A stretch of 64,000 bases of DNA from an uncultured Nitrospirales bacterium. Its GTDB lineage: Bacteria; Nitrospirota; Nitrospiria; Nitrospirales; UBA8639. The translations under genes were made by a program, and so were the position numbers. Of the stretch, positions 1 through 64,000 are shown in pieces. The stretch's first letter is position 1. Each line of letters opens with the position of its first letter. Below the pieces are notes generated by a model. That model saw only the letters and a program-made list of their open reading frames with translations. It had not been told where the DNA came from and did no database searches. Location: contig OX638327.1 in assembly GCA_951812745.1 (NCBI GenBank), forward strand, positions 992,001-1,056,000. The letters run 5' to 3'.

Positions 1-57
1 CTTGGTATGCAGACGGCAGGACTGCATCGCGGTGAGACGGCAGCTTTCAACAGCCTA

Positions 58-903
58 TTAGACACTGGCACTCAGGTGCCGTATAACGGTGTGAAGCGTC
101 TGCCGAAGGCGGGGCCGACTCACAATGGCGTCAATCATACCATGTTCAAGTAAAAATTCCGCGCGCTGAAACCCGTCCGGCAACCGCTGTTTGATGGTTT
201 GTTCGATGACGCGTGGCCCGGCAAACCCGATCAGGGCTCCCGGTTCAGCCAGGATGACGTCCCCTAACATGGCCACGCTCGCAGTCACGCCCCCGAAGGT
301 TGGGTCCGTCAGGAGGGAAATGAACGGCACGCCGGCTTCATGAAGCCTCGCCATGGCCGCCGAAGTCCGTGCCATTTGCATGAGAGAGAGGATGCCTTCC
401 TGCATTCTCGCCCCACCGGACGTGGTCACGAGCAAAAACGGCGTGTTTCCCTCCATGGCCCGACCGGCGGCACGACAGATCTTTTCTCCCACCACGGACC
501 CCATGCTGCCTCCCATGAATCCAAAATCAAAGATGCCCACGATAACCGGGCGGGTATGGAGCCTGCCTTCTCCCGTGACGATGGCATCGCGTCTGCCGGT
601 TTTCTTCTGATAGATCTCGAGTCGTCCGGGGTAGGAGCGCGTATCGACAAAGGCCAAGGGATCGCCCGGAGACAATTCGGCATCCCACTCCTGAAAACTG
701 TCCGGATCGAGCAGGACGTCAATCCGTTCCGGAACCGACAGGGGAAAATGGTAGCCGCACTTGGGACACATTTTAAAATTTTGATCGACCTCTTTCCGAT
801 AGACGACGGCGCGGCACGAGGCACATTTGACCCACATGCCCTCAACGATCTTCAGCTTGGTTTTTTCCCGTTCTTCCGACGAGCTTTTCTTAAACCAACC
901 CAT
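58..903 (-). CDS. accD: Acetyl-CoA carboxylase carboxyltransferase subunit beta
   Basis: This is the beta half of the carboxyltransferase that moves CO2 from biotin to acetyl-CoA in the first step of fatty-acid synthesis. The 281-residue protein has the usual AccD length. It opens with a four-Cys zinc ribbon (CASC at about residue 27 and CPKC at about 46), followed by the crotonase-like core with the Gly-rich stretches GGSMGSVVGEK and TTSGGARMQEG. The start is the ATG 48 bases after moaA, so it is probably the last gene of the moa operon. No accA is present here. The frame is intact and nothing is odd apart from its placement behind molybdopterin genes. Confidence 0.97.
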   Translation of the reverse strand: MGWFKKSSSEEREKTKLKIVEGMWVKCASCRAVVYRKEVDQNFKMCPKCGYHFPLSVPERIDVLLDPDSFQEWDAELSPGDPLAFVDTRSYPGRLEIYQKKTGRRDAIVTGEGRLHTRPVIVGIFDFGFMGGSMGSVVGEKICRAAGRAMEGNTPFLLVTTSGGARMQEGILSLMQMARTSAAMARLHEAGVPFISLLTDPTFGGVTASVAMLGDVILAEPGALIGFAGPRVIEQTIKQRLPDGFQRAEFLLEHGMIDAIVSRPRLRQTLHTVIRHLSASV

Positions 904-951
904 CGAGACGTTTCCTCAGAAAGGTGGGGGATAACACAGCGGCGGGGACAA

Positions 952-2001
952 TCAGCCGCCGCGCGCGTGCATTTCCAAATGTGGATCCTGGCGAAGTTCT
1001 TCGATCTGAATAAATTGGCCGCGCCCGCTTGAAGACTCCAGCGCCTTGCGTTCTTCGGCGCCGCGATCAATCCGTTGCTGCCATCCCGAACGAATACGGG
1101 CCCGCACGGTTGACTCATCGTTCATCCGAAGCGGTTCCCGCAGGTCCAAGCCCTGCCTGGCGTAAAGACACAGGTACCACATGCCGTCAGCCGTCAACCG
1201 GCTCCGATCACACGTGGCACAAAACGGCGCCGTCGTGGAGGGAATGATGCCGAACGTGGTCCCGTCGGGTAAGCGAAACCGACTGGCCGGAGCCGAACTG
1301 TTTTCCCGAACGGGCTCGATCGGGCCATAGGCCTGCCGGAGGGTCTCCAGGATCTCCGCCTGAGAAAAGACTTTGTCCATACCCCAATCATTCGCACCGC
1401 CCACGTCCATGTACTCGATAAATCGGACTTCCGCCTCGACGCTCTTTCCATATTCGATCAACTCGACCAGTTCATCGTCATTGAAGCCCTTGATCGCGAC
1501 GGTGTCGATTTTGAGTCCGGTCAATCCGACCGTCCTGACGTGCGCAATGCCCTGTAAGACCCGATCAAAGGAATCACGTTTGGTCAGTTGTTTAAACCTG
1601 TCAGGCTTTAGGGTATCAAGGCTGACCGTGATGCGATGCAATCCGGCGTCACGAAGCGATTCGGCTTGTTCATCCAACAAAATGCCATTGGTGGTCAAGG
1701 CGATATCCTGAATGGCCGCCTGTTGCTTCAACAGGCGGATGAGGGTGGGCAGGTCACGGCGCAGCAGGGGTTCTCCTCCGGTCAACCGGACTTTGTCCAC
1801 GCCGAACTCCGCAAAGATCTCCACCAACCTGTTGATTTCTTCAAAACTCAGGAGGGTTTCACGGGGAAGCCACGTATACTCATCCTCCGGCATACAATAG
1901 CGACAACGCAGGTTGCACCGGTCCGTCACCGACACGCGTAAACTCCGCAAGGGACGACCGAACGTGTCAAAAAGATCCGAACCTGTCGGCTCGACGTTCA
2001 T
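952..2001 (-). CDS. moaA: GTP 3',8-cyclase MoaA (radical SAM)
   Basis: MoaA catalyses the first step of molybdenum-cofactor synthesis, converting GTP to 3',8-cyclo-GTP, which MoaC then turns into cyclic pyranopterin monophosphate. The radical-SAM cluster motif CxxxCxxC is at residues 29-36 (DRCNLRCRYC). The C-terminal second Fe-S cluster is visible as FCATCDRSR followed by a third Cys about 14 residues on. The protein ends in Gly-Gly, the C-terminal motif that MoaA needs for activity. The length (349 aa) is normal. Its ATG overlaps the moaE stop by four bases (ATGA), which implies translational coupling. Confidence 0.97.
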   Translation of the reverse strand: MNVEPTGSDLFDTFGRPLRSLRVSVTDRCNLRCRYCMPEDEYTWLPRETLLSFEEINRLVEIFAEFGVDKVRLTGGEPLLRRDLPTLIRLLKQQAAIQDIALTTNGILLDEQAESLRDAGLHRITVSLDTLKPDRFKQLTKRDSFDRVLQGIAHVRTVGLTGLKIDTVAIKGFNDDELVELIEYGKSVEAEVRFIEYMDVGGANDWGMDKVFSQAEILETLRQAYGPIEPVRENSSAPASRFRLPDGTTFGIIPSTTAPFCATCDRSRLTADGMWYLCLYARQGLDLREPLRMNDESTVRARIRSGWQQRIDRGAEERKALESSSGRGQFIQIEELRQDPHLEMHARGG

Positions 2002-2441
2002 GGATGTTGTTCCACCCAGACTTGCCCATCCGGTGTCTGTTCACATTTCCAGATCGGCGTGATCTGCTTCAATTCGTCGATACACCACTTGCAGGCCTTG
2101 AACGCATCCGCTCGATGCATGGCACCCACCACGATCAGGACGATGTTTTCCCCAATGTCGATTTCCCCGTACCGGTGCAGGATCAGCACTTCGATCACGT
2201 CAAAATCCTGTAACGCACGATCACGAATCTCCCGGAGTTTCTTTTGGGCCATTCCTTCATAATATTCAAACGTGATCCGGCTAACGTCCCGATCCTCCGA
2301 CCGGTCCCGCGCGGTCCCGAGAAAGGTCGCAATACCGCCGATGCGCGTGGATCGATTCCGCACCCGGTCGATTTCCTCGTCAATCGAAAAATTCTCTCGT
2401 TGGACCCGGACCAACATGGCTTCTGTATCAACGGTAGACAT
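1998..2441 (-). CDS. moaE: Molybdopterin synthase catalytic subunit MoaE
   Basis: This is the large subunit of molybdopterin synthase, which transfers sulfur from MoaD thiocarboxylate to cyclic pyranopterin monophosphate. The start chosen is the ATG at 2441 giving 147 aa. It has an AGGAGG ribosome site just upstream, and a longer reading frame would run back through the moaD coding region. Family features are the GGIATFLGTARD segment, the EYYEGMAQKKL segment, the RYGEIDIGE stretch and the active-site lysine region FKACKWCIDELKQITPIWK. It overlaps the end of moaD by 14 bases and moaA by four. Confidence 0.95.
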   Translation of the reverse strand: MSTVDTEAMLVRVQRENFSIDEEIDRVRNRSTRIGGIATFLGTARDRSEDRDVSRITFEYYEGMAQKKLREIRDRALQDFDVIEVLILHRYGEIDIGENIVLIVVGAMHRADAFKACKWCIDELKQITPIWKCEQTPDGQVWVEQHP

Positions 2442-2721
2442 CGAAAGGCATCCCTCCTGGCGTATCCGATCCGCCGGAAAACGGCGGAAGCAACGCGATT
2501 TCATCAGAGCTGGTGAGTTCGGTGTCCCCGTGAGCGATCTCATGGTTCACCGACACAAGGATTTTTCTCTTGAGCAACAAGTCCCCCACGTCGGGATTCA
2601 TCGACTGGATGGCCGCGATCAGATCCTCGACCCGGCAGCCCTGATCCAACTGCACCGTCAGTTCGGGTTCAGTGTGAAGCTGCGCTTTCAACATGCCGAA
2701 CAATTTCACCGTGACGGTCAT
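2428..2721 (-). CDS. moaD: Molybdopterin synthase sulfur carrier MoaD, with C-terminal tail
   Basis: This is the ubiquitin-like sulfur carrier of molybdopterin synthase. The ATG at 2721 overlaps the moaC stop (ATGA) and gives 97 aa. The fold-typical start [12 protein letters not shown] and the end [11 protein letters not shown] are clear. MoaD normally terminates exactly at Gly-Gly, because the C-terminal carboxylate is adenylated by MoeB and thiolated. Here the Gly-Gly is at residues 83-84 and the frame continues for 13 residues ([13 protein letters not shown]) before a TGA inside moaE. Either the tail is cleaved by a protease, as known for some extended sulfur carriers, or there is a sequence error. 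A second Gly-Gly lies at 89-90. Confidence 0.92.
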
Positions 2722-3248
2722 GACTCTGACCCATGAACCGGCGTCAAAGTCTCGACGTCGGCTCGTTGATAGGTCCCGGATTTCCCTCCGGATTTCGAAA
2801 CCAAACACACGTCACCAAAGCTCATGCCCTTGTCCACGGCTTTACACATATCGTACACCGTCAACGCCGCAATCGTCACCGCGGTTATGGCTTCCATTTC
2901 GACTCCGGTCTGCCCGTTGGTTTTGACGGTGGCCTGAATGGTCATGGAACACTGTCCCCTCTCATCGGGCGTCGCATGTTCCCTGAAGTCAATATTCACG
3001 CTCGTGAGCATCAACGGATGACACATGGGAACCAGATCAGGTGTCCGTTTGGCCCCCATGACCCCGGCCACCTGCGCCACGGCCAAGACGTCGCCTTTAG
3101 CGATTTTCCCTTCCTGAATACGGCGTAAGGTTTCGGGGAGCATCAACACCCGCCCCTGAGCCACCGCGATTCGTTCGGTCGAACCCTTGGCTGACACGTC
3201 GACCATCCTCGCACGACCGGACTCGTTGAAATGAGTAAAATCAGCCAC
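2718..3248 (-). CDS. moaC: Cyclic pyranopterin monophosphate synthase MoaC
   Basis: MoaC acts with MoaA to make cyclic pyranopterin monophosphate. A GTG start at 3248 is preferred. It gives the usual beginning V-A-D-F-T-H-F, about 176 aa, with AAAAGG nine bases upstream. The upstream ATG at 3314 lies in the -35 box of a strong promoter, so it cannot be in the transcript from that promoter. Conserved family segments include [19 protein letters not shown] (active site), [11 protein letters not shown] and the catalytic-region MCKAVDKGM. It is the first gene of moaCDEA-accD. moaB, moeA and moeB are not in the window. Confidence 0.95.
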
Positions 3249-3284
3249 TTGTCTCGACCTTTTCCGCTCAACCGTTTCGTGCCT

Positions 3285-3314
3285 ATTATAGGAGCCCTCC
3301 GAAAAGCGGGTCAA
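3285..3314 (-). promoter_or_regulatory. Sigma70-type promoter of the moaCDEA-accD operon
   Basis: Reading leftward, TTGACC (3314-3309) and TATAAT (3290-3285) are separated by 18 bases. The -10 box is a perfect match and the -35 box matches five of six. Transcription would start about 25-30 bases before the moaC GTG. No molybdenum-cofactor riboswitch would fit in so short a leader. Confidence 0.75.
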
Positions 3315-3399
3315 GCAGGTCCGGCGCTCTCACGCCGGCTCGGGACGTGACGGGGCAACCAAGCTTGACACGTATAGACGCCTTTCCGACAATGCCCGT

Positions 3400-4344
3400 G
3401 TGTCCGAAGCCATCATCATAGAAGGGATACGTTTTCAGGCGAAGTGCGGGGTCACGCTTGAAGAACGGCAACGCCCGCAGCCCCTGTTGGCGGATCTCGA
3501 ACTCACCTGTTCAGTCGAGGACGCCATTCATTCCGACAGCCTCACGAAAACCGTGGATTACGCACGAGTCGTCCAACGGGTGATTGACGTGGGGACCACC
3601 AATGAAAACGCGTTGATCGAACGCTTGGCTGATCAAATCGCCCAAGTGCTCCTGCTGGAATTTCCGATCCCTCGATTGATGATCTGGCTTCGGAAAGCCG
3701 CTCCGCCGCTCCCGGACGTGTCGGGGTCGGTCGGCGTTCGCCTCACCTACCCTCGCGCGAGAGCGGTCGAGCCCCCTTTCTTCTTCCAACCTGCGCCTTT
3801 TCTGCAGGCCACCGCCGACATGATCCCCAAGGGAAAAATCCTGGACGTGGCCGCCGGAGAAGGCCGACACACCCTGTACATGGCTTCTCAAGGGTATGAC
3901 GCGGTCGGGCTTGACCGGGACGAGAATGCACTCGCCACCCTGACCCGGACGGCCACGGACCATCGCCTGTCAAATCTTTCGACGTGGAACGTGGACCTGG
4001 AAAAGAACCCGGAGGCACCCCCCTCTCTGGGCAATCAGGAATACGATGGGGTCCTGGTATTTTTCTATCTCTTCCGGCCACTGTTTCCCTCGATCCTTCA
4101 AGCCCTCAAGCCCGGCGGCATCCTGATCTATGAAACGTTTTTGATCGACAACCACGTACGGTTTCAGCATCCCCGGAGGAAGGAATTCTGTTTAGAGCAT
4201 AACGAACTGCTTCACTTAACGAAACCGCTGCGCGTGTTGCACTATCAGGAAGGCCCGCGTCCCTGCCCTCCTCACCAAGAGCCTGCCCTGACCGCACGCC
4301 TCGTGGCCCAAAAACCCTGCCCTGAGCCCGTCGAAGGGGCTTGA
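3400..4344 (+). CDS. Dihydroneopterin aldolase (FolB) fused to a SAM methyltransferase
   Basis: Residues 1 to about 118 are a FolB domain, which makes 6-hydroxymethyl-dihydropterin in folate synthesis. It has the start IIIEGIRFQAKCGVTLEER with the active-site glutamate region, the central TVDYARVVQRV, and the conserved lysine in WLRKAAPPLP. Residues 130-300 are a class I SAM-dependent methyltransferase like the TehB/UbiE-type group, with motif I ILDVAAGEGRHT at about 147, an acidic GLDRDE loop, and LKPGGILIYETF. The start is GTG at 3400; the nearby ATG at 3392 is out of frame. The last residues PCPEPVEGA are encoded by a common dispersed palindrome. The methyltransferase substrate is unknown. 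Confidence 0.88.
   Translation: MSEAIIIEGIRFQAKCGVTLEERQRPQPLLADLELTCSVEDAIHSDSLTKTVDYARVVQRVIDVGTTNENALIERLADQIAQVLLLEFPIPRLMIWLRKAAPPLPDVSGSVGVRLTYPRARAVEPPFFFQPAPFLQATADMIPKGKILDVAAGEGRHTLYMASQGYDAVGLDRDENALATLTRTATDHRLSNLSTWNVDLEKNPEAPPSLGNQEYDGVLVFFYLFRPLFPSILQALKPGGILIYETFLIDNHVRFQHPRRKEFCLEHNELLHLTKPLRVLHYQEGPRPCPPHQEPALTARLVAQKPCPEPVEGA
4317..4341 (+). repeat. Dispersed palindrome (CCTGAGC..GTCGAAGG type) inside the 3' end of a gene
   Basis: The sequence GCCCTGAGCCCGTCGAAGGG belongs to a short imperfect palindrome found interspersed in many bacterial genomes. Here it supplies the last codons and lies just before the stop of the FolB-methyltransferase gene, so the natural C-terminus has probably been replaced or extended by it. 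Recognition is from memory of the family. Confidence 0.6.
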
Positions 4345-4384
4345 CCGGGGTCCCTGATGATTTTCCGGAACCGATTGCCCGTCG

Positions 4385-5230
4385 ATGGCACGAATCGACC
4401 TTCATTTACACACCCGCTATTCCGACGGTAGTCTGACGCCGGCGGAAGTCGTGACCTTGGCCCATCAAGCGGGAGTCACGGCCATGGCGATTACGGATCA
4501 CGACATCGTGGACGGCATTCCCCACGCCAGGGAGGCCGCAACCAAGCTGGGCATCGAAATCGTCCCCGGTGTCGAGTTAAGCTCTCGCTTTGACGGACGG
4601 GAACTCCACGTCCTCGGGTATTTCTTCGATTGGCAGGATCCGACCTTACAGGCCCATATGGTTCGACAGCGTCTTTCAAGACAGGTCAGAAATCCGCAGA
4701 TCATCGAACGACTGAATGCTCTGGGGCTTGAACTTTCCGAAGACGAAGTCAAGGCAAAAGCCGGTTCGGACTCCATCGGTCGTCCGCATATCGCGCAGGT
4801 GTTGGTGGACAAGGGGTACGTTCACGATACCCGGGAAGCCTTCGAGCGCTACTTGGGCGAAGGAGCCGCAGCCTACGTGCCGCGGACGCTGTCCGACACG
4901 CGTGAAGTCATCACCTGGGTTCGCGATGCGGGAGGAGTCCCGGTTCTGGCTCACCCGACGTGGACCCGGTGCGAGGGGGAACCCCTGTATCGCTTGTGTG
5001 CGTGCTTAAAAGAAGCGGGGCTATTGGGATTGGAAGTGTTTTACAGCACCCATAACCGGAAACAAATTTCGCGGTATCTCGAATTGGCTAAACGGTTGGA
5101 CCTGTTGGTCACCGGCGGAAGCGATTTCCACGGTGCGGCGAACCCGGCCATTCAGGTCGGTCGAGGAAAGGGAAACCTGAAAGTCCCGGCCGCGTTGTTG
5201 GAACCCTTACGCCTGGCCGCTCGTCCATAA
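4385..5230 (+). CDS. PHP-domain phosphoesterase (RNase AM / TrpH-like)
   Basis: The 281-residue protein begins with the PHP metal-binding signature IDLHLHTRYSDGSLTP, followed by ITDHDIVDG, PGVELSSR, the segment VLAHPTWTR and the closing GGSDFHG. These provide the histidine and aspartate ligands of a trinuclear metal centre. Family members include the YciV/Rnm 5'-3' exonuclease that matures rRNA 5' ends and hydrolyses 3'-phosphoadenosine 5'-phosphate. The length and full motif set fit that subgroup. It starts 40 bases after the FolB-fusion stop and may be co-transcribed. The exact substrate cannot be told from sequence. Confidence 0.88.
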   Translation: MARIDLHLHTRYSDGSLTPAEVVTLAHQAGVTAMAITDHDIVDGIPHAREAATKLGIEIVPGVELSSRFDGRELHVLGYFFDWQDPTLQAHMVRQRLSRQVRNPQIIERLNALGLELSEDEVKAKAGSDSIGRPHIAQVLVDKGYVHDTREAFERYLGEGAAAYVPRTLSDTREVITWVRDAGGVPVLAHPTWTRCEGEPLYRLCACLKEAGLLGLEVFYSTHNRKQISRYLELAKRLDLLVTGGSDFHGAANPAIQVGRGKGNLKVPAALLEPLRLAARP

Positions 5231-5288
5231 CTAAACCGTACTAAGTCCGCCAAATTCTTCGGGCGATAGATCGTTTGGAGGCCGAATC

Positions 5289-5615
5289 ATGACCAGAGAA
5301 TACGATCGTTACACCTACCGGGTCACGTGGTCTGAAGAAGACCGGGAGCACGTTGGCTTATGCGCCGAGTTTCCCGGGCTGAGTTGGCTTGACACGTCAC
5401 CGGAAAAAGCGCTGGCGGGTATTCGCCGGCTGGTCAAAAGCTGCCTTGGAGATATGCGAAGAAACAAGGAGGACGTACCCGAACCTATTGCGCTGAAAAA
5501 TTACAGCGGGAAGTTCATGGTACGAGTTCCGCCGGAAACGCACCGGATGCTTTCCATTCAGGCGGCTGAGTCCGGGGTCAGCTTGAACCGGCTGGTAGCC
5601 GGCAAATTACGATGA
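5289..5615 (+). CDS. HicB-family protein without an adjacent HicA
   Basis: The first 70 residues resemble the degenerate RNase-H-like HicB fold (YTYRVTWSEEDREHVGLCAEFPGLSWL, given here as the region around residues 8-35). The end is a ribbon-helix-helix / Arc-like DNA-binding segment (GKFMVRVPPETHRML followed by SGVSLNRLVAGKL). HicB proteins are antitoxins that repress their own operon and neutralise the mRNA interferase HicA. There is no room for hicA (about 60 codons) in the 58 bases upstream, and directly downstream lies a REP palindrome starting four bases after the stop. A solitary regulator or a remnant of a toxin-antitoxin pair are both possible. An AGGCC ribosome site precedes the ATG. 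Confidence 0.75.
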   Translation: MTREYDRYTYRVTWSEEDREHVGLCAEFPGLSWLDTSPEKALAGIRRLVKSCLGDMRRNKEDVPEPIALKNYSGKFMVRVPPETHRMLSIQAAESGVSLNRLVAGKLR

Positions 5616-5618
5616 GTC

Positions 5619-5650
5619 GTCGGGTTACGCCTTCGGCTAACCCGACCTAC
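5619..5650 (-). repeat. REP element (GTAG-headed hairpin)
   Basis: On the minus strand this reads GTAG followed by a near-perfect hairpin with arms GTCGGGTTA and TAACCCGAC. That is the architecture of REP sequences mobilised by REP-associated tyrosine transposases. It starts four bases after the HicB-like stop codon. Related copies lie at 8817-8848, 8873-8902, 26809-26838 and 26891-26920. Confidence 0.7.
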
Positions 5651-5652
5651 GA

Positions 5653-5950
5653 ATGCACATGTCCCGGCGCCTGCGGGCGTGGCTGCGCCCCGGTCCCGCA
5701 AACTCTATTGTGAGGCGAGGACTGTTTGAGCGAAGCGAGTTCCGCAGCCCACGCAAGCGGGACTCGGGCAAAGGCACCCCCTGGGACCACGCCCGGGCGC
5801 CAATGGTTTTGGGTCCTTTTGTCGAAACAAAAGGACCTCGTCGTGCGGGGGCGAAACCCCGCATGCAAAAGGAAAAACCCTTGGATCCCCGATCAAAGCC
5901 TGTCCTTGACGTTTGTAATCGAGGATCGCGGATGACAGAAAGAGCGTAAT
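5653..5950. repeat. Gene-free composite repeat block
   Basis: About 300 bases without a credible gene. It contains several palindromic pieces: GAGCGAAGCGAGTTCCGC near 5728, the inverted pair GGTCCTTTTGTC / CAAAAGGACC near 5812-5840, and CGGGGGCGAAACCCCGC near 5848. These pieces resemble interspersed repeats I have seen in other bacterial genomes. It looks like a non-autonomous, MITE-like or composite insertion between the HicB-like gene and the end of the convergent leftward gene. Confidence 0.5.
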
Positions 5951-5960
5951 CCGACAAGAG

Positions 5961-6974
5961 CTAATTTTCCGGGGCTTCGACGATGTGGTTTTCAAAGCGG
6001 GTACAGCCTTCGGCCAACAACCGGTTCGTCAGCATTTCCCCGGGCCATTCAATCGGCAGGTCGGCCGTAAAGACCCAGACGTCCGGCGAGGTCCAGATCG
6101 GGCCATGGTCTTCCGGTAAATCAGGGTCAAACAAATCCGTCCAGACGGGCATATGGACCCCGTTCCCGCACTGCGTGTGTAAATGGACGATGGCTCGACT
6201 CCTGACCGGAGGGTCGAGATCATGCCAGACCGCTGCCGTTTCATCGGCCAGTCGATGAAGTCTCACCGCGTTCTGCGCGGCAAACATGCCATACGCGGCA
6301 TACACCGGCACCTCCAACATGTTCGGCGCCAGGGCAATTTCAGGGCATTGCGCCGTCAGTCCCTGCAACAAGGTTTCCCGCTCTTGGTCGGGGATGGTCT
6401 CCGGAAGGGACGAATCCTTCGCGCCAATTAATTCAAAAAACAGGAATGCCGTCGATTCGACGGGAGGATGCAGACGAGCGGTAATGGGTTGCCGGCGCTG
6501 CGAACCGGCCATACACGACAAATGTTCGTGGAGCTTCTGAAGGGTTAAGAAATCGAGCGTCGTATCCGTCAGCAATCGCGGTTCGACCGTCACCACGGTT
6601 CCCGGAGGCACGTGCAAACATTCCCGCAATAATTCCGCTGTTTTTTCCGGATGAATCTTCAGGCCTAGAGGTGTGGCCAAATTCGCCTGCAGAGGCAACT
6701 CGATTGCGCCCAAAATGGCATAGGCCGGGTCGTCGTCGTGATCACCCTCGATCAACACCGAGCACGCGGCTTCCGCCAACAGGTCAAACAACCACTCGGC
6801 CATTTCTTCATCCAACGCCGCCAGAACGGTGAGCACGTCATGCTCGCGGTCCTGTTCGAGCAACGCTTGCAGGACTTCAATGGCGAGTTCGGAATCACCG
6901 TGATCGTGCCGGCGGGCATTGATCAGATGAATCAGGTCTCGGGTTAACGGGTCCGGGCGATACCAACTGGACAT
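5961..6974 (-). CDS. Conserved-looking protein of unknown function
   Basis: A 337-residue acidic soluble protein when started at the ATG at 6974 (MSSWYRPDPL). A longer in-frame start at 7094 adds a basic low-complexity leader that looks unlikely. No catalytic motif, signal peptide or membrane segment is visible. The middle contains helix-rich stretches and the C-terminal third has many Trp/Pro residues. It is transcribed leftward, away from the SH3-domain membrane protein at 7289, with a shared upstream region of about 300 bases. I do not recognise the family. Confidence 0.7.
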   Translation of the reverse strand: MSSWYRPDPLTRDLIHLINARRHDHGDSELAIEVLQALLEQDREHDVLTVLAALDEEMAEWLFDLLAEAACSVLIEGDHDDDPAYAILGAIELPLQANLATPLGLKIHPEKTAELLRECLHVPPGTVVTVEPRLLTDTTLDFLTLQKLHEHLSCMAGSQRRQPITARLHPPVESTAFLFFELIGAKDSSLPETIPDQERETLLQGLTAQCPEIALAPNMLEVPVYAAYGMFAAQNAVRLHRLADETAAVWHDLDPPVRSRAIVHLHTQCGNGVHMPVWTDLFDPDLPEDHGPIWTSPDVWVFTADLPIEWPGEMLTNRLLAEGCTRFENHIVEAPEN

Positions 6975-7288
6975 GTGCGGAGTTCGAATTCGGCGTCTGC
7001 TAAAATGTGGCGCCCTTCCCAGCCAGGGAGTATGGACGGCATCAACTCGACGGAGCATCCTTTTGTTTCGCCGCTTACAGGATGCATTCTGCATACGGTG
7101 AATCCGATATGCAAGCCATTTTCTTCTACGGCCGGAGGCTATGCTGTCTCCGTCGTTTTTCGACGAGACGTCGTTACTCCTTCATGCGTTCTTGCAGGCT
7201 CGAGCCACGGGAGTCCGTGGCGGGCGCCGGCACTTTCGTCCGGCCCCTTACATCCTTGCCCGGTTTGACATGCCTGAAGGTGAGTGGT

Positions 7289-7807
7289 ATGAAAATGAGT
7301 ATTGTGGCCACTGACCAGGATCTTGAGTTCGACGACGGATTGGAAGACTTCGATGACCCCCGGTACAGGCCCCCTCGCCGCAGATGGTTCAGGTTCCTCC
7401 TGCTCATTCTGTTGATAATAGGAACCTGGTACATCGTGACGGACCCGGAGCGACGGTCTTTCATGATCCACATGATGCCCGACACGGTGCTTGCCACTCT
7501 CGGCATAGATACTGAAGAACCCACACCTGAACGCGAGCGCGACGTCCCACCTACGCCGAGCGTCCCTCCCGTTCCGGCCTTTCACGAAGGGCAGCAGGTC
7601 ACCGTCGCGATGAAGGAAGGTCGCCAGGCTCGCTTCCGATTACGGAATGCGGCCGAAGGTGAACAACGGGGACCTGTGGTGAAATCCGGTGACGTGCTCA
7701 CGGTCATGGACGGGAGTTTGATTCAGAAAAAGTGGATCTATTTCGTACAAACGTCCGCCGAAGAGTCGGGATGGATTAAAGAAATGCACCTTCAACCCCA
7801 ATCATAA
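7289..7807 (+). CDS. Single-pass membrane protein with periplasmic SH3-like domain
   Basis: A 172-residue protein with an acidic N-terminal cytoplasmic segment (DLEFDDGLEDFDD), a basic patch (RPPRRRWFR), one membrane helix (FLLLILLIIGTWYIV, about residues 33-47) and a Pro-rich spacer (PTPSVPPVPAF). The C-terminal domain of about 75 residues resembles bacterial SH3b/SH3_3 folds (KSGDVLTVMDG, SGWIKEMHLQ). The start at 7289 has AAGGTGA upstream; upstream in-frame codons lack a ribosome site. It lies 23 bases before the hpnD-like gene and is probably co-transcribed. The function is unknown; such domains often bind peptidoglycan or partner proteins. Confidence 0.75.
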   Translation: MKMSIVATDQDLEFDDGLEDFDDPRYRPPRRRWFRFLLLILLIIGTWYIVTDPERRSFMIHMMPDTVLATLGIDTEEPTPERERDVPPTPSVPPVPAFHEGQQVTVAMKEGRQARFRLRNAAEGEQRGPVVKSGDVLTVMDGSLIQKKWIYFVQTSAEESGWIKEMHLQPQS

Positions 7808-7830
7808 GTCGCAGCCAAATTCCCACGCAG

Positions 7831-8715
7831 ATGCCCACCGTCGCGGAAGCGCACTCCTACTGCACCAAAACAACCAAGGGCAGCGGGAGTAATTTCTATT
7901 ATTCATTTCTCTTTTTGCCCCGTCCCCGCCGGGAAGCCATGTATACCGTGTACACGTTGTGTTACGAGTTGGACGCGGCCGTGGATCATCCCCCTGACGG
8001 GGCGGATCCATGCGAACAACTTGCGCAATGGCGCCGGGAAATCGAGGCGGCGTATCACGGCATCCCGCGATATCCGGTGACCATCAGTCTCGCGGACCAC
8101 GCCCGCAAGCTGGACATTCCCCAGGACTATTTTCAGGAACTGATTGCCGGCATGGAAATGGATCTGACGGTCAGGCGGTATGCCACCTTTGACGATCTCT
8201 ATCCCTATTGCTATCGCGTGGCCTCGATCGTCGGATTGATCTGTCTGAAAGTGTTCGGAACCATTGACCCGCGCGCGCGGGACTATGCCGTCAACTTGGG
8301 CGTGGCCTTTCAACTGACCAACATCATGCGCGACATCGGAGCCGATGCCGAACGCGACCGGATTTACGTGCCGCAGGAGGACCTGGCCAGGTTCGGCTGT
8401 TCCGAAGAACAGATTTTGTCCAAGACCTCTTCGCCCCAATTCTTTCAACTCATGGAATTCCAGGCCGCCCGGGCTCACGACTACTATCGAAAAGCCCAAA
8501 CCGTGTATGACGCCCTTTCATCGGCCGACCGTCAATCCTTGCTGGTCGCGGAAATCATGCGCGACATCTATTTCAATCTGTTGACCCGTATTGAAAAAAC
8601 GCGATTTGCCGTGTTTTCTTCCCGCATTCGCGTCCCTCCGCTTCATCGTCTGACATTGGCCCTGACGGCGTGGGGGCAGCGATCGTTCCAAAATCGTGTG
8701 TCCCGCCGCACGTGA
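7831..8715 (+). CDS. hpnD: Squalene/phytoene synthase family protein (HpnD-like)
   Basis: This 294-residue protein matches trans-isoprenyl diphosphate synthases that join two farnesyl diphosphates. The first aspartate-rich motif is seen in ELDAAVD (about residues 47-53) and the second in MRDIGADAERDRIYVP (about 165-180). A substrate-binding YCYRVASIVG segment sits between them. The sequence and single-gene setting best fit HpnD, presqualene diphosphate synthase of hopanoid biosynthesis, rather than phytoene synthase, but no other hopanoid genes (hpnC, hpnE, shc) are in the window to settle this. The downstream neighbour is a repeat-rich gap. Confidence 0.85.
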   Translation: MPTVAEAHSYCTKTTKGSGSNFYYSFLFLPRPRREAMYTVYTLCYELDAAVDHPPDGADPCEQLAQWRREIEAAYHGIPRYPVTISLADHARKLDIPQDYFQELIAGMEMDLTVRRYATFDDLYPYCYRVASIVGLICLKVFGTIDPRARDYAVNLGVAFQLTNIMRDIGADAERDRIYVPQEDLARFGCSEEQILSKTSSPQFFQLMEFQAARAHDYYRKAQTVYDALSSADRQSLLVAEIMRDIYFNLLTRIEKTRFAVFSSRIRVPPLHRLTLALTAWGQRSFQNRVSRRT

Positions 8716-8764
8716 GGCATCACCGGTCGATTGACATGAAAAGAGCCAACGCCAATTCAGGGGT

Positions 8765-8790
8765 GTCATTCCGAGCGAAGCGAGGAATCT
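8765..8790 (+). repeat. Dispersed palindrome (GTCATTCCGAGCGAAGCGAGGAAT type)
   Basis: A short inverted repeat with arms ATTCC(G)AGCG and CG(A)GGAAT around GAAG, between the hpnD-like gene and the REPIN. This palindrome type is widespread in intergenic DNA of diverse bacteria. No gene is seen in 8716-8921. Confidence 0.55.
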
Positions 8791-8816
8791 CTCGGTCAAC
8801 CACCGAACGCAGCCGC

Positions 8817-8902
8817 GTAGGTCGGGTTAGCCGCAGGCGTAACCCGACAATTCCGCAGGTTCAATATTTCCTGTCGGATTACGCTCCGCTAATCCGACCT
8901 AC
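8817..8902. repeat. REPIN: two REP hairpins in inverted orientation
   Basis: A plus-strand REP (8817-8848: GTAG plus a GTCGGGTTA/TAACCCGAC hairpin) and a minus-strand REP (8873-8902: GTCGGATTA/TAATCCGAC hairpin ending CTAC) face each other across 24 bases. This is the paired arrangement called a REPIN, the replicating unit mobilised by REP-associated tyrosine transposases. No such transposase gene is in the window. It ends 20 bases before the uracil-DNA glycosylase start. Confidence 0.75.
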
Positions 8903-8921
8903 AACAACATGAGGGCTATCT

Positions 8922-9533
8922 ATGTCGCTCGCTGATCTCTGTGAATCCTTGCGCAACTGCCAGCAATGTCGTCTGGCTTCCGGACGGACGCAGGTCGTGT
9001 TCGGGAGCGGGAATCCGGAGGCTTCGATCATGTTCGTGGGGGAAGCCCCGGGGTTTCACGAGGATAAGCAAGGGGTGCCGTTCGTCGGCGCGGCAGGAAA
9101 ACTCCTGACGGAATTATTGGAATCGGTCGGACTATCCCGGTCACAGATTTATATTGCCAACGTCATCAAATGCCGTCCTCCTGGGAATCGCGACCCCGCA
9201 CCCGATGAAGTGGAGACGTGCAAACCCTTCCTGCTCCAGCAGATCCAATTGATCAAACCGCACCTGGTGTGTTCCATGGGCAACTTTGCTACCCAAACGC
9301 TGTTGGAAAGAAAAGTCGGGATCACCAAGGTCCACGGGCAACCGTTTGAATTAGCAGACTTTCGACTGTTTCCGCTGTTCCATCCTGCCGCGGCGCTTCA
9401 CAATGACCATCTTCTCCCTCAGCTTCGGGAAGACTTCCAAAAACTACGGCAGCTCGTGGAGGCCATGGCTGCTCCACACCAAGAGGCCGCGGGGTCAGCC
9501 ACGGCTCAACCCGTCCAAATGGATTTATTTTAA
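8922..9533 (+). CDS. Uracil-DNA glycosylase, family 4 (Fe-S type)
   Basis: This enzyme excises uracil from DNA to start base-excision repair. The 203-residue protein has the family-4 hallmarks. Four cysteines can ligate a [4Fe-4S] cluster (within NCQQCRLA near residue 15, NVIKCRPP near 87 and VETCKPF near 103). The catalytic loop is GEAPGFHEDKQGVPFVG and the C-terminal loop is HPAAALHN. The ATG follows a REPIN. The gene converges on secA, with an inverted repeat between the two. Confidence 0.94.
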   Translation: MSLADLCESLRNCQQCRLASGRTQVVFGSGNPEASIMFVGEAPGFHEDKQGVPFVGAAGKLLTELLESVGLSRSQIYIANVIKCRPPGNRDPAPDEVETCKPFLLQQIQLIKPHLVCSMGNFATQTLLERKVGITKVHGQPFELADFRLFPLFHPAAALHNDHLLPQLREDFQKLRQLVEAMAAPHQEAAGSATAQPVQMDLF

Positions 9534-9544
9534 CGAATCTCTGG

Positions 9545-9628
9545 TTCCCTCTCCTTCCCTCGCCGCTCCTTCCTCTTCGCTCCCTTCGTCCTGCTTGCCT
9601 GTCCCCCCTTACCCTCAAGGAGAGGGAA
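9545..9628. terminator. Inverted repeat between convergent udg and secA
   Basis: A perfect 12-base inverted repeat (TTCCCTCTCCTT at 9545-9556 and AAGGAGAGGGAA at 9617-9628) encloses 60 pyrimidine-rich bases. It sits between two convergent genes and could act as a bidirectional terminator or be a relative of the CCCTCTCCC/GGGAGAGGG dispersed repeat seen elsewhere here. No canonical T-run follows. Confidence 0.45.
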
Positions 9629-9644
9629 TGAAGGGACGCTCCGC

Positions 9645-12368
9645 TCACGCCCCGTGACATTTTTTATATTTTTTGCCGCTGCCGCACGGGCAGGGCTCGT
9701 TTCGACCGACTTTGGCCTGGGCCCGTTGGACCGTCCGTTGCGCGGGCGCACCGTCTCCACGGTTGAAGGTCATTTGGGGGGGCAGGTCCGCGTCGTCCTC
9801 GATGGGCGGGCGTTCTCCTTTGACGACCTGAACTTTAAACAGGCGCTCCAGAGAATCGGACTTGATGCGGTCCATCATGGCGGCAAACATGTCGAAGCCT
9901 TCTCGTTTATACTCCGCCAACGGATCTTTCTGGCCGTAGCCCCGGAGCCCGATGCCGTCCCGGAGTTGATCCATGCCGAGGAGATGATCCTTCCAATGAT
10001 GATCGATGACCTGTAACACCAGGCTCCGTTCAAGCTGTGAGCGCAGTTCGGGACCGATTTGTTCTTCGCGTTCCGCTTGCCTGTGCCTGAAAAGCTGCTG
10101 GACGTGTTCCAGCAATTCGTTCCGCAGGCCATCGCGTCCCATTTCCGACATGTCCTCGGTCGCCAGGACTTCCGTGCCGAATTGCGCGAGGGCGGCTTCG
10201 CGCAACCCGGCCAAATCCCAGGCTTCGGCGTAGGCTTCTTCCGGGCAGTAGGTATTGATCAAGGTGTCCACGACGTCCACGAGCCAATCCTCTGCGTCGT
10301 CTTGAATGGAACCGCCCCCAAGAACGCCGGCTCGATGGGCATAGATGATCTCCCGCTGTTTATTCATGACGTCGTCGTATTCGAGAATGTGTTTCCGGAT
10401 GTCGAAATTATGACCCTCGACTTTCTTCTGGGCGTTTTCAATGGATTTGCTGACCATCCGGTGTTCGATCGGCACGCCTTCTTCCATCCCAAGCTTCAAC
10501 ATCAGGTTGGAAACCCGTTCCGAAGCGAAAATACGCATCAGATCGTCTTCCAGGGATAAGAAGAAGCGAGACGACCCCGGGTCGCCCTGGCGACCGGACC
10601 GGCCTCGAAGCTGGTTGTCGATCCGGCGACTTTCATGACGCTCCGTGCCGACGATATGCAATCCGCCCAATTCCAGGACGTCCGCCTTTTCGATTTCGCA
10701 TTGCCTTTGAATCCGTTCGAAAGCCGCGTGCTTCTGCTCGTCGGTCAAATCGTCGCCCCGGTAGACTACCTGCTGTTTGTATAACGCGTCCGGGTTGCCG
10801 CCCAGCACAATATCCGTTCCTCGACCGGCCATGTTGGTGGCCAGCGTGACCGCGCCCTTGCCCCCGGCTTGGGAAATAATCTCCGCTTCCTTTTCATGAA
10901 ACTTGGCGTTCAAAACCTGGTGTTTCACGCCTTGCTGCTTGAGAATTTTGGAGAGTCGTTCCGACTTTTCAATGGAAATCGTGCCTACCAGTACGGGCTG
11001 ACCCCGCTCGTAGTATTCCATGACCTCCTGGGCTATCGCCTCGAATTTTTCTTTTTCCGTGCGATACACCACGTCCGAATGATCCTGGCGAACCATCTCA
11101 CGGTTGGTCGGAATCACGTTGACGTCCAGGTTGTAGATTTTGGCAAACTCCGCGGCTTCCGTATCCGCCGTCCCGGTCATCCCCGCCAGTTTTTCATACA
11201 TCCGAAAATAATTTTGAAACGTGATGGAGGCCAACGTCTGATTTTCGTTGGCGATTTTCACGCCCTCCTTGGCTTCGACCGCCTGGTGCAACCCGTCGCT
11301 CCACCGCCGGCCCGGCATCAGGCGTCCCGTAAACTCATCGACGATCTGCACTTCGCCTTCCTTGACGACGTAATCCACGTCGCGTTTATAAATGGCATGG
11401 GCCTGCAAGGCTTTGATGACGTGGTGCACCACGTCGAGATTTTTCGGGTCATACAGGTTGTCGCCCGCCAGCAGCCCGTCCGCGGCCAGCAATTTTTCCA
11501 CGCGGGCGTTCCCTTCTTCCGTCAGCGCCACCGTCCTTGATTTTTCTTCGATGGTATAGTCCCGTTCGGCGTTGAGCCTGGGGATCAGCCGGTTGATCCG
11601 ATTGTATAATTCCGTACTCTGTTCGGCCGGACCGGAGATGATGAGCGGCGTGCGCGCTTCATCGATCAGGATACTGTCCACCTCGTCTACGATCGCGTAC
11701 GACAAATCCCGTTGAACGCGCTGGCGCAGATCGTTGATGACCAAATTATCACGAAGGTAATCAAACCCAAACTCGTTGTTGGTGCCGTAGGTGATGTCGG
11801 CACGATAGGCTTCGGGTCTCGTACAGGGGCGCAGATAATTCAACCGTTTATCCGCCGCCTCGTATTCGGGATCAAACAGGAACGAGGATTCATGCTGGAT
11901 CACGCCGACCGTGCAACCCAACGCGTGATACACCGGGCCCATCCATTGCGCGTCACGTTTCGCCAGATAATCATTGACCGTCACCAGATGCGCGCCTTTT
12001 CCCGGCAATGCGTTCAAATACATGGGCAGGGTCGCCACCAACGTCTTTCCCTCACCGGTCTTCATTTCCGAAATTTTCCCCGCGTGCAACACCATGCCGC
12101 CCACGAGTTGGACGTCGAAGTGGCGCAGGCCGATTTTTCGCCGGGAGGCCTCACGGCACACGGCAAAGGCTTCGGGGAGCAGCGCATCCAACGGCTCTCC
12201 CGCGTCGAGGCGCTTTTTGAACACCTGAGTCTTATCCGCCAGCGCCTCATCCGAAAGCGACTGCAAGCCGGGCTCCAATTCGTTAATCCGAGCCACGATG
12301 GGTTGGAGCGCCTTCAACTCACGATCGTTTTTGCTTCCAAACAACAGATTGAGCAGTCTGACAAACAT
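9645..12368 (-). CDS. secA: Preprotein translocase ATPase SecA
   Basis: SecA drives export of unfolded preproteins through SecYEG. At 907 residues it is full length. Walker A is seen as [11 protein letters not shown], with the DEAD-box region [19 protein letters not shown], the [12 protein letters not shown] and [13 protein letters not shown] motifs, and the C-terminal zinc SEC-C tail [17 protein letters not shown], which binds SecB and phospholipid. The ATG at 12368 ([17 protein letters not shown]) has AGAGGTG upstream. It is divergent from the TonB-dependent receptor at 12732. Confidence 0.98.
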
Positions 12369-12731
12369 GATCGGTCAACACCTCTGGAGGAATGAACGTC
12401 TTTTCGTTATCGGGATGATCCTGTCACTGCCATGACCTGACAGGGGGTCTGCCTTGTCACGTCTTGCTTCCATTCTCAGGCCTTGTCTATGCAGGCTGCA
12501 AGCCTGCGTAGAAAATTTTCACCGTTTTATATAAGAGAGCTTATAGCAAACTTGATCCGGTCGCGGCTAGTGGGGATTGACCAAGGGGGTGTGTATTGCA
12601 ATTGTCGGGGGAGAGTTGTAAATTACGTAGTTTGCTACGTATCTCTCCCGCTAAGCAGTGCATGTGCATTGAAGCCATGATTTCCACAACTTCAAAAGCT
12701 TTTGATTAAAGACATACGGGAGAAACCCACC
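12369..12731 (+). promoter_or_regulatory. Leader region with stacked hairpin ahead of the first TonB receptor
   Basis: This 360-base divergent gap between secA and the receptor has no credible gene. It contains three inverted repeats: CCTGTCA/TGACAGG (12420-12444), GCAGGCT/AGCCTGC (12490-12508), and a large stem at 12609-12649. The large stem is built from GGGAGAG/CTCTCCC outside and TACGTAG-TTTG-CTACGTA inside, with an eight-base bulge. No U-run follows it, so it is not a plain terminator; an operator or structured 5' leader is possible. I see no convincing Fur box and no known riboswitch consensus. Confidence 0.4.
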
Positions 12732-15158
12732 ATGAGAAAAGAACGGACTTCTTCAGGTATGACTGTCACATTTCTCAGCATTCTGCCGTTTTTAGTCTTG
12801 GTATTTTCTTTGGATGCATCTGCGCAAAGCGAAGAAAGCACGGCGAAGAGCCCGAGCATGTCGGATATCCATCAATTGGAAGAAGTCGTGGTCACGGCGA
12901 CCAGGCGGACCGAAACGGTCATGGACGTGCCCTTCTCCGTCAACGTGCTGAAAGAATCCGACATCCAGCGGCTCAACACCTTCAACCTGGAAGATCTCTC
13001 CCGGAACATCGCCGGCCTGAACATCCAGAACCTGGGGCCCGGCCAGACCGTGGTGACCATCCGCGGGGTGTCATCCGGGCAGATCGTCCGCGACCAGCCC
13101 GGCGTCAAGGAACAGGTCGGGATCTACCTGGACGACACGCCGATCGCGATTTCGCTCTTTACCCCGGACTTGGACCTGTATGACGTCCAGCGCGTGGAAA
13201 CCCTGCGGGGCCCGCAAGGCACGCTGTTCGGCTCCGGGTCCATCGGCGGCACCGTGCGGTACGTCACCAACAAGCCCCAACTCGGCGTCAAGGACGTCAG
13301 GACGCAATTCGACCTGAACACCATCGACAGCGGCTCGGCCGGCGGGCACGTCAAGGCGGCCTTCAACGCGCCCCTGGGCAACAACGCGGCCGTGCGCGTG
13401 GTGGGCTACGGCACGCGATACGGCGGGTTCATCGACGCCCTGCGGGTCACCGGCGAAAGGGACGACAACGTCAACGACGGCGGCCGCTTCGGGGGTCGCA
13501 TGTCCGTGTTGTGGCAGCCCACCGAGAACGTGACCATCACCCCCCGGCTGGTGTATCAGAACATCGACATGGACGGGTTCAACCGCGACGAGATCTTCAA
13601 CCTGTATGCCAACCCGTATTCCACGACGCGGCCCCGCGTGCAGCTCGGCAAGCGCCAGCAATTCCTGCTGCTGGAAGAAGCCTTCGAAGACGAAACCCTG
13701 CTCCTCGACAACACCGTCAAATGGAACCCCAACGACCGCATCGAGGCGACCTATGTCGCCAGCTATACCAAGCGCAACTTGCTGGTCAGCCGGGACGCCA
13801 GCGCGCTGGCCGGCAGCGTGGCGGTCGATGTGGGATTTCCACCGGAAGGAGTGCTACTGCCATCCAACTTGCGGGATACCACCGGAATCGAGCAGATGAC
13901 CCATGAGGTGCGGGTCAGTTCCACCGACGACAGTGCATTCCAATGGCAGGCGGGCGTCTTCTATTCCAATATCAAACGCGACTACTCCCAGCGACTGCCC
14001 ACGCCCGGGTGGGACCGGACATACGTAAACGCGGGAAGTCCGGGGCTCGGGGCATTGGAGGATGCCAGAAACGGCTTCAACACCATGGATTCGCCCTATG
14101 TGTCGGACTTGACCTACGACCTCAGCCAGATCGCCGTATTCGGCGAAGCCACCTACATGCTCTACGACCGCCTTGGTTTTACCGCCGGGTTGCGCTGGTA
14201 CGACTGGGAAGAAGACAAGACCTTCAGATCGGGCGGGTCCTTCTCGAACAGCGACGCGCAAAACCAGAACGTGACGGTATCCTCCAACGGGTTCACGCCC
14301 CGGTTCATGCTCAAATATGACGTGACCGACCGCGTGGCCGTGAACGCGCAGGCGTCGCGGGGATTCCGGCTGGGCGGCGTGAACGATCCGTTGAACGCGC
14401 CGCTGTGCGGCGCGGCCGCCTATGAGACCTACCGGGGGTTCCAGCGGTTCAAGGACGAGACCCTGTGGAACTACGAAGTCGGCCTCAAATCCTCATACGA
14501 AAAGGTGACGATGAACGCGTCGCTGTTCTACGCCGACATCAGCAACCTGGGCGTGAACGTGGAGGCCGGTGAATGTTCATCGCGGGTGACCGTCAGCGTA
14601 CCCGAGGCGCACACCATGGGAGGAGAACTGGAGTTCGCCGTCCACCCCACGGATGCGTTGCTGGTCACGTTTGCCGGCAGCTACGTGGAGGCGGAATTTG
14701 ATACCACGATACCCAACGTGCCCGGCATCAAGGACGGCAACCGCATCCCGTCCGTGCCCAACTGGCAGCTCTCCGCGGTGGCCACGTACACGTTCCCGGG
14801 TGTCTTGAATTCAAAGGAGAGTTACGTCACCGCAGCTTGGCAGTACGTCGGCAGTCAGTTCACCCAACCCGGTGATCAGGAAAATACGCCATACCCGTCC
14901 AGACTCATTGCGGGTCTGACGGGAGCAGACATGGCTTCCGACAATTTTCGGGACCAAATGGAACTGGACGCGTACCATCTGCTCAACCTGAACACGGGCC
15001 TGCTGTACGACACGTGGGAAGTCATGTTCTACATCAAGAACATCACGGACGAAAACCCGCAACTCTCATTCGACCGTGAACGTGGAGGAGCCGCCCGCCT
15101 GGCCTATCGCGTGGGGCAGCCCCGCACGTTCGGCATCCTCAGCCGCTTCTACTTTTGA
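12732..15158 (+). CDS. TonB-dependent outer-membrane receptor (first of two)
   Basis: An 808-residue outer-membrane receptor for energised uptake. A signal peptide ends at SLDASAQ. A TonB box (LEEVVVTATR) is followed by the plug domain with GVSSGQIVRDQPGV and the conserved LRGPQGTLFGSGSIGGTVRY. A long beta-barrel follows, ending LSRFYF with the usual terminal Phe. The ATG at 12732 has GGGAGA upstream; an in-frame TTG 30 bases earlier lacks a ribosome site. The plug/barrel core is clearly richer in G+C than the 5' end and the neighbouring genes, suggesting acquisition or recombination. The plug style is that of receptors for siderophores or other large ligands; the ligand is unknown. Confidence 0.92.
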   Translation: MRKERTSSGMTVTFLSILPFLVLVFSLDASAQSEESTAKSPSMSDIHQLEEVVVTATRRTETVMDVPFSVNVLKESDIQRLNTFNLEDLSRNIAGLNIQNLGPGQTVVTIRGVSSGQIVRDQPGVKEQVGIYLDDTPIAISLFTPDLDLYDVQRVETLRGPQGTLFGSGSIGGTVRYVTNKPQLGVKDVRTQFDLNTIDSGSAGGHVKAAFNAPLGNNAAVRVVGYGTRYGGFIDALRVTGERDDNVNDGGRFGGRMSVLWQPTENVTITPRLVYQNIDMDGFNRDEIFNLYANPYSTTRPRVQLGKRQQFLLLEEAFEDETLLLDNTVKWNPNDRIEATYVASYTKRNLLVSRDASALAGSVAVDVGFPPEGVLLPSNLRDTTGIEQMTHEVRVSSTDDSAFQWQAGVFYSNIKRDYSQRLPTPGWDRTYVNAGSPGLGALEDARNGFNTMDSPYVSDLTYDLSQIAVFGEATYMLYDRLGFTAGLRWYDWEEDKTFRSGGSFSNSDAQNQNVTVSSNGFTPRFMLKYDVTDRVAVNAQASRGFRLGGVNDPLNAPLCGAAAYETYRGFQRFKDETLWNYEVGLKSSYEKVTMNASLFYADISNLGVNVEAGECSSRVTVSVPEAHTMGGELEFAVHPTDALLVTFAGSYVEAEFDTTIPNVPGIKDGNRIPSVPNWQLSAVATYTFPGVLNSKESYVTAAWQYVGSQFTQPGDQENTPYPSRLIAGLTGADMASDNFRDQMELDAYHLLNLNTGLLYDTWEVMFYIKNITDENPQLSFDRERGGAARLAYRVGQPRTFGILSRFYF

Positions 15159-15631
15159 TCTGGAGGTGCACGTTCCGGCTCATTGTCAATAGTGGTGACG
15201 TTCGTATAAAATGTCCGTAGCAAGACCGTGTGGTCGGCAAACGGCCAGTTTCATGTTGGAGCCGGCCAAATCCCCCAACTCCTCGTGCACCGGGAGTCGA
15301 GCCTCTTGTGGTGACAAGCCCCAACAATGTCCTACACGAGTTCTCTGATAAAACGGGGATTCCATAGAATAGCTGCGACATCCCGGGGCAAAACCCGGGA
15401 CAGGCCTTATGTCGCGATGTTCCTGACCGCCTGAGAGGCGGCGACAAAGCAAGGCGTTTTTCTATGAAACCTGGTCATTGTGAACCTAAAGATAGAAGTC
15501 CCGATACAACCCCTTGATTCGCTAATCGACATGGGGGATGCGCGTAGCGGCGTCGTTCGGTTCGAGGAAAGTTTGGGGCTGAAGCTTGTTTCCAGTAAAC
15601 AGTATTTTATATTTACAGTTTACTTACATTC
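15159..15631. other. Gene-free gap with nested hairpins
   Basis: A 473-base gap between the first receptor and the double-TonB protein. No reading frame here looks like a protein I recognise. Nested palindromes are packed at 15376-15441: CGACAT/ATGTCG enclosing TCCCGGG/CCCGGGA, then CCGCCT-GAG-AGGCGG. They may mark an insertion-element end, a small structured RNA or processing sites. An A/T-rich stretch (15600-15630) immediately before the next ATG could hold a promoter. Confidence 0.35.
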
Positions 15632-16786
15632 ATGATGGTTCAGAAAACCGCCGCAACGGCTTCCATCTTCTCCAAGGTTCTCGGGTCTGTTCTTGTGCCG
15701 TTACTGGGATGTCTCGTCTGCCCCCCGGCGTTAGCGCAGGACTTACCGGGCGAATCAATCGAATTCCTGGAGACCCTCGAAATTGCCGACACTCTGGCCG
15801 ATGAAGAAGAGCGGGAAATCAGTATCCCCCAACCCGATACCACGACGTTGAGGCCATTCGACGACCTCATGGTCGCCACGATTTCCAGAAATTCTCTCGT
15901 CTCACCAGACAGACCTACACTTATGCGGGATTCCATTGCGGACCGCAAGGGACTGTGGCAAACCGTCCGATTGATGACTGCCCGGGCAGAACGCCGCATC
16001 AGCCTGACCGCCTTGGACAGCACAACGGTCGTGCCGTTCAACGGCCTCATGATCGCCACGATTCCCAAAACTGCCATCGTCCCGCAGGACGGGCCTAAAC
16101 CCGAACTCGCTCGGGATTCCATTGCGGATCGCAAAGCACTGCGGAAAACCGTCAGACTGATCAAGTCCGAACGTCCCCAGTATCCGCAAGCGGCTCGCAG
16201 GGAGGGCTGGGAAGGCACGGTCGTGTTACGAATCACCATCGGTGCCGACGGGGACGTGGGAAACGTCAGAACTCAGACAAGCTCGGGGTTTCCCGTGCTT
16301 GACGAGAGTGCCGCCAAGTCAGTCAAAGTGTGGCGATTCGATCCGGCGAGAGATGGAGAATTTCGCGTTTCCGCCGTGGTCGACCTGCCCATCAGGTTCA
16401 ACCTTGACGAGTATGGGATCCAATCGTCGCGAGACGAACCTGAACCCGAACCTGAACCCGAACCTGAACCTGAACCCGTGCGGGTGAAGAAACCTGCCAG
16501 ATTGATCAAATCCGAACGTCCCCCATATCCGCAAGCGGCTCGCAGGGAGGGCTGGGAAGGCACGGTCGTGTTACGGATCACCATTGGTACCGGCGGGGAC
16601 GTGGAACAAGTCGCCATTCAAGAAAGCTCGGGACATCCCGAGCTTGACGAAAGCGCCGCACAGTCAGTCAAAACGTGGCAATTCGACCCGGCGAAAGTTG
16701 GAGACGATCCCATTTCCTCCGCGGTCGACCTGCCCGTCACATTCGACCTCGAGGAATATAAAGAGGAGACAAAAATCGCAGAATAG
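15632..16786 (+). CDS. Exported protein with two TonB C-terminal domains
   Basis: A 384-residue protein with an N-terminal export signal ending near PALAQ (residue 36); an alternative lipobox-like LLGC lies at 24-27. Residues 70-115 and 129-177 are a duplicated segment sharing RDSIADRK and TVRL. Two TonB C-terminal domains follow (about 177-258 and 290-372), each with YPQAARREGWEGTVVLRITI and the WxFDPA signature. They are separated by a linker of Glu-Pro repeats (268-282). The two domain copies are nearly identical at DNA level (around 16160-16260 and 16500-16610), so the duplication is recent. Ordinary TonB has one domain, a membrane anchor and no cleaved signal. It lies between two TonB-dependent receptors. 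The role is unknown: adaptor, competitor or spacer-type TonB. Confidence 0.85.
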   Translation: MMVQKTAATASIFSKVLGSVLVPLLGCLVCPPALAQDLPGESIEFLETLEIADTLADEEEREISIPQPDTTTLRPFDDLMVATISRNSLVSPDRPTLMRDSIADRKGLWQTVRLMTARAERRISLTALDSTTVVPFNGLMIATIPKTAIVPQDGPKPELARDSIADRKALRKTVRLIKSERPQYPQAARREGWEGTVVLRITIGADGDVGNVRTQTSSGFPVLDESAAKSVKVWRFDPARDGEFRVSAVVDLPIRFNLDEYGIQSSRDEPEPEPEPEPEPEPVRVKKPARLIKSERPPYPQAARREGWEGTVVLRITIGTGGDVEQVAIQESSGHPELDESAAQSVKTWQFDPAKVGDDPISSAVDLPVTFDLEEYKEETKIAE

Positions 16787-16807
16787 CATGCCTAAGGAGA
16801 CCCTATC

Positions 16808-19501
16808 ATGAGCGATTATCGAATCATTCCATCAATGATCCTGTTGTGTCTATTGGCTGTTCCGACCCAGCAGTCTCTGGCACAGGAAGCCGTGGATCAG
16901 GAACCGGAGATTGTCAAACTCGAAGAAGTGATCGTGGTCGGGTCCCGTGTTCCGACACGCTCGGCCCATGATTCTCCGGTGCCGGTGGACGTGATTGAAG
17001 GGACCTCGATGAGGAACTACGGGGTCAGGGACATGAACTCCCTCCTGAGGGCCACCATACCGTCTTACAACGTCAACCAGCAGCCCATCGGCGACGCCGC
17101 CACGCTGGTGCGTCCGGCGAACCTGCGCGGCCTGCCCCCGGATTCCACCCTGATCCTCGTCAACGGCAAGCGACGCCACCGGGGCTCCGTCCTCACGTTC
17201 CTGGGCGGCGGCATTTCAGACGGGGCGCACGCGACTGATCTGGCCTCATTCCCGGCCATTGCCCTCAAGCGCGTGGAAGTCCTGCGCGACGGCGCGGCCG
17301 CGCAGTACGGGTCCGATGCCGTGGCCGGCGTGATGAACTTCGTGTTGAAAGACGCTCCGGACAGCGGCACGGTAGAAGCCCGCTGGGGCAAGTATTATGC
17401 AGGCGACGGCGACACCAGCAGTATTGCGGCCAACCTGGGCGTGCCCCTGCCACTCCCGTTCATCCAATCCGGGTTTGCCAATTTCAGCTTCGAATATGGA
17501 GCGAGAGACTGGACCGACCGCAGCATCCAACGCGACGACGCGCAGGGACTGATTGACGCGAACAACAGGCACGTGGTGAGCAGCCAGTACACGCGGCAAC
17601 CCAATGCCATGGTCTGGGGCGCACCCGAGGTTCTCTATGACTACAAACTCTTCGGCAACTTCGGGGCGAAACTGAACAGCAAGACCGAACTCTACGGCTG
17701 GGCCAACTATGCCCAACGTAAAATAGAAGGCGGGTTCTACTACCGCAATCCCAATACGCGAGGCGGGGTATTCGACGGTCCGGTGGTCGACAATGATGGT
17801 ACATACAAAACAGACGCGATGCCTGATATTCCTTTTGTCGATTCGGATGACCCCACAGACGCCGAAGCAGAACGATATGAAAAACAGATTGAGGACGGTC
17901 TAGAGAGTGGGAGGTATGTCGATACAGTTAAGGTCGCGGACCTGACCGGGGAAGGCTGCCCAAGCGTGCCGGCGAACGCTGGGGCCGACTACGCCAGTGA
18001 CATCGCAGACCTTCCCGCTAACTGCTTCATGTTCAACGAAAAATTTCCCGGCGGATTCACCCCGTTCTTCGGAGGGACGGTGCGCGACTGGAGTACAGCG
18101 ATCGGCATCCGCGGGGACATCTCTGACTGGCACTATGACCTCAGCGCCGTGCTCGGTCAACACAGCACGGACTTCTTCATGAGAAACACGATCAATCCGC
18201 AACTCGCCGCAATGCGAACCAATATTCCGACGGAATACCGGCCGGGCAAGTACACGGAGACGGATCACGTGATCAACCTCGATCTCTCCAGGGTCGTGCA
18301 GACCGCCATGCTCCCCTCCCCCCTGAACGTCGGCCTGGGCCTGGAATATCGGGTGGAGCAGTTCGAAGTCACGGCCGGCGGGGAAAATTCCTGGTATGTT
18401 GACGAGAGTCCCGCAGATCTTGCAACGCAGGGCTTCGGCGTCGGGTCCAATGGATTTGCCGGATTCTCGCCCGATATCGCGGGGACAAACAACCGGGGCA
18501 GCTACGCCGCCTACGTCGATTTGGAGACCAACGTGTCCAAGGACCTGCTGGTCGGCGTGGCCGGACGATATGAGGACTTCGAAACCTTCGGAGACACCCT
18601 GAACGGCAAGTTCAACACCCGGTGGCAAGCCACGTCCATGATGGCGCTTCGCGGCTCGGTCAGCACGGGATTCCGCGCCCCGACCGTGGGCCAGGCGAAC
18701 ATTCAGAACACGACTACGGCGTTCGTCGATGGGCGACTCCAAAATGTAGGAACCTATCCGGTGAACCATCCGCTTGCGGCTCTGAAAGGGGCTCAGGAAC
18801 TGAAGCCGGAAAAATCCTTCAACGTGTCCGCGGGCACGGTCGTGGACGTCGGGACCCTTTCCGTGACCGTCGACTACTACCGGGTCGCGGTGCGGGACCG
18901 TATCGCACGGGGCGCCCAAATTCCTTTGACTCAATCTGATATAGATTTCGCCAAAACCTTGGGTTTCAACGATATCTTCCGGGTGGCCTACTATGCCAAC
19001 GCGTTCGATACCACTACGCAAGGGTTTGACATCGTGGCGACCTACCCGATGCGGTTCGCCGGAGGGAACACCCTCTGGACGTTCACGGGCAACTATAATC
19101 GAACCGAGGTCACCGATATCAATAATCCGGAAGCCATCGATGCCAAGCGGGTGACCCAGTTGGAAAAAACTCTGCCGTTGTTCCGAATGACGTTGACAGG
19201 CGACCACAGACAGGGGCCATGGCGGTTCCTGGGCCGGGTCTACATGTACGACGGTTTTACGGAGTTTACGACGGACGGTGGGAATAATACCCGTGTCGAC
19301 GCCGGTCCGCAGTGGCTCGTGGACCTGGAAACGTCGTACACCATGAAAAACGGGCTGACGGTTTCGGCAGGGGCGCAAAACCTGTTCGATTCGTATCCCG
19401 ACCGATCAAATCCAGGGGTTTCGGGCACGAAGTATCCGGAATATTCGCCTTATGGATTCAACGGTGGATATTATTACCTGAGGGCGTTGTATGCATTCTA
19501 A
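16808..19501 (+). CDS. TonB-dependent outer-membrane receptor (second of two)
   Basis: An 897-residue receptor with a signal peptide ending at QQSLAQ, a TonB box (KLEEVIVVGSRVP), a plug with LRGLPPDSTLILVNGKRRHR and LRDGAAAQYGSDAVAGVMNF, and a barrel ending YYLRALYAF. AAGGAG lies nine bases before the ATG, and the gene starts 21 bases after the double-TonB protein, so the two are very probably co-transcribed. An extracellular-loop region around residues 350-410 contains two Cys (GEGCPS, PANCFMF) that could form a disulfide. The plug motif group includes many receptors annotated for iron complexes, but the ligand cannot be named. Confidence 0.92.
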   Translation: MSDYRIIPSMILLCLLAVPTQQSLAQEAVDQEPEIVKLEEVIVVGSRVPTRSAHDSPVPVDVIEGTSMRNYGVRDMNSLLRATIPSYNVNQQPIGDAATLVRPANLRGLPPDSTLILVNGKRRHRGSVLTFLGGGISDGAHATDLASFPAIALKRVEVLRDGAAAQYGSDAVAGVMNFVLKDAPDSGTVEARWGKYYAGDGDTSSIAANLGVPLPLPFIQSGFANFSFEYGARDWTDRSIQRDDAQGLIDANNRHVVSSQYTRQPNAMVWGAPEVLYDYKLFGNFGAKLNSKTELYGWANYAQRKIEGGFYYRNPNTRGGVFDGPVVDNDGTYKTDAMPDIPFVDSDDPTDAEAERYEKQIEDGLESGRYVDTVKVADLTGEGCPSVPANAGADYASDIADLPANCFMFNEKFPGGFTPFFGGTVRDWSTAIGIRGDISDWHYDLSAVLGQHSTDFFMRNTINPQLAAMRTNIPTEYRPGKYTETDHVINLDLSRVVQTAMLPSPLNVGLGLEYRVEQFEVTAGGENSWYVDESPADLATQGFGVGSNGFAGFSPDIAGTNNRGSYAAYVDLETNVSKDLLVGVAGRYEDFETFGDTLNGKFNTRWQATSMMALRGSVSTGFRAPTVGQANIQNTTTAFVDGRLQNVGTYPVNHPLAALKGAQELKPEKSFNVSAGTVVDVGTLSVTVDYYRVAVRDRIARGAQIPLTQSDIDFAKTLGFNDIFRVAYYANAFDTTTQGFDIVATYPMRFAGGNTLWTFTGNYNRTEVTDINNPEAIDAKRVTQLEKTLPLFRMTLTGDHRQGPWRFLGRVYMYDGFTEFTTDGGNNTRVDAGPQWLVDLETSYTMKNGLTVSAGAQNLFDSYPDRSNPGVSGTKYPEYSPYGFNGGYYYLRALYAF

Positions 19502-19512
19502 CGACTTTGGCC

Positions 19513-19556
19513 AACCCTCACCCCCACCCTCTCCCATAGGGAGAGGGCTGGGAGGG
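19513..19556. repeat. Dispersed CCCTCTCCC/GGGAGAGGG palindrome after the second receptor
   Basis: A perfect nine-base hairpin (19527-19535 with 19539-19547, loop ATA) sits inside CCCTCACCCCCA...CTGGGAGGGG. Other members of the family are at 26931-26965, 31519-31558 and 48967-49012. Placed directly after a stop codon, it may also terminate transcription. Confidence 0.6.
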
Positions 19557-19632
19557 GCTGTTCTTCTTCTGAATATGAACGTGGGGAATCCCGTTGTCAT
19601 TACCAACCCCTTACACACACTATAGAGGCGTT

Positions 19633-20688
19633 ATGAACAGACAACTCTTACGAATCATGTCTATTGGAGCCCTGGGCTTCACGCTATGCCTCGCCGGTCC
19701 TCTCACGGGCCTGGCGGCGGATGAAGCCCAAAACTTGTTCAACCAAGGCGCGAATCACGCGAACAAACAGGAATTCCAGCAAGCCGCCAAATCCCTGCAA
19801 CAAGCCTTGGACGTGTTTCCCCGTTTTGCAGCCGCGCATCATCTTCTGGGGGTCGTCTCGTTTACCGGCTTGCAACAACCCGATCAGGCCGTCACCCACC
19901 TGAAAAAAGCCGTTGAGCTGCATCCCAATTTCGCCAGGGCCTATTTTGACCTCGGGCTGGTCTATCAACATCAGAAAAACCTGGAGGCCGCGGCAACGGT
20001 ACTCAAGAAAGCCATCGAGATCTATCCGCGCTTTGCCGACGCGCAACTGAACCTGGCATTTGCCTATGACCAACTGGGTGATCGCGAACAGGCCATCGGC
20101 GCCTACCAGGCCGCGCTGAAGATGGATCCCAGCCAACTCACCGCCCTGTATAACCTGGCGACTCTCTATGACATGCAGGGCGACACGGACCAGGCGACGA
20201 AGCAACTGCAAAAATTGACGAGCCAGGACCCTCAGGACGCCAAGGCCTGGCTCCTGTTGGCCCAGTTGGCCGAAAAGTCCCTGCGTGAGACGCAGGCGAT
20301 CGAGGCGTACCAAAAGGCCTTGGGAATCTCACCTGACTTGCTTGAGGCCCATTACGCCCTGGGGTATCTCATGCAAGCCCAGGACCAACCGCAACAAGCG
20401 GTGAACCACTTCCAGGAAGTGGTCCGCCTGAATCCGAATCACGCTGAAGCGCAGCTCAACCTGGGCGTGCTCCTGGCGAACCTCGACAAGCTCGATGAAG
20501 CCGAGCAGGCCTATCTGGCCGCCCTGAAGTTGAACCCGAACCTGGTCGAAGGCTATTACAACCTGGGGGTGTTCTACGAGTTTCACCGCAAGGATACGGA
20601 TCGCGCCCTCGAACAATACCGTAAATACATCGAACTCGGCGGCCAGGACGACCGGGTTAAAAAGCTGCTGAAAAAAGTCGGGTCGTGA
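19633..20688 (+). CDS. Periplasmic TPR-repeat protein of the TonB operon
   Basis: A 351-residue exported protein with a signal peptide ending near GLAADEA. It consists almost entirely of about nine tetratricopeptide repeats from residue 30 on, recognisable by repeating A..NL...Y...G....A...Y..AL and P-centred turns. TPR arrays act as protein-binding scaffolds. Its stop overlaps the GTG of the following tonB gene. The TPR-TonB-ExbB-ExbD order implies that it works with the energy-transducing complex, perhaps organising TonB or receptors in the periplasm. The ATG at 19633 is preferred over an upstream in-frame start because the signal sequence begins there. Confidence 0.85.
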   Translation: MNRQLLRIMSIGALGFTLCLAGPLTGLAADEAQNLFNQGANHANKQEFQQAAKSLQQALDVFPRFAAAHHLLGVVSFTGLQQPDQAVTHLKKAVELHPNFARAYFDLGLVYQHQKNLEAAATVLKKAIEIYPRFADAQLNLAFAYDQLGDREQAIGAYQAALKMDPSQLTALYNLATLYDMQGDTDQATKQLQKLTSQDPQDAKAWLLLAQLAEKSLRETQAIEAYQKALGISPDLLEAHYALGYLMQAQDQPQQAVNHFQEVVRLNPNHAEAQLNLGVLLANLDKLDEAEQAYLAALKLNPNLVEGYYNLGVFYEFHRKDTDRALEQYRKYIELGGQDDRVKKLLKKVGS

Positions 20689-21587
20689 ACCACGTCGCCT
20701 CCATGAACGTTCTCGAGCAGGAATCGTCCTTTCTGCGATTCGGGACGTGGTCCGTTCTGCTGCACGTCCTCTTTTTTGTGCTCGTCAGTCTCGTGCATTT
20801 TTCGCTCGACGTGGAAAAGCCCCCGCCGACGGTCAAGGTCACCTTCGTTGAAGTCCCGCCACCCCCCCAACCCGAACCTGAGCCCCAGGCCCCGCCCATG
20901 CTCCAGACTCAACGGCTGCAACCGCAGCCTGTCCAACGGAAACAGATTCAGCCTGCACCGAAACCGCCCGATATTGCTCAACCGGTCGAGATGCCCAAGG
21001 TCGTCTCCACGCAACCGCCGCCCCAACAACCGCCTCCTCAGCCTTTAAAACGGCGAATTCTTACGGATAACCGTGCCACGGACACCTTGAAAGCACGGGA
21101 CCTGACCAAAGTCGCGTCGCGCCGCACCCCCCTCCCCGCGGCGACGACCAAGGTTGAGGAGCCGCCGTCGATGTTCGTCCCCGGGTTTTCGACGATCGCC
21201 GCCCTGGAAGGCGCCGCGACCCGGCACGTCGTACGCGCGTCTTTACCGGCAACGGCTCCCGGCCGTTCAAGAAGAACCCTGCAGGCCGCTCGTGGCGAAG
21301 CTCAGGCCGTGACCAGTGTCGGGGTGTTACGCTCTATTCATCCCGTGTATCCACGGATCGCCAAAAAGTCCGGGTGGGAAGGGATGGTTCTCGTTCGCGT
21401 GACGGTCGAGACGAACGGCAAGGCCAGTAAGGTCGTCGTGTCGCGGAGCAGCGGACGTAAAGTTCTGGATGACGCAGCGGTCAAGGCAGTCAGAAGATGG
21501 GCTTTCCGCCCCGCACGGGACGGGAACATTCCCATTCAAAGCGTCGTGGTCATTCCCATCAAGTTTTCTTTAAGCAAACAAGGCTAA
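20685..21587 (+). CDS. tonB: Energy transducer TonB
   Basis: A 300-residue TonB. It has a short cytoplasmic tail, one membrane helix (WSVLLHVLFFVLVSLVHF, about residues 22-39) with the conserved buried His that ExbBD needs, a long Pro/Gln-rich periplasmic linker and a C-terminal TonB domain (HPVYPRIAKKSGWEGMVLVRV and WAFRPARDG). A GTG start at 20685 overlaps the TPR stop; the ATG at 20703 is an alternative and loses nothing essential. It is followed after 29 bases by exbB. It is the likely partner of the two receptors upstream. Confidence 0.9.
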   Translation: MNHVASMNVLEQESSFLRFGTWSVLLHVLFFVLVSLVHFSLDVEKPPPTVKVTFVEVPPPPQPEPEPQAPPMLQTQRLQPQPVQRKQIQPAPKPPDIAQPVEMPKVVSTQPPPQQPPPQPLKRRILTDNRATDTLKARDLTKVASRRTPLPAATTKVEEPPSMFVPGFSTIAALEGAATRHVVRASLPATAPGRSRRTLQAARGEAQAVTSVGVLRSIHPVYPRIAKKSGWEGMVLVRVTVETNGKASKVVVSRSSGRKVLDDAAVKAVRRWAFRPARDGNIPIQSVVVIPIKFSLSKQG

Positions 21588-21616
21588 CTCCATTTCAACC
21601 ATAAGGATCACAAGCC

Positions 21617-22237
21617 ATGATTGACATGTCATTTGCTTTCATCAAAGTCCTGATGGCCGGCGGATTGCTGATGCTTCCCATCATTCTGTGCTCGCTGGTT
21701 GCCTTGGCCATTATTCTTGAACGGGGATGGTTTTTTTACCAGGTACCCTCCACGACGAAGGCCGATGAGATGATTGAGTTGGTCGCCCAGGGCAAATTCG
21801 ACGACGCGCTCTCTCTCAGCGAGGAGACTCAGCATCCCGTGCTTCGGGTGCTGGCATCGGGCATTCGCTCGCGCTCCTCCGCTCCGGAAAAGGCCATGGA
21901 AGCAACGGGCATGGTCGAGGTGAGCCGCATGAAACGGGGTTTTCCGTCGTTGGACACCATCATTACACTCTCCCCGTTGTTGGGGTTGTTGGGCACCATC
22001 ATCGGGATGATCGATTCCTTCGGCATCATGGCCATTGAAGGTATGGGCTCCCCGCATGCCGTTACCGGCGGAGTCGCCGAGGCGCTCATCTGTACGGCCG
22101 GCGGCATTACCGTTGCCGTGCTGGCCCTCATCCCCTACAACTACTTCGTGGCTCGCGCGGAAAACATCACCGAACAGATCGAGCACTATGCCACGCGCAA
22201 TGAATCAGCCCTGCAAGCAACGGCGGTGATGCCATGA
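21617..22237 (+). CDS. exbB: Biopolymer transport protein ExbB (MotA/TolQ/ExbB family)
   Basis: This is the proton-channel subunit that powers TonB. The 206-residue protein has three membrane helices (about residues 10-30, 110-135 and 155-175) and the conserved LSPLLGLLGTIIGMIDSF and GGVAEALICTAGGITVAVLALIPYNYF segments. AAGGATC precedes the ATG. The stop overlaps exbD by four bases, giving tight coupling of the two subunits. Confidence 0.95.
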   Translation: MIDMSFAFIKVLMAGGLLMLPIILCSLVALAIILERGWFFYQVPSTTKADEMIELVAQGKFDDALSLSEETQHPVLRVLASGIRSRSSAPEKAMEATGMVEVSRMKRGFPSLDTIITLSPLLGLLGTIIGMIDSFGIMAIEGMGSPHAVTGGVAEALICTAGGITVAVLALIPYNYFVARAENITEQIEHYATRNESALQATAVMP

Positions 22238-22647
22238 AGTTGTCTACGGCCGACAAGAAAAAAGCCAGGATTGAGATTATTCCCATGATCGACACCATGT
22301 TTTTTCTGTTGGTGTTTTTCATGATCTCCACTCTGTCCATGACTCTGCAGAAAGGCATGGAAGTGAACTTGCCGAAGGCCAGTTCGGCGTCGGATGATCT
22401 TCCCGAACAAGTCACCCTCACGATCGGCAGTAAAGGCGAACTCTTCTTTAATAAGGACACCTGCACGATCTCGGAACTCGAGCTGCGCCTACACGATCTC
22501 CTGTATTATGGGGAAAAACCCGCGGTGGTGATCAACGCCGATGAAGCCGTTTCGCATGGTCAAGTGATCGAGGTCATGGATGCCGTGAGAGAAGCCGGCA
22601 TTTTCGATTTTGCGATTGCAACCAAACCGGACAAGCCCTCTACGTAG
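22234..22647 (+). CDS. exbD: Biopolymer transport protein ExbD
   Basis: This is the partner of ExbB in the proton-driven TonB motor. The 137-residue protein has one N-terminal membrane helix with the essential aspartate in IEIIPMIDTMFFLLVFF (about residues 11-27) and a periplasmic ExbD domain. It overlaps exbB (ATGA). The next 265 bases to the Slp-like gene hold no gene and no clear terminator. Confidence 0.95.
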   Translation: MKLSTADKKKARIEIIPMIDTMFFLLVFFMISTLSMTLQKGMEVNLPKASSASDDLPEQVTLTIGSKGELFFNKDTCTISELELRLHDLLYYGEKPAVVINADEAVSHGQVIEVMDAVREAGIFDFAIATKPDKPST

Positions 22648-22912
22648 GCAATGTCTCCGCGAAGGCAGCCGACGACCCGCCATTTGTCTCCGTAGCCGTG
22701 CGACCCTCGTTCCGGGACGGGTGCACAGGCCTTCTTACGTCTTCCGTTCCTTCTTTCGTCGCAACGCCCTCTCTGTTTGGGGACGTACCTCAAAACGACA
22801 ACCCGACTGTCGTCCAGGCAAGGCTTGAGAAAACCCAACCTGGAGAGTAGGCTGAAGGGTACAGGTGAGAGATTCTGTTCAGGCGTGTATTCTCATGCGG
22901 AGGAAACCAGCC

Positions 22913-23485
22913 ATGACCCGTTTGGGAATGCTCTCAGTCGCGTTCTTGTTGCTTCCGGCCTGTGCCGGTCAGTCGATAATCCCGTTGGATATCGAAAAGC
23001 AGGTTGATCAGACGCTTTCGTTTGTCCAGATCAAGGAAGCACCGACAACTCATCTGGGAAAGGTCCTTGTGCTGGGAGGTGAAGTCTTGGACGCCATGCG
23101 CCTCAAGGAGCACACCCGCCTGACCGTGCTTCAGCTTCCGACTGGCAGAAACCACGCACCGACCATGGACCGCACGACGTCCCAGGGACGCTTTCTGGCG
23201 TTCCAGACCGAGTTTTTGGATCCGGCCACGGTACCGAGTGGAACCCGAATCACGATCGTCGGAAAAGTATCGGGAGCCACCACCGAGTTGCTTGATGAAA
23301 TGGACTATACGTACCCGACGGTCACCATTCAATTCCTTAAAGTGTGGCCTGAAGCTATGCAACTTCCCCCCAGGTACGGACGACGCTACGGTTTTCCCTA
23401 TTATGGGAATCCCTACTGGTATACCGGACCCTACTGGGGCCCGTATTACGGATTTTCCAGGCCGTTCGGATTTGTCTATTGGTAA
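22913..23485 (+). CDS. Slp-family outer-membrane lipoprotein
   Basis: A 190-residue lipoprotein. The start at 22913 has GGAGG eight bases upstream and gives a short signal with lipobox LLPAC. The central region (HLGKVLVLGGEVLDAMRL, RITIVGKVSGATTELLDEMDYTYPTV, given as segments) matches the Slp/YeaY starvation-lipoprotein family. The C-terminal 45 residues are rich in Tyr, Pro, Gly and Trp and end in YW. The residue after the lipidated Cys is Ala, compatible with sorting to the outer membrane. The family role is poorly known and linked to stationary-phase and acid stress in enterics. Confidence 0.8.
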   Translation: MTRLGMLSVAFLLLPACAGQSIIPLDIEKQVDQTLSFVQIKEAPTTHLGKVLVLGGEVLDAMRLKEHTRLTVLQLPTGRNHAPTMDRTTSQGRFLAFQTEFLDPATVPSGTRITIVGKVSGATTELLDEMDYTYPTVTIQFLKVWPEAMQLPPRYGRRYGFPYYGNPYWYTGPYWGPYYGFSRPFGFVYW

Positions 23486-23498
23486 GGAATAACCCAAG

Positions 23499-23600
23499 CT
23501 GTCATTCCTGCGGAAGCAGGAATCCAGAGTCCGTATCCCTCGTGAATGGAGGAAAAAGAAAAGACGCTGGATTCCCGATTACAGATGTCGGGAATGACAG
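23499..23600. repeat. 102-base inverted-repeat element (CTGTCATTCC type)
   Basis: CTGTCATTCCTGCGGAAGCA begins the left arm (itself a GCAGGAAT hairpin ending AATCCAG) and the right arm is its inverse, CTGGATTCCCG...CGGGAATGACAG. The two arms enclose about 45 bases. This is a MITE-like or REPIN-like unit built from a widespread palindrome, placed right after the Slp-like gene. The remaining gap to 23703 shows nothing else. Confidence 0.65.
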
Positions 23601-23703
23601 ATTGGAGAAAGGCATTTTTTTCATCCCTTCGGGCGCAGGCAGCATGCCGGCATGAGGGATGACATTGTGTGCGTTCATTTACATTCAAATAGGAGGGTTC
23701 GTA

Positions 23704-24096
23704 ATGAATCGTTTCTTCAGACTGATGCTCTGTGTTTCTTTCGTTGCGTTTTTCGCCATGGCGAGCTTCGGCATTGGAGCGGCCATTGCCGCCGGCCCGC
23801 CGGCGCTCATGACCGCCGCCGATTCCAAAGCCCACGCTGCGAACAATGAAGGCATCGAGCATTACAACCAGGAGCATTGGGACGTGGCTCTCGGTCACTT
23901 TATCAAAGCGGTCGAGGCTGACCCGGCGTCAGCGGAAGCGCACTATAACCTTGCGCTCGCGTTGGACAAGACGGACAAACACATGGAAGCGGCTAATGAG
24001 TTTAAAATGGCTCAAGACATCGGGAAAGACAATCCCGACATTCAGAATTCGAAGATCCTGCTGGGCCACGTCAAAATGCTCAAGGGAGGCATGTGA
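23704..24096 (+). CDS. Small exported TPR protein
   Basis: A 130-residue protein with a signal peptide ending near GAAIAAGPP and about two TPR units (NNEGIEHYNQEHWDVALGHF, AEAHYNLALALDKTDKHMEA). The ATG at 23704 has a perfect AGGAGGG. A strong GC-rich hairpin follows the stop. It probably acts as a periplasmic interaction module; the partner is unknown. Confidence 0.8.
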   Translation: MNRFFRLMLCVSFVAFFAMASFGIGAAIAAGPPALMTAADSKAHAANNEGIEHYNQEHWDVALGHFIKAVEADPASAEAHYNLALALDKTDKHMEAANEFKMAQDIGKDNPDIQNSKILLGHVKMLKGGM

Positions 24097-24130
24097 CGGA
24101 CGTCTTTTCCTGTACGGGAAAACGGAACAA

Positions 24131-24162
24131 GGCAAGCGGGCGGGATTTCCGGCCCGCTTGCC
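24131..24162 (+). terminator. Strong hairpin after the small TPR gene
   Basis: An 11-base perfect stem GGCAAGCGGGC/GCCCGCTTGCC with a ten-base loop lies 35 bases after the stop. No T-run follows, so it may stabilise the 3' end or work with Rho rather than act as an intrinsic terminator. Confidence 0.5.
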
Positions 24163-24233
24163 GAAGTCTCACTCCGCTACCCGGCAACTAGCCTCCCTTG
24201 TTCACTGAAACACCGTATGGTACGATCTGGTAC

Positions 24234-24473
24234 ATGCCCACACTCACCTTCGACACCCATAAGGCCGTGAAAGCCCTCAAGGACGCCGGGTTCGCCGAGA
24301 ACCAGGCCGAAGCGATTGTCACTGTGTTCGACAGCGGGAGCGCGGAACTAGTCACAAAAAGTGATCTCAACGCCGCCATTACCGAGGTGAAGGCCGATAT
24401 GTTGAAGGTGGCCATCGGCATTGTGATCGCCAATGCCGGCCTGACCTTCGCTATTGTGAGACTCTTGGTGTAA
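24234..24473 (+). CDS. Small DUF1640/CCDC90-like membrane-anchored protein
   Basis: A 79-residue protein. The N-terminal half resembles the DUF1640 family (FDTHKAVKALKDAGF, NQAEAIVTVF), then a short helical segment with a Lys-Ser-Asp-Leu turn, and a C-terminal membrane helix (VAIGIVIANAGLTFAIVRLLV, slightly over 20 residues). Proteins of this type have a coiled coil followed by a C-terminal anchor. No clear ribosome site is visible before the ATG. A longer in-frame TTG/ATG start at 24198 seems less likely. The function is unknown. Confidence 0.7.
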   Translation: MPTLTFDTHKAVKALKDAGFAENQAEAIVTVFDSGSAELVTKSDLNAAITEVKADMLKVAIGIVIANAGLTFAIVRLLV

Positions 24474-24511
24474 TTCCTGCTCCTGCATTGCACCCTAGGG
24501 TCTTCGCTCAC

Positions 24512-25204
24512 TTACTGTGGACACCCATACCATGGCCGAAAACCAGCGGCTTCAATCTCAAACCGCGTTTTCCCTCTTACGGAAATAAAATCTTTGCGAT
24601 TCAAAACCCTCAGTAAGCCCCCGGTGAGAGAGCGATCGCATTCATGCCAATGATAGGTGCCATTTCCTGTATTCACAGCAAGTAGTTGTTTTTTGTTCAT
24701 CTCGATAAATTTCACGGAGGATAGAATGAGCATGATCACCAACAACCCGATGGGCAGGGACCACGGAGACTGAATGATAGTTACAATCCGTGACTTATTT
24801 GTTGTAGCAGATACAAAAGAAGCTTGTCGTTCAATGTCTACGCTGAATGCTGTGCTGACGGCAGATGGCGCCCTGCCTCTCAACGATTTTTTCCAGGGAG
24901 GCCTTGAGGTCTTTATGTTTGTGAAGGGAGGGATGGCCTCGCAAGCAGACGGACTAGCCTGCTTTGCGGCCTGTTTCACGGATTTTTCATGTTGTTCTAG
25001 GGGAAATCTCTCATGCCTATCAAAAGGAAATTCTTTCAAAAGAAAAAGAATGAGGCTGCCCAATATCAAGATGCCGAACAACTCGAATAACGTAGATGCC
25101 ACACTCACTTTCCAAGCGAATTGAACCGGATAAAAGCACCGCCACATGAGAAGAGTGGCCATGCAACTTAGAATCCATCGGGCTCGTGGTGAGGGGGTCG
25201 TCAT
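24512..25204 (-). CDS. Hypothetical membrane protein (accessory patch)
   Basis: A 230-residue protein from the ATG at 25204. Hydrophobic segments lie near residues 10-30, 35-55 (LFELFGILILGSLILFLL) and 145-165 (SLPIGLLVIMLILSSV). A basic, Ser/Ala-rich loop separates the second and third. The C-terminal periplasmic part contains two Cys (HECDRSL, WYGCPQ). I recognise no family. Base composition is more A+T-rich than in the housekeeping genes, as for the four small genes that follow upstream. Confidence 0.55.
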   Translation of the reverse strand: MTTPSPRARWILSCMATLLMWRCFYPVQFAWKVSVASTLFELFGILILGSLILFLLKEFPFDRHERFPLEQHEKSVKQAAKQASPSACEAIPPFTNIKTSRPPWKKSLRGRAPSAVSTAFSVDIERQASFVSATTNKSRIVTIIQSPWSLPIGLLVIMLILSSVKFIEMNKKQLLAVNTGNGTYHWHECDRSLTGGLLRVLNRKDFISVRGKTRFEIEAAGFRPWYGCPQ

Positions 25205-25282
25205 CACGCACTTCAATCGAGCGAGATCCTAATGTTCCTTCTGTTGCCTAAGGAGCTACCCGACAATCCGATATCCATAGTG

Positions 25283-25507
25283 CTACGTGACGCTTGATGT
25301 TTGCTCAAGCCTGGGCCACTTGGCAAACGCAAAAACCCAAATCGCGACTAAATTGATGATCGGTACGAAGAGTAATAATGCCCACCACCGTGAATAGCCT
25401 GCTTTCTTCAAGATTCGACCATAGATCCAAATTGGGAGTATGCAGAGGATGAAAAGTAACAGAATTTCTATCCAACCCATACTCTTTATTATTTCCATCC
25501 AATCCAT
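25283..25507 (-). CDS. Small two-helix membrane protein (KAGYSRW...FAKWP type), copy 1
   Basis: A 74-residue protein with two membrane helices (about 13-30 and 42-62). It carries the signature LKKAGYSRWWALLLFVPIIN followed by AFAKWPRLE. The next gene upstream has a related layout (KAGYPPALSLVLF...AFSRWPALE), so the two look like diverged tandem copies six bases apart. The motif (Lys-Ala-Gly, Trp-rich turn, Pro-x-x-Asn, Trp-Pro end) recurs in uncharacterised small membrane proteins. Confidence 0.6.
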   Translation of the reverse strand: MDWMEIIKSMGWIEILLLFILCILPIWIYGRILKKAGYSRWWALLLFVPIINLVAIWVFAFAKWPRLEQTSSVT

Positions 25508-25513
25508 ACTTTG

Positions 25514-25777
25514 TTATTCTCTTCTTTCTAGAGCAGGCCAGCGTGAAAAGGCCAAAACGAGACTTGCCAACACAAAACCGAGTACGGCAGTCTCGGCCAC
25601 CCCGTCCGTCGGTGCGAATCGTGGGAACGGCGCCACCGTCACTAGCACGAGATAAGGGATAGCGAAAAGAACCAGAGAGAGGGCTGGAGGGTAACCTGCC
25701 TTTGCATAGATTTTCCAGAGAGGCACCACCAGGGGAAAACTTAAGAGCAAATAGAGTGGCAGTGAGCTTTCCATCAC
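25514..25777 (-). CDS. Small membrane protein, diverged copy 2 of the KAGY...RWP type
   Basis: An 87-residue protein with three hydrophobic stretches. It shares with its downstream neighbour the order IYAKAGYP, SLVLFAIPYLVL and the end AFSRWPALERRE. It lacks the Trp-Trp of copy 1 and has a longer loop (APTDGVAET). No function can be assigned. Confidence 0.55.
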   Translation of the reverse strand: MMESSLPLYLLLSFPLVVPLWKIYAKAGYPPALSLVLFAIPYLVLVTVAPFPRFAPTDGVAETAVLGFVLASLVLAFSRWPALERRE

Positions 25778-25887
25778 ACTCTCCGTTCTAGTTCGTCTCT
25801 CAAAACCAAGCCCACCCCTCGCATTTCCATGGTCTCGTCAGCCCCCCGGCGTTACTAAACCACCCCGTCCTTTATTCATCTCTTCCT

Positions 25888-26058
25888 TTACGAGGCGAGG
25901 GGCGGCATTTTCAGCAATAGCAGATTCGCCCACAGCACGACACCTATGAAGTATACAAACGAGATAAGTACCCATGCACCCGTCCATAACCCGACAAGCT
26001 CCCCGAATATCCAGACCGACATTACGAATACCGTCATTCGGTCAATAATCCGTTTCAT
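25888..26058 (-). CDS. Very small membrane protein
   Basis: A 56-residue protein with two hydrophobic helices (FVMSVWIFGELVGLWTGAWV and FVYFIGVVLWANLLLL), starting MKRIIDRM at 26058. A weak purine-rich ribosome site (TTAGAG) precedes it. An in-frame GTG/TTG extension to 26076 exists. The family is not recognised; it shares the low-GC character of its neighbours. Confidence 0.45.
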   Translation of the reverse strand: MKRIIDRMTVFVMSVWIFGELVGLWTGAWVLISFVYFIGVVLWANLLLLKMPPLAS

Positions 26059-26088
26059 CTCTAACCAACCCCTCAAGCTGCGCTGTTT

Positions 26089-26346
26089 TTACTCAGATAC
26101 TATAAATATATAGGGGACTCCCAAAATCCATAAAAGCGGTAATCCCAAAATGATGAGTGGCTGAATTTTACTTTTCAGCATCATCACTAAGACAAAACCT
26201 GTCAGGAAGCCCGCAATGATAAGGATGAGAGCATGCCACCAAGATCCAAAGTAAAATGCGATTGCAGGGGTAGAGAGGTGGCTCGGGAAATCTGAACAAG
26301 GGGGATAAGTGACATTTCTGCTCACGAGCGGCATCATTGCCGTCAA
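26089..26346 (-). CDS. Small membrane protein, unrecognised
   Basis: An 85-residue protein with an N-terminal polar segment of about 28 residues followed by two or three hydrophobic helices (ALILIIAGFLTGFVLVMML, IILGLPLLWILGVPYIFIV). It is divergent from the transposase remnant just beyond its start. It may be part of a decayed operon or a cassette of immunity-like small membrane proteins. Confidence that it is expressed is modest. Confidence 0.4.
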   Translation of the reverse strand: MTAMMPLVSRNVTYPPCSDFPSHLSTPAIAFYFGSWWHALILIIAGFLTGFVLVMMLKSKIQPLIILGLPLLWILGVPYIFIVSE

Positions 26347-26358
26347 TGAGGAGGAACC

Positions 26359-26424
26359 ATGACGAGACGACTACGCCGAAACCATAGTCCGGCTTTTAAG
26401 GCCAAGGTGGCGCTGGCGGCCTAG
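26359..26424 (+). pseudogene. IS3-family transposase OrfA fragment
   Basis: From an ATG with GAGGAGG just upstream, 21 codons read MTRRLRRNHSPAFKAKVALA and end in TAG. This is the characteristic N-terminus of IS3-type OrfA (R-R-N-H-S-P-A-F-K-A-K-V-A-L-A-A), where the intact protein continues with a helix-turn-helix. The rest of the element and its inverted repeats are not visible downstream, so it is a decayed insertion. Confidence 0.75.
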
Positions 26425-26584
26425 TCCAAACAAGCATAGACAAGACTGTTTGCACACAATCCAAGTTGACTCGAAGCTCTTCTGAATCCATAGCACATTC
26501 TCCTGTATTGCAGTAACTTGGTAACCATTTGGTAACTACTCGTTTTCACCTCTTTCCGATATCTTCATAAGTTATTAAAAAAAA

Positions 26585-26660
26585 TGGTGGGTCGTACAGG
26601 GATCGAACCTGTGGCCCGCTGATTAAGAGTCAGCTGCTCTACCAGCTGAGCTAACGACCC
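26585..26660 (-). tRNA. tRNA-Lys (CTT)
   Basis: A full cloverleaf on the minus strand: acceptor GGGTCGT/ACGACCC, D-loop AGCTGGTA, anticodon stem GCTGA/TCAGC with loop CTCTTAA (anticodon CTT), T-arm TTCGATC, and an encoded CCA. Its 3' end faces the low-GC accessory patch, a classic integration position, although no att duplication or integrase was found. Confidence 0.95.
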
Positions 26661-26684
26661 ACGCAAGAGGCGGGATGTCTGTGA

Positions 26685-26760
26685 TGGCGCGCCTGGCAGG
26701 ATTTGAACCTGCGGCACCTGGCTCCGGAGGCCAGTGCTCTATCCACTGAGCTACAGGCGC
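26685..26760 (-). tRNA. tRNA-Arg (CCG)
   Basis: A cloverleaf on the minus strand with acceptor GCGCCTG/CAGGCGC, anticodon stem CTGGC/GCCAG with loop CTCCGGA (anticodon CCG), T-loop TTCAAAT and encoded CCA. It lies 24 bases upstream of tRNA-Lys, so the two are probably co-transcribed. Confidence 0.95.
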
Positions 26761-26808
26761 TTCCCAATTCCGATCCAAGGTAAAACTGGAACATCTGAAG
26801 CAACGCTT

Positions 26809-26838
26809 GTCGGATTACGCTACGCTAATCCGACCTAC
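26809..26838 (-). repeat. REP element upstream of the tRNA pair
   Basis: On the minus strand this is GTAG followed by GTCGGATTA-loop-TAATCCGAC, the same family as 8873-8902. It lies 48 bases before the tRNA-Arg 5' end. Confidence 0.65.
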
Positions 26839-26890
26839 AGCCCGAAGCGACGCTAGCATCTTTGCATGGTGATTGTCCAGATCTGCGATT

Positions 26891-26920
26891 GTCGGATGAC
26901 GCTATGCTAATCCAACCTAC
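26891..26920 (-). repeat. Degenerate REP element
   Basis: A second copy in the same orientation as 26809-26838, with base changes that break the stem (GGATGAC against AATCCAAC). It looks old and immobile. Confidence 0.55.
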
Positions 26921-26930
26921 CCCGACTGCC

Positions 26931-26965
26931 CCCTCACCCTGCCCTCTCCCACAATGGGGAGAGGG
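26931..26965. repeat. Dispersed CCCTCTCCC/GGGAGAGGG palindrome
   Basis: CCCTCTCCC at 26942-26950 pairs perfectly with GGGAGAGGG at 26957-26965 (loop ACAATG), preceded by CCCCTCACCCTG. It lies between the degenerate REP and the end of the leftward HExxH gene and is followed on the plus strand by a T-rich stretch. Confidence 0.6.
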
Positions 26966-27002
26966 TTCTTTAAGGCTCTTTTCGTATCAACGACTCATCC
27001 GA

Positions 27003-27893
27003 CTAATCGCACGACAGGGTTTCCGCGGTCGTATCTTTGGTGGCCTTGACGACAACGCCTCCCTCATGGACCACGGTATCGGGTTCTTCCAACACGACTC
27101 CCAGCAAGAGCTCGGCGCCTTCCGGGGTCAGCCCGTTGGAGGGCGCTATAAACCGTTTTCGCGCCACCCGGCGTTCCTCCGGGTCGTCCGGTTCGTAATA
27201 GCCGAGTAATTCCCCGCTCGTATTGGCTCTCGACAGCAACGCCGCCCAGGCATCAATCAAGGGCTCCGTCCACGGGCCAATCCCGTTGGCCTGCTGTTCC
27301 AACTTCGTCCAAATTTGCCATCCGATAAACACCGCCCAGGTCTCGTTCAACACTTCCCAAGCGTCGTCTTCGGAAAGAAACCGGATTTCGGTCATATCCC
27401 GACGCTGGCGGATCGGATTAATGCGCACGAAACGGTAGTGACAGCGCATCTGTTCCCGGGCAAACTCCAGGACACGATTGGCCTCGGGACTCAACGTCTC
27501 AGGGCCCGGACCATTGAACAGGTAATCCAGATAAGCATGAAGCAGTTCATGATACAAAAGACTGATATCATGGTGGGTCATACGTTCCAGATCCATCAAC
27601 GCCCCGCCGGCCTTATTGAACGACAACCGCATGTTCAAAATCATGCGATGATCTTCGGGATGATATTCGGCCGCATAGGTCCGCAGGTCTTCGAACGTCA
27701 CCGTGACGAAATCTGGGCCGATCTCCTTGAGGAATCCCGTCGGCAAACCCAGGGATTCGGCTTGTTCAATGAGGTTGCTCCAGGTATTCACGGTCCTGTC
27801 GGGACCCTGAGCGCTGTGGGCAAACCTGGTCAGGCCCAGCACTGACCCCAACAGGAGAATCGCGACAATCCATTTTATCGTTCCCGGCATCAC
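27003..27893 (-). CDS. Exported putative zinc metalloprotein (HExxH)
   Basis: A 296-residue protein with a signal peptide ending near FAHSAQ. The central sequence LLYHELLHAYLDYLF (about residue 113) contains HELLH, the zincin metal-binding motif. A later glutamate in LNETWAVFIGW could be the third ligand, but I cannot assign it firmly. It follows the UvrD-type helicase by six bases on the same strand, so the two may be co-transcribed. I do not recognise a named peptidase family. The substrate is unknown. Confidence 0.7.
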   Translation of the reverse strand: MMPGTIKWIVAILLLGSVLGLTRFAHSAQGPDRTVNTWSNLIEQAESLGLPTGFLKEIGPDFVTVTFEDLRTYAAEYHPEDHRMILNMRLSFNKAGGALMDLERMTHHDISLLYHELLHAYLDYLFNGPGPETLSPEANRVLEFAREQMRCHYRFVRINPIRQRRDMTEIRFLSEDDAWEVLNETWAVFIGWQIWTKLEQQANGIGPWTEPLIDAWAALLSRANTSGELLGYYEPDDPEERRVARKRFIAPSNGLTPEGAELLLGVVLEEPDTVVHEGGVVVKATKDTTAETLSCD

Positions 27894-27899
27894 AACTGT

Positions 27900-29954
27900 T
27901 TACCTCCAGGGTTCACCATTTTCAACCACGCTCCAGGTTTCGACCAGGGATGCAGGGACGTCATCGAGAAATCGTGACGGTTTCGAGAGCACCGACCCCG
28001 TGATTTTATCATACACCTGGACGGGAAACGTCAGGTAAAGGAACTGCTTGGCCCGGGTCACCGCGACGTACAGCAACCGCCGTTCCTCTTCGAGTTCTTC
28101 CTCGGTGAGAAATGAATAGGAGGACGGAAACCGTCCATCGACCAGCCAGATGACGAACACGCATCGCCATTCCAACCCTTTGGCGGAATGGATGGTGGAC
28201 AACACGAGCCGTTCATCATCGCGGTCCGGGGCTTCGATTCCTGTCACGCTTTCGTCCGGCGGTTCAAGCGTCACGTCGGCAAGAAACTCTGCCAAGGCCC
28301 CGTAGCGCTCAGCCATCACCATGAGATGCTCCAAATCCCTGATGCGTTTGGGATAGTCGTCGTACTGCTCCTTAAGGATCGGATAATAATATTCCAGGAG
28401 ACGATTGATTTGATCGGCGGGCGATCCGTCCTCCACGTTGCCGACGGATTCCAGTGCCGAAGCCAGATTACCTAACCCCAAAGCCGCCCGCCCGCCCCCT
28501 TGCCGTAACGTCTCATTCGGCGCCTCGCTGGTCACGAGTTGGGCCATCAGGTCTCTCGCCCGCTTTTGCCCCACCCCATCGACCAACAGCAGCGAACGGT
28601 TCCAACTGACGGTATCCAGCGGGTTATGCACGATACGCAAATGAGCCAGGACATCCTTGACGTGCGCGGTCTCAAGAAACTTGAACCCGCCTCGCTTGAC
28701 AAACGGGACGTCCCGTTTGGCCAACTCGACCTCCAAATCAAAGGCGTGAAAACTGGAACGAAACAGGACCGCGATGTCATCCAACGGCACGCCCTCCTCC
28801 CGCAGCTCAAGGATTTTCTGGGCAACAAACCGGGACTGCGGATTTTCACCCACCGTTTGGACCAGGGCCGGTCGTTCGCCCTGACCTTTTTGGGTAAACA
28901 ACGTTTTACTGTATTTTTCCGTCGCGCCTTTCAAGATGTCGTTGGCCAACGCCAAAATGGATTGCGTGCTTCGATAATTTTCTTCCAGCTTGAAAATGCT
29001 GGTTCCCGGAAACAACACGGGAAATTCCATGATGTTCCGAAACGTGGCGCCACGGAACGAATAGATCGATTGCGAATCATCTCCGACCACCATCACGTTC
29101 TCATGGGTGGCGGCAAGTTTCCGCACCACGTCCGCTTGAAGCCGGTTGGTATCCTGATATTCGTCGACCAACATATAGCGATAGGTTTCCGAGATCGTCA
29201 CCCGGGCCCGTTCATCAACCGCCAGCAAATCCCGGAGGCGAGTCAGCAGGTCATCATAATCGACCAGTTGCCTCTGCCGCTTGGTTGATTCATACGCTTC
29301 CTGCAGTTTGGTCAACTCGCCGAGATATTCGCCGAAATGACTGTAGTCGGCAAACAGCACGTCCTCGAGCGATTGTAGGGTATTGGCACATTTGCTGAAC
29401 AGGTCGGCAATCGTCTTCTTGCGCGGAAAACGCTTGCCGGTCTCGGTGAGACCGGTCTGGACGCGAACGAGGTTGACCAGATCTTCGGAATCACCGCGAT
29501 CCAGAATCGTAAACCCCGGCTCCAAGCCGATGGTCCGGCCATAGCGACGGAGCAGCACGTTGGCCACGGAGTGAAACGTCCCTCCCATCACCCGATCGCT
29601 TTGCGGCCCGATCAGCAGGCCTACCCGCCCCAACATTTCCTGGGCAGCCTTCCGCGTGAACGTCAACAGCAGGATTGAGGCCGGATCGACGCCCAAATCG
29701 ATCAGCCTGGCCACGCGATACACGAGGACCCGGGTTTTGCCGCTTCCGGCGCCGGCTATGACCAGGGCCGGACCATCGACGACTTCCACCGCGGCAAGCT
29801 GTTGGGGATTGAGTTCCTGTGCGTAATCCCGGGAAAGGGGTTTGAGCGGTGCCTCGGCACGCTTCAGGACATAGATTTTGGAATCGGCATTGATGGAGTC
29901 CATCACAGGTATGCAGGAAAATTGGTCCACGGCTCCATCCGTCGTGTATAACAT
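27900..29954 (-). CDS. UvrD/PcrA-type superfamily 1 DNA helicase
   Basis: A 684-residue 3'-5' DNA helicase. The motifs are in order: Q-motif LNPQQLAAV, Walker A AGAGSGKT, TFTRKAAQEM, Walker B with DEYQDTN, GDDSQSIYSFRGA, EENYRST, STIHSAKGLEW and LYVAVTRAK. It is somewhat shorter than E. coli UvrD (about 720) but has all motifs, so it should be active in repair or replication restart. The ATG at 29954 is kept; an internal ATG (MDSINADSK, about 17 codons later) would also leave all motifs intact. It is divergent from the gene at 30074. Confidence 0.92.
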   Translation of the reverse strand: MLYTTDGAVDQFSCIPVMDSINADSKIYVLKRAEAPLKPLSRDYAQELNPQQLAAVEVVDGPALVIAGAGSGKTRVLVYRVARLIDLGVDPASILLLTFTRKAAQEMLGRVGLLIGPQSDRVMGGTFHSVANVLLRRYGRTIGLEPGFTILDRGDSEDLVNLVRVQTGLTETGKRFPRKKTIADLFSKCANTLQSLEDVLFADYSHFGEYLGELTKLQEAYESTKRQRQLVDYDDLLTRLRDLLAVDERARVTISETYRYMLVDEYQDTNRLQADVVRKLAATHENVMVVGDDSQSIYSFRGATFRNIMEFPVLFPGTSIFKLEENYRSTQSILALANDILKGATEKYSKTLFTQKGQGERPALVQTVGENPQSRFVAQKILELREEGVPLDDIAVLFRSSFHAFDLEVELAKRDVPFVKRGGFKFLETAHVKDVLAHLRIVHNPLDTVSWNRSLLLVDGVGQKRARDLMAQLVTSEAPNETLRQGGGRAALGLGNLASALESVGNVEDGSPADQINRLLEYYYPILKEQYDDYPKRIRDLEHLMVMAERYGALAEFLADVTLEPPDESVTGIEAPDRDDERLVLSTIHSAKGLEWRCVFVIWLVDGRFPSSYSFLTEEELEEERRLLYVAVTRAKQFLYLTFPVQVYDKITGSVLSKPSRFLDDVPASLVETWSVVENGEPWR

Positions 29955-30073
29955 AGGGCCTGCCCCCGTGCAATGACGGGGCCGGGTCGGGACTGCGTGC
30001 CGCTTTCAGCCTCCCGGGAAACTTGCGAAGCCCGCCCTCCATTTGATTAGATACGCCTCAGGTTTTTCCATTC

Positions 30074-30913
30074 ATGAAGCATTCCATCCAAGAGCACGAA
30101 CCCATTCTCAAAGACCTGTCCAACACCATACTGGACGTATGCCGGGAATCCGTGACGCTGATTAAACGGAGCGATCCGGCCGTCACCACGACACTCAGTC
30201 AAAAACAAGAATGGGAAATTTACCTGGAATTTCTGAAAGTCCTGTTCAGCCTGGTGGATCGCGTGTCCGCGTTCCACGTTCCCATCCAACAACAGCCGGA
30301 ATTCATGAACGGGCTTGAAGATCACGTGAGTGAGCGGCTCAAAACCCTGTTGGCGCCCTCTCTGAGTTCCTCTGAGATCGATGACCAGGAAATTGTTGTC
30401 GCCGTCGGCCAAGCCGTGGCTGAAAGCCGCGAGATCTATGAACCCTACAAATTCGTGTTTTCGGAAGATAGTAAAGAGCGAAATGCTTTTTTCCAGCACG
30501 TTGGTGAACGCGTGGCCGGACGGGCCGGTGCCGTCAACAACCAGGCCATCGTGTCGACGACCACCCTCTGTATCGGTGCCGTGCTTCCCGCGTTGACAGC
30601 TCTCTTTGAAGGGACCCCCCCGGAACACGGAGCAAAGGCGTCTCCGGCGACTCAACCGCAGACAGCAGGGCAATCACCGGACCCTTCCGGTACCCACGTG
30701 ATCAAACTGATCAGCGTGGTGGCCTCAATTTCGGGAGAAGAATTTGAAACCCGGTGGGGTCTGCTACCACAATTTCGACGGGACCTGAAGCCGGATCAGG
30801 TGAACGCCCTCACCGACTATATGAACCGCGTGGCCCGGATCGTGGGCGACCGTTTTGCCATCGAATCTTCCAAGGTCCTAGGCAAAGTCGACCCACCCGT
30901 CGGGAACGCCTGA
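30074..30913 (+). CDS. Unknown soluble protein
   Basis: A 279-residue, mostly helical protein without signal peptide or obvious membrane span. One moderately hydrophobic stretch (VSTTTLCIGAVLPALTALF, about residues 160-178) is followed by a Pro/Thr/Ser-rich spacer (TQPQTAGQSPDPSG) that divides two domains. No catalytic motif is visible. It starts 119 bases from the divergent helicase gene and is followed by another plus-strand gene. The family is not recognised. Confidence 0.65.
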   Translation: MKHSIQEHEPILKDLSNTILDVCRESVTLIKRSDPAVTTTLSQKQEWEIYLEFLKVLFSLVDRVSAFHVPIQQQPEFMNGLEDHVSERLKTLLAPSLSSSEIDDQEIVVAVGQAVAESREIYEPYKFVFSEDSKERNAFFQHVGERVAGRAGAVNNQAIVSTTTLCIGAVLPALTALFEGTPPEHGAKASPATQPQTAGQSPDPSGTHVIKLISVVASISGEEFETRWGLLPQFRRDLKPDQVNALTDYMNRVARIVGDRFAIESSKVLGKVDPPVGNA

Positions 30914-31035
30914 GCAACGGGCCTGTCTTCCGTTTTCAAAGACCATCGTCTCCCTCTTTTCTTTCGTCTCCACAAAGTCCATAATAGGGTGCCATCTGAA
31001 ACCGACTCCCGACTACCATGAATAGGAACCACACG

Positions 31036-31467
31036 ATGAAAAAATTTTTGGCAATCGTCCTGATCCTGGGTGCCGCTTTTGGGGCAGGATATTACGTGGG
31101 GCGACAACCACCGGAGGAGGTCAAAAAGCAACTCCAGGAGTTATCGCAGGAAGTGGTGGAGCAGACGGTCGGCCTCGTAGAGGGAGATTTGCTGGTTCAA
31201 AAAAAATTTTTGCAGGCCATGTCAGGATTTTTGGACGGCAAAGCCAAAATCCTGGCCGGCAAACCTGATGAAGCCATAGTCGAACTGGAAGAAACCCTTG
31301 ATTACCTGGAAGAAGCCGTCAAGATGAAGGGAGAAGAAACCTCGGACGCACTCCTTGAAACCATGTCGAAAATAGGAGATCTTCGACGATCCTTGGCCGA
31401 CGGCCAAGCCGTTTCTCAGGAAGCATTGGACGAAGCCCAGGAAAAGCTGGAAGCCCTCCTGTCGTAG
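31036..31467 (+). CDS. Small membrane-anchored helical protein
   Basis: A 143-residue protein with an N-terminal anchor or signal (FLAIVLILGAAFGAGYYVG, containing a GxxxG-like pattern) and a long, highly charged helical remainder with heptad character (EEVKKQLQELSQEVVEQ, EAIVELEETLDYLEEAV, EALDEAQEKLEALL). The ATG at 31036 has AGGA upstream. It is probably a periplasm-facing coiled-coil protein. Function unknown. Confidence 0.65.
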   Translation: MKKFLAIVLILGAAFGAGYYVGRQPPEEVKKQLQELSQEVVEQTVGLVEGDLLVQKKFLQAMSGFLDGKAKILAGKPDEAIVELEETLDYLEEAVKMKGEETSDALLETMSKIGDLRRSLADGQAVSQEALDEAQEKLEALLS

Positions 31468-31518
31468 ACGCGAACGTGCGCACGGTCTGGAACCAGGACA
31501 GGCGCAGAGGCCTGTCCA

Positions 31519-31558
31519 CCTCTCCTATTTCCTGCATTAAGCGGGAAATAGGGAGAGG
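31519..31558. repeat. Hairpin of the CCTCTCC/GGAGAGG family between convergent genes
   Basis: CCTCTCCTATTTCC pairs with GGAAATAGGGAGAGG (one bulged G) around GCATTAAGC. GGGGGTGAGGGGG follows, as in the other copies. It separates the convergent genes at 31036 and 31576 and could terminate both. Confidence 0.55.
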
Positions 31559-31575
31559 GCGGGGGTGAGGGGGGG

Positions 31576-32439
31576 TCAGGCGTTGGCCGGCTGTTTTTTC
31601 CACGCGGCGAGAATACGTTCTACCCGTAGCCGAACAACAAGGTCCGGATCTTTCATCAAGGGCTTGATCGCATCCCTGCCACGCAAGTCTCCGACTTTTT
31701 CCAACGCAGCCGCCGCCATCAGACGCGTAAACCAATCCTGGTCCTGGAGCATGGCGATCAAGGGATCGACTGCCTCCGAATCCTTAATCTCGCCGAGCGC
31801 CAAAATAGACTGTTTGCGCACGAACTCTTCTCTATCGGTCAAGGCCGCAATCAATTTGGGCACGGCCGGTTTCCCCAGATCAATGAGGGCCCTCGTCGCG
31901 TCATCCTTGAACTCATCGTTGTGCAGCATCGACATCAGGGGATCCAAGACCCGCTCGTCATTGATCTTCCCTAATGCCTGGATCACGTACTTGCGGGCCT
32001 CCCAATCGCGCACGTACCTGACCAACAACTCGACGGCGGGAGACCCCACTTCAGCAATAGCCTCCACCGCCGCTTCCCGGACCTGCCAATCCCCGTCACG
32101 AAGCGCTCTGACGAGCGGCTCCACGCAGCGCTCGTCTCCCATTTCACCAAGGGTGACGACCGCTTCACGTCGGACGACCCAATCCGGGTCCTGCAGAAGG
32201 TCGATTTGGATATCGATCTCATCTTTGACCTTCTCTTCTTCCAGTTCAGGCTCTTCTTCCTCCGCCGGTTCCTCGCCTTCGTCTTCTCCGGCTTCCGCCG
32301 TCGCGACGGCGTCGCTGTCCAACAAGGATTCCGATACTTCGTCCACGAATTCATCCGTTACTTCATCCTGGGAGACGGTATCGGTTTCCTCATGTTGCGT
32401 TTGAGGATCATCGGCGGAAGATTGAACATCGTCAGTCAT
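31576..32439 (-). CDS. HEAT/PBS-lyase-like repeat protein
   Basis: A 287-residue protein. The first 75 residues are strongly acidic and disordered (runs of Glu/Asp, about 40-70). Residues 78-280 form about six HEAT-like repeats of roughly 31 residues with the pattern D-x-V-R-x-A-V-x-L-G-x-x-G-D-x-x-V-x-P-L. Such proteins are scaffolds or binding platforms. AAAGGGG precedes the ATG. The repeat set is regular and intact; partners are unknown. Confidence 0.85.
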   Translation of the reverse strand: MTDDVQSSADDPQTQHEETDTVSQDEVTDEFVDEVSESLLDSDAVATAEAGEDEGEEPAEEEEPELEEEKVKDEIDIQIDLLQDPDWVVRREAVVTLGEMGDERCVEPLVRALRDGDWQVREAAVEAIAEVGSPAVELLVRYVRDWEARKYVIQALGKINDERVLDPLMSMLHNDEFKDDATRALIDLGKPAVPKLIAALTDREEFVRKQSILALGEIKDSEAVDPLIAMLQDQDWFTRLMAAAALEKVGDLRGRDAIKPLMKDPDLVVRLRVERILAAWKKQPANA

Positions 32440-32493
32440 GAATGTTCCCCTTTCACTGCATTCAACAGGCGTGTCGCCCCTCGGTTTCCGGAG

Positions 32494-32694
32494 TTAGGCC
32501 GCTTTGGCTTTTTTCCCGGCAGCCTTGGCTATACGTGCAGCCCTGAGACTAATTTTTCGCTGGACCCGTTTGAGGCGTTTTCGCAACCGGCGTACGTCCT
32601 TGTCCCCTTCGGGGTTTTCACTGTTGGCTCGTCTGTCCTTGACCTTCTTTTCAAGGACAGCCTTATCATTCTCTTGCGTTCGCTTGTTTGCCAT
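32494..32694 (-). CDS. Small, highly basic protein
   Basis: A 66-residue protein with a Lys/Arg content resembling ribosome-associated or nucleic-acid-binding proteins (RRLRKRLKRVQRK and an Ala/Lys-rich tail ending KKAKAA). GGGGAGTG lies before the ATG, which supports translation. It is 54 bases upstream of the HEAT-repeat gene on the same strand. The C-terminal Ala/Lys tail recalls histone-like proteins, but no family is certain. Confidence 0.6.
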   Translation of the reverse strand: MANKRTQENDKAVLEKKVKDRRANSENPEGDKDVRRLRKRLKRVQRKISLRAARIAKAAGKKAKAA

Positions 32695-32864
32695 TCTTGC
32701 ACTCCCCTCAACACGTTTGACAACTCATTGAACAGTCGAGTCTAATCAACGGTTCTTACGGGTGTCAACCGGGACTGCAAACGTGCACGCATTCGTTGAA
32801 AAAACGGGGGCTGGCCACACCGGGACGAATCCGGACACACCATGGCGTTCCGAGAAGCGGATCG

Positions 32865-33365
32865 CTATTTCTGCCAGTCTTTGCAGAAGCGTCGTTCATA
32901 AGCCAAGATTTTCCAGGCTTCTTCTTCGGTAATCGTCACCGGAATCATCGGCACCATGCCGGTCCCCGGGCTGCCGTTCTTGATGATCCAGAACAGTTCG
33001 CCGTCGTGCCGTCTCTTCTGAAACCTGCAATTGGTAAAATTACGAGGACCGGGATTCAGGCGTCTGCCGATCGGACCATCTCCCAAGCCGTTCTTTCCAT
33101 GGCACGACACGCAGGCGCCTTTTCCTTCATAGAGGACTCTTCCTTGCTCAACGATTTCGGGGGAAGCCGTTTTCGTCGAACCGAAGGGCGGGACCAATTT
33201 CCTGGCCCATATTCGTTCACTCACGGGCACTCTGGGCCGTAACGGTTGCACTTCGTCAGCCAAGCCCGGGGCGGGACCGGCACCCCAACTCATCAGTCCC
33301 AAACCCACGACCAGCAGGTATCTGCTCGGGGATTTGAATGAGAGAGTGTGTGGTACGGGTCGCAC
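32865..33365 (-). CDS. Periplasmic monohaem c-type cytochrome (copy A)
   Basis: A 166-residue exported cytochrome with a GTG start; the signal runs to about GLADE (residue 38). It has one haem-binding CVSCH and a likely axial Met in GSPGTGMVPMIP. It is clearly paralogous to the next gene upstream, sharing RRLNPGPRNFTNC-type and HDGELFWIIKNG-type segments. Both copies have two extra conserved Cys (NFTNC and RxFCKxW) that could form a disulfide. A terminator hairpin stands directly upstream, so expression may rely on read-through or a promoter not evident here. Confidence 0.85.
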   Translation of the reverse strand: MRPVPHTLSFKSPSRYLLVVGLGLMSWGAGPAPGLADEVQPLRPRVPVSERIWARKLVPPFGSTKTASPEIVEQGRVLYEGKGACVSCHGKNGLGDGPIGRRLNPGPRNFTNCRFQKRRHDGELFWIIKNGSPGTGMVPMIPVTITEEEAWKILAYERRFCKDWQK

Positions 33366-33380
33366 GTTTGGTTAAGAGAA

Positions 33381-33415
33381 AAAGCCCCGTTCAGGGTTGA
33401 ACCTGAACGGGGCTT
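33381..33415 (-). terminator. Rho-independent terminator after cytochrome copy B
   Basis: Reading leftward, GAAGCCCCGTTCAGG pairs with CCTGAACGGGGCTT around TTCAAC and runs straight into TTTTTCTCTT. It is the clearest intrinsic terminator in the window, placed 28 bases after the stop of the cytochrome gene at 33443. Confidence 0.85.
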
Positions 33416-33442
33416 CGGGCACTGACTCACGTGACAAAACGA

Positions 33443-33928
33443 CTACTTCTTCTTTTTGCGCCATTTCTTACAGAAGCTTCGCTCGTAGGCCAACACCTTC
33501 CACGCTTCTTCTTCCGTGATGGTCGCCGGAATCATGGACACCATACCGGTCCCCGGGCTGCCGTTCTTGATAATCCAGAACAATTCACCATCTTTCCGTT
33601 TCTTGTGGAATTTGCAATTGGTAAAGTTCCGCGGGCCGGGATTCAGCACTTTTCCGGCCGGACCGGCACCGTCTCCCTTCTTCCCGTGACAATTGACGCA
33701 GGTCCCCTTACCTTCAAAAATCTTCTTGCCTTCGGCGACAATAGCGTCGGAGGCCTTTTTCGTTTTCTTGTACAACGCGGCGGGTGGTTTTGTTTTCTTG
33801 GCCTTCCCGCGCTCAGCCCTGGGAACCCGTGGCTTCAGCGGGTCTTTTTCGGCTCCGGCAAAGGCCAAATCGCCACCGGCGAAGGCAAATGCCGTCAACA
33901 AACTACAAATCGCTAAAAACCGCTTCAT
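33443..33928 (-). CDS. Periplasmic monohaem c-type cytochrome (copy B)
   Basis: A 161-residue exported cytochrome starting MKRFLAICSLL at 33928, with a perfect AAAGGAGGG ribosome site. The signal ends near LAFAGAEK. A CVNCH haem site and the Met-ligand segment GSPGTGMVSMIP are present. The mature protein is very basic, with a Lys-rich spacer (KAKKTKPPAALYKKTKKA) and a tail KKWRKKKK. It is a paralogue of 32865-33365, sharing the extra Cys pair. It may be an electron carrier for a periplasmic or membrane oxidoreductase not encoded here. Confidence 0.88.
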   Translation of the reverse strand: MKRFLAICSLLTAFAFAGGDLAFAGAEKDPLKPRVPRAERGKAKKTKPPAALYKKTKKASDAIVAEGKKIFEGKGTCVNCHGKKGDGAGPAGKVLNPGPRNFTNCKFHKKRKDGELFWIIKNGSPGTGMVSMIPATITEEEAWKVLAYERSFCKKWRKKKK

Positions 33929-34101
33929 GAATCCCTCCTTTGATAATGATTGCATCCTTTGTCTGGAAGGCCGTTTGGATTGAGGGTATAGGCCCTCAGA
34001 GCATCGACGTTTGTATACCCTCATCAAGATCAATATCAAAACCTTCAAACTCGCCGAACATAGCAATGTGATTTTTCCCTGTCAAGAAATCAAAATCGGC
34101 G

Positions 34102-35019
34102 TTACGGTCTTAATTCCAAGTCTCGAACCACAACGCCGGATTCCCCAAAAGGGCCACGCAACTGGCCATTGAGCCTCACCTCGACCCCTCCGGCGTTCCC
34201 GAGCGTCAACAGAAACCGTTCATTGGCCCGCCATTGCACAACCTCACCTGCCTGCAATAAGGCTTCCGCGGGTTCATTTTCATCGGAACGAACCACGATC
34301 CAGGTCATTTCCAGGGTCCGTATTTCTAGAACCAACGGGTCGTCTTCCGATCTCGTCGTGGGAGAGGAAATTGGCGTGGAGTCCGGAGGTAACAAGAACG
34401 ACGTGGACGCCGCGTCACCTACCGGCGATTCGGCAGGAATCGCGGCAACGTCCGTCTCTGAGGCTGATCCCGTATTTGTAGCTCCTGAATCGTCAACTTG
34501 CCCTTCGATCCCAGCAGGCGGGCGGTCCGCGGCGATTTCGTTTACGTTACCGGGTTGTTCCGGTTTCGATAACACCGCGTCGCGCGGTTTTACAACCTGT
34601 TGCAAAAAACGGGAAAATATGGATGTTGAAGGGGATTGTTGTTGGATCAGCACCATCCCTCCCAGCAGGACGAGTCCTCCAACGAGCAAGATCACCATGA
34701 CTCGGCTGGTTTTCTCTTTATGCTCATCTTCCTTCAGGAGAAAAAGTTTCCGCAGCCTCTCGCCTTCCTTTTTGTTTTGGTAGAATGACGCGGAACATTC
34801 CGCAAACATTCGCAGACATTCTTCTTCGTCGAGATCGAGCGATCGGGCGTAGGCTCGGACAAAGCCTTTGGTGAAAACCCGTTCAGGCAATTGCGCAAAT
34901 GAGTCCTCTTCCAGGGCTTTCAAATGCACCTTCTGGATTCGAGTCCTTGCGGTCATCTGCTCAAGAGTCAACCCTTGAGACTCACGGACGGTTCGGAATT
35001 TGTGGCCTAACGAATCCAT
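34102..35019 (-). CDS. RodZ-like helix-turn-helix membrane protein
   Basis: A 305-residue protein with an N-terminal HTH_25 domain (GHKFRTVRESQGLTLEQM, residues 5-90), one membrane helix (VMVILLVGGLVLLGGMVLI, about 108-126), a Pro/Ser/Asp-rich periplasmic spacer and a C-terminal DUF4115 domain (about 228-305: EMTWIVVRSDEN, VEVRLNGQLRGPFG). This matches RodZ, which links MreB filaments to the cell-wall elongation machinery. The gene lies downstream of the tol-mutL-miaA-mtnP-pfkB series, after 134 bases. No mre genes are in the window. Confidence 0.85.
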   Translation of the reverse strand: MDSLGHKFRTVRESQGLTLEQMTARTRIQKVHLKALEEDSFAQLPERVFTKGFVRAYARSLDLDEEECLRMFAECSASFYQNKKEGERLRKLFLLKEDEHKEKTSRVMVILLVGGLVLLGGMVLIQQQSPSTSIFSRFLQQVVKPRDAVLSKPEQPGNVNEIAADRPPAGIEGQVDDSGATNTGSASETDVAAIPAESPVGDAASTSFLLPPDSTPISSPTTRSEDDPLVLEIRTLEMTWIVVRSDENEPAEALLQAGEVVQWRANERFLLTLGNAGGVEVRLNGQLRGPFGESGVVVRDLELRP

Positions 35020-35153
35020 ATGCTCCGACGTTGAACGTGATCCAACAACCTCAAGAGAATATCCTTATGGGCAAACCAAAATGTTCCTCCGTTCTTCTTG
35101 CTCCAAAAAGAAGAACGAGATGGAAACGGCTGGGCGTGAGGAACGTTGAGTGC

Positions 35154-36068
35154 TCACGAAAGATCCTCGAAATGGGTGAGCCGTTTGAAATCGCGGAAAC
35201 GAGATTCAATGTCCTGACGTTCCAGTTGCCGCAGGCGGTCGAGACTAAAGCCCTCCACGGTAAATGACGCCATGACGCTTCCGAAAATTATCGCCCGCCT
35301 CAAGCCTTCGCCTGAAAAATCTTCCGTTGACGACAGATGCCCCATAAAACCGCCGGCGAACGTATCGCCGGCACCGGTCGGATCCTTCACGCTTTCCAAC
35401 GGAAACGCCGGCGCACCAAAGACACTTTTTTCATGGAACATCAAGACGCCATACTCTCCTCGTTTAACGATGAAATATTTGGGGCCACGGGCCAGCACGT
35501 CTTTCGCGACTTTGACCAGGCTGAAATCCTGGCCGAGTTCACGAGCTTCTCCGTCATTGATGACGAGCACGTCGATCTTTTCCAATACCTTCCATAGGGC
35601 TTCCCGTTTACCATGAATCCAAAAATTCATGGTATCACAGGCGACGATTCGAGGCCGTTCGACTTGATTCAGCACGTCCATTTGCAGCTCGGGGTCGATG
35701 TTCCCCAAGAACAACATGTCGGGGGTCCGATAGTGGTCCGGGATTTTCGGGCGGAACGATTCCAGGACGTTGAGTTGGGTATCAAGCGTGTGGGCCTCAT
35801 TGAGTTGATACGTATATTCCCCTTGCCAGCGAAAGGTTTTTCCACTGCGGCGTTCCAGGCCTGACACATCGATCCCGCGACTTTTCAAAAAGGCGACGTG
35901 TTCATCCGGAAAATCTTCCCCAACGACCGCGATCAAATCGACGCCGGTAAAAAAACTGGCAGCCGTGGAAAAATACGTGGCCGACCCGCCCAACACTTCC
36001 GTCGCTTCCCCGAAAGGAGTGCGAACCGTATCAAACGCCACGGAGCCCACTACCAACAATCTACCCAT
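35154..36068 (-). CDS. PfkB-family carbohydrate/nucleoside kinase
   Basis: A 304-residue ribokinase-fold enzyme with the glycine signature near the start (GGSATYFSTAASF), VINDGEARELG, and the ATP/anion-hole motif DPTGAGDTFAGGFMG with the catalytic Asp. GGGAGTAG precedes the ATG, only one base after the mtnP stop, so the two are tightly coupled. Context with methylthioadenosine phosphorylase suggests a role in handling released ribose or nucleoside (adenosine or 5-methylthioribose-type), but the family does not fix the substrate. Confidence 0.88.
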   Translation of the reverse strand: MGRLLVVGSVAFDTVRTPFGEATEVLGGSATYFSTAASFFTGVDLIAVVGEDFPDEHVAFLKSRGIDVSGLERRSGKTFRWQGEYTYQLNEAHTLDTQLNVLESFRPKIPDHYRTPDMLFLGNIDPELQMDVLNQVERPRIVACDTMNFWIHGKREALWKVLEKIDVLVINDGEARELGQDFSLVKVAKDVLARGPKYFIVKRGEYGVLMFHEKSVFGAPAFPLESVKDPTGAGDTFAGGFMGHLSSTEDFSGEGLRRAIIFGSVMASFTVEGFSLDRLRQLERQDIESRFRDFKRLTHFEDLS

Positions 36069-36069
36069 C

Positions 36070-36957
36070 TCATCTACTCCCTTTCGATGTTTTAACTTGT
36101 TTCAAAAAGAGGCCGTAGCGTTGCTTCACGGAGGCCGTCATGGCTTTCGGTGCAGTCACGACGGTTTGTCGAAACGCCGTCGCGCATGGACAAGCTCTTG
36201 GACCATCGGTCCGTTGAATGGCGTCCCGGAGCAGAGTTTTGGCCTGGGCCACGTTCGCGTGCATCACGCTCAAAATCGCTTCGACGGTGACGGGCTCTTC
36301 ACTCTGGTGCCAGCAATCGTAATCCGTCACCAAGGCCAACGTCGCATAACAGATTTCTGCCTCCCTGGCGAGCTTGGCTTCCGTCGCATTGGTCATCCCG
36401 ATGATATCCACGCCCCATTGCCGATACAGCAATGATTCCGCCTTGGTTGAAAATTGCGGCCCTTCGATACAGAGATACGTGCCACCCACGTGGAACGTGA
36501 CCTCCGCCGACCTGGCCGCCTCGCCCAGTTGATCCACCAAGGCCTGACAAACGGGATCGGCAAACGTCACGTGCGCCACGAGTCCGTGATCGAAGAATGT
36601 GCTCATTCGCTTGGTCGTCCGATCGATAAATTGGTCGGGAAGGACCATGTGCCCGGGATGGATGCGTTCTTTCATGCTCCCTACCGCGCTGACGGAAAAA
36701 ATCCGCGTCACGCCGAGTGATTTGAGGGCGTAGACGTTGGCCCGGTAATTGATCATGGAAGGGCTGATGCGATGCCCCCGTCCATGCCGCGAGAGGAACG
36801 CGACGCGCCTACCGGACAAGGTTCCAAGCACCACGGCGTCCGAAGGTCGGCCGAAGGGGGTGGACACGCGCGTCTCTCGAACGTGTTCCAAGCCTTCCAT
36901 TTCGTACAACCCGCTGCCTCCAATGACGGCAATATCGGCACGTGGTTTCGCTGGCAC
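36070..36957 (-). CDS. mtnP: S-methyl-5'-thioadenosine phosphorylase
   Basis: This enzyme cleaves methylthioadenosine, the by-product of polyamine and related synthesis, to adenine and methylthioribose-1-phosphate for methionine and adenine salvage. The 295-residue protein shows the family's IGGSGLY phosphate loop, LSRHGRGHRISPS, INYRANVYALK, CIEGPQFST and GMTNATEAKLAREAEICYA. A GTG start at 36957 has AAAAGGA upstream. It follows miaA by 18 bases and precedes pfkB by one base. Confidence 0.94.
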   Translation of the reverse strand: MPAKPRADIAVIGGSGLYEMEGLEHVRETRVSTPFGRPSDAVVLGTLSGRRVAFLSRHGRGHRISPSMINYRANVYALKSLGVTRIFSVSAVGSMKERIHPGHMVLPDQFIDRTTKRMSTFFDHGLVAHVTFADPVCQALVDQLGEAARSAEVTFHVGGTYLCIEGPQFSTKAESLLYRQWGVDIIGMTNATEAKLAREAEICYATLALVTDYDCWHQSEEPVTVEAILSVMHANVAQAKTLLRDAIQRTDGPRACPCATAFRQTVVTAPKAMTASVKQRYGLFLKQVKTSKGSR

Positions 36958-36975
36958 GGGATTCTTCCTTTTCGA

Positions 36976-37992
36976 TTATCCCCGCAGGGTGTTCACAAAT
37001 CGTTCAATGAGTGCGACGACGCGTTGAGAAACCGATCGAACGGACTCCTCCGGTTGCACCTCGACCCACGTCAAACCCGGTTCCTTCCTGAACCACGTCA
37101 TTTGCCGTTTCGCGAAATGACGCGTATCCCGCTTCAATCGCCTCACCGCTTCGTCGAATGAATACTCGCCTTCCAGATATCCTGCCATCTGACGATAGCC
37201 CAAACTTTTCATCGAGACAAGATCTCTGGAGTATCCCTTCGTCAACAGAGTCCGGGTTTCGTCGATCAATCCCTTTGCCAACTCCACGTCGACTCGCTGA
37301 TCAATCCGTTGATGAAGAACGGCCCGCTCCATGGTCAATCCCAACACCAGGGCCCGGAACGGGGTTGCCCGTTCGCGATGTGCTTCGTGGGCCTTCGAAA
37401 GAGGCACGCCGGTTTGCCGATACACTTCGAGGGCCCGGAGCACTTTCACGGTATCACGAGGATGCAGGCGACTTGCGGTTACCGGATCCACGCGACCCAA
37501 CTCCTGATACATCGATTCCCCTCCCCTGGCACGCACTTCTTCTTCGAGTTTCCGGCGAAGGGTGCGGTCGCTGGGCGGACCGGTCCACAGCCCGTTCAAC
37601 AACGCCCGAACGTAGAGCCCCGTCCCGCCAACCACCAAAGGGAGCAGGCCTTTTTCGTACAAACGGGAGATTTCTCGAAGGGCCTGCCGCCTGAACTCGC
37701 CGGCATTAAACGGTTCATCAGGCTCCACCAGGTCAATCAACCGGTGGGGGACGCGTCGCCGGTCTTCTTCCGAGGGGGTATCCGTCCCAATATTCATGCC
37801 TCGATAGACCTGGGTCGAATCCGCGGTCAAGATCTCCGTCCCCAGGGCCTGGGCCACTTCAATGGCAATGCGACTCTTGCCGATTGCCGTAGGACCTACC
37901 AGGACGACGAGGGGCTGCAACACGGGGGAAGCCTCCACGAAGGCACGGGTCCCGTGGTTCGAAGACGGGCGATGCTCGGGGGAGGAATTCAT
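36976..37992 (-). CDS. miaA: tRNA dimethylallyltransferase MiaA
   Basis: MiaA adds an isopentenyl group to A37 of tRNAs reading UNN codons. The 338-residue protein has the P-loop GPTAIGKS, DSTQVYRGMNIGTD, and GGTGLYVRALLNG, followed by the DSD-free C-terminal domain with YRQMAGYLEGEYS and RHFAKRQMTWFRKE. Its ATG overlaps the mutL stop by four bases (ATGA), a mutL-miaA order also known in enterics. Confidence 0.97.
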   Translation of the reverse strand: MNSSPEHRPSSNHGTRAFVEASPVLQPLVVLVGPTAIGKSRIAIEVAQALGTEILTADSTQVYRGMNIGTDTPSEEDRRRVPHRLIDLVEPDEPFNAGEFRRQALREISRLYEKGLLPLVVGGTGLYVRALLNGLWTGPPSDRTLRRKLEEEVRARGGESMYQELGRVDPVTASRLHPRDTVKVLRALEVYRQTGVPLSKAHEAHRERATPFRALVLGLTMERAVLHQRIDQRVDVELAKGLIDETRTLLTKGYSRDLVSMKSLGYRQMAGYLEGEYSFDEAVRRLKRDTRHFAKRQMTWFRKEPGLTWVEVQPEESVRSVSQRVVALIERFVNTLRG

Positions 37993-39776
37993 AGACGCCG
38001 AAAGATTCGATGCAGTTCTTCACTACCGAAGCGTAAGGAGATCCTTCGGCCATGGGGGCAGGTCATGGGGCTCCCTTCACGAAACCAATCGAGCACCACG
38101 CGTTTCATTTCCGGCTCTTCCATCCGGCGGCCGGCCTGGACCGCGCCTTTGCAGGCCACCGACGCGAGGACGGACCGAATACGTTTGTCGAGCGAGTCGA
38201 CGGAGTTCCATTCCGACAGGTCCTCCAAGATGTCTTCGAGTAAGGCGCCATAGTCCATTTGCCCGACAAGCGCCGGCACCGATCGAATGACGAAAGAGGC
38301 TGGGCCAAAGCACTCCAAGTCGAGGCCCACTTTGGCCAACTCCGGCAAGATCTCCGCCAACGGCGTCGCCGCCGCGACCGGAACGTCCACCGGTTCGGGA
38401 ATCAAGAGCGGCTGGGTCTGGATGTAGCGGTTCTCCCACCCTCTCCATAACCCTTCAAAGAGCACGCGCTCGTGAATCGTATGCTGGTCCAGCACGTGTA
38501 ATGCATCGCCAATGCGCGCAACGATATAGGTGGCATGGATTTGCCCGAGAATCTGAACCTCAGGCTCGAGCGGATAGAGGATCGGCGTTTCTTTGACCTG
38601 GCCCGCTTCGCTTCCTTGCCCTCTCCCGGAACCCGTTTGCATGTCGCTGGCACCGGAGAAGGCCGACCGTTTGACAAACGGCTCATCCATTCTCATCTGC
38701 CCGGGCTTCTCTGTCTCGACGGCATCCGGCGCCCGTTCTTCAAGGCCCGGCGAAAGGATCGACGCCGGCCCCACCACGTTTTTTTGCAGTGGACCACGAA
38801 CCGCGGCCTTGATCGCTCGATGGATCAGGTCGGGACTGCGAAATTTCACTTCCCGTTTTGAGGGATGCACGTTGACGTCCACCTCATGGGGATCGACCTC
38901 CACCATCAGCGCAAACGTCGGATGCCGACCTTTCGGCAAAAAGGAGCCATACGATTCATACACGGCGTGCGCAATCGTCGTGTTTTTGACGGAGCGCCGG
39001 TTCACAAAAATTTCCTGCGGAGTTCGACCGGTTTTCGCATGATTCGGATTGACGATCATCCCTCGCACGTGCACCTCGGTCCGCTCATCCTGAATGGACA
39101 GCATCATAGCCATGATTCTCGGGCCATACACCTGAAGCAGTCGATCCTCCAACGCGGCAACCTTGGGATAGTCGAACACCACGTGGTCATTGTGCGTCAA
39201 GCGCAATTGCGTGTGAAGATTCGCCAAAGCGGTTTGCTGGATAACGTGTGTAATATGGGAAAATTCCGTGGCCGTGGTCTTCAAAAATTTCCGTCGGCCC
39301 GGGGTATTGAAAAACAACTCTTCGACCTCGATTCGTGTCCCCGGTGCGGCGCCGCGCTCTTCAACCGATTGGACGGTGCCTCCCTCAATCACCACGGCGG
39401 TCCCAGCAAGAGCACGTTGCCGGGCCGTGAGCATCCGAAAACGTGAAACCGCGGCAATGCTGGGCAAGGCCTCTCCGCGAAACCCATAGGTCGCAATGCC
39501 CGAAAGATCACGTTGATGACGGATTTTGCTGGTGGCAAATCGTTGGCAGGCCAACGGGGCGTCGGCTGGACTCATCCCTTCGCCGTCATCGATCACCCGG
39601 ATCAGGGTCTTCCCGCCGTTGACCACGTCGATGGAGATCATCGTACTTCCGGCATCCACGCTGTTATCAAGCAATTCTTTCACGACTGACGCCGGACGTT
39701 CCACGATCTCTCCGGCGGCGATGTGAGAAGCCACAGACTCCGGGAGGACTCTGATTCTGGATTCAACAGACTCCAT
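37989..39776 (-). CDS. mutL: DNA mismatch repair protein MutL (endonuclease type)
   Basis: A 595-residue MutL. The GHKL ATPase domain is at the N-terminus (IAAGEIVERPASVVKELLDN, DDGEGM, GFRGEALPSI). The C-terminal domain carries an endonuclease signature DQHTIHERVLFE, which fits DQHA(x)2E(x)4E with Thr for Ala, plus ACKGAVQAG and CPHGRR zinc-binding segments. It is therefore of the nicking type expected in bacteria without MutH. It lies 53 bases after the coiled-coil lipoprotein gene and is coupled to miaA. Confidence 0.96.
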   Translation of the reverse strand: MESVESRIRVLPESVASHIAAGEIVERPASVVKELLDNSVDAGSTMISIDVVNGGKTLIRVIDDGEGMSPADAPLACQRFATSKIRHQRDLSGIATYGFRGEALPSIAAVSRFRMLTARQRALAGTAVVIEGGTVQSVEERGAAPGTRIEVEELFFNTPGRRKFLKTTATEFSHITHVIQQTALANLHTQLRLTHNDHVVFDYPKVAALEDRLLQVYGPRIMAMMLSIQDERTEVHVRGMIVNPNHAKTGRTPQEIFVNRRSVKNTTIAHAVYESYGSFLPKGRHPTFALMVEVDPHEVDVNVHPSKREVKFRSPDLIHRAIKAAVRGPLQKNVVGPASILSPGLEERAPDAVETEKPGQMRMDEPFVKRSAFSGASDMQTGSGRGQGSEAGQVKETPILYPLEPEVQILGQIHATYIVARIGDALHVLDQHTIHERVLFEGLWRGWENRYIQTQPLLIPEPVDVPVAAATPLAEILPELAKVGLDLECFGPASFVIRSVPALVGQMDYGALLEDILEDLSEWNSVDSLDKRIRSVLASVACKGAVQAGRRMEEPEMKRVVLDWFREGSPMTCPHGRRISLRFGSEELHRIFRRL

Positions 39777-39829
39777 GCGAAACGCTTTACGACGGAATCC
39801 TCGTGCTTCGTCGATGGATGCTTCTCGGG

Positions 39830-41956
39830 CTAACGGGACTTCTCGGAGCGAGTCGGTTTCCTGAGCTTCTTGAGGGCCTTCTCCACCTCGATGATTTGGG
39901 ATTCGTGGGCATCCACCTTGGAGCCCAGCTTTTCACCCATGGCCCTGATCACGTCTTTCAACTGCGCGACGGACTTGGTCAATGCATTCAGTTGCGTGAC
40001 GTTGGCCTTTAAGCCCTGCTCAAGATTTGTGACGTTGGAAGACGCCGCCGTCGATTTCGACACCTGCTGCGCCTGGTCCTGGAGCCGGACGGCCTGCTCG
40101 TTCAATCTGGTGGATACCATGTTCTTGAATTGCTCGAACGATTGACCGATCGCCTGCACGCTTGCCGTCACCTCCTTGAGCGAGTGCTTGCGGGCCTTGT
40201 CCGCCTGGATGAGTTGGGCTTCGTGGGCATCCACCTTGGAGCCCAGCTTGTCACCCATGGCCTTGAGCACCTCTTTCAACTGCGCGACGGATTTGGTCAA
40301 TGCATTCAGTTGCGTGACGTTGGCCTTTAGGCCCTGCTGAAGATTTGGGACGTTAGAGGACGCCGCCGTCGATTTTGACACTTGCTGCGCCTGCGCCTGA
40401 AGCCGGTTGGCCTGCTCGTTCAGCTTGGTGGACACCCGGTTCTTGAATTGCTCAAACGATTTCCCGATCGACTGCACGCTCGCCGTCACCTCGTTGAGAT
40501 GGGTTGAGATGGCTTGGGTGTTCGATGCCTGCTTGGCGGCTCCGGCTGATTGCTCTTTCTCCAATCGCTCCATTCTTTCCGTCAACCGCCCCAGCTGACT
40601 CATGTGCTGATCAGTGCGGTTGCCCAACATGCCGGCCATGGAATCCAGCACTTCTCGCATGCCTGCCACCGCTTCACTCAGTTCTTGAACGTGTTTGGCT
40701 TGAGCGTCCAATTGCGTTCGAGCTTGCGTAACGGTCTCGGCGCTCGTCTGTTCGACGCGTTGGAGACCGGATTTGACCTTTATGAACTCCTGAGCGATTC
40801 GATTCTTTTCCTGATCAAACGCTTTGGCGATCGATCCCAAACTTGGTCGAATGTCCTTGTCCAAATACCCGTGAAGACCTTTCATGTCGGCGTCCAACTT
40901 TTTCGCCAACGCCGCATACTGACCTTGTAATTGCTCAATCCGTTTTACCGTTTCTTCCAGGCCTTTCCCTTGGCTGTCCAGCTTAGTGCCGAGTTGGGTC
41001 CCGGTCGTCCCCAACACGTCACGGAGTTGGGACAAGGACAGGGTGACCTCCTCCAGGTTTTTGCCGTGCAGGGTATCGGTCTGTCGTAGTCCCGCAAGTT
41101 CAGTACCCAGTTTAGCGTTAAACTCGGACAAGCGTGTTGCCTGGGCGTCAATGTCGGCCTTCAAGTTCCGATTGCCTTCATTCAGGGCGGCATTGATGGA
41201 TTCGATTGCCGTTTTGACCTCGGTTTCCAAATAGGTTTTCAACGCCAGCGTATCAGAATCGAGCTTCGCTCCAAAGGCTTTCTGGCGCTTGTCGAAGTCT
41301 TGTCGTATGTTCGTTTCGGCACTCGTTGCCCGCTTCCCTTCCTCGTTCAATCGTTTCTCAGCCTCGGTCAAGGCTTCCTTAAACTGAACCAATGAACCTT
41401 GAAACGCGGCAAACTGATCACTCACCCTTTGGCCCTGCTGCCCCAGAGCCTTCTCAAGGTTTTTGTGTAAGGCGTCGATCTGGTTGGACAATTCGGCCTC
41501 ACGTTGTTCCCGAAGTTCTTTCAGGGCATTGAACTCCCGGCCCTGCCGCTGCAGTGCCTTCTCAAGGTTCTTGTGGACCTGATGCAATTGTGTCTCCAAA
41601 TCACCGACAACCTTTGGCAAGTTTTCATCTCGCAGATTCCGTAACTCACTGTTTAATTGCGCACGGGCCTTCACAATCTCCTCGTTTAACTCGGCTTTTT
41701 GTTGCTCCAAGGCGGTTCGGGCATCTGCGATGTCTTGATTGGCCTGCTTGAGAACTTTGGTCAAGGCTTTTTTCTCCTGATTCAATTTGCTGATTTTGTC
41801 AGCTAAGCCTTTTTCCATTTTTACCAGGTCTGACTGCTGGGCACAGGCGGTCAGGCTGAAGACCAAACAGATCAGGCACAACCCTACTTTCAGGGCACGA
41901 CCGGTTTTTCGTGTTGAGCCTTTTGCGAGCAAGAAAGAAGCGCGATCAATCCACAT
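39830..41956 (-). CDS. Long coiled-coil outer-membrane lipoprotein in the tol operon
   Basis: A 708-residue lipoprotein with lipobox LTAC (Cys 38) and Ala at the next position, which favours outer-membrane sorting. Apart from the signal it is almost wholly helical heptad sequence. Near the C-terminus two repeats of about 100 residues (roughly 500-600 and 605-705) share EVTASVQ, QQVSKSTAASSNV, LKANVTQLNALTKSVAQLK and GSKVDAHE; the DNA is duplicated too (about 39880-40190 and 40190-40500). Shorter earlier repeats (LHxVHKNLEKALxxQG) exist. GGGAGTG precedes the ATG. It stands 138 bases after tolB, where pal is usually found, but has no OmpA-like peptidoglycan-binding domain. It could be a periplasm-spanning tether. 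Confidence 0.85.
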   Translation of the reverse strand: MWIDRASFLLAKGSTRKTGRALKVGLCLICLVFSLTACAQQSDLVKMEKGLADKISKLNQEKKALTKVLKQANQDIADARTALEQQKAELNEEIVKARAQLNSELRNLRDENLPKVVGDLETQLHQVHKNLEKALQRQGREFNALKELREQREAELSNQIDALHKNLEKALGQQGQRVSDQFAAFQGSLVQFKEALTEAEKRLNEEGKRATSAETNIRQDFDKRQKAFGAKLDSDTLALKTYLETEVKTAIESINAALNEGNRNLKADIDAQATRLSEFNAKLGTELAGLRQTDTLHGKNLEEVTLSLSQLRDVLGTTGTQLGTKLDSQGKGLEETVKRIEQLQGQYAALAKKLDADMKGLHGYLDKDIRPSLGSIAKAFDQEKNRIAQEFIKVKSGLQRVEQTSAETVTQARTQLDAQAKHVQELSEAVAGMREVLDSMAGMLGNRTDQHMSQLGRLTERMERLEKEQSAGAAKQASNTQAISTHLNEVTASVQSIGKSFEQFKNRVSTKLNEQANRLQAQAQQVSKSTAASSNVPNLQQGLKANVTQLNALTKSVAQLKEVLKAMGDKLGSKVDAHEAQLIQADKARKHSLKEVTASVQAIGQSFEQFKNMVSTRLNEQAVRLQDQAQQVSKSTAASSNVTNLEQGLKANVTQLNALTKSVAQLKDVIRAMGEKLGSKVDAHESQIIEVEKALKKLRKPTRSEKSR

Positions 41957-42093
41957 GGTTTTTCACTCCCTTACGATTTCTGCTTGCCTGGTCTTCCATT
42001 CTCCTGCGTCCGGGAAGGCGACTCGTTCGCCGCCCTTCGATCATTGGCGCATTGATGTTCTACCGATGGCCGGGTTCTCCCGGCGGGGAAGCA

Positions 42094-43476
42094 TTATTCC
42101 GAGAATGGAGACCAGGCAGGAGAACTATGGTGTATCCCGCCTTTCGTCAACTGTTCCAACCCTGTGCCATCATAATGAATCATGTAAATGTGGTTTGGCC
42201 CCTGCCCCCCGTCGCCCCGCGAGGAACTGAAGACCAAGTGACGGCCATTCGGTGCCCACGAAGGAGAATCATCGATTTCATTGGGGGGCCCGTTCGTCAT
42301 TTGAACCCGTCGCTTCCCATCCGGAGAAATCCGGCATAGCTTCAGCCCATAGCCGGGTACGCGACAGACGTAGGCGATCCAATCTCCCCGCGGAGACCAA
42401 GCTGGTGCGGCATTGTAACGCCCATCAAAGGTCAACCGGCGGACGTGTGAGCCGTCGGCCCTCATGATGTAAATTTGCGGTCGACCGGTCCGATCGGACG
42501 TAAAAGCCAATTCTCGTCCATCCGGCGACCACGTGGGCGACAATTCCGCACTCACATGATTGGTTAATGGCTTTTTCTTTTCCGTGCGCATGTTCATCAT
42601 AAAGATGTCGGAATTCCCCTGCTTGGCGGAATCCTTGGCGGAAGCATACGCCAACCATCGACCATTCGGGGAAACCGTCGGAGTCATATTCAACGTTTCA
42701 GGAGGCACCAGGATGCGTCTCTTCCCTTTGCCCAACTCGAGCCACACGATTTCCTGATTGTTGCGGCGATAGGTCGTGTATACGACGGAGCGGCGGTCGG
42801 GCGACCAGTTCGGCATGAGGCTTAATTTAGGATTCGACGTCACGCGCTTGGGACCGTACCCGTCATAATCCATCACAAACAAATCCCGTCGGCCGGCCTG
42901 GTCTTCGGAAACGTAGATGATCTTGGTCTGGGCAATGCCGGGATCCCCCGTGTAATGCGAGACCAATTCATCAGCCCACCGATGCACCATCAACCGTAGA
43001 AGCCTCATGGTCATCGGACCACGAGTATGGGCATACCGTTTCCCAACCGCGATCACGTCCGTCTCCCCTCCCTCGTAGACACAGGCTTCCATCGACAATT
43101 TCCCATCTTTTCGACCGATTCTGCCCCAGGTGACCAATGGAGCCGTGCTTTCCTTAGCTTGCGCTATGGCTGCCTTTCTCCGGCACCCTGCTTGGGAAAG
43201 CGGGAGAGTAGCCGTTGCTCGTTCAAGGACCTCGAACACGTGAGTTCGCCGCAAATCCGCCTTGAGAATCGCGTTGACTTGCCCGCCGATTCCGGCATCA
43301 TCCTGTTGCCGGAGTTCACTATCGGCGAACCCCATGATCCAGATGGGAATTTTTTGAAATTCCGACTTTTTCGCTTCTAAAAACACGTCGGCTTCATTCG
43401 CCTCCGCGTCAGCAAAGAACGGAGGACCCAGAGCACAAGAGCACAAGAGTAAGACGAGGCACGTGACGTTTTTCAT
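42094..43476 (-). CDS. tolB: Tol-Pal system beta-propeller protein TolB
   Basis: This is the periplasmic component of the Tol system that keeps the outer membrane attached during division. The 460-residue protein has a signal peptide, an N-terminal TolB_N alpha/beta domain (about 30-165) and a C-terminal six-bladed propeller made of repeats with P-x-W-S-P-D-G-R (for example PTWSPDGRELAFTSDRTG). It overlaps tolA by four bases. It normally binds Pal, but no pal is found next to it. Confidence 0.95.
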   Translation of the reverse strand: MKNVTCLVLLLCSCALGPPFFADAEANEADVFLEAKKSEFQKIPIWIMGFADSELRQQDDAGIGGQVNAILKADLRRTHVFEVLERATATLPLSQAGCRRKAAIAQAKESTAPLVTWGRIGRKDGKLSMEACVYEGGETDVIAVGKRYAHTRGPMTMRLLRLMVHRWADELVSHYTGDPGIAQTKIIYVSEDQAGRRDLFVMDYDGYGPKRVTSNPKLSLMPNWSPDRRSVVYTTYRRNNQEIVWLELGKGKRRILVPPETLNMTPTVSPNGRWLAYASAKDSAKQGNSDIFMMNMRTEKKKPLTNHVSAELSPTWSPDGRELAFTSDRTGRPQIYIMRADGSHVRRLTFDGRYNAAPAWSPRGDWIAYVCRVPGYGLKLCRISPDGKRRVQMTNGPPNEIDDSPSWAPNGRHLVFSSSRGDGGQGPNHIYMIHYDGTGLEQLTKGGIHHSSPAWSPFSE

Positions 43477-45188
43477 TGTCGATTCGGCAGGCCCGTAAAC
43501 GTGTATTGAACGTCGTAAGAAGGCTTCGGCATGTTGTCGGGAAAGGGTGGCAAGGAAGCTTTATCCACCGCATCTTTTGCAAACGAGTCAAAACGTTCAT
43601 TCCCCGAGGATCGGACGACGACAATGCCTTTCTTTTTCTCGAGCTGACCGTCCGGCAAGACGCGAAAACCCAGAACCACTGTGCGCTGAAATGTAACCCT
43701 ATACACCTTCTTTTCCCATATCGCCTTAATGATAGCCGTGACTCGCATCCAATAGGCATTTTCTTTAGGAGAAGGTCCTGCCACCCGCAGTGCCAACGTT
43801 TCCTGCGCACCACTCTCCGTTTGTTGGAAACCCAGCTGAACGTCAACAGCCGGCACCTCAAGTTTGGCGATCTGACTTCCCAGGGTATCCGGTGCGAACG
43901 TGGTCATGGGAACCGTGGATTGCGAAGGGACCGGGTCTCGCTCCATTGTCACCTCGGCCAGTTGCGGAGCCTGGGGCAGATCGAATTTCTTTTGCGGCAG
44001 GTTCCGGGCCTCGACCGATTTGGGATGTTTCGGCGACGTTTCAGGAACGAGTGGAACCGCTTCAGATATGGGGTGCGGCGTCTTGTTTTTGGTGATTCTC
44101 TCGGGGATCCGTATCTTGTCAAGCTCCTGCGTCAACGACTCCACAATGTCGCTTTCCTGTGCCGTTTGCAGCGGCGGCTCCTTCTTCGGCGCCTCGAGCG
44201 GTACGACGGCCACCAGCCGAGGTGCCCGGGAAGGCACAGTAATGCCTGATGATTCAGGTGTCTTGGTCGGGTCCTGTTTCGGCTTGCTTTCTGATGTGAC
44301 GGTCGGGCTCACGCGTCTGGAAGCCTGCTCCGGCTTCTTGGGGACGACGATGGTGCCAACGCGCTGTTTCAGTTTTTCGGCTAGCAGGCCAACTTTCGGG
44401 GCAGGAGTCGACGTTTCCGACTTCTCGATCACCAATTCCGGTGGTTGCGGGGGCGCCTGGATTGGCTGAACGGCCATCTCCGCGGCAGGCGACTGTTTGA
44501 TAGGAGAGGGCGGAGCCTGGCGGGGTGTAACCTTTTGGGGCGATGCCAAGGCTTGCGGCTTTGGTACGACCACGGAATCCAGCGCGCCCACGAGTGAATC
44601 CGTCACCCGTTCCGGTTTGGGCGCGTTTCCGTCGTCCGCTTTAGGCAGAGGCGGAAGCGTATCCACGTTCTGTGTCCCTGCCGGCTTGGAGTCAGCAAAC
44701 ACCGGCAGCGGCGGAAGAGGCGGCGGCAAAAGCGGCGCAGCCTTTGGGGGCAGTGCCAGGACTTGCGGCTTTGGCAGGACCACGGAATCCAGCGCGCCCA
44801 CGAGTGAATCCGTCACCCGTTCCGGCACCCTCGGCTTTTCCTGGGGCACGGGACTGGGAGGATTGCCCGCCTTTTTTTGCGGGGCAAGCTTCGGGATTTC
44901 TCCAGGCTCCACCTGGGGAGGGGAAACCGTATCGGCGTTCCGTGTCGACTTGTTTGCCGATGAAGCAGTCGGCGACGCCGCGATCTCCGGAAGCGTGACG
45001 AGCGTGACCTCGTACGACCCCGAGGACGGTTCGAGCGATGACGCGAACCGAAAACTCAGAAACGCGATGAACACAACCACGTGAATGGCCAGCGAACCGG
45101 CAAGGGGCCCCGTAAGCTGTGTTTCCACCGAATCGGCAGAGTCCGACGCATGAAACGACACAAGATTGAAAGGCGCTGCATACGACAT
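43473..45188 (-). CDS. tolA: TolA/TonB-like periplasm-spanning protein
   Basis: A 571-residue protein with one N-terminal membrane helix (LAGSLAIHVVVFIAFLSF, with a buried His as in TonB). A Pro-rich linker of more than 400 residues follows, and then a C-terminal TonB/TolA domain of about 85 residues (VTAIIKAIWEKKVYRVTF and LPDGQLEKKKGIVVVRSSGN). By position between tolR and tolB it should serve as TolA. The linker contains a duplicated block ERVTDSLVGALDSVV-PKPQ-LA (DNA near 44548-44614 and 44758-44824). The Pro-rich rather than Ala/Lys-helical linker is more TonB-like. Confidence 0.88.
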   Translation of the reverse strand: MSYAAPFNLVSFHASDSADSVETQLTGPLAGSLAIHVVVFIAFLSFRFASSLEPSSGSYEVTLVTLPEIAASPTASSANKSTRNADTVSPPQVEPGEIPKLAPQKKAGNPPSPVPQEKPRVPERVTDSLVGALDSVVLPKPQVLALPPKAAPLLPPPLPPLPVFADSKPAGTQNVDTLPPLPKADDGNAPKPERVTDSLVGALDSVVVPKPQALASPQKVTPRQAPPSPIKQSPAAEMAVQPIQAPPQPPELVIEKSETSTPAPKVGLLAEKLKQRVGTIVVPKKPEQASRRVSPTVTSESKPKQDPTKTPESSGITVPSRAPRLVAVVPLEAPKKEPPLQTAQESDIVESLTQELDKIRIPERITKNKTPHPISEAVPLVPETSPKHPKSVEARNLPQKKFDLPQAPQLAEVTMERDPVPSQSTVPMTTFAPDTLGSQIAKLEVPAVDVQLGFQQTESGAQETLALRVAGPSPKENAYWMRVTAIIKAIWEKKVYRVTFQRTVVLGFRVLPDGQLEKKKGIVVVRSSGNERFDSFAKDAVDKASLPPFPDNMPKPSYDVQYTFTGLPNRQ

Positions 45189-45202
45189 GGCGTCAATCCA
45201 AC

Positions 45203-45637
45203 CTACAGAGGCTCGAAAACCTCTTCTTCGACCACGGTCCCCTGGGGGTTCGTGACCATGCCCAACCGTTCGATTCCCGCCCCCTTGACTTCATCCATGA
45301 CTTGGACAATCCGTCCATAGGGAACCTGACGATCGGCTCGCAGATACACCGACACGAAGGGGCTCAGCGCTTTGGCTTCATCCAAACGCTTCCGTAAATG
45401 AATTAACGTGACCAGATCTTTCCCCAGGTAGACCCGTTGGTCGGGTTCAATAGTAATGACGAGCCGCTCCATGGGAACGATGGTATTCGATTGCGAACGC
45501 GGGAGGGAAATATCAATGCCCCGGTGCAGCATCGGCGTCGTCACCATGAAGATCACCAACAGCACAAGCACCACGTCGACGAGAGGCACGACGTTGATTT
45601 CAGAAAGAAACCGACGATGAGGGGATTCAAGCATCAC
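45203..45637 (-). CDS. tolR: TolR/ExbD-family proton-motor subunit
   Basis: A 144-residue protein with one membrane helix carrying the essential Asp (INVVPLVDVVLVLLVIFMV, about residues 13-31) and a periplasmic ExbD/TolR domain. The start overlaps tolQ by four bases. The order tolQ-tolR-tolA-tolB assigns it to the Tol motor rather than to the TonB motor at 22 kb. The stop codon lies in a short stretch, CTGTAGGTTGGATTG, that resembles half of a REP element. Confidence 0.93.
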   Translation of the reverse strand: MMLESPHRRFLSEINVVPLVDVVLVLLVIFMVTTPMLHRGIDISLPRSQSNTIVPMERLVITIEPDQRVYLGKDLVTLIHLRKRLDEAKALSPFVSVYLRADRQVPYGRIVQVMDEVKGAGIERLGMVTNPQGTVVEEEVFEPL

Positions 45638-46515
45638 GGGCGACTTTGGCCTCTTGGCTTTTTGCGTTCCGGTTCCAGCGCGCTCGGGAGTTCTTCATCT
45701 TTTGTCGTCGAGCGATTTTCAACGCTCGGATTTGCGTTTTCCGGTTCCACCGTGATGGATGGCTTTACATCCTTCGTCGTCGAGCGACTGCGGCCGCCTG
45801 GCTTTTTGCGTTCAGGGGGACTCACCTCAAGGACATTCAGAAATTCAATGCTGAATGCTTCGACGCCGAAGATGGTTTTTCGAATTTGGGAAAGATAATA
45901 ATTATACCCGATGACCGCGGGAATCGCGGCAAACAGTCCGGCAGCGGTCGCCAGGAGGGCCTCGGAAAGACCGGGCGCCACCGAAGCGATACTGGCCGTG
46001 CCTTCGATGCCGATTTGCTGAAACGCATTGATGACGCCGACGACCGTTCCCAATAACCCGACGAAGGGGGTGATATTTCCCGTGGTTGCCAGGAAGGGCA
46101 GGTACGCTTCCTGCCGGGCGATTTGTTGCTGAACGAGATACTGGATGACTTTTTCCAAATATGTTCGGTCCGGCCGGTGACCCGCCTTCCGAGCCGTCAT
46201 CGTGACGTCGCCCACGTTGAGATCGACACGATGACCCATCCGATGCAACACGTCAAGAAACACCGACCCACTGGGACTATGGGGCAGTTCCGCGGCCACG
46301 CGTTGCAGTGGTGGTAACGCTTTTTCGCTGAACGCGTCCCCCTCTTGATAGGCCTGGATGAACTGTTGCTCCTCTTTTTTGATCAGCCGGAACATGCGCC
46401 ATTTATACAAAATGATGCACCACGAAAAGACGGAAAACCCCAGCAAGATCAATAGGACGATGATAGAGATGGTCCCCAGGGAACCAAACAATTCAAGAGG
46501 ATCGATTGAAAACAT
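45634..46515 (-). CDS. tolQ: TolQ/ExbB-family proton-channel subunit with C-terminal extension
   Basis: A 293-residue TolQ. Three membrane helices (about 15-35, 145-165, 190-212) and the conserved LATTGNITPFVGLLGTVVGV and GLSEALLATAAGLFAAIPAV segments are present. TolQ is usually about 230 residues; here some 60 residues follow the last helix and its amphipathic tail. They contain an imperfect repeat (PERKKPGGRSRSTTKD, ENRSTTKDEE, PERKKPRGQSRP) that is basic and Pro/Ser-rich and should lie in the cytoplasm. The extension is unusual and of unknown role. It is the first gene of the tol operon. Confidence 0.92.
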   Translation of the reverse strand: MFSIDPLELFGSLGTISIIVLLILLGFSVFSWCIILYKWRMFRLIKKEEQQFIQAYQEGDAFSEKALPPLQRVAAELPHSPSGSVFLDVLHRMGHRVDLNVGDVTMTARKAGHRPDRTYLEKVIQYLVQQQIARQEAYLPFLATTGNITPFVGLLGTVVGVINAFQQIGIEGTASIASVAPGLSEALLATAAGLFAAIPAVIGYNYYLSQIRKTIFGVEAFSIEFLNVLEVSPPERKKPGGRSRSTTKDVKPSITVEPENANPSVENRSTTKDEELPSALEPERKKPRGQSRP

Positions 46516-46595
46516 CGGATATGACGCTCAGCCTGTCATGTGAAGGACAACGTGAAAACTCACCGTGCACGTGAGCGCAGCTACAACGAAGTGAA

Positions 46596-46673
46596 TGGCG
46601 GGGCCGACGGGATTTGAACCCGCGACTTCCAGATTGACAATCTGGCGTCCTAACCTGGCTGAACGACGGCCCC
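46596..46673 (-). tRNA. tRNA-Asp (GTC)
   Basis: A minus-strand cloverleaf with acceptor GGGGCCG/CGGCCCC, anticodon stem CCAGA/TCTGG around TTGTCAA (anticodon GTC), a T-arm with TTTGAAC, and encoded CCA. It lies 80 bases upstream of tolQ on the same strand. Confidence 0.95.
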
Positions 46674-46787
46674 ATTCACGTAAGGGGGTAGCCTTTTGAT
46701 TGTGATGTCGAACCGCGCTCCCTGCCTGGGCCCAGCATCCCTTCAGGTTTCACGTTCGACGCTCTATATGGATTAGTCTGAGATATA

Positions 46788-46863
46788 TGGTAGGCGGAAC
46801 AGGGCTCGAACCTGCGACCTCTGCCTTGTAAGGGCAACGCTCTCCCAACTGAGCTATCCGCCC
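46788..46863 (-). tRNA. tRNA-Val (TAC)
   Basis: A minus-strand cloverleaf with anticodon stem TTGCC/GGCAG around CTTACAA (anticodon TAC), T-loop TTCGAGC and encoded CCA. The acceptor arms GGGCGGA and TCCGCCT leave a G-U wobble at the first pair, slightly unusual. It is 114 bases upstream of tRNA-Asp. Confidence 0.93.
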
Positions 46864-47029
46864 CACGCCCCATGTCTTCAAAAATCCAAGCTTTTTTAAT
46901 TATATCAGCCACGTATGCCGTGTCAACCGTAAGGTATACCGACCGCTTCATAACCACGTCGGCACAAAAATCGACGGCACCCTTGAGAAATTCAGGTACG
47001 ACCCTTTACAGTGCGGCTTTCACTATGAG

Positions 47030-47821
47030 ATGAACGCCGAGATGACCTACAAAATCAGACACATCAGCAAACAGGTGGGTGCCGAGAACCCGCAATTGTT
47101 ATCCCGACGTGAACGGGTGTGGCTTTTTGCCGAACGCCATCGTCGAGCGCTCATCACCGGAATCATCGTAGCGGTCCTGGTGATGATGCTTCTCGGGATA
47201 CTTGTCTGGCTCGAACACCAACATGAACAGGAAGCGTTGGTCCTCGAACATCAAGCCGCCCAAGCCTACCTGGACCGTTCCCTCGATGACGGCGACGCCG
47301 CAAAAGAAAAGCTGCAAGAAGCCGTGACCCTGTATCGACGGATCATCGAGGAATTTCCTCATACCGCCAGCGCTCAATCGGCTTGGTATTTTATTGGAAA
47401 CGCCTTAGCCGAACAGAACGACCATGCCGGAGCCATCGACGCCTATCAGCACTTCATCGATCAGGCGGGAAACCCTCCGGCCCTGCTCGGATTGGTCTAC
47501 CAGCGACTGGGGTCCAGCTATCTGGCAAACGGGGAACGCGAAAAGGGAATCGACGCCTACAGGCAAGTGCTCCAAATGCCCCGAACGCTCAACAAGGATC
47601 AGGTGTTGTTCGAATTCGCGAAACTGGAGGAGTATGAACAGCGCAATGACGAGGCGCTCGCCCGTTACAAACAGTTATTGAATGAACATCCGAACTCGCC
47701 CTATACGAGTGAAGCCACCTTGCGAGTCAAAATACTTGAACCGCCAGCGGATGAACCCGAAGCCCCACAGGAGGGAACCGAACAAGAAGAGATGCAGGAG
47801 CAGAAAGAAATCGTGGAATGA
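47030..47821 (+). CDS. Membrane-anchored TPR protein (YfgM-like)
   Basis: A 263-residue protein with an N-terminal basic cytoplasmic segment (RRERVWLFAERHRRAL), one membrane helix (ITGIIVAVLVMMLLGILVWL, about 45-64) and a periplasmic helical domain with about four TPR-like units (AQSAWYFIGNALAEQNDHAG, GLVYQRLGSSYLANGEREKG). The tail is very acidic (EEMQEQKEIVE). The layout matches YfgM/BamD-like ancillary TPR proteins that bind SecYEG or exported clients. It converges with the MltD-like gene, the stops being 12 bases apart. Confidence 0.8.
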   Translation: MNAEMTYKIRHISKQVGAENPQLLSRRERVWLFAERHRRALITGIIVAVLVMMLLGILVWLEHQHEQEALVLEHQAAQAYLDRSLDDGDAAKEKLQEAVTLYRRIIEEFPHTASAQSAWYFIGNALAEQNDHAGAIDAYQHFIDQAGNPPALLGLVYQRLGSSYLANGEREKGIDAYRQVLQMPRTLNKDQVLFEFAKLEEYEQRNDEALARYKQLLNEHPNSPYTSEATLRVKILEPPADEPEAPQEGTEQEEMQEQKEIVE

Positions 47822-47832
47822 GGGGCAGTGTC

Positions 47833-49248
47833 TCAAGAAGTGATCATCAACATCCGCCCGGCTCGAATCAGACTGCTTCGCAAGTTATTCAACATCTTTA
47901 AGTCCCGCACCGTCACCCGAAACCGTTTGGCAATACTCCAGAGGCTGTCGCCGCGCCGCACGCGATACCACTTCACCTCCCCGACCTTCGTTACGTCTTG
48001 GTTGACGCGCAACCGTTGACCAACCCTGATGAGACTCCCCGAGAGATCATTGAGGCTCTTCAATTGCCTGACGCTCGTCCCGAAGCGATGCGCAATCACC
48101 GACAGACTGTCTCCCCGGCGGACGCGATACCACGTCCGTCGAGGCGGCGGGGGTGGCGTCCACGTCTTCATTCGGGATTTGGCCTGCTCCACGTGCCCTG
48201 CCGTTCCCGTGGGGACCTTTAAAGCATAACCGTCCTGATCCGGTGGAATGACGCTGCGGCGGAGTTCGGGATTCAACCGCCGAAGCTCCTCAAAAGGAAT
48301 CCCCGTCTCCTTGGCAACCGATCGTAAATGGATGGACGCGTCCATGGGAATCTCTTCGTATTGATGAACCGGTTGGGCATGGGCGTGAAAACCGAACAGC
48401 GCGGGACGCGTGGCGATAATCATGGCAGCCATGAATTTCGGCACGTATTGCCTTGTTTCCCGCCGGATATAGCGGGTCCTCGCGATCCTCCAGAAATCCC
48501 GGGTGCCGGTTTTTTCAATCGCACGGCTGATTTTCCCGGCCCCGGCGTTATACGCTGCAAGCGCCAGCGGCCACGAGCCGAACAGGTCATAGAGATCTCG
48601 CAAGTGGACGGCCGCCGCGACCGTGGACTTGATGGGATCCCGGCGTTCATCCACGTACCAATTGACCGTCAAGCCGTACATGCGGCCCGTGCTCTTGATG
48701 AACTGCCAGGGACCCGACGCGCGCGCGCGCGAATAGGCCCGTGGGTTAAATCCACTCTCGACCAACGACAGATAAATCAATTCCTTCGGCAAACCGAACT
48801 CGACGAAGATCTGCTCGATCAACGGTTGGTAGGGATAGAATCTGGTCAACCATTCCTGAAAGCGGTCATGAATTACGTTTTGAAAGTAGTCAATATTGCG
48901 TTCGACCGCGGGATTGACGATAACGGGAATGTCCTCATACGTCTCGTTCCCGCTTCTCTGGAGATTATGCCCCCCTCTCCCCTGGCGGGAGAGGGCTGGG
49001 GTGAGGGGGACGGGAGTCGGAGAATCAGATCGGGAAGCCGGGGGGAAATACACCAGACCTCTAGGGCTCGCCGGTGAGGGTAAAGCAGACGTCACCGCGG
49101 CATCTAGCGGTTGGGGCATTCCGGAAGCACCAATGTCGCCGGCACTAAAGAAAAACCCTGATAGACAGATCAGAAAGACGACCTTAGCTGTCAAGAAACA
49201 CCTGTTTCTTCCAAACCAGTTGATTTTTCTCATATTTTCTTCTGACAT
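47833..49248 (-). CDS. mltD: MltD-like lytic transglycosylase with LysM domains
   Basis: A 471-residue exported murein hydrolase. A signal helix (VVFLICLSGFFFSA) is followed by a low-complexity stretch, a family-1 SLT domain (about 135-260) with the catalytic Glu 164 in LSLVESGFNPRAYS, and ALAAYNAGAGKI. A degenerate LysM (about 297-345) and two clear LysM repeats (WYRVRRGDSLSVIAHRFG and WYRVRRGDSLWSIAKRFR) bind peptidoglycan. Residues 78-93 (PVPLTPALSRQGRGG) are encoded by a dispersed intergenic-type repeat that lies in frame between the signal and the enzyme. Confidence 0.9.
   Translation of the reverse strand: MSEENMRKINWFGRNRCFLTAKVVFLICLSGFFFSAGDIGASGMPQPLDAAVTSALPSPASPRGLVYFPPASRSDSPTPVPLTPALSRQGRGGHNLQRSGNETYEDIPVIVNPAVERNIDYFQNVIHDRFQEWLTRFYPYQPLIEQIFVEFGLPKELIYLSLVESGFNPRAYSRARASGPWQFIKSTGRMYGLTVNWYVDERRDPIKSTVAAAVHLRDLYDLFGSWPLALAAYNAGAGKISRAIEKTGTRDFWRIARTRYIRRETRQYVPKFMAAMIIATRPALFGFHAHAQPVHQYEEIPMDASIHLRSVAKETGIPFEELRRLNPELRRSVIPPDQDGYALKVPTGTAGHVEQAKSRMKTWTPPPPPRRTWYRVRRGDSLSVIAHRFGTSVRQLKSLNDLSGSLIRVGQRLRVNQDVTKVGEVKWYRVRRGDSLWSIAKRFRVTVRDLKMLNNLRSSLIRAGRMLMITS
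48967..49012. repeat. Dispersed CCCTCTCCC/GGGAGAGGG palindrome inside mltD
   Basis: CCCTCTCCC (48973-48981) pairs with GGGAGAGGG (48987-48995), flanked by CTGGGGTGAGGGGG, as in the intergenic copies at 19513, 26931 and 31519. Here it is translated without a frameshift as part of the disordered linker of the MltD-like protein. Confidence 0.7.
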
Positions 49249-49545
49249 TCCGGCGTTCCTGAGAGAATGTAACGGGAAAACCCGCCTCTGTCAAGAAGTT
49301 AATTTTATGCCTCTCTGTTTAAGTCGACTCTACGATCAACCACAAGCTGTAGTTATTCACGCCAGTAACATCGAAATCAAGCCACAAGATGTTGCAGTTT
49401 GTGCAGCTAAGTACGTAAGCCCCGTTAATCTGGATTTGATTTCTCAGGTATTCTCATTAGTGGCTTTTACGCCTATCCATGCAAGCCGATAGCCACCTGG
49501 CAGCCCCCCGGGCTTCATCACGCCACCCTTGGCGGGGAGTCACGA
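49249..49545 (-). other. Gap upstream of mltD with a hairpin-rich segment
   Basis: About 300 bases with no gene. On the minus strand, directly after the formylglycine-enzyme-like stop, 49535-49455 contains consecutive small stems: CGCCA-AGGG-TGGCG, AGCCC-GGG-GGGCT, GCCA-GG-TGGC, and a longer GTGGCTATC...GATAG...GCCAC hairpin. It could be a structured leader of mltD or a decayed repeat. I cannot match it to a known riboswitch. Confidence 0.35.
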
Positions 49546-50388
49546 CTAGGGCATCGGAACAGCGGCGGCACATCGGAACCCGGTCGAATGATTCCGGTCG
49601 AGCGGATTGCTGGCGATCCGGGTAAAAATTCTCACTTGTGGAGTTTCCACTTGCCACCCGGAACTGCGAATGACCCGGCGGGTGCCGGTCGAGGGCCCCT
49701 GAGGATTCCGGCGTGGGCTCCTGGAATAATACGTCGCGTCATACCAATCGGCGACCCACTCCCAGACGTTACCCGCCATATCGTAGACCCCGTACGGGCT
49801 TTTGCCCTTTTCATAAATTCCCACCGGCACCAGGGTCTTTTCACCCTGCCAGGATTGGTTGAAATTCAGGTGCCGATGCGTAGGTTCGACGTTCCCCCAA
49901 GGGAACCGTCGATCATCGGTCCCGCGCCCGGCCTTCTCCCATTCGGCTTCGGTCGGCAACCGCTTGCCCGCCCATTGACAATAGGCATCGGCGTCAAACC
50001 AATCCACGTTGACCACCGGCAAGGAAGCAATAGACTCCGGCATGAGCCCACCCTGCCACAAATTTTTCGATGGATCGGTCGGGTGCGAAGGCGTGCGATG
50101 ACCGGTCGCGCGAATAAATTCCAAATACAGGCCATTGGTCACTTCATATGTGTCAATGGCATAGGCGTCCAATTCGACTTCGTGATTGGGGTATTCATCC
50201 AGCCCCCCGTCCCGTGCCCATTTGGGCACACCCATAGAAAACGGACCGGCAGGAATAACCACCATAGGCGCACCATCCGTGCCCGAAACGGCCGCGTCCG
50301 CATGAGCCCGCTCGATGACGGCATCGTTCACGCCCGTTCCCATAAAAATACACGCAGCGACAACCAGCGTCCTTGCAATCTTCGTCAT
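49546..50388 (-). CDS. Exported formylglycine-generating-enzyme-like (SUMF1/FGE-sulfatase) protein
   Basis: A 280-residue protein from the second of two adjacent ATGs, with GAGGAG upstream. The signal ends near ERAHADA. The FGE fold is recognisable from PMVVIPAGPFSMG, PVVNVDWFDADAYCQWAGKR, LPTEAEWEKAGRG, YGVYDMAGNVWEWVADW and a closing GFRCAA. The usual RGGSW is altered to RSSGW. The copper-binding Cys pair of true formylglycine-generating enzymes is not evident, so it is more likely one of the many non-catalytic or differently acting family members. Substrate unknown. Confidence 0.82.
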   Translation of the reverse strand: MTKIARTLVVAACIFMGTGVNDAVIERAHADAAVSGTDGAPMVVIPAGPFSMGVPKWARDGGLDEYPNHEVELDAYAIDTYEVTNGLYLEFIRATGHRTPSHPTDPSKNLWQGGLMPESIASLPVVNVDWFDADAYCQWAGKRLPTEAEWEKAGRGTDDRRFPWGNVEPTHRHLNFNQSWQGEKTLVPVGIYEKGKSPYGVYDMAGNVWEWVADWYDATYYSRSPRRNPQGPSTGTRRVIRSSGWQVETPQVRIFTRIASNPLDRNHSTGFRCAAAVPMP

Positions 50389-50465
50389 CATATCTCCTCT
50401 GTACGCCAAAACAATCAAGTCCCGATGTCGAGCGACATGCAGGCGGGCGAACCACGCGTTCGTTG

Positions 50466-51323
50466 TCAGCCCGTGCTTTCCTGCTCGGCCCGTCTCAACG
50501 CGCGCATCAGCACGGGGTCGTTCAACGCCACCTCACTCAGCGCATCCATGACGTGAAGGCCCTTGGCGTCCATCAACTCTTTGGCCTTGGCATATTGTTT
50601 GGCATTGAAGCGGGCCGCCGTCGGTTGGTTATTGATCACCTGGCACGCCAGCACCCCGTCTTCAAGGTCCAACGTCCCTCCCTCCTCCATCAACGTCTGC
50701 GCCTGCGCGACCGTGATGCCGTGGAGTTCGGCAAACTCCCCGATCCCGCCGGTTTCGACCATCGACCCGTCCGGCATCGAACACTTGCGTTTGAAGTAGG
50801 GCGACCAGTCTTTACGAAAATCGATATAACGAACGTCTCCCCCTTGAGCCACCGACCGCTCCAGCTTGCTGTAATCAAGCCCGAGATTTTTCTGTTTGAG
50901 GCGTTCCTGCAATTCCTCGGAGAGCCCACGGTAAAACACGCGCGCCGCGGCCTCGGGCAAAGGAATATCCGAAAACCTCGCAAGTTGTTCGGCCTGCGCG
51001 GTCTGCTCCAGATCCAGGACCCAAGTCTGCTTGGGCTCCTGGCCGGCCGGATCGACCTTGCACACGAACATCCCGCGCGTCACCACGCCTCCGGTTTCCG
51101 GATACGTATACAGCCCCCCGTCCGTCAACAGGCGGAGCATGTCGTCAACCGGGATCTCATAACTTTCCCCGAGAATCCTGGCATGATGATCGAGATTCTC
51201 TTCGCCGGCCATGGCGCACACCATGACGTTCCCGGGCGGATCGAAATCCGTATAATTCTCCAACACGTTATAGAGTTGCGGTTCTTTGGCCGGTTTAAGC
51301 GGCCGTTTTTTTATCTTGAACAT
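50466..51323 (-). CDS. Unknown cytoplasmic protein
   Basis: A 285-residue protein starting MFKIKKRPLKPA at 51323; an in-frame TTG five codons earlier is also possible. No signal or membrane segment is visible. It is acidic, with several Cys (VCAMAGEE, FVCKVDPAG, RKCSMPDG, LACQVINN) that are not arranged as a zinc finger or Fe-S motif. The segment DDMLRLLTDGGLYTYPETGG and the C-terminal helix bundle look well folded. It is divergent from pyrE. The family is not recognised. Confidence 0.65.
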   Translation of the reverse strand: MFKIKKRPLKPAKEPQLYNVLENYTDFDPPGNVMVCAMAGEENLDHHARILGESYEIPVDDMLRLLTDGGLYTYPETGGVVTRGMFVCKVDPAGQEPKQTWVLDLEQTAQAEQLARFSDIPLPEAAARVFYRGLSEELQERLKQKNLGLDYSKLERSVAQGGDVRYIDFRKDWSPYFKRKCSMPDGSMVETGGIGEFAELHGITVAQAQTLMEEGGTLDLEDGVLACQVINNQPTAARFNAKQYAKAKELMDAKGLHVMDALSEVALNDPVLMRALRRAEQESTG

Positions 51324-51385
51324 GATCGTGTCCGGCAATAGACGGCGTCACGCCGATTTTCATCGTTGTCATTCCCGGTCGTCAA

Positions 51386-51979
51386 ATGCTAGATCTGCTT
51401 TTTATGGACGCCTCACGACAACTGGCAACGTTGTTCTGGCGATACCATGCCTTTCAATGGGATTCCGACAAAGGCTTTGTCCTCGCCTCCGGGGAAACGA
51501 GTCCCTATTACGTGGACTGCCGGGCCCTGCTTGCGCATCCCGATGCCCGGTGGCTCGTGGCGCAACTCGCGTGTACGGCCATACGCGACCTCTCCGTCGA
51601 GGCGGTGGGAGGCCTGGAAATCGGAGCCATCTCCCTGGCCACAGCTATATCCGATTATGCCTTTGCCACTCAACCCCGGAAAACCTACCGTACCTTTGTC
51701 GTGCGAAAACAGGCCAAGGATCATGGACTGGGAAAACGAATCGAAGGCGCGGTCAACGACGGAGCCCGCGTGTTGATCGTCGATGATGTGCTGACAAGCG
51801 GCGGGTCGCTCCTGCAAGCCCTCGTAGCCGCCAGGGAGGCGCAACTCCACGCCTCTCACGCCCTGGTGATCGTGGACCGGCAAGAACAAGAGGGGAAAAA
51901 GATAATCGAAGCGCAGGGGGTCTCATTGATCAGTCTGTTAACCTTGGACGATTTAAAAACCGCCCAACCCGACACTTGA
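51386..51979 (+). CDS. pyrE: Orotate phosphoribosyltransferase-like protein
   Basis: This enzyme would convert orotate plus PRPP to OMP in pyrimidine synthesis. The 197-residue protein has the PRPP-binding loop VLIVDDVLTSGGSLLQAL (about 130-147), the flexible-loop sequence RKQAKDHGLGKRIEGAV and SPYYVDCRALL near the N-terminus. These fit OPRTase better than other PRTases. Two in-frame ATGs (51386 and 51404) both lack a good ribosome site; either is possible. It marks the left edge of the glycan island. Confidence 0.82.
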   Translation: MLDLLFMDASRQLATLFWRYHAFQWDSDKGFVLASGETSPYYVDCRALLAHPDARWLVAQLACTAIRDLSVEAVGGLEIGAISLATAISDYAFATQPRKTYRTFVVRKQAKDHGLGKRIEGAVNDGARVLIVDDVLTSGGSLLQALVAAREAQLHASHALVIVDRQEQEGKKIIEAQGVSLISLLTLDDLKTAQPDT

Positions 51980-52000
51980 TTGACGCCCGACCAATAGCCG

Positions 52001-53056
52001 ATGTCGAGGATTGCCTTGACGCCCGCCAAAATCGAAGTGATCGCCCCGAATCTCAAGCGACGCCTGTCGGGTGTCACGGCAACGATCGTGCGGTTGTTGC
52101 CGGTACAGGCCCGATCGATCGGGATCGTGGCAACCGGACCTGGGCTGCCGGCGCACGTCCCCTGCATCCCGCTGCGGTCCGTGATCCGGATGTCCGGCCG
52201 GGCATGTCGGGTCTGGCATGCGCGGCGCAACACCGAGATGCTTTTCGGTCTCATCCTGCGTCACGTCCTCAGAAAGCGCCTGAAACTCGTGTTTACCTCA
52301 GCCTCGCAGAGAAATCACACGCGCTACACCCGCCTGCTGATCTCGGGCATGGATGCCGTCGTTGCCACGTCACACAAATCCGCGTCCTATCTGCGCCGAC
52401 CGGCGCGCGTGATCATTCACGGGATCGACACCGGGACGTTCCACCCACCTCCCGACCGGCGCGCTCACCGGCGTTCGCTCGGTCTGTCCGAGAGCGTGAC
52501 TATCGGGTGTTTCGGGCGCATCCGGCGCCAGAAGGGCACGGACGTGTTCGTCGATGCGATGATCGAAGTACTGCCTCGACACGCCGGGGTGACCGCCCTG
52601 GTGATGGGCCGCGCCGCACACAAACACGGACCGTTTCTGCAGGACCTGCGCGAGAAGGTGGCACGGGCAGGGCTCCGGGATCGGATCCTGTTCCTGCCGG
52701 AGGTGCCGGTGGAGGAGATGCCACGCTGGTATCAGGCGCTCGACCTGCTCGTGGCCCCGCAGCGCTGGGAAGGCTTCGGATTGACCCCGCTTGAGGCAAT
52801 GGCCTGTGGTGTGCCGGTGATCGCGACGACTGTCGGCGCATTCGACGAGTTGGTTGTGGAGGGCGAAACTGGACTCCTGATCTCCCCCGGTGACACAGGG
52901 CAGATGCGCACGGCGGTCGATGCGGCGATGGCCTCACCCGCCACGCTGCAGCAATGGTCGGCCGCGGCCCGACGTCACGTTGAGGAAAGGTTTCGGATCG
53001 AAGACGAGGCAACGGCACTCAACGCGCTCTACCGAGAGCTGCTGGACGGTGGATAA
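52001..53056 (+). CDS. Glycosyltransferase family 4
   Basis: A 351-residue GT-B enzyme. The C-terminal nucleotide-sugar domain is clear: GCFGRIRRQKGTDVFVDAM, VMGRAAHKHG, and the donor-site EGFGLTPLEAMACGVPVIAT with its EX7E motif. The N-terminal acceptor domain is shorter than average. It resembles mannosyl/glucosyl transferases of lipopolysaccharide core assembly. It starts 21 bases after pyrE. G+C is visibly higher than in the downstream island genes, consistent with a mosaic origin. Confidence 0.88.
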   Translation: MSRIALTPAKIEVIAPNLKRRLSGVTATIVRLLPVQARSIGIVATGPGLPAHVPCIPLRSVIRMSGRACRVWHARRNTEMLFGLILRHVLRKRLKLVFTSASQRNHTRYTRLLISGMDAVVATSHKSASYLRRPARVIIHGIDTGTFHPPPDRRAHRRSLGLSESVTIGCFGRIRRQKGTDVFVDAMIEVLPRHAGVTALVMGRAAHKHGPFLQDLREKVARAGLRDRILFLPEVPVEEMPRWYQALDLLVAPQRWEGFGLTPLEAMACGVPVIATTVGAFDELVVEGETGLLISPGDTGQMRTAVDAAMASPATLQQWSAAARRHVEERFRIEDEATALNALYRELLDGG

Positions 53057-53304
53057 GACTTATAACATTGATCAATATGAAGGGCGGGGAGACAAGCGGA
53101 TCTGCGCGGTTTCGCCAGGTTGGTTTATCGCTGCCACGAAATAAGTCCGAGGCCTGATGCTGAGAAACCTAGAAGGCCGCACGGCGAGTCCTACCCGCAG
53201 TCTCGAAGCACTGATGGCTTCAGAGGAGCATCCTGTCCTGTGTTGACCGGCCCATTCCAATCGATCAAAATCACTGTGCCGAGGTGCCAGCAGTATAGCT
53301 AGCC

Positions 53305-54117
53305 ATGCGTATGAACTTATTAAGTGACCTGCAAGCGAGCATTTTAGTGAGACTCCCACTTACCGTCTACTGTCAAGTCATAAACATGCGCAATCGCATC
53401 CGTGGCAAGGCCCATCGGATCTCACCCTTCGAGGGAAACCACATACTTAAGGCATATGACGCGACTGACGAAATATTCCTATGCCGCCGAAGACTACATA
53501 ACCGCTACAGGCACGGAATTCGAGCGAGGATCGACAAACTTGCAAAGGAATATCATCTTGATCATGTACCGACGAAACCGGGGGGGCTTTTTATCGATTG
53601 CGGTGCAAATATTGGCGAATTGGGGCTTTGGGCTCTCGCCAGGGGAATGGACTATGTTGCCTTCGAGCCCGAGCCTCTTGAGGCCCGCTGTATCGATCTG
53701 AACGTCTATGGCGGCGAACCAAAGGCGACCCGCAAGGCGCTATGGAAAAGCAATTCTAGTATCGAATTTTTCTCCAAGCCGGAAAGTGAGGACAGCTCGA
53801 TCATTGAGATGGACGGGGCTCAGAGCCAGATGATCATCGAGGCGGTACGCCTCGACACGGAGATCGCTCTTAATGGACGCACAGGTCCGGTTATTTTCAA
53901 GGTGGAGGGTGAAGGCGCTGAACCCGAGATACTGGAAGGCGCTACAGGTGTGTTACCGTCAATCGACTTCGTCACCGTAGACTGCGGTTTCGAGCGTGGC
54001 CGTGAGAAATCACCCACATTCGTCGAAAGCAACGCGCTTCTTGCAGACGCCGGATTTCGTTTACAAGAGTTCGAATTCGGTCGGGTGACCGCTTTGTACC
54101 ATAACGCAAACCGATAA
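53305..54117 (+). CDS. FkbM-family methyltransferase
   Basis: A 270-residue SAM-dependent methyltransferase with motif I GGLFIDCGANIGELGLWALA (about residues 90-109), a following acidic FEPEP loop, and the FkbM end VIFKVEGEGAEPEILEGA. The family methylates sugar hydroxyls of polysaccharides and antibiotics. It starts after a 248-base stretch (53057-53304) with no recognisable gene. Its lower G+C and codon use differ from the glycosyltransferase upstream. Confidence 0.86.
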   Translation: MRMNLLSDLQASILVRLPLTVYCQVINMRNRIRGKAHRISPFEGNHILKAYDATDEIFLCRRRLHNRYRHGIRARIDKLAKEYHLDHVPTKPGGLFIDCGANIGELGLWALARGMDYVAFEPEPLEARCIDLNVYGGEPKATRKALWKSNSSIEFFSKPESEDSSIIEMDGAQSQMIIEAVRLDTEIALNGRTGPVIFKVEGEGAEPEILEGATGVLPSIDFVTVDCGFERGREKSPTFVESNALLADAGFRLQEFEFGRVTALYHNANR

Positions 54118-54118
54118 C

Positions 54119-54313
54119 ATGTGGCCGTCCTATGTCATTAACTTGGCCGAGAACATCATACGGATGGACAACAGTGTGCGGCAACTCAACGCGCAACGCA
54201 TCCCGTTCGAGAGAATTGAGGCCATTAATGGCTGAGTGCTGCCCGAATCGGAAATCGGCCTCGTCTACGATGCAGCAGTTAACCGCCGGCAGGCGAAGCA
54301 GCCACGTCCGTGA
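54119..54313 (+). pseudogene. Broken glycosyltransferase family 25 fragment
   Basis: From the ATG at 54119 the frame reads PSYVINLAENIIRMDNS, then QRIPFERIEAING, which is the N-terminal GT25 signature (YVINL....RM......, PFERIEA..G). A TGA stops it at 54233-54235. Beyond the stop the same frame goes on with LPESEIGLVYDAAVNRRQ, again GT25-like, until TGA at 54311. The remaining catalytic part (EDD motif) is absent. It is a remnant, overlapping the GTG of the next gene. Confidence 0.75.
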
Positions 54314-55605
54314 CTGATCAACCCACCCGTAAGCGCCTCCATATTGCCTTCGTTATTACCAACCTTGCGGGCGGCGGTGCGGAACGCGTTTTATTGCAGA
54401 TGGCAGATGGGTTGACCGGCTTGGGCCATCGGGTCGATATCGTCTTGCTCAGGCCGGGCATCGGGCATTATCAGGAAATCCCCGCCGCGGCGCGCCTCGT
54501 GTTGTCGGAGAGTGCCTCCACGGCTTTGGCGGATGAAGAAGAGTCGCGCATCCCAGCTTCAGTCTGCCGGTGGCCTATCGAAAAAACCGGAAAAGAACTT
54601 TTGAAAAATGCCGTCCGTGTGGGGCAGGCGCTCAATTGGCAACCGCTGTTATTCCCCAGTGCAGATACCTTCAAGGACGTGTTGCTCATCGCCGATTACA
54701 TCAGGAAAGAAAATCCTGACTGCATTCTTCCTGCTCTGCCCAAGGCTAAGGTGCCAACAATGCTCGCGAAGTCTTTGCCAGGCTCATTTCCAGTCGTAAT
54801 TCCGGTGGTCCATAGCGTCCTTGAAAATCGGCGTCCGCGACACAGGGGCAGGTATCGCATCTTGATGCCGCACAGCGATCACATTGTCGCGGTTTCCGAA
54901 GGGGTCCGACACAGCGTATCCGCCAAGACCGGCGTGCCCAAGGAACGGATCACCACGATCTACAACCCTGTCGTGACTCCGAAGTTGGCGGTACTGAGTC
55001 GGCAGGTCCCGGACCACCCCTGGCTGGCCGGAAGCGGGCCACCCGTGATCCTTTCCGCAGGCAGGTTCGCACGGGTCAAGGATTTCCCAACCTTGATCCT
55101 GGCCTTCCACAAGCTATCGCTGGCAACCCCGGCCCGGTTAATCCTGCTCGGCGATGGTAGCGAACGAAAACTCCTGACCGCCCTCGTTCGCAGGCTGGAC
55201 CTGGAAGACAGGGTGTCGATGCCGGGATGGGTGGACAACCCCTACGCTTACATGGCACGCGCATCTCTCTTCGCGACATCTTCGCGAATGGAAGGCTTAC
55301 CGACCGTCTTGATCGAAGCCCTCGCCTGCGGTTGCCCCTGTGTCAGCACTGACTGCCCTTCGGGTCCGGCGGAGATTCTGGAGGGTGGACGGATTGGCCG
55401 CCTGGTACCTGTCGGCGATATCGAAGCCCTCGCGGAAGCCATGCGGCTTACTCTTGAGGACCCGCCGCCGAGGACGTTGCTGTTAAAGAGGGCGGAATAC
55501 TTTTCCGCCGAAAATTCGGTGGCGAAATACGAGCGGCTGATCACAGAGACGGTGCGCGACCATCGCGATGGCGCCCGGTTAAGAACAAATTTGGAGAGTA
55601 GCTGA
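54310..55605 (+). CDS. Glycosyltransferase family 4
   Basis: A 431-residue GT-B enzyme. The N-terminal IAFVITNLAGGGAERVLLQM is the typical acceptor-domain start. The C-terminal domain has PPVILSAGRFARVKDFPTLI, LLGDGSERKLL, and EGLPTVLIEALACGCPCVST with EX7E. Such enzymes extend O-antigen or capsule chains with hexoses. The GTG start overlaps the GT25 remnant, and the intact GT25 gene follows after five bases. Confidence 0.92.
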   Translation: MTDQPTRKRLHIAFVITNLAGGGAERVLLQMADGLTGLGHRVDIVLLRPGIGHYQEIPAAARLVLSESASTALADEEESRIPASVCRWPIEKTGKELLKNAVRVGQALNWQPLLFPSADTFKDVLLIADYIRKENPDCILPALPKAKVPTMLAKSLPGSFPVVIPVVHSVLENRRPRHRGRYRILMPHSDHIVAVSEGVRHSVSAKTGVPKERITTIYNPVVTPKLAVLSRQVPDHPWLAGSGPPVILSAGRFARVKDFPTLILAFHKLSLATPARLILLGDGSERKLLTALVRRLDLEDRVSMPGWVDNPYAYMARASLFATSSRMEGLPTVLIEALACGCPCVSTDCPSGPAEILEGGRIGRLVPVGDIEALAEAMRLTLEDPPPRTLLLKRAEYFSAENSVAKYERLITETVRDHRDGARLRTNLESS

Positions 55606-55610
55606 CTGCC

Positions 55611-56366
55611 ATGCAGGTCCTTTGTATCAATGTGCCGAGAGCGTCAGACCGCCGTGCCTCCATGGTCGAGCAATTCCGTCGGTTGGGTATGACATTCGAG
55701 ATTTTCCCGGCCACCGACTGGCGGAATCTCGACGAAGCAGACTTCGCGCTGGTCGATGCTGAAACACGACGACGGCAGGGGCGTCGCCCGCTCTCCGACG
55801 GGATGATCGCGTGCGCACTCAGCCACAGACGGGCCCTTCGCTACATGATTGCCAAAGGCTTCGAGAGAATTGCCGTATTCGAGGACGACGTCACGCTCGC
55901 TCCTGAAACGATGCACGCACTCGAGATGATCGAGAAAATGGGTTCCGGTGCCGACATCGTCTTCCTGCACCGCAACAAGACGGACCGTTGTTTCGTGCCG
56001 CTTGCGCGCCTGTCCGAGAGATATCAATTGGGCCTCGTTCGGCCTTCGGACTACGGCACGCAGGGTTACGTCATCACCCGCGATGCAGCGGGCAGCTTTT
56101 TGGAACGGATTCCCCGGATCATCCATCGGTCAGATCATTCATTTCACGCTTACTGGCTACATGGGTTGCGGACTTTCACCCTCGATCCACCTGTGGTTCA
56201 CCATAGCAAGATCTTCAGCCCGCGCTCTGTGCTGCAGGAGGCACCGCTGCGACGCCATCAGCGGGGTATCGTGGGTGTGACAAGGCGCATTAAGAACGCG
56301 ATAGAGGAAGCCATCCAAATTCGTCTGGCCTTTTATCGCAGAACGCACGTCCGGAAGGATCGCTGA
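55611..56366 (+). CDS. Glycosyltransferase family 25 (LPS-type)
   Basis: A 251-residue enzyme of the LOS/LPS galactosyltransferase family. It begins VLCINVPRASDRRASM, continues with RRPLSDGMIACALSHRRALR and has the metal-binding EDDVTL (about residues 87-92), followed by YGTQGYVITRDAAGSFL. It adds a sugar, often galactose, to a surface glycan. It is intact, unlike the related fragment at 54119, and is probably co-transcribed with the preceding GT4. Confidence 0.9.
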   Translation: MQVLCINVPRASDRRASMVEQFRRLGMTFEIFPATDWRNLDEADFALVDAETRRRQGRRPLSDGMIACALSHRRALRYMIAKGFERIAVFEDDVTLAPETMHALEMIEKMGSGADIVFLHRNKTDRCFVPLARLSERYQLGLVRPSDYGTQGYVITRDAAGSFLERIPRIIHRSDHSFHAYWLHGLRTFTLDPPVVHHSKIFSPRSVLQEAPLRRHQRGIVGVTRRIKNAIEEAIQIRLAFYRRTHVRKDR

Positions 56367-56473
56367 TATGGTCTACTGCCACTGTGCCTTGTACTGTGGA
56401 AAATGCGTCAGTCAAGGATAACTTTAAGAATCATTTGGTTGTGCAAGTATTGAGATTTAGTTAGTATTTCCGT

Positions 56474-57457
56474 ATGCCATCGGAATGCGCATTGTGCCGA
56501 AGCGACAAGAGCAAAATTATTTCACAGAGGGATCGTCGTGGCAGACCACTGACCACGAAAGTGTGTCTGAGCTGCGGGCTCCTCTTTAGCAGCCCGATAC
56601 CGACAGATGAAGAATTGGTCCACTATTATACCAAAAACTATCGACTAGAATATAAGGGAGCACGTCAACCAGCCCGACGCAACATTCTCCGGAATTTCCG
56701 TCGCGCCGTCGGCCACCTGAGACAGTATCCCGAGATCTGGAAGGGTAGTGGTCGTGTTTTGGAAATTGGCGCGGGAGGGGGTGAATTTCTGTTCCTGCTC
56801 AGTCAGCTGGGGTTGGAGGTGCAGGGCATTGAACCGGATCCTTCCTATGCTGCGTTTTGCCGGAATGAGTATCAATTAAATGTGGAGGCGCAATCGCTTC
56901 AGGCTGCCCATTTTCCACCCCGCTCATTCAATCGGATTCGCTTTCATCATGTGTTGGAACATCTCAACGATCCGGTCAAGAGTTTATGCCGAATTGCCAA
57001 CTGGTTAACTGACGATGGATTGCTCTGGATCGAGGTTCCCAACATTGAGCACATGGCGCAGAGCAAGAAACCCCTACGTCGAAGTCATTTTCATGTGGCA
57101 CATATCTTCAACTTCACTCCTTACACGCTACGTGCGGCCGCCGGACTAGCAGGTCTGACTGAATGCCCGGAAACTAAAACACTGTGCCGCGGTCAGACTT
57201 ATGCATTCTTTCAAATAGGTAACAAACAGCCACGCAGTGCAATCGAGGATTCCGAACATGCAAACAAGGTCATGCGGGCACTCGAGGGCGCTCATCTGGC
57301 TTCAGGACGATTGGCCGGACAACGAGCCGCGGGCATGAAATTGTTCAAAAAAATGCTCCAGACACTCGACGAGATATGGAGTGTAAGAAAATTCGACTCT
57401 CCTTATGCTGTCGGCCAGCATGCCTTTCACGAACTCAAATCTTCTTGGCCCCTGTGA
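56474..57457 (+). CDS. Class I SAM methyltransferase with N-terminal zinc ribbon
   Basis: A 327-residue protein. The first 45 residues hold a four-Cys zinc ribbon (CALC and CLSCG). This is followed by LVHYYTKNYRLEY and the methyltransferase core with motif I VLEIGAGGGEFLFLL (about 93-107) and FHHVLEHLNDP. This domain order is that of sugar C-methyltransferases and related methyltransf_23 proteins found in polysaccharide loci. The C-terminal part is helical. The DNA is more A+T-rich than that of the glycosyltransferases upstream. Confidence 0.86.
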   Translation: MPSECALCRSDKSKIISQRDRRGRPLTTKVCLSCGLLFSSPIPTDEELVHYYTKNYRLEYKGARQPARRNILRNFRRAVGHLRQYPEIWKGSGRVLEIGAGGGEFLFLLSQLGLEVQGIEPDPSYAAFCRNEYQLNVEAQSLQAAHFPPRSFNRIRFHHVLEHLNDPVKSLCRIANWLTDDGLLWIEVPNIEHMAQSKKPLRRSHFHVAHIFNFTPYTLRAAAGLAGLTECPETKTLCRGQTYAFFQIGNKQPRSAIEDSEHANKVMRALEGAHLASGRLAGQRAAGMKLFKKMLQTLDEIWSVRKFDSPYAVGQHAFHELKSSWPL

Positions 57458-57650
57458 CTTAGCACTGGCCGTTTCAGATCTTACCCGCGTTTTTTTGACC
57501 ATGTATGAGATTGAGTTGGACGAAGCCCGTTAGTTTTCCAAGCTTCCCGTTTAAAAGACATGTGACAAGTGGAGCTTTCTGTTACATTCGACCTGCCACG
57601 AAAAGGCTTTTCCAACTTTTCAGCCAGTTAGCACCCGTAGGAAAAGAACA

Positions 57651-59141
57651 ATGAATTCAGGCTCATTTTTTGCGTCGGTTCTTATTGCCATTAATGTGGT
57701 GACGCTATTGCTGATGGCCCCGTTGAATAGTCTCATTTTGGCTCATCCCTATGAACCAGTCTGTGTTTCCTGTCTTTGCACAATCTACGGGGGGGGGATA
57801 CTCGTCGTGGGCTTTTCCCTGATTGTGGCGAATTGGTGGGGAGATGAAAAGATTGCTTTACGTGTTCAAAAAACTCTTTCGATTGTGGCCCTCGTGTCTT
57901 TTGTGCACGCCATTCAACTGACTATGATTCCTTCTTCATTGAATACCCTGTATGTCATTGGTTGTGTCGTGGTGCTCGGTCCGGCCGTGCTAGGGTTCTT
58001 ACGAGGACAGCAAAAAACCGTCATTCTTGTGCACCAGTTTTTTGTCCTCCTTTTTTTGTATGAAATATTTAATTTTGGCCAGGTCATCCTTCACGCACAA
58101 GATTTGGAAGGCAAGATAGAGTCCACCCATGGCAAGGAAGCTACAGTTGCTTTAAGCAAAGAAGGGCATCATGTATTTTGGATAATTTTCGATGAATTTT
58201 CGCTTGTCCAAAGTATGGAGAGAGATAATTTTGACGTTAAGGTTATTCCAAATTTGGCAACATTCTCCCAGACCAGTACGTGGTATCCTCAGGCGCGAAC
58301 CCTCTCCGAATGGACCAACCGAGCAATCCCAATCTTGCTTTTGGGAAAAAAAGACGCCACAGACTTTAAACGGCAATTTTTATTCGATTTCGATTCCCAA
58401 AATTACCTTTCGACCATAGCTCAAAACATGGAAGTATTTATCCTTGCAAATTACTTGCCCTATTGCCGAGCTTTTCAGCAGGTGGTTGAGGGATGTCGGG
58501 CTTATCTTGACGGAGGGTTCACGTACTATAGCCATCTGGCCCACCATGTTTGGAATAGAGTGATCCCCGGGGAGTTGCGCAATACGAAAACAGGAAGGAA
58601 GTTAGGAAGGCTGATTCTCCCACAATCTGATCAACTCGCTCTTCAAGGACGCCCAATCACTCGTGCGCTCAGCATGGGGCAATCTTTCGACTATCCCACT
58701 TTTACGTATATTCATGAGGCCCTGCCTCATCACCCTTTTCAATTTACAAGGAATGGCGACGTCAGACAAATAGCCTATAATGGCGGACCAAGTAACAGCT
58801 TGAGTCACGACGAGCTTGAAGAACTGCAAGGATTTTACAGAGAACAATTGACATATGTAGACTCCTTATTTGGAGAGTTCGTTGACCAACTCAAGGCCAA
58901 AGAACTGTTCGACCAATCATATATCGTGGTCATGAGCGACCATGGAACAAGTTTCGATCCTGAAAAGCCTGGCCGTGTACTTGGGCATGAGCAGGTGGAC
59001 CGTGTGCCCTTTTTGATCAAGTCGCCCGGACAAACCAGGGGTGTGGTGAATCCCCGGTCTATTGATACGTCCGAGTTTTTTGGCGTTTTGCTGGACCAGA
59101 TGGAAAGTGTGAAACACCAGAGACCGTTGCCGCCCGAGTGA
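57651..59141 (+). CDS. Membrane-bound sulfatase-like (alkaline phosphatase superfamily) enzyme
   Basis: A 496-residue protein. Residues 1-145 form about five membrane helices. The periplasmic catalytic domain has metal-site segments VFWIIFDEFS (about 175-184), the nucleophile region LSEWTNRAIPILLLG with Thr 222 in the place of the catalytic Thr of phosphoethanolamine transferases, VVMSDHGTSFDP and GHEQVDRVPFLIK. This is the layout of sulfatase-fold enzymes that add or remove phospho-substituents on surface glycans. AGGAAAAG precedes the ATG. It starts a trio with the next two genes and has distinctly low G+C. Confidence 0.85.
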   Translation: MNSGSFFASVLIAINVVTLLLMAPLNSLILAHPYEPVCVSCLCTIYGGGILVVGFSLIVANWWGDEKIALRVQKTLSIVALVSFVHAIQLTMIPSSLNTLYVIGCVVVLGPAVLGFLRGQQKTVILVHQFFVLLFLYEIFNFGQVILHAQDLEGKIESTHGKEATVALSKEGHHVFWIIFDEFSLVQSMERDNFDVKVIPNLATFSQTSTWYPQARTLSEWTNRAIPILLLGKKDATDFKRQFLFDFDSQNYLSTIAQNMEVFILANYLPYCRAFQQVVEGCRAYLDGGFTYYSHLAHHVWNRVIPGELRNTKTGRKLGRLILPQSDQLALQGRPITRALSMGQSFDYPTFTYIHEALPHHPFQFTRNGDVRQIAYNGGPSNSLSHDELEELQGFYREQLTYVDSLFGEFVDQLKAKELFDQSYIVVMSDHGTSFDPEKPGRVLGHEQVDRVPFLIKSPGQTRGVVNPRSIDTSEFFGVLLDQMESVKHQRPLPPE

Positions 59142-59167
59142 CCATGCCTTATACAAGGATGAAGACC

Positions 59168-59368
59168 ATGCGAAAAACGATAGGCGCCTTTTTCATTGGT
59201 ATAATTTTGGTCGAGCCTGATTATGCACTGGCTTACATTGATCCGTCCGCCGGAGGTTTGCTGGTTCAAATATTACTGGGCGGCATTGCCGGCATCGGGG
59301 TCTTGGTCAAACTGTATTGGGGAAAACTCACCAAGCTTTTTCGTAAGGAAAAGAATGACAAGCCCTGA
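59168..59368 (+). CDS. Small YIDPS-type membrane protein
   Basis: A 66-residue protein. A signal-like helix (TIGAFFIGIILVEPDYALA) is followed by YIDPSAGGLLVQILLGGIAG, a second hydrophobic helix and a basic tail (KLTKLFRKEKNDKP). The YIDP-S/G-x-G-x-LLxQ motif marks a family of small proteins I recall near sulfatase and methyltransferase genes of surface-glycan loci. The ATG at 59168 is preferred over an in-frame GTG at 59138 because AAGGATG lies nine bases upstream. It overlaps the next gene by 14 bases. Confidence 0.75.
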   Translation: MRKTIGAFFIGIILVEPDYALAYIDPSAGGLLVQILLGGIAGIGVLVKLYWGKLTKLFRKEKNDKP

Positions 59369-60788
59369 GTCCATCCCGGATTTCGTGCGGGCTTCAGGAT
59401 CCTACCGTGATCCCGAAGGGTTTGTCTTTTTTCAGGGTGACCGGGTATTTCGGGCACTGACGAAGGACGGATTGGCCTCGTACCATGACTTTCGCCAAAG
59501 TCCTTTGAGTCAATGGTTGGAGGAGGAAAACTGGGTCACTCGAACGTGGGAAATTGATGATGCCGCGTCTGCGGGTGCCATTGTCGCGAAGTTCCCTGAG
59601 ATTACAGGATTCATTGAACAGAGCCGAATTCCCTTCATCAGCTATCCCTATGAATGGTCATTCGATATGTTGAAGGATGCCGCATTACACACGCTGGATC
59701 TTCTGCTTCATAGTGGACAATATGGATTTACCCTAAAAGATGCTGCCGCCTATAACATTCAATTTTTGGGATATCGCCCGATTTTTATTGATATTCTCTC
59801 GATGGCGAAATATGTTCCCGGCACACCATGGGCTGGCTATACGCAGTTTTGCCAACAGTTCTTATTCCCCCTGGCTTTGACAGCCCATAGAGGCGTCCCT
59901 TTTCAACACTTCTTGAGAAGTTATCCTGAGGGGATTCCGCTCCATGTGATGAAACCTCTTCTTGGAGGGTTCGGCTGGAGAAAAGCCGGCATGTTCAAAC
60001 ACGTTATTCTCCAATCTTTTTTTCAAACCGGGTTTCAGAACAGCAACCCTGCTCTGAAGTCGAGTTTTCAATCACTGAAATTTTCCCTGGATCATGTGAC
60101 GGCCCTCGTTCGTACCATGAAAAAGGTCATCACCCAATTATCCTCATCGTCCCCCAAAAGTCACTGGGCCGGCTACTCTGAGAATCGATCGTATACGGCT
60201 CCGGAAATTGAAGCCAAGCAGGGCTTTGTGGAAAAACATTTGCAGGATATACAGCCAAGTTCCGTTTGGGATCTTGGATGCAACACGGGCGAATTTTCCT
60301 TGATTGCCCGAAAATATGCTGATCTGGTAATCGCAGCGGATGCTGACCCGGAATCCGTGAATCGCCTCTATCGTTACTGTCGAGAAAACCGAATTTCAGG
60401 GATTTTGCCTTTGGTCCTGGATGTGACGAATCCCTCGCCCGGTTTAGGATGGAACAACCTTGAGCGGCAGGGGTTCCTCGACCGAGGCAAGCCGACCGTC
60501 GTGTTCATGTTGGCCCTTCTGCATCATCTCTGTGTCACACACAATGTGCCCTTTGAGTATATTTTCAATTTACTTCAGGTTATTGAAACCCAGTATGTCG
60601 TTATGGAATTTGTACCGAAGTCGGATCCTATGGTGAAGAAACTCCTTGCCAACCGCGAGGATGTCTATCCGTGGTATACCCTGTCGGCCTTCGAGTCCGA
60701 GGCCTTCAAACATTTTTCACTGGTTGATCGTCATGAACTTCCCACCGGAAAGCGTGTTTTGTATTGTCTGAAACGACGCGGCCATTGA
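59355..60788 (+). CDS. NoeA-like SAM-dependent methyltransferase
   Basis: A 477-residue protein started at the ATG at 59355 with AAGGAAAAG upstream. The N-terminal 280 residues are a kinase-like or NoeA-type domain (SYRDPEGFVFFQGDRVFRAL, given as the region near residue 14; LKDAAAYNIQFLGYRPIFID; GTPWAGYTQFCQQFLFPL). The C-terminal methyltransferase has motif I VWDLGCNTGEFSLIA (about 333-347) and AADADPESVNRLYR. Family members include the nodulation protein NoeA; substrates are unknown. The gene overlaps the YIDPS-type protein, so the trio is translationally coupled. Confidence 0.82.
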   Translation: MTSPESIPDFVRASGSYRDPEGFVFFQGDRVFRALTKDGLASYHDFRQSPLSQWLEEENWVTRTWEIDDAASAGAIVAKFPEITGFIEQSRIPFISYPYEWSFDMLKDAALHTLDLLLHSGQYGFTLKDAAAYNIQFLGYRPIFIDILSMAKYVPGTPWAGYTQFCQQFLFPLALTAHRGVPFQHFLRSYPEGIPLHVMKPLLGGFGWRKAGMFKHVILQSFFQTGFQNSNPALKSSFQSLKFSLDHVTALVRTMKKVITQLSSSSPKSHWAGYSENRSYTAPEIEAKQGFVEKHLQDIQPSSVWDLGCNTGEFSLIARKYADLVIAADADPESVNRLYRYCRENRISGILPLVLDVTNPSPGLGWNNLERQGFLDRGKPTVVFMLALLHHLCVTHNVPFEYIFNLLQVIETQYVVMEFVPKSDPMVKKLLANREDVYPWYTLSAFESEAFKHFSLVDRHELPTGKRVLYCLKRRGH

Positions 60789-60882
60789 TCCCCCAATACC
60801 AACAAAGGTGTGGTTGCGGCGGTAGTCGCAGTTGGTCTTGAGCGGTGCCATTTCCATGGCTCGACCCTCATATCGTTGAGCA

Positions 60883-61266
60883 TCAAAAGCCGAGTAAAGA
60901 ATCGGGCTCACAGTACTCCACAAAGGGAAAGGTATTCAGGTTGCGGCAGACCTTCTCAGCCGTTGCCGCCTTTCGCCATTCATCCCATTTAAAAAGCCAG
61001 ATTTTGAAACGGGGAATTTCTTCCGTCTTCGTCAGCCCCGCGTCCCTTGTCTTTCCAAGAATGATTCTTTGTTCGTCCTCATCAGGCCAACGGTGAAAGG
61101 CGAGAATGATCCCTATGGCCAGAGGATTGTCCGGGTCGAATTCAGGCAGGGGTTCCGGTGTTTTTGTTTCAGCAACGGGTACGGGAGGGTGCGAAGACGA
61201 AGAATCAGCTAGGACAGGTCTTGTTTCACCGGCCAACTGGATCAGCAACAATAAACAAATGACCAC
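60883..61266 (-). CDS. Small exported protein of unknown function
   Basis: A 127-residue protein with a GTG start, a short signal (VICLLLLIQLAGETRPVLA), a Pro/Ser-rich spacer and a compact C-terminal domain (FDPDNPLAIGIILAFHRWPD, RFKIWLFKWDEWRKA) with two Cys (VCRNL and YCEPD) that may form a disulfide. It converges with the NoeA-like gene. No family is recognised. Confidence 0.55.
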   Translation of the reverse strand: MVICLLLLIQLAGETRPVLADSSSSHPPVPVAETKTPEPLPEFDPDNPLAIGIILAFHRWPDEDEQRIILGKTRDAGLTKTEEIPRFKIWLFKWDEWRKAATAEKVCRNLNTFPFVEYCEPDSLLGF

Positions 61267-61562
61267 CGGATGATAAAAAGGAGCAAAACCACACCAAAAG
61301 TGCGCAAAAAATTACCATAAGAATGCATGATTGATCCAAAAGTTGTCATCATGGATCCAATTGATCACCATCCGTCGCGCCTCTCTGCCCACGCTAAAAA
61401 CCCCAATTTTTTGGCATGGATTCCCATCCTAAACCACGCATGAGGCGTTGCGTCAGCAACCACCCGTCCATAACCATGGCCGTCGTACGCCGGCACGTGC
61501 CGATCTTGCAGGGCGCGAAGCTGCGCCCGTGGGTCCCTACCTCCCCTCGAGCCAAAAGTGGC
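61267..61562. other. Gap between the unknown exported gene and the Rieske gene
   Basis: About 300 bases without a convincing gene. Near 61436-61460 the minus strand contains GGTTGCTGACGCAACGCC, a near-palindrome, and 61511-61530 has GGCGCGAAGCTGCGCCCG, a short GC hairpin. The A+T-rich 61267-61350 part may hold the promoter of the leftward gene at 60883. Nothing else is seen. Confidence 0.3.
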
Positions 61563-61886
61563 TCAAGCCGGTGAATCCGGTTCGAGGTCGACCTTGACTG
61601 TGTTCCCTTCCACCGCCACGGGAAATCGGGCCACACATGCGGACGGATTCGTGACACAGGCTCCGGTTGTCACGTTGTATTCCCAACTATGCCAGGGACA
61701 GGTGACCACGTCGCCGATCAACTCGCCTTCGCCCAACGGCCCCCCACGATGCACACAGGTATTATCCAGGGCATAAAACGTGCCCTCGACGTTAAAGACG
61801 GCAATCTCTTTGCCCCCGACTTCGGCGACCATCCCTTGCCCGGGTTCCAACTCATCCGTATTCGCCACTTTGACCATCTCTGCCAT
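61563..61886 (-). CDS. Rieske [2Fe-2S] ferredoxin (NirD/biphenyl-ferredoxin type)
   Basis: A 107-residue soluble Rieske protein. The cluster ligands are CVHRGGPL and CPWHSWEY (CxH...CxxH), about 18 residues apart. It resembles the small subunits of assimilatory nitrite reductases and dioxygenase ferredoxins, and carries electrons in the cytoplasm. It lies 20 bases after mrp/apbC on the same strand, an apt pairing with an Fe-S cluster carrier. The partner enzyme is not in the window. Confidence 0.92.
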   Translation of the reverse strand: MAEMVKVANTDELEPGQGMVAEVGGKEIAVFNVEGTFYALDNTCVHRGGPLGEGELIGDVVTCPWHSWEYNVTTGACVTNPSACVARFPVAVEGNTVKVDLEPDSPA

Positions 61887-61906
61887 TGGGATCCTCCACC
61901 GATCTC

Positions 61907-62791
61907 TTATGATTCCATGGGTTCTTTCAATTTATTCACCATCTCGCTCAGGGTTGCCCCTGCGGGTTCACTCGTCAGTTCCCTCACGCGCGTTTGCAAC
62001 GTCTCTGCCACACCCTGGAACGCTTGAGTCAGCGGAGAATCCGGAACCGACACGACGATCGGCATACCCGCATCTCCACCCTCGCGGATTGCCGGGTCCA
62101 AGGGAATGCGACCCAGGAAGGGAATCTCGAATTTTTGCGCCGCGCGCTCGCCGCCCGCAAACGAGAAAATCTCCGTTCGTTCTCCGCAATGCCCGCAGAC
62201 GAAAAAGCTCATGTTTTCAATCACGCCCAAGAGGGGAACGTTGACTTTCTTGAACATCATCAGGCCCTTGCGTACGTCATAGAGTGCCACTTCCTGGGGC
62301 GTGGTCACGGTGACGACGCCGGTCAGCGGCACGATCTGGGAAAGACTGAGCTGGGCATCCCCCGTCCCCGGAGGCAAATCCACCAACAGGTAGTCCAATT
62401 CCCCCCACAGCACGTCACGAAAAAACTGCTGGATGGCGGTATGCACCATAGGGCCCCGCCACACGATGGCGGTTTCTTCCGGCACAAAGAACCCCATGGA
62501 CATGATCTTCACGCCATGCGCTTCAGCCGGCTTGATTTTGTCGCCCTCTTTTTCCGGGGGGTTCGGCACCCCCATCATCATGGGAATATTCGGGCCATAA
62601 ATATCCGCATCCATCAGCCCGACTTTCGCGCCGGTTTGCGCCAATGCCACGGACAAATTGGCGGAAACCGTGGATTTGCCGACTCCGCCTTTCCCACTCG
62701 CCACCGCAATAATATGTTTGACGCCGGGTAACAGGGCATCCTGGGCCGCCGGATTTCCCGAACCCGCGTGCGTTGTAGATTCGTCACTCAT
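61907..62791 (-). CDS. apbC: Fe-S cluster carrier ATPase Mrp/ApbC
   Basis: A 294-residue P-loop ATPase that carries and inserts [4Fe-4S] clusters. The deviant Walker [13 protein letters not shown] is at about residue 30. [30 protein letters not shown] and the C-terminal CGHC ([13 protein letters not shown]), which binds the cluster, are present. The ATG at 62791 has GGAGGATCG upstream; an in-frame start at 62833 is less likely. It lacks the N-terminal DUF59 domain of some relatives. Confidence 0.94.
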
Positions 62792-62913
62792 CTCTCGATC
62801 CTCCGTTTCCATTCGTCGCGTGGGTGTCGGCACAAACTCTACCCCGTCATCAACCGCGGAGGCAAATGCTCAACGGGCTGTCATCCTTGAAAAACCGGCA
62901 ACTCCTCCCTAGG

Positions 62914-63798
62914 ATGGCTTCGCACATTGTATTGGTCCTGGCCGGCATCACGACTTTCGATTGGATATCCGTTTTGAACGATTTCATCCCTCCGTTGTGG
63001 GTTTCCCTCTCCTTCCCCGAGATCGATCCGGTCTTTTTTCGGTTGGGGCCGCTGCAATTTCGTTGGTACGGGCTGATGTATCTGTTGGGGCTGCTGGCGG
63101 CGTATTTTCTGATCAAGCATCGAGCCGCCGCGCGAAACATCCCATTAGGCACCGCCCAGATGTCCGACTTGATCGTGTATGCCGCCTTTGGCGTGTTTCT
63201 CGGCGGACGGTTGGGCTATACCCTCTTTTACAATACGGCGTACTACCTGCAGAACCCCCTGAAAATTTTGGCCGTGTGGGAAGGCGGGATGTCCTTCCAC
63301 GGCGGGTTGCTCGGCGTCTGTATCGCGCTTTGGCTGTTCTGTTATAAAAAAGGATTCGCGGCGTACACGATTGCGGATCTGGCGGCGCAGGCAACACCGA
63401 TCGGGTTGGGCTTGGGTCGGTTGGGGAATTTTGTCAATGGTGAGTTATACGGACGGCCCACGGACGTTGCATGGTGCATGGTTTTCCCGAAAGGCGGATC
63501 GGCCTGTCGCCATCCCTCGCAATTATACGAGGCGGCCCTGGAGGGAGTGGTCCTGTTCGGGGCCCTCTGGTTCCTGGGGAAAAAGGCCACGCCTCCCGGG
63601 ACGGTCTTTTGGAGTTTTTTTGCCGGGTACGGCATCTTCCGATGTTTCGTCGAATTGTTCCGGGAACCGGACGCTCATCTGGGGTTTGTGCTGGGACCCA
63701 TGACCATGGGGCAACTCTTGAGCGTTCCCATGATTCTCCTCGGGCTCACGATGCTCCTGGTGGGCTACAGAACGCATCGCGAACGCGCGGGGCAGTAA
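62914..63798 (+). CDS. lgt: Prolipoprotein diacylglyceryl transferase Lgt
   Basis: Lgt transfers diacylglycerol to the lipobox Cys, the first step in lipoprotein maturation. Seven membrane helices are recognisable. Signature segments include FFRLGPLQFRWYGLMYLLG, FGVFLGGRLGYTLFYN, GMSFHGGLLG, the Lgt signature GRLGNFVNGELYGRPT and HPSQLYEA. The start is uncertain: the ATG at 62914 gives 294 aa, with a longer than usual N-terminus before EIDPVFFRLG; upstream in-frame starts add a basic unlikely leader. It is divergent from mrp. Confidence 0.95.
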   Translation: MASHIVLVLAGITTFDWISVLNDFIPPLWVSLSFPEIDPVFFRLGPLQFRWYGLMYLLGLLAAYFLIKHRAAARNIPLGTAQMSDLIVYAAFGVFLGGRLGYTLFYNTAYYLQNPLKILAVWEGGMSFHGGLLGVCIALWLFCYKKGFAAYTIADLAAQATPIGLGLGRLGNFVNGELYGRPTDVAWCMVFPKGGSACRHPSQLYEAALEGVVLFGALWFLGKKATPPGTVFWSFFAGYGIFRCFVELFREPDAHLGFVLGPMTMGQLLSVPMILLGLTMLLVGYRTHRERAGQ

Positions 63799-63821
63799 TT
63801 GAATGTCTCTACCTCCCCTTG

Positions 63822-63842
63822 CCCTTCCTTACAAAGGAGGGG
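63822..63842. terminator. Hairpin between convergent lgt and the last gene
   Basis: CCCTTCCTT pairs with AAGGAGGGG (one G-U) around ACA, 23 bases after the lgt stop and about 45 bases after the stop of the converging partial gene. It can serve both. It also resembles the intergenic CCTCCCCTTG repeats found in many genomes. Confidence 0.45.
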
Positions 63843-63885
63843 AAATAACTTGTCAGTCCGCGACAACGATCTGAGAAGGGATCGG

Positions 63886-64000
63886 CTAAAATCCTCCTGG
63901 TGGTGCACCACCAGGCCTACCGCCGCCGCCGATTCCGCCAAGTCCTCCAAGGCCCGGGATGCTTGGTAAGCCGCCTCCTCCGGTGGTCCCTACGTCACCA
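63886..64000 (-). CDS. 3' end of a Gly/Pro-rich protein (partial)
   Basis: The last 37 codons of a leftward gene that enters from the right edge. They end in TAG and encode a Gly-rich tail (GLPSIPGLGGLGGIGGGG, then PGGAPPGGF). The function cannot be judged from this tail; Gly/Pro-rich ends occur in secreted or surface proteins and in low-complexity linkers. Confidence 0.5.
   Translation of the reverse strand, partial: GDVGTTGGGGLPSIPGLGGLGGIGGGGRPGGAPPGGF

Follow-up and report, generated by a model that had tools for sequence, protein, structure and literature searches.

The window, the stretch of 64,000 nucleotides analysed here, is part of a complete genome of 2.35 Mb. Among named relatives, Nitrospira sp. 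bin75 is the closest. From the relatives and from PMC12342949, we infer that the family of the window genome corresponds to lineage IV within the order Nitrospirales. The following genes and features lie at the locus:

9645–12368, minus strand: SecA, the divergent, conserved neighbour of the operon.
12702–15158, plus strand: TonB-dependent receptor upstream of DTC, found here in the window genome only.
15632–16786, plus strand: DTC, an exported tandem TonB_C protein of 384 aa (open reading frame; Pfam TonB_C twice; conserved in the genus).
16808–19501, plus strand: TonB-dependent receptor with Plug and barrel and the box LEEVIVVGSR, 21 nt downstream of DTC.
19594–20688, plus strand: TPR-repeat protein, an ancestral member of the operon.
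20685–21587, plus strand: the true TonB, with an anchor carrying S-x3-H (SVLLH), a Pro-rich linker and one TonB_C domain.
20832–20852, plus strand: D-box of the true TonB, VKVTFVE (pattern from PMC10907165).
21617–22237, plus strand: ExbB (MotA_ExbB).
22234–22647, plus strand: ExbD (ExbD domain).

The genome has four TonB_C matches: two in DTC, one in the true TonB, and one weak match in a TolA-like protein. At 42094–45188 on the minus strand of the window, a TolA-like protein with a TonB_2/TonB_C domain adjoins a TolB-like beta-propeller protein.

DTC itself has these parts:

15632–15736, plus strand: signal peptide, residues 1–35, ending in PPALA before QD at a probable signal peptidase I site.
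15758–15793, plus strand: TonB-box-like motif, residues 43–54, IEFLETLEIADT (PSSM score, dN/dS).
15836–15975, plus strand: linker repeat unit 1, last residues RDSIADRKGLWQTVRL (direct repeats D2, D4).
16016–16161, plus strand: linker repeat unit 2, last residues RDSIADRKALRKTVRL (direct repeats D2, D4).
16144–16414, plus strand: N-copy, the first TonB C-terminal domain (repeat, Pfam, AlphaFold2, structural match).
16435–16478, plus strand: Glu-Pro repeat separating the two domains, kept in 9 of 9 double-domain species.
16489–16759, plus strand: C-copy, the second TonB C-terminal domain (repeat, Pfam, AlphaFold2, structural match).

The TonB_C assignment of DTC is secure. The whole protein matches Pfam TonB_C (PF03544) in two stretches at 157.7 bits (E 1e-46; cut-off 24.6), and the single copies score 83.4 and 81.2 bits. 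Open reading frame, repeats and Pfam confirm the architecture given in the preliminary description – signal peptide, duplicated linker, TonB_C, Glu-Pro linker and second TonB_C in one frame – but its statement that the two domains are nearly identical was too strong, as the copies (271 nt each, 345 nt apart) have 82% DNA identity. The linker unit is duplicated too, at 72% over 85 nt and 86% over 50 nt. In the AlphaFold2 model both domains are folded (pLDDT about 75–94) and residues 29–171 are disordered. The best structural match found with Foldseek is TonB bound to FoxA (6i97_D, TM 0.85 normalised by the target), and the solved structures nearest to the domain are TonB domains. Pfam gives only TonB_C-type domains in DTC, with no Plug or barrel. 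Across the DTC family, conservation in the mature protein is confined to the box, short linker motifs and the TonB_C domain.

The signal of DTC looks cleavable by signal peptidase I. The A-x-A-Q-D pattern at its end is kept in genus mates, and by a simple pattern 34 of the 35 family members have a small-x-small site between the hydrophobic core and the box, an approximate count that includes one truncated and one masked sequence. An uncleaved anchor like that of ordinary TonB is thus unlikely. The possibility that DTC is a lipoprotein was considered and rejected: the LLGC of the window protein is LLAY, LLSC or LLGG in genus mates, so that the cysteine a lipidated form would use is not conserved. 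The S-x3-H motor-contact motif present in the true TonB is absent from DTC. A D-box, the alternating motif between prolines for ExbD (PMC10907165), is likewise not found on reading the DTC sequence. Since the A-x-A site is kept, the cysteine is not, and both S-x3-H and D-box are missing, DTC is probably a soluble periplasmic protein, neither an anchored TonB nor a lipoprotein. The suggestion that it is exported with no permanent anchor and no ExbB/ExbD-contact features is therefore supported.

The two domains had been attributed to a recent duplication, with an assembly duplication as the alternative. Neither explanation holds. Both copies are present in nine separately assembled genomes of distinct species, and in a tree of the copies the C-copies form one clade (support 100/99) while the N-copies cluster with the one domain of genome G007. 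Because the C-copies form one clade and the N-copies group apart, the duplication predates the split of the double-domain species. An earlier branch, G010, has a duplicated linker and one domain. G007 is nested inside the double-domain group and has one domain, with a start like the N-copy and an end like the C-copy (L047:8336-9184), a combination that points to contraction through recombination. In the window, the starts of both copies (16144–16240 and 16489–16585) look homogenised. There, only the first ~90 nt are affected: they are 93 and 91% identical, closer than in any of eight relatives, and share an identical run of 50 nt, compared to runs of at most 22 nt in those relatives; this pattern suggests a recent gene conversion tract in the window lineage only.

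The gene order at this locus is conserved well beyond the genus. All 14 family loci outside the window genus have the order DTC–TPR–TonB, with a single-domain DTC. Nearly always, these loci also hold ExbB and ExbD, with SecA divergent upstream. In a second family of the Nitrospirales, three of four loci show the same DTC–TPR–TonB order. Judging from these comparisons, the ancestor of the window gene is a single-domain exported protein of an operon DTC–TPR–TonB–ExbB–ExbD, and the window DTC is a genus-specific, enlarged descendant of it. In a sample of 296 Nitrospirota genomes, those among the best matches listed that include the box region come from two families (f1, f2).

The preliminary description had set DTC between two receptors, and in the window genome that is correct. 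The downstream receptor directly follows DTC in those genus mates that have the DTC gene. The upstream receptor (12702–15158), however, is absent at the locus in the other genus mates with a readable upstream side; it is apparently a late insertion between SecA and the Ton operon in the window genome only. The ancestral single-domain form has no adjoining receptor. As relatives lack the upstream receptor, the two-receptor sandwich is incidental, and tandem domains with two flanking receptors are not the essence of the system: the conserved fact is the linkage to the Ton operon. The genetic tie to the Ton motor, with the true TonB 4 kb downstream, is borne out by the operon order in the relatives.

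Several loci vary in other ways. In G020, G021 and G028 (L060, L061, L066) there is a gap of about 4.4 kb between ExbB and ExbD, which in G021 and G028 holds a TonB-dependent receptor; the box of the G028 receptor, IETLPTLTVEGT, is close to the DTC-family box. In G006 the TonB (L046:3491-4418) is in two frames, due to a frameshift or an assembly error. In G024 an exported frame of 522 codons (L072:5887-7452, minus strand) encodes a signal peptide, two tandem TonB_C domains and an unassigned C-terminal part. This protein looks unrelated to DTC, and no box-like segment precedes its domains.

Mature DTC of the single-domain relatives starts with a few acidic residues followed by VETLDVIEVPGT or close variants. 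Receptors of the same genomes have VETLDPVVVTAT, VTTLDTMIVTGS or IETLPTLTVEGT at the equivalent place. The family form of the DTC motif is VETLDxIEVPGT, from which the window form IEFLETLEIADT has drifted. A position-specific scoring matrix (PSSM) was built from 24 receptor TonB boxes found independently of the DTC family, with 12 columns centred on the box. On the DTC family alignment the box block peaks at 13.6 and the next block is at −4.6, and 1 of 5000 column-permuted control matrices reaches the observed family peak. The boxes of the second family are near-perfect – VQQLDEVEVTAS scores 25.0, which is in the receptor range. The window motif scores 7.6 and, as in each N-terminal region of the window genus, is the protein's own best segment. 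Taken alone, the motif of the window DTC is not significant; the family as a whole scores as having a TonB-box-like motif. An earlier PSSM, which included receptor-specific columns after the box, gave weak results for single proteins (716/1000 shuffles for the window DTC). The box has a dN/dS of 0.23, similar to the domains (0.22), with 0.47 for the linker or signal peptide, and few segments of the N-terminal half are better conserved. These sequence comparisons show a family-wide, TonB-box-like motif under purifying selection. That the motif is a D-box was considered and rejected: the alternating pattern does not fit, and receptor boxes match instead.

It is distinctly unlikely that the likeness to a TonB box is due to chance or is vestigial, with DTC being a further exported TonB_C protein that has some other envelope partner. 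Such an origin would fit the weak motif of the window genus and the exported G024 protein, in which two TonB_C domains occur with no box-like N-terminus. The permutation control, the near-perfect boxes of the second family, and a dN/dS for the box similar to that of the domains all argue against it.

Two genus mates, G002 and G008, have neither a free DTC gene nor an adjacent receptor at the locus. Both are early branches of the genus in the SecA and ExbB–ExbD trees (in the SecA tree, G002 only). Their TonB is in its usual place after the TPR gene and has a TonB-like start; it is complete in G002, while in G008 the contig ends within the frame. It contains the DTC-type linker motif FRDTTADRK, of which RDTTADRK is absent from 28 other TonB-type frames. 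Its domain scores 25.6 bits (G002) and 23.2 bits (G008) higher with a DTC profile than with a TonB profile. By the same contrast, the other TonBs of the family lean toward the TonB profile by at least 23 bits and the DTCs toward the DTC profile by at least 30 bits. A domain tree also puts the G002 and G008 TonB with the exported proteins, but in an AU test on 80 columns the alternative grouping with ordinary TonB is not rejected (p 0.36), so the case for a fusion rests on the profile scores and the linker motif.

On this evidence the TonB of G002 and G008 is apparently a natural fusion of TonB and DTC. If real, the fusion keeps the anchor and linker of TonB and the linker and domain of DTC, and drops the TonB domain and the DTC box. 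Aside from one weak match that looks like TolA, the hybrid is the sole TonB_C match in either genome; as the only TonB-type protein there, it presumably serves the receptors of both. It shows at least that a DTC-type domain can sit on the Ton motor. The preliminary description had missed this fusion in two relatives, as well as the TonB-box-like motif and the ancestral operon.

Of the readings offered in that description, the linking of receptors to the true TonB is the leading idea. We consider it quite possible, if somewhat short of an even chance, that DTC is a periplasmic accessory of the TonB–ExbB–ExbD motor, acting in series between TonB and the receptors. Once DTC is exported and its signal peptide cleaved off, its N-terminus would be free, and its TonB box would be gripped by the C-terminal domain of TonB. 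At the far end of the disordered linker, the TonB_C domain or domains would pair with receptor boxes at the outer membrane, so that a second non-covalent joint would lie in the path by which a pull on TonB reaches the receptor. In the window genus, duplication of the linker and then of the domain may have extended the reach and provided two heads for gripping receptors, next to a receptor gene newly gained. We infer all of the contacts made by DTC, their binding, the transfer of force and its direction, and the role of the second head.

Evidence for a place in series comes from the DTC–TPR–TonB loci, the receptor-like box at the mature N-terminus, the parts of DTC that are conserved, and the hybrid of G002 and G008. 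The parts that the fusion drops would be exactly the two that form the non-covalent joint between TonB and box in such a relay. Against it, the window box has drifted and single sequences are not significant alone. Ton systems also run without DTC: genomes with no DTC gene, among them most of f3, a related family, have a Ton system. The strand pairings in a chain with two joints may also be too weak for force transmission. More tentatively, a general form of the proposal may be considered, which we regard as possible but doubtful: a diffusible protein with box and TonB_C would lengthen and branch the path of force from motor to receptor, and in some relatives would have merged covalently with TonB.

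A competitor or buffer is an unlikely alternative that the anatomy of DTC would fit equally. Its domains could cap receptor boxes, or its box could cap TonB, so that the motor is damped or rationed. With no anchor and no D-box, DTC cannot be pulled directly by ExbB and ExbD, which counts for a competitor, and two heads would raise its avidity for receptors. A pure competitor, however, needs no pair of box and TonB_C, and in the hybrids a domain of the DTC type is joined to an anchor coupled to the motor and presumably transmits force there.

The presence of both contact halves on one chain also raises self-association, in which the box would pair with a TonB_C domain, either on its own molecule or on the next. 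The result would be a periplasmic polymer or an autoinhibited monomer, and the linkage to TonB would be secondary. With two domains to one box, the form of the window genus would permit branching, but in the full-length AlphaFold2 model the box is disordered and is not placed on a domain, and we regard self-association as very unlikely. A model of a fragment with box, linker and first domain was uninformative (mean pLDDT 32), with shallow alignments of the window sequences and two relatives.

DTC shares features with several known systems but differs from each. It resembles TonB (PF03544/TIGR01352) in the fold and sequence of the C-terminal domain and in being in an operon with ExbB and ExbD, but has no S-x3-H anchor and no D-box, and has instead a cleavable-type signal, its own TonB-box-like motif and, in the window genus, two domains. 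Like TonB-dependent receptors, it has a TonB-box motif no more than about ten residues after a signal peptide, but it has one or more TonB_C domains instead of plug and barrel. MxcH (NF038079), a receptor with an N-terminal TonB_C domain, is also a case of TonB_C on a protein other than an anchored TonB. The TonB_C part of DTC scores 94.5 bits with the MxcH profile (cut-off 925); MxcH continues as a receptor, whereas in DTC the box precedes TonB_C and there is no barrel. The TonB paralogues HasB and FusB have TonB-fold domains with specialised partners (structural matches 2m2k and 7zc8), but both are described as inner-membrane, motor-coupled proteins. In group B colicins, too, a TonB box occurs outside the receptors (PMC11658791), but colicins are imported toxins with no TonB_C domains. 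The TonB_C domain, exported TonB_C proteins of the MxcH receptor type, and TonB boxes on colicins are thus already known. Our searches of the open-access literature turned up no account of a protein that combines a TonB box with one or more TonB_C domains but has no anchor, plug or barrel.

The Ton system is usually drawn as one TonB to one receptor. DTC, from a bacterium of nitrite-oxidiser type, has both halves of the handshake between TonB box and TonB_C in one exported protein, and this combination is conserved in its relatives. If the proposed place in series is true, the force path of the Ton system can hold an extra, exchangeable link, which would bear on the way in which several receptors share one TonB.
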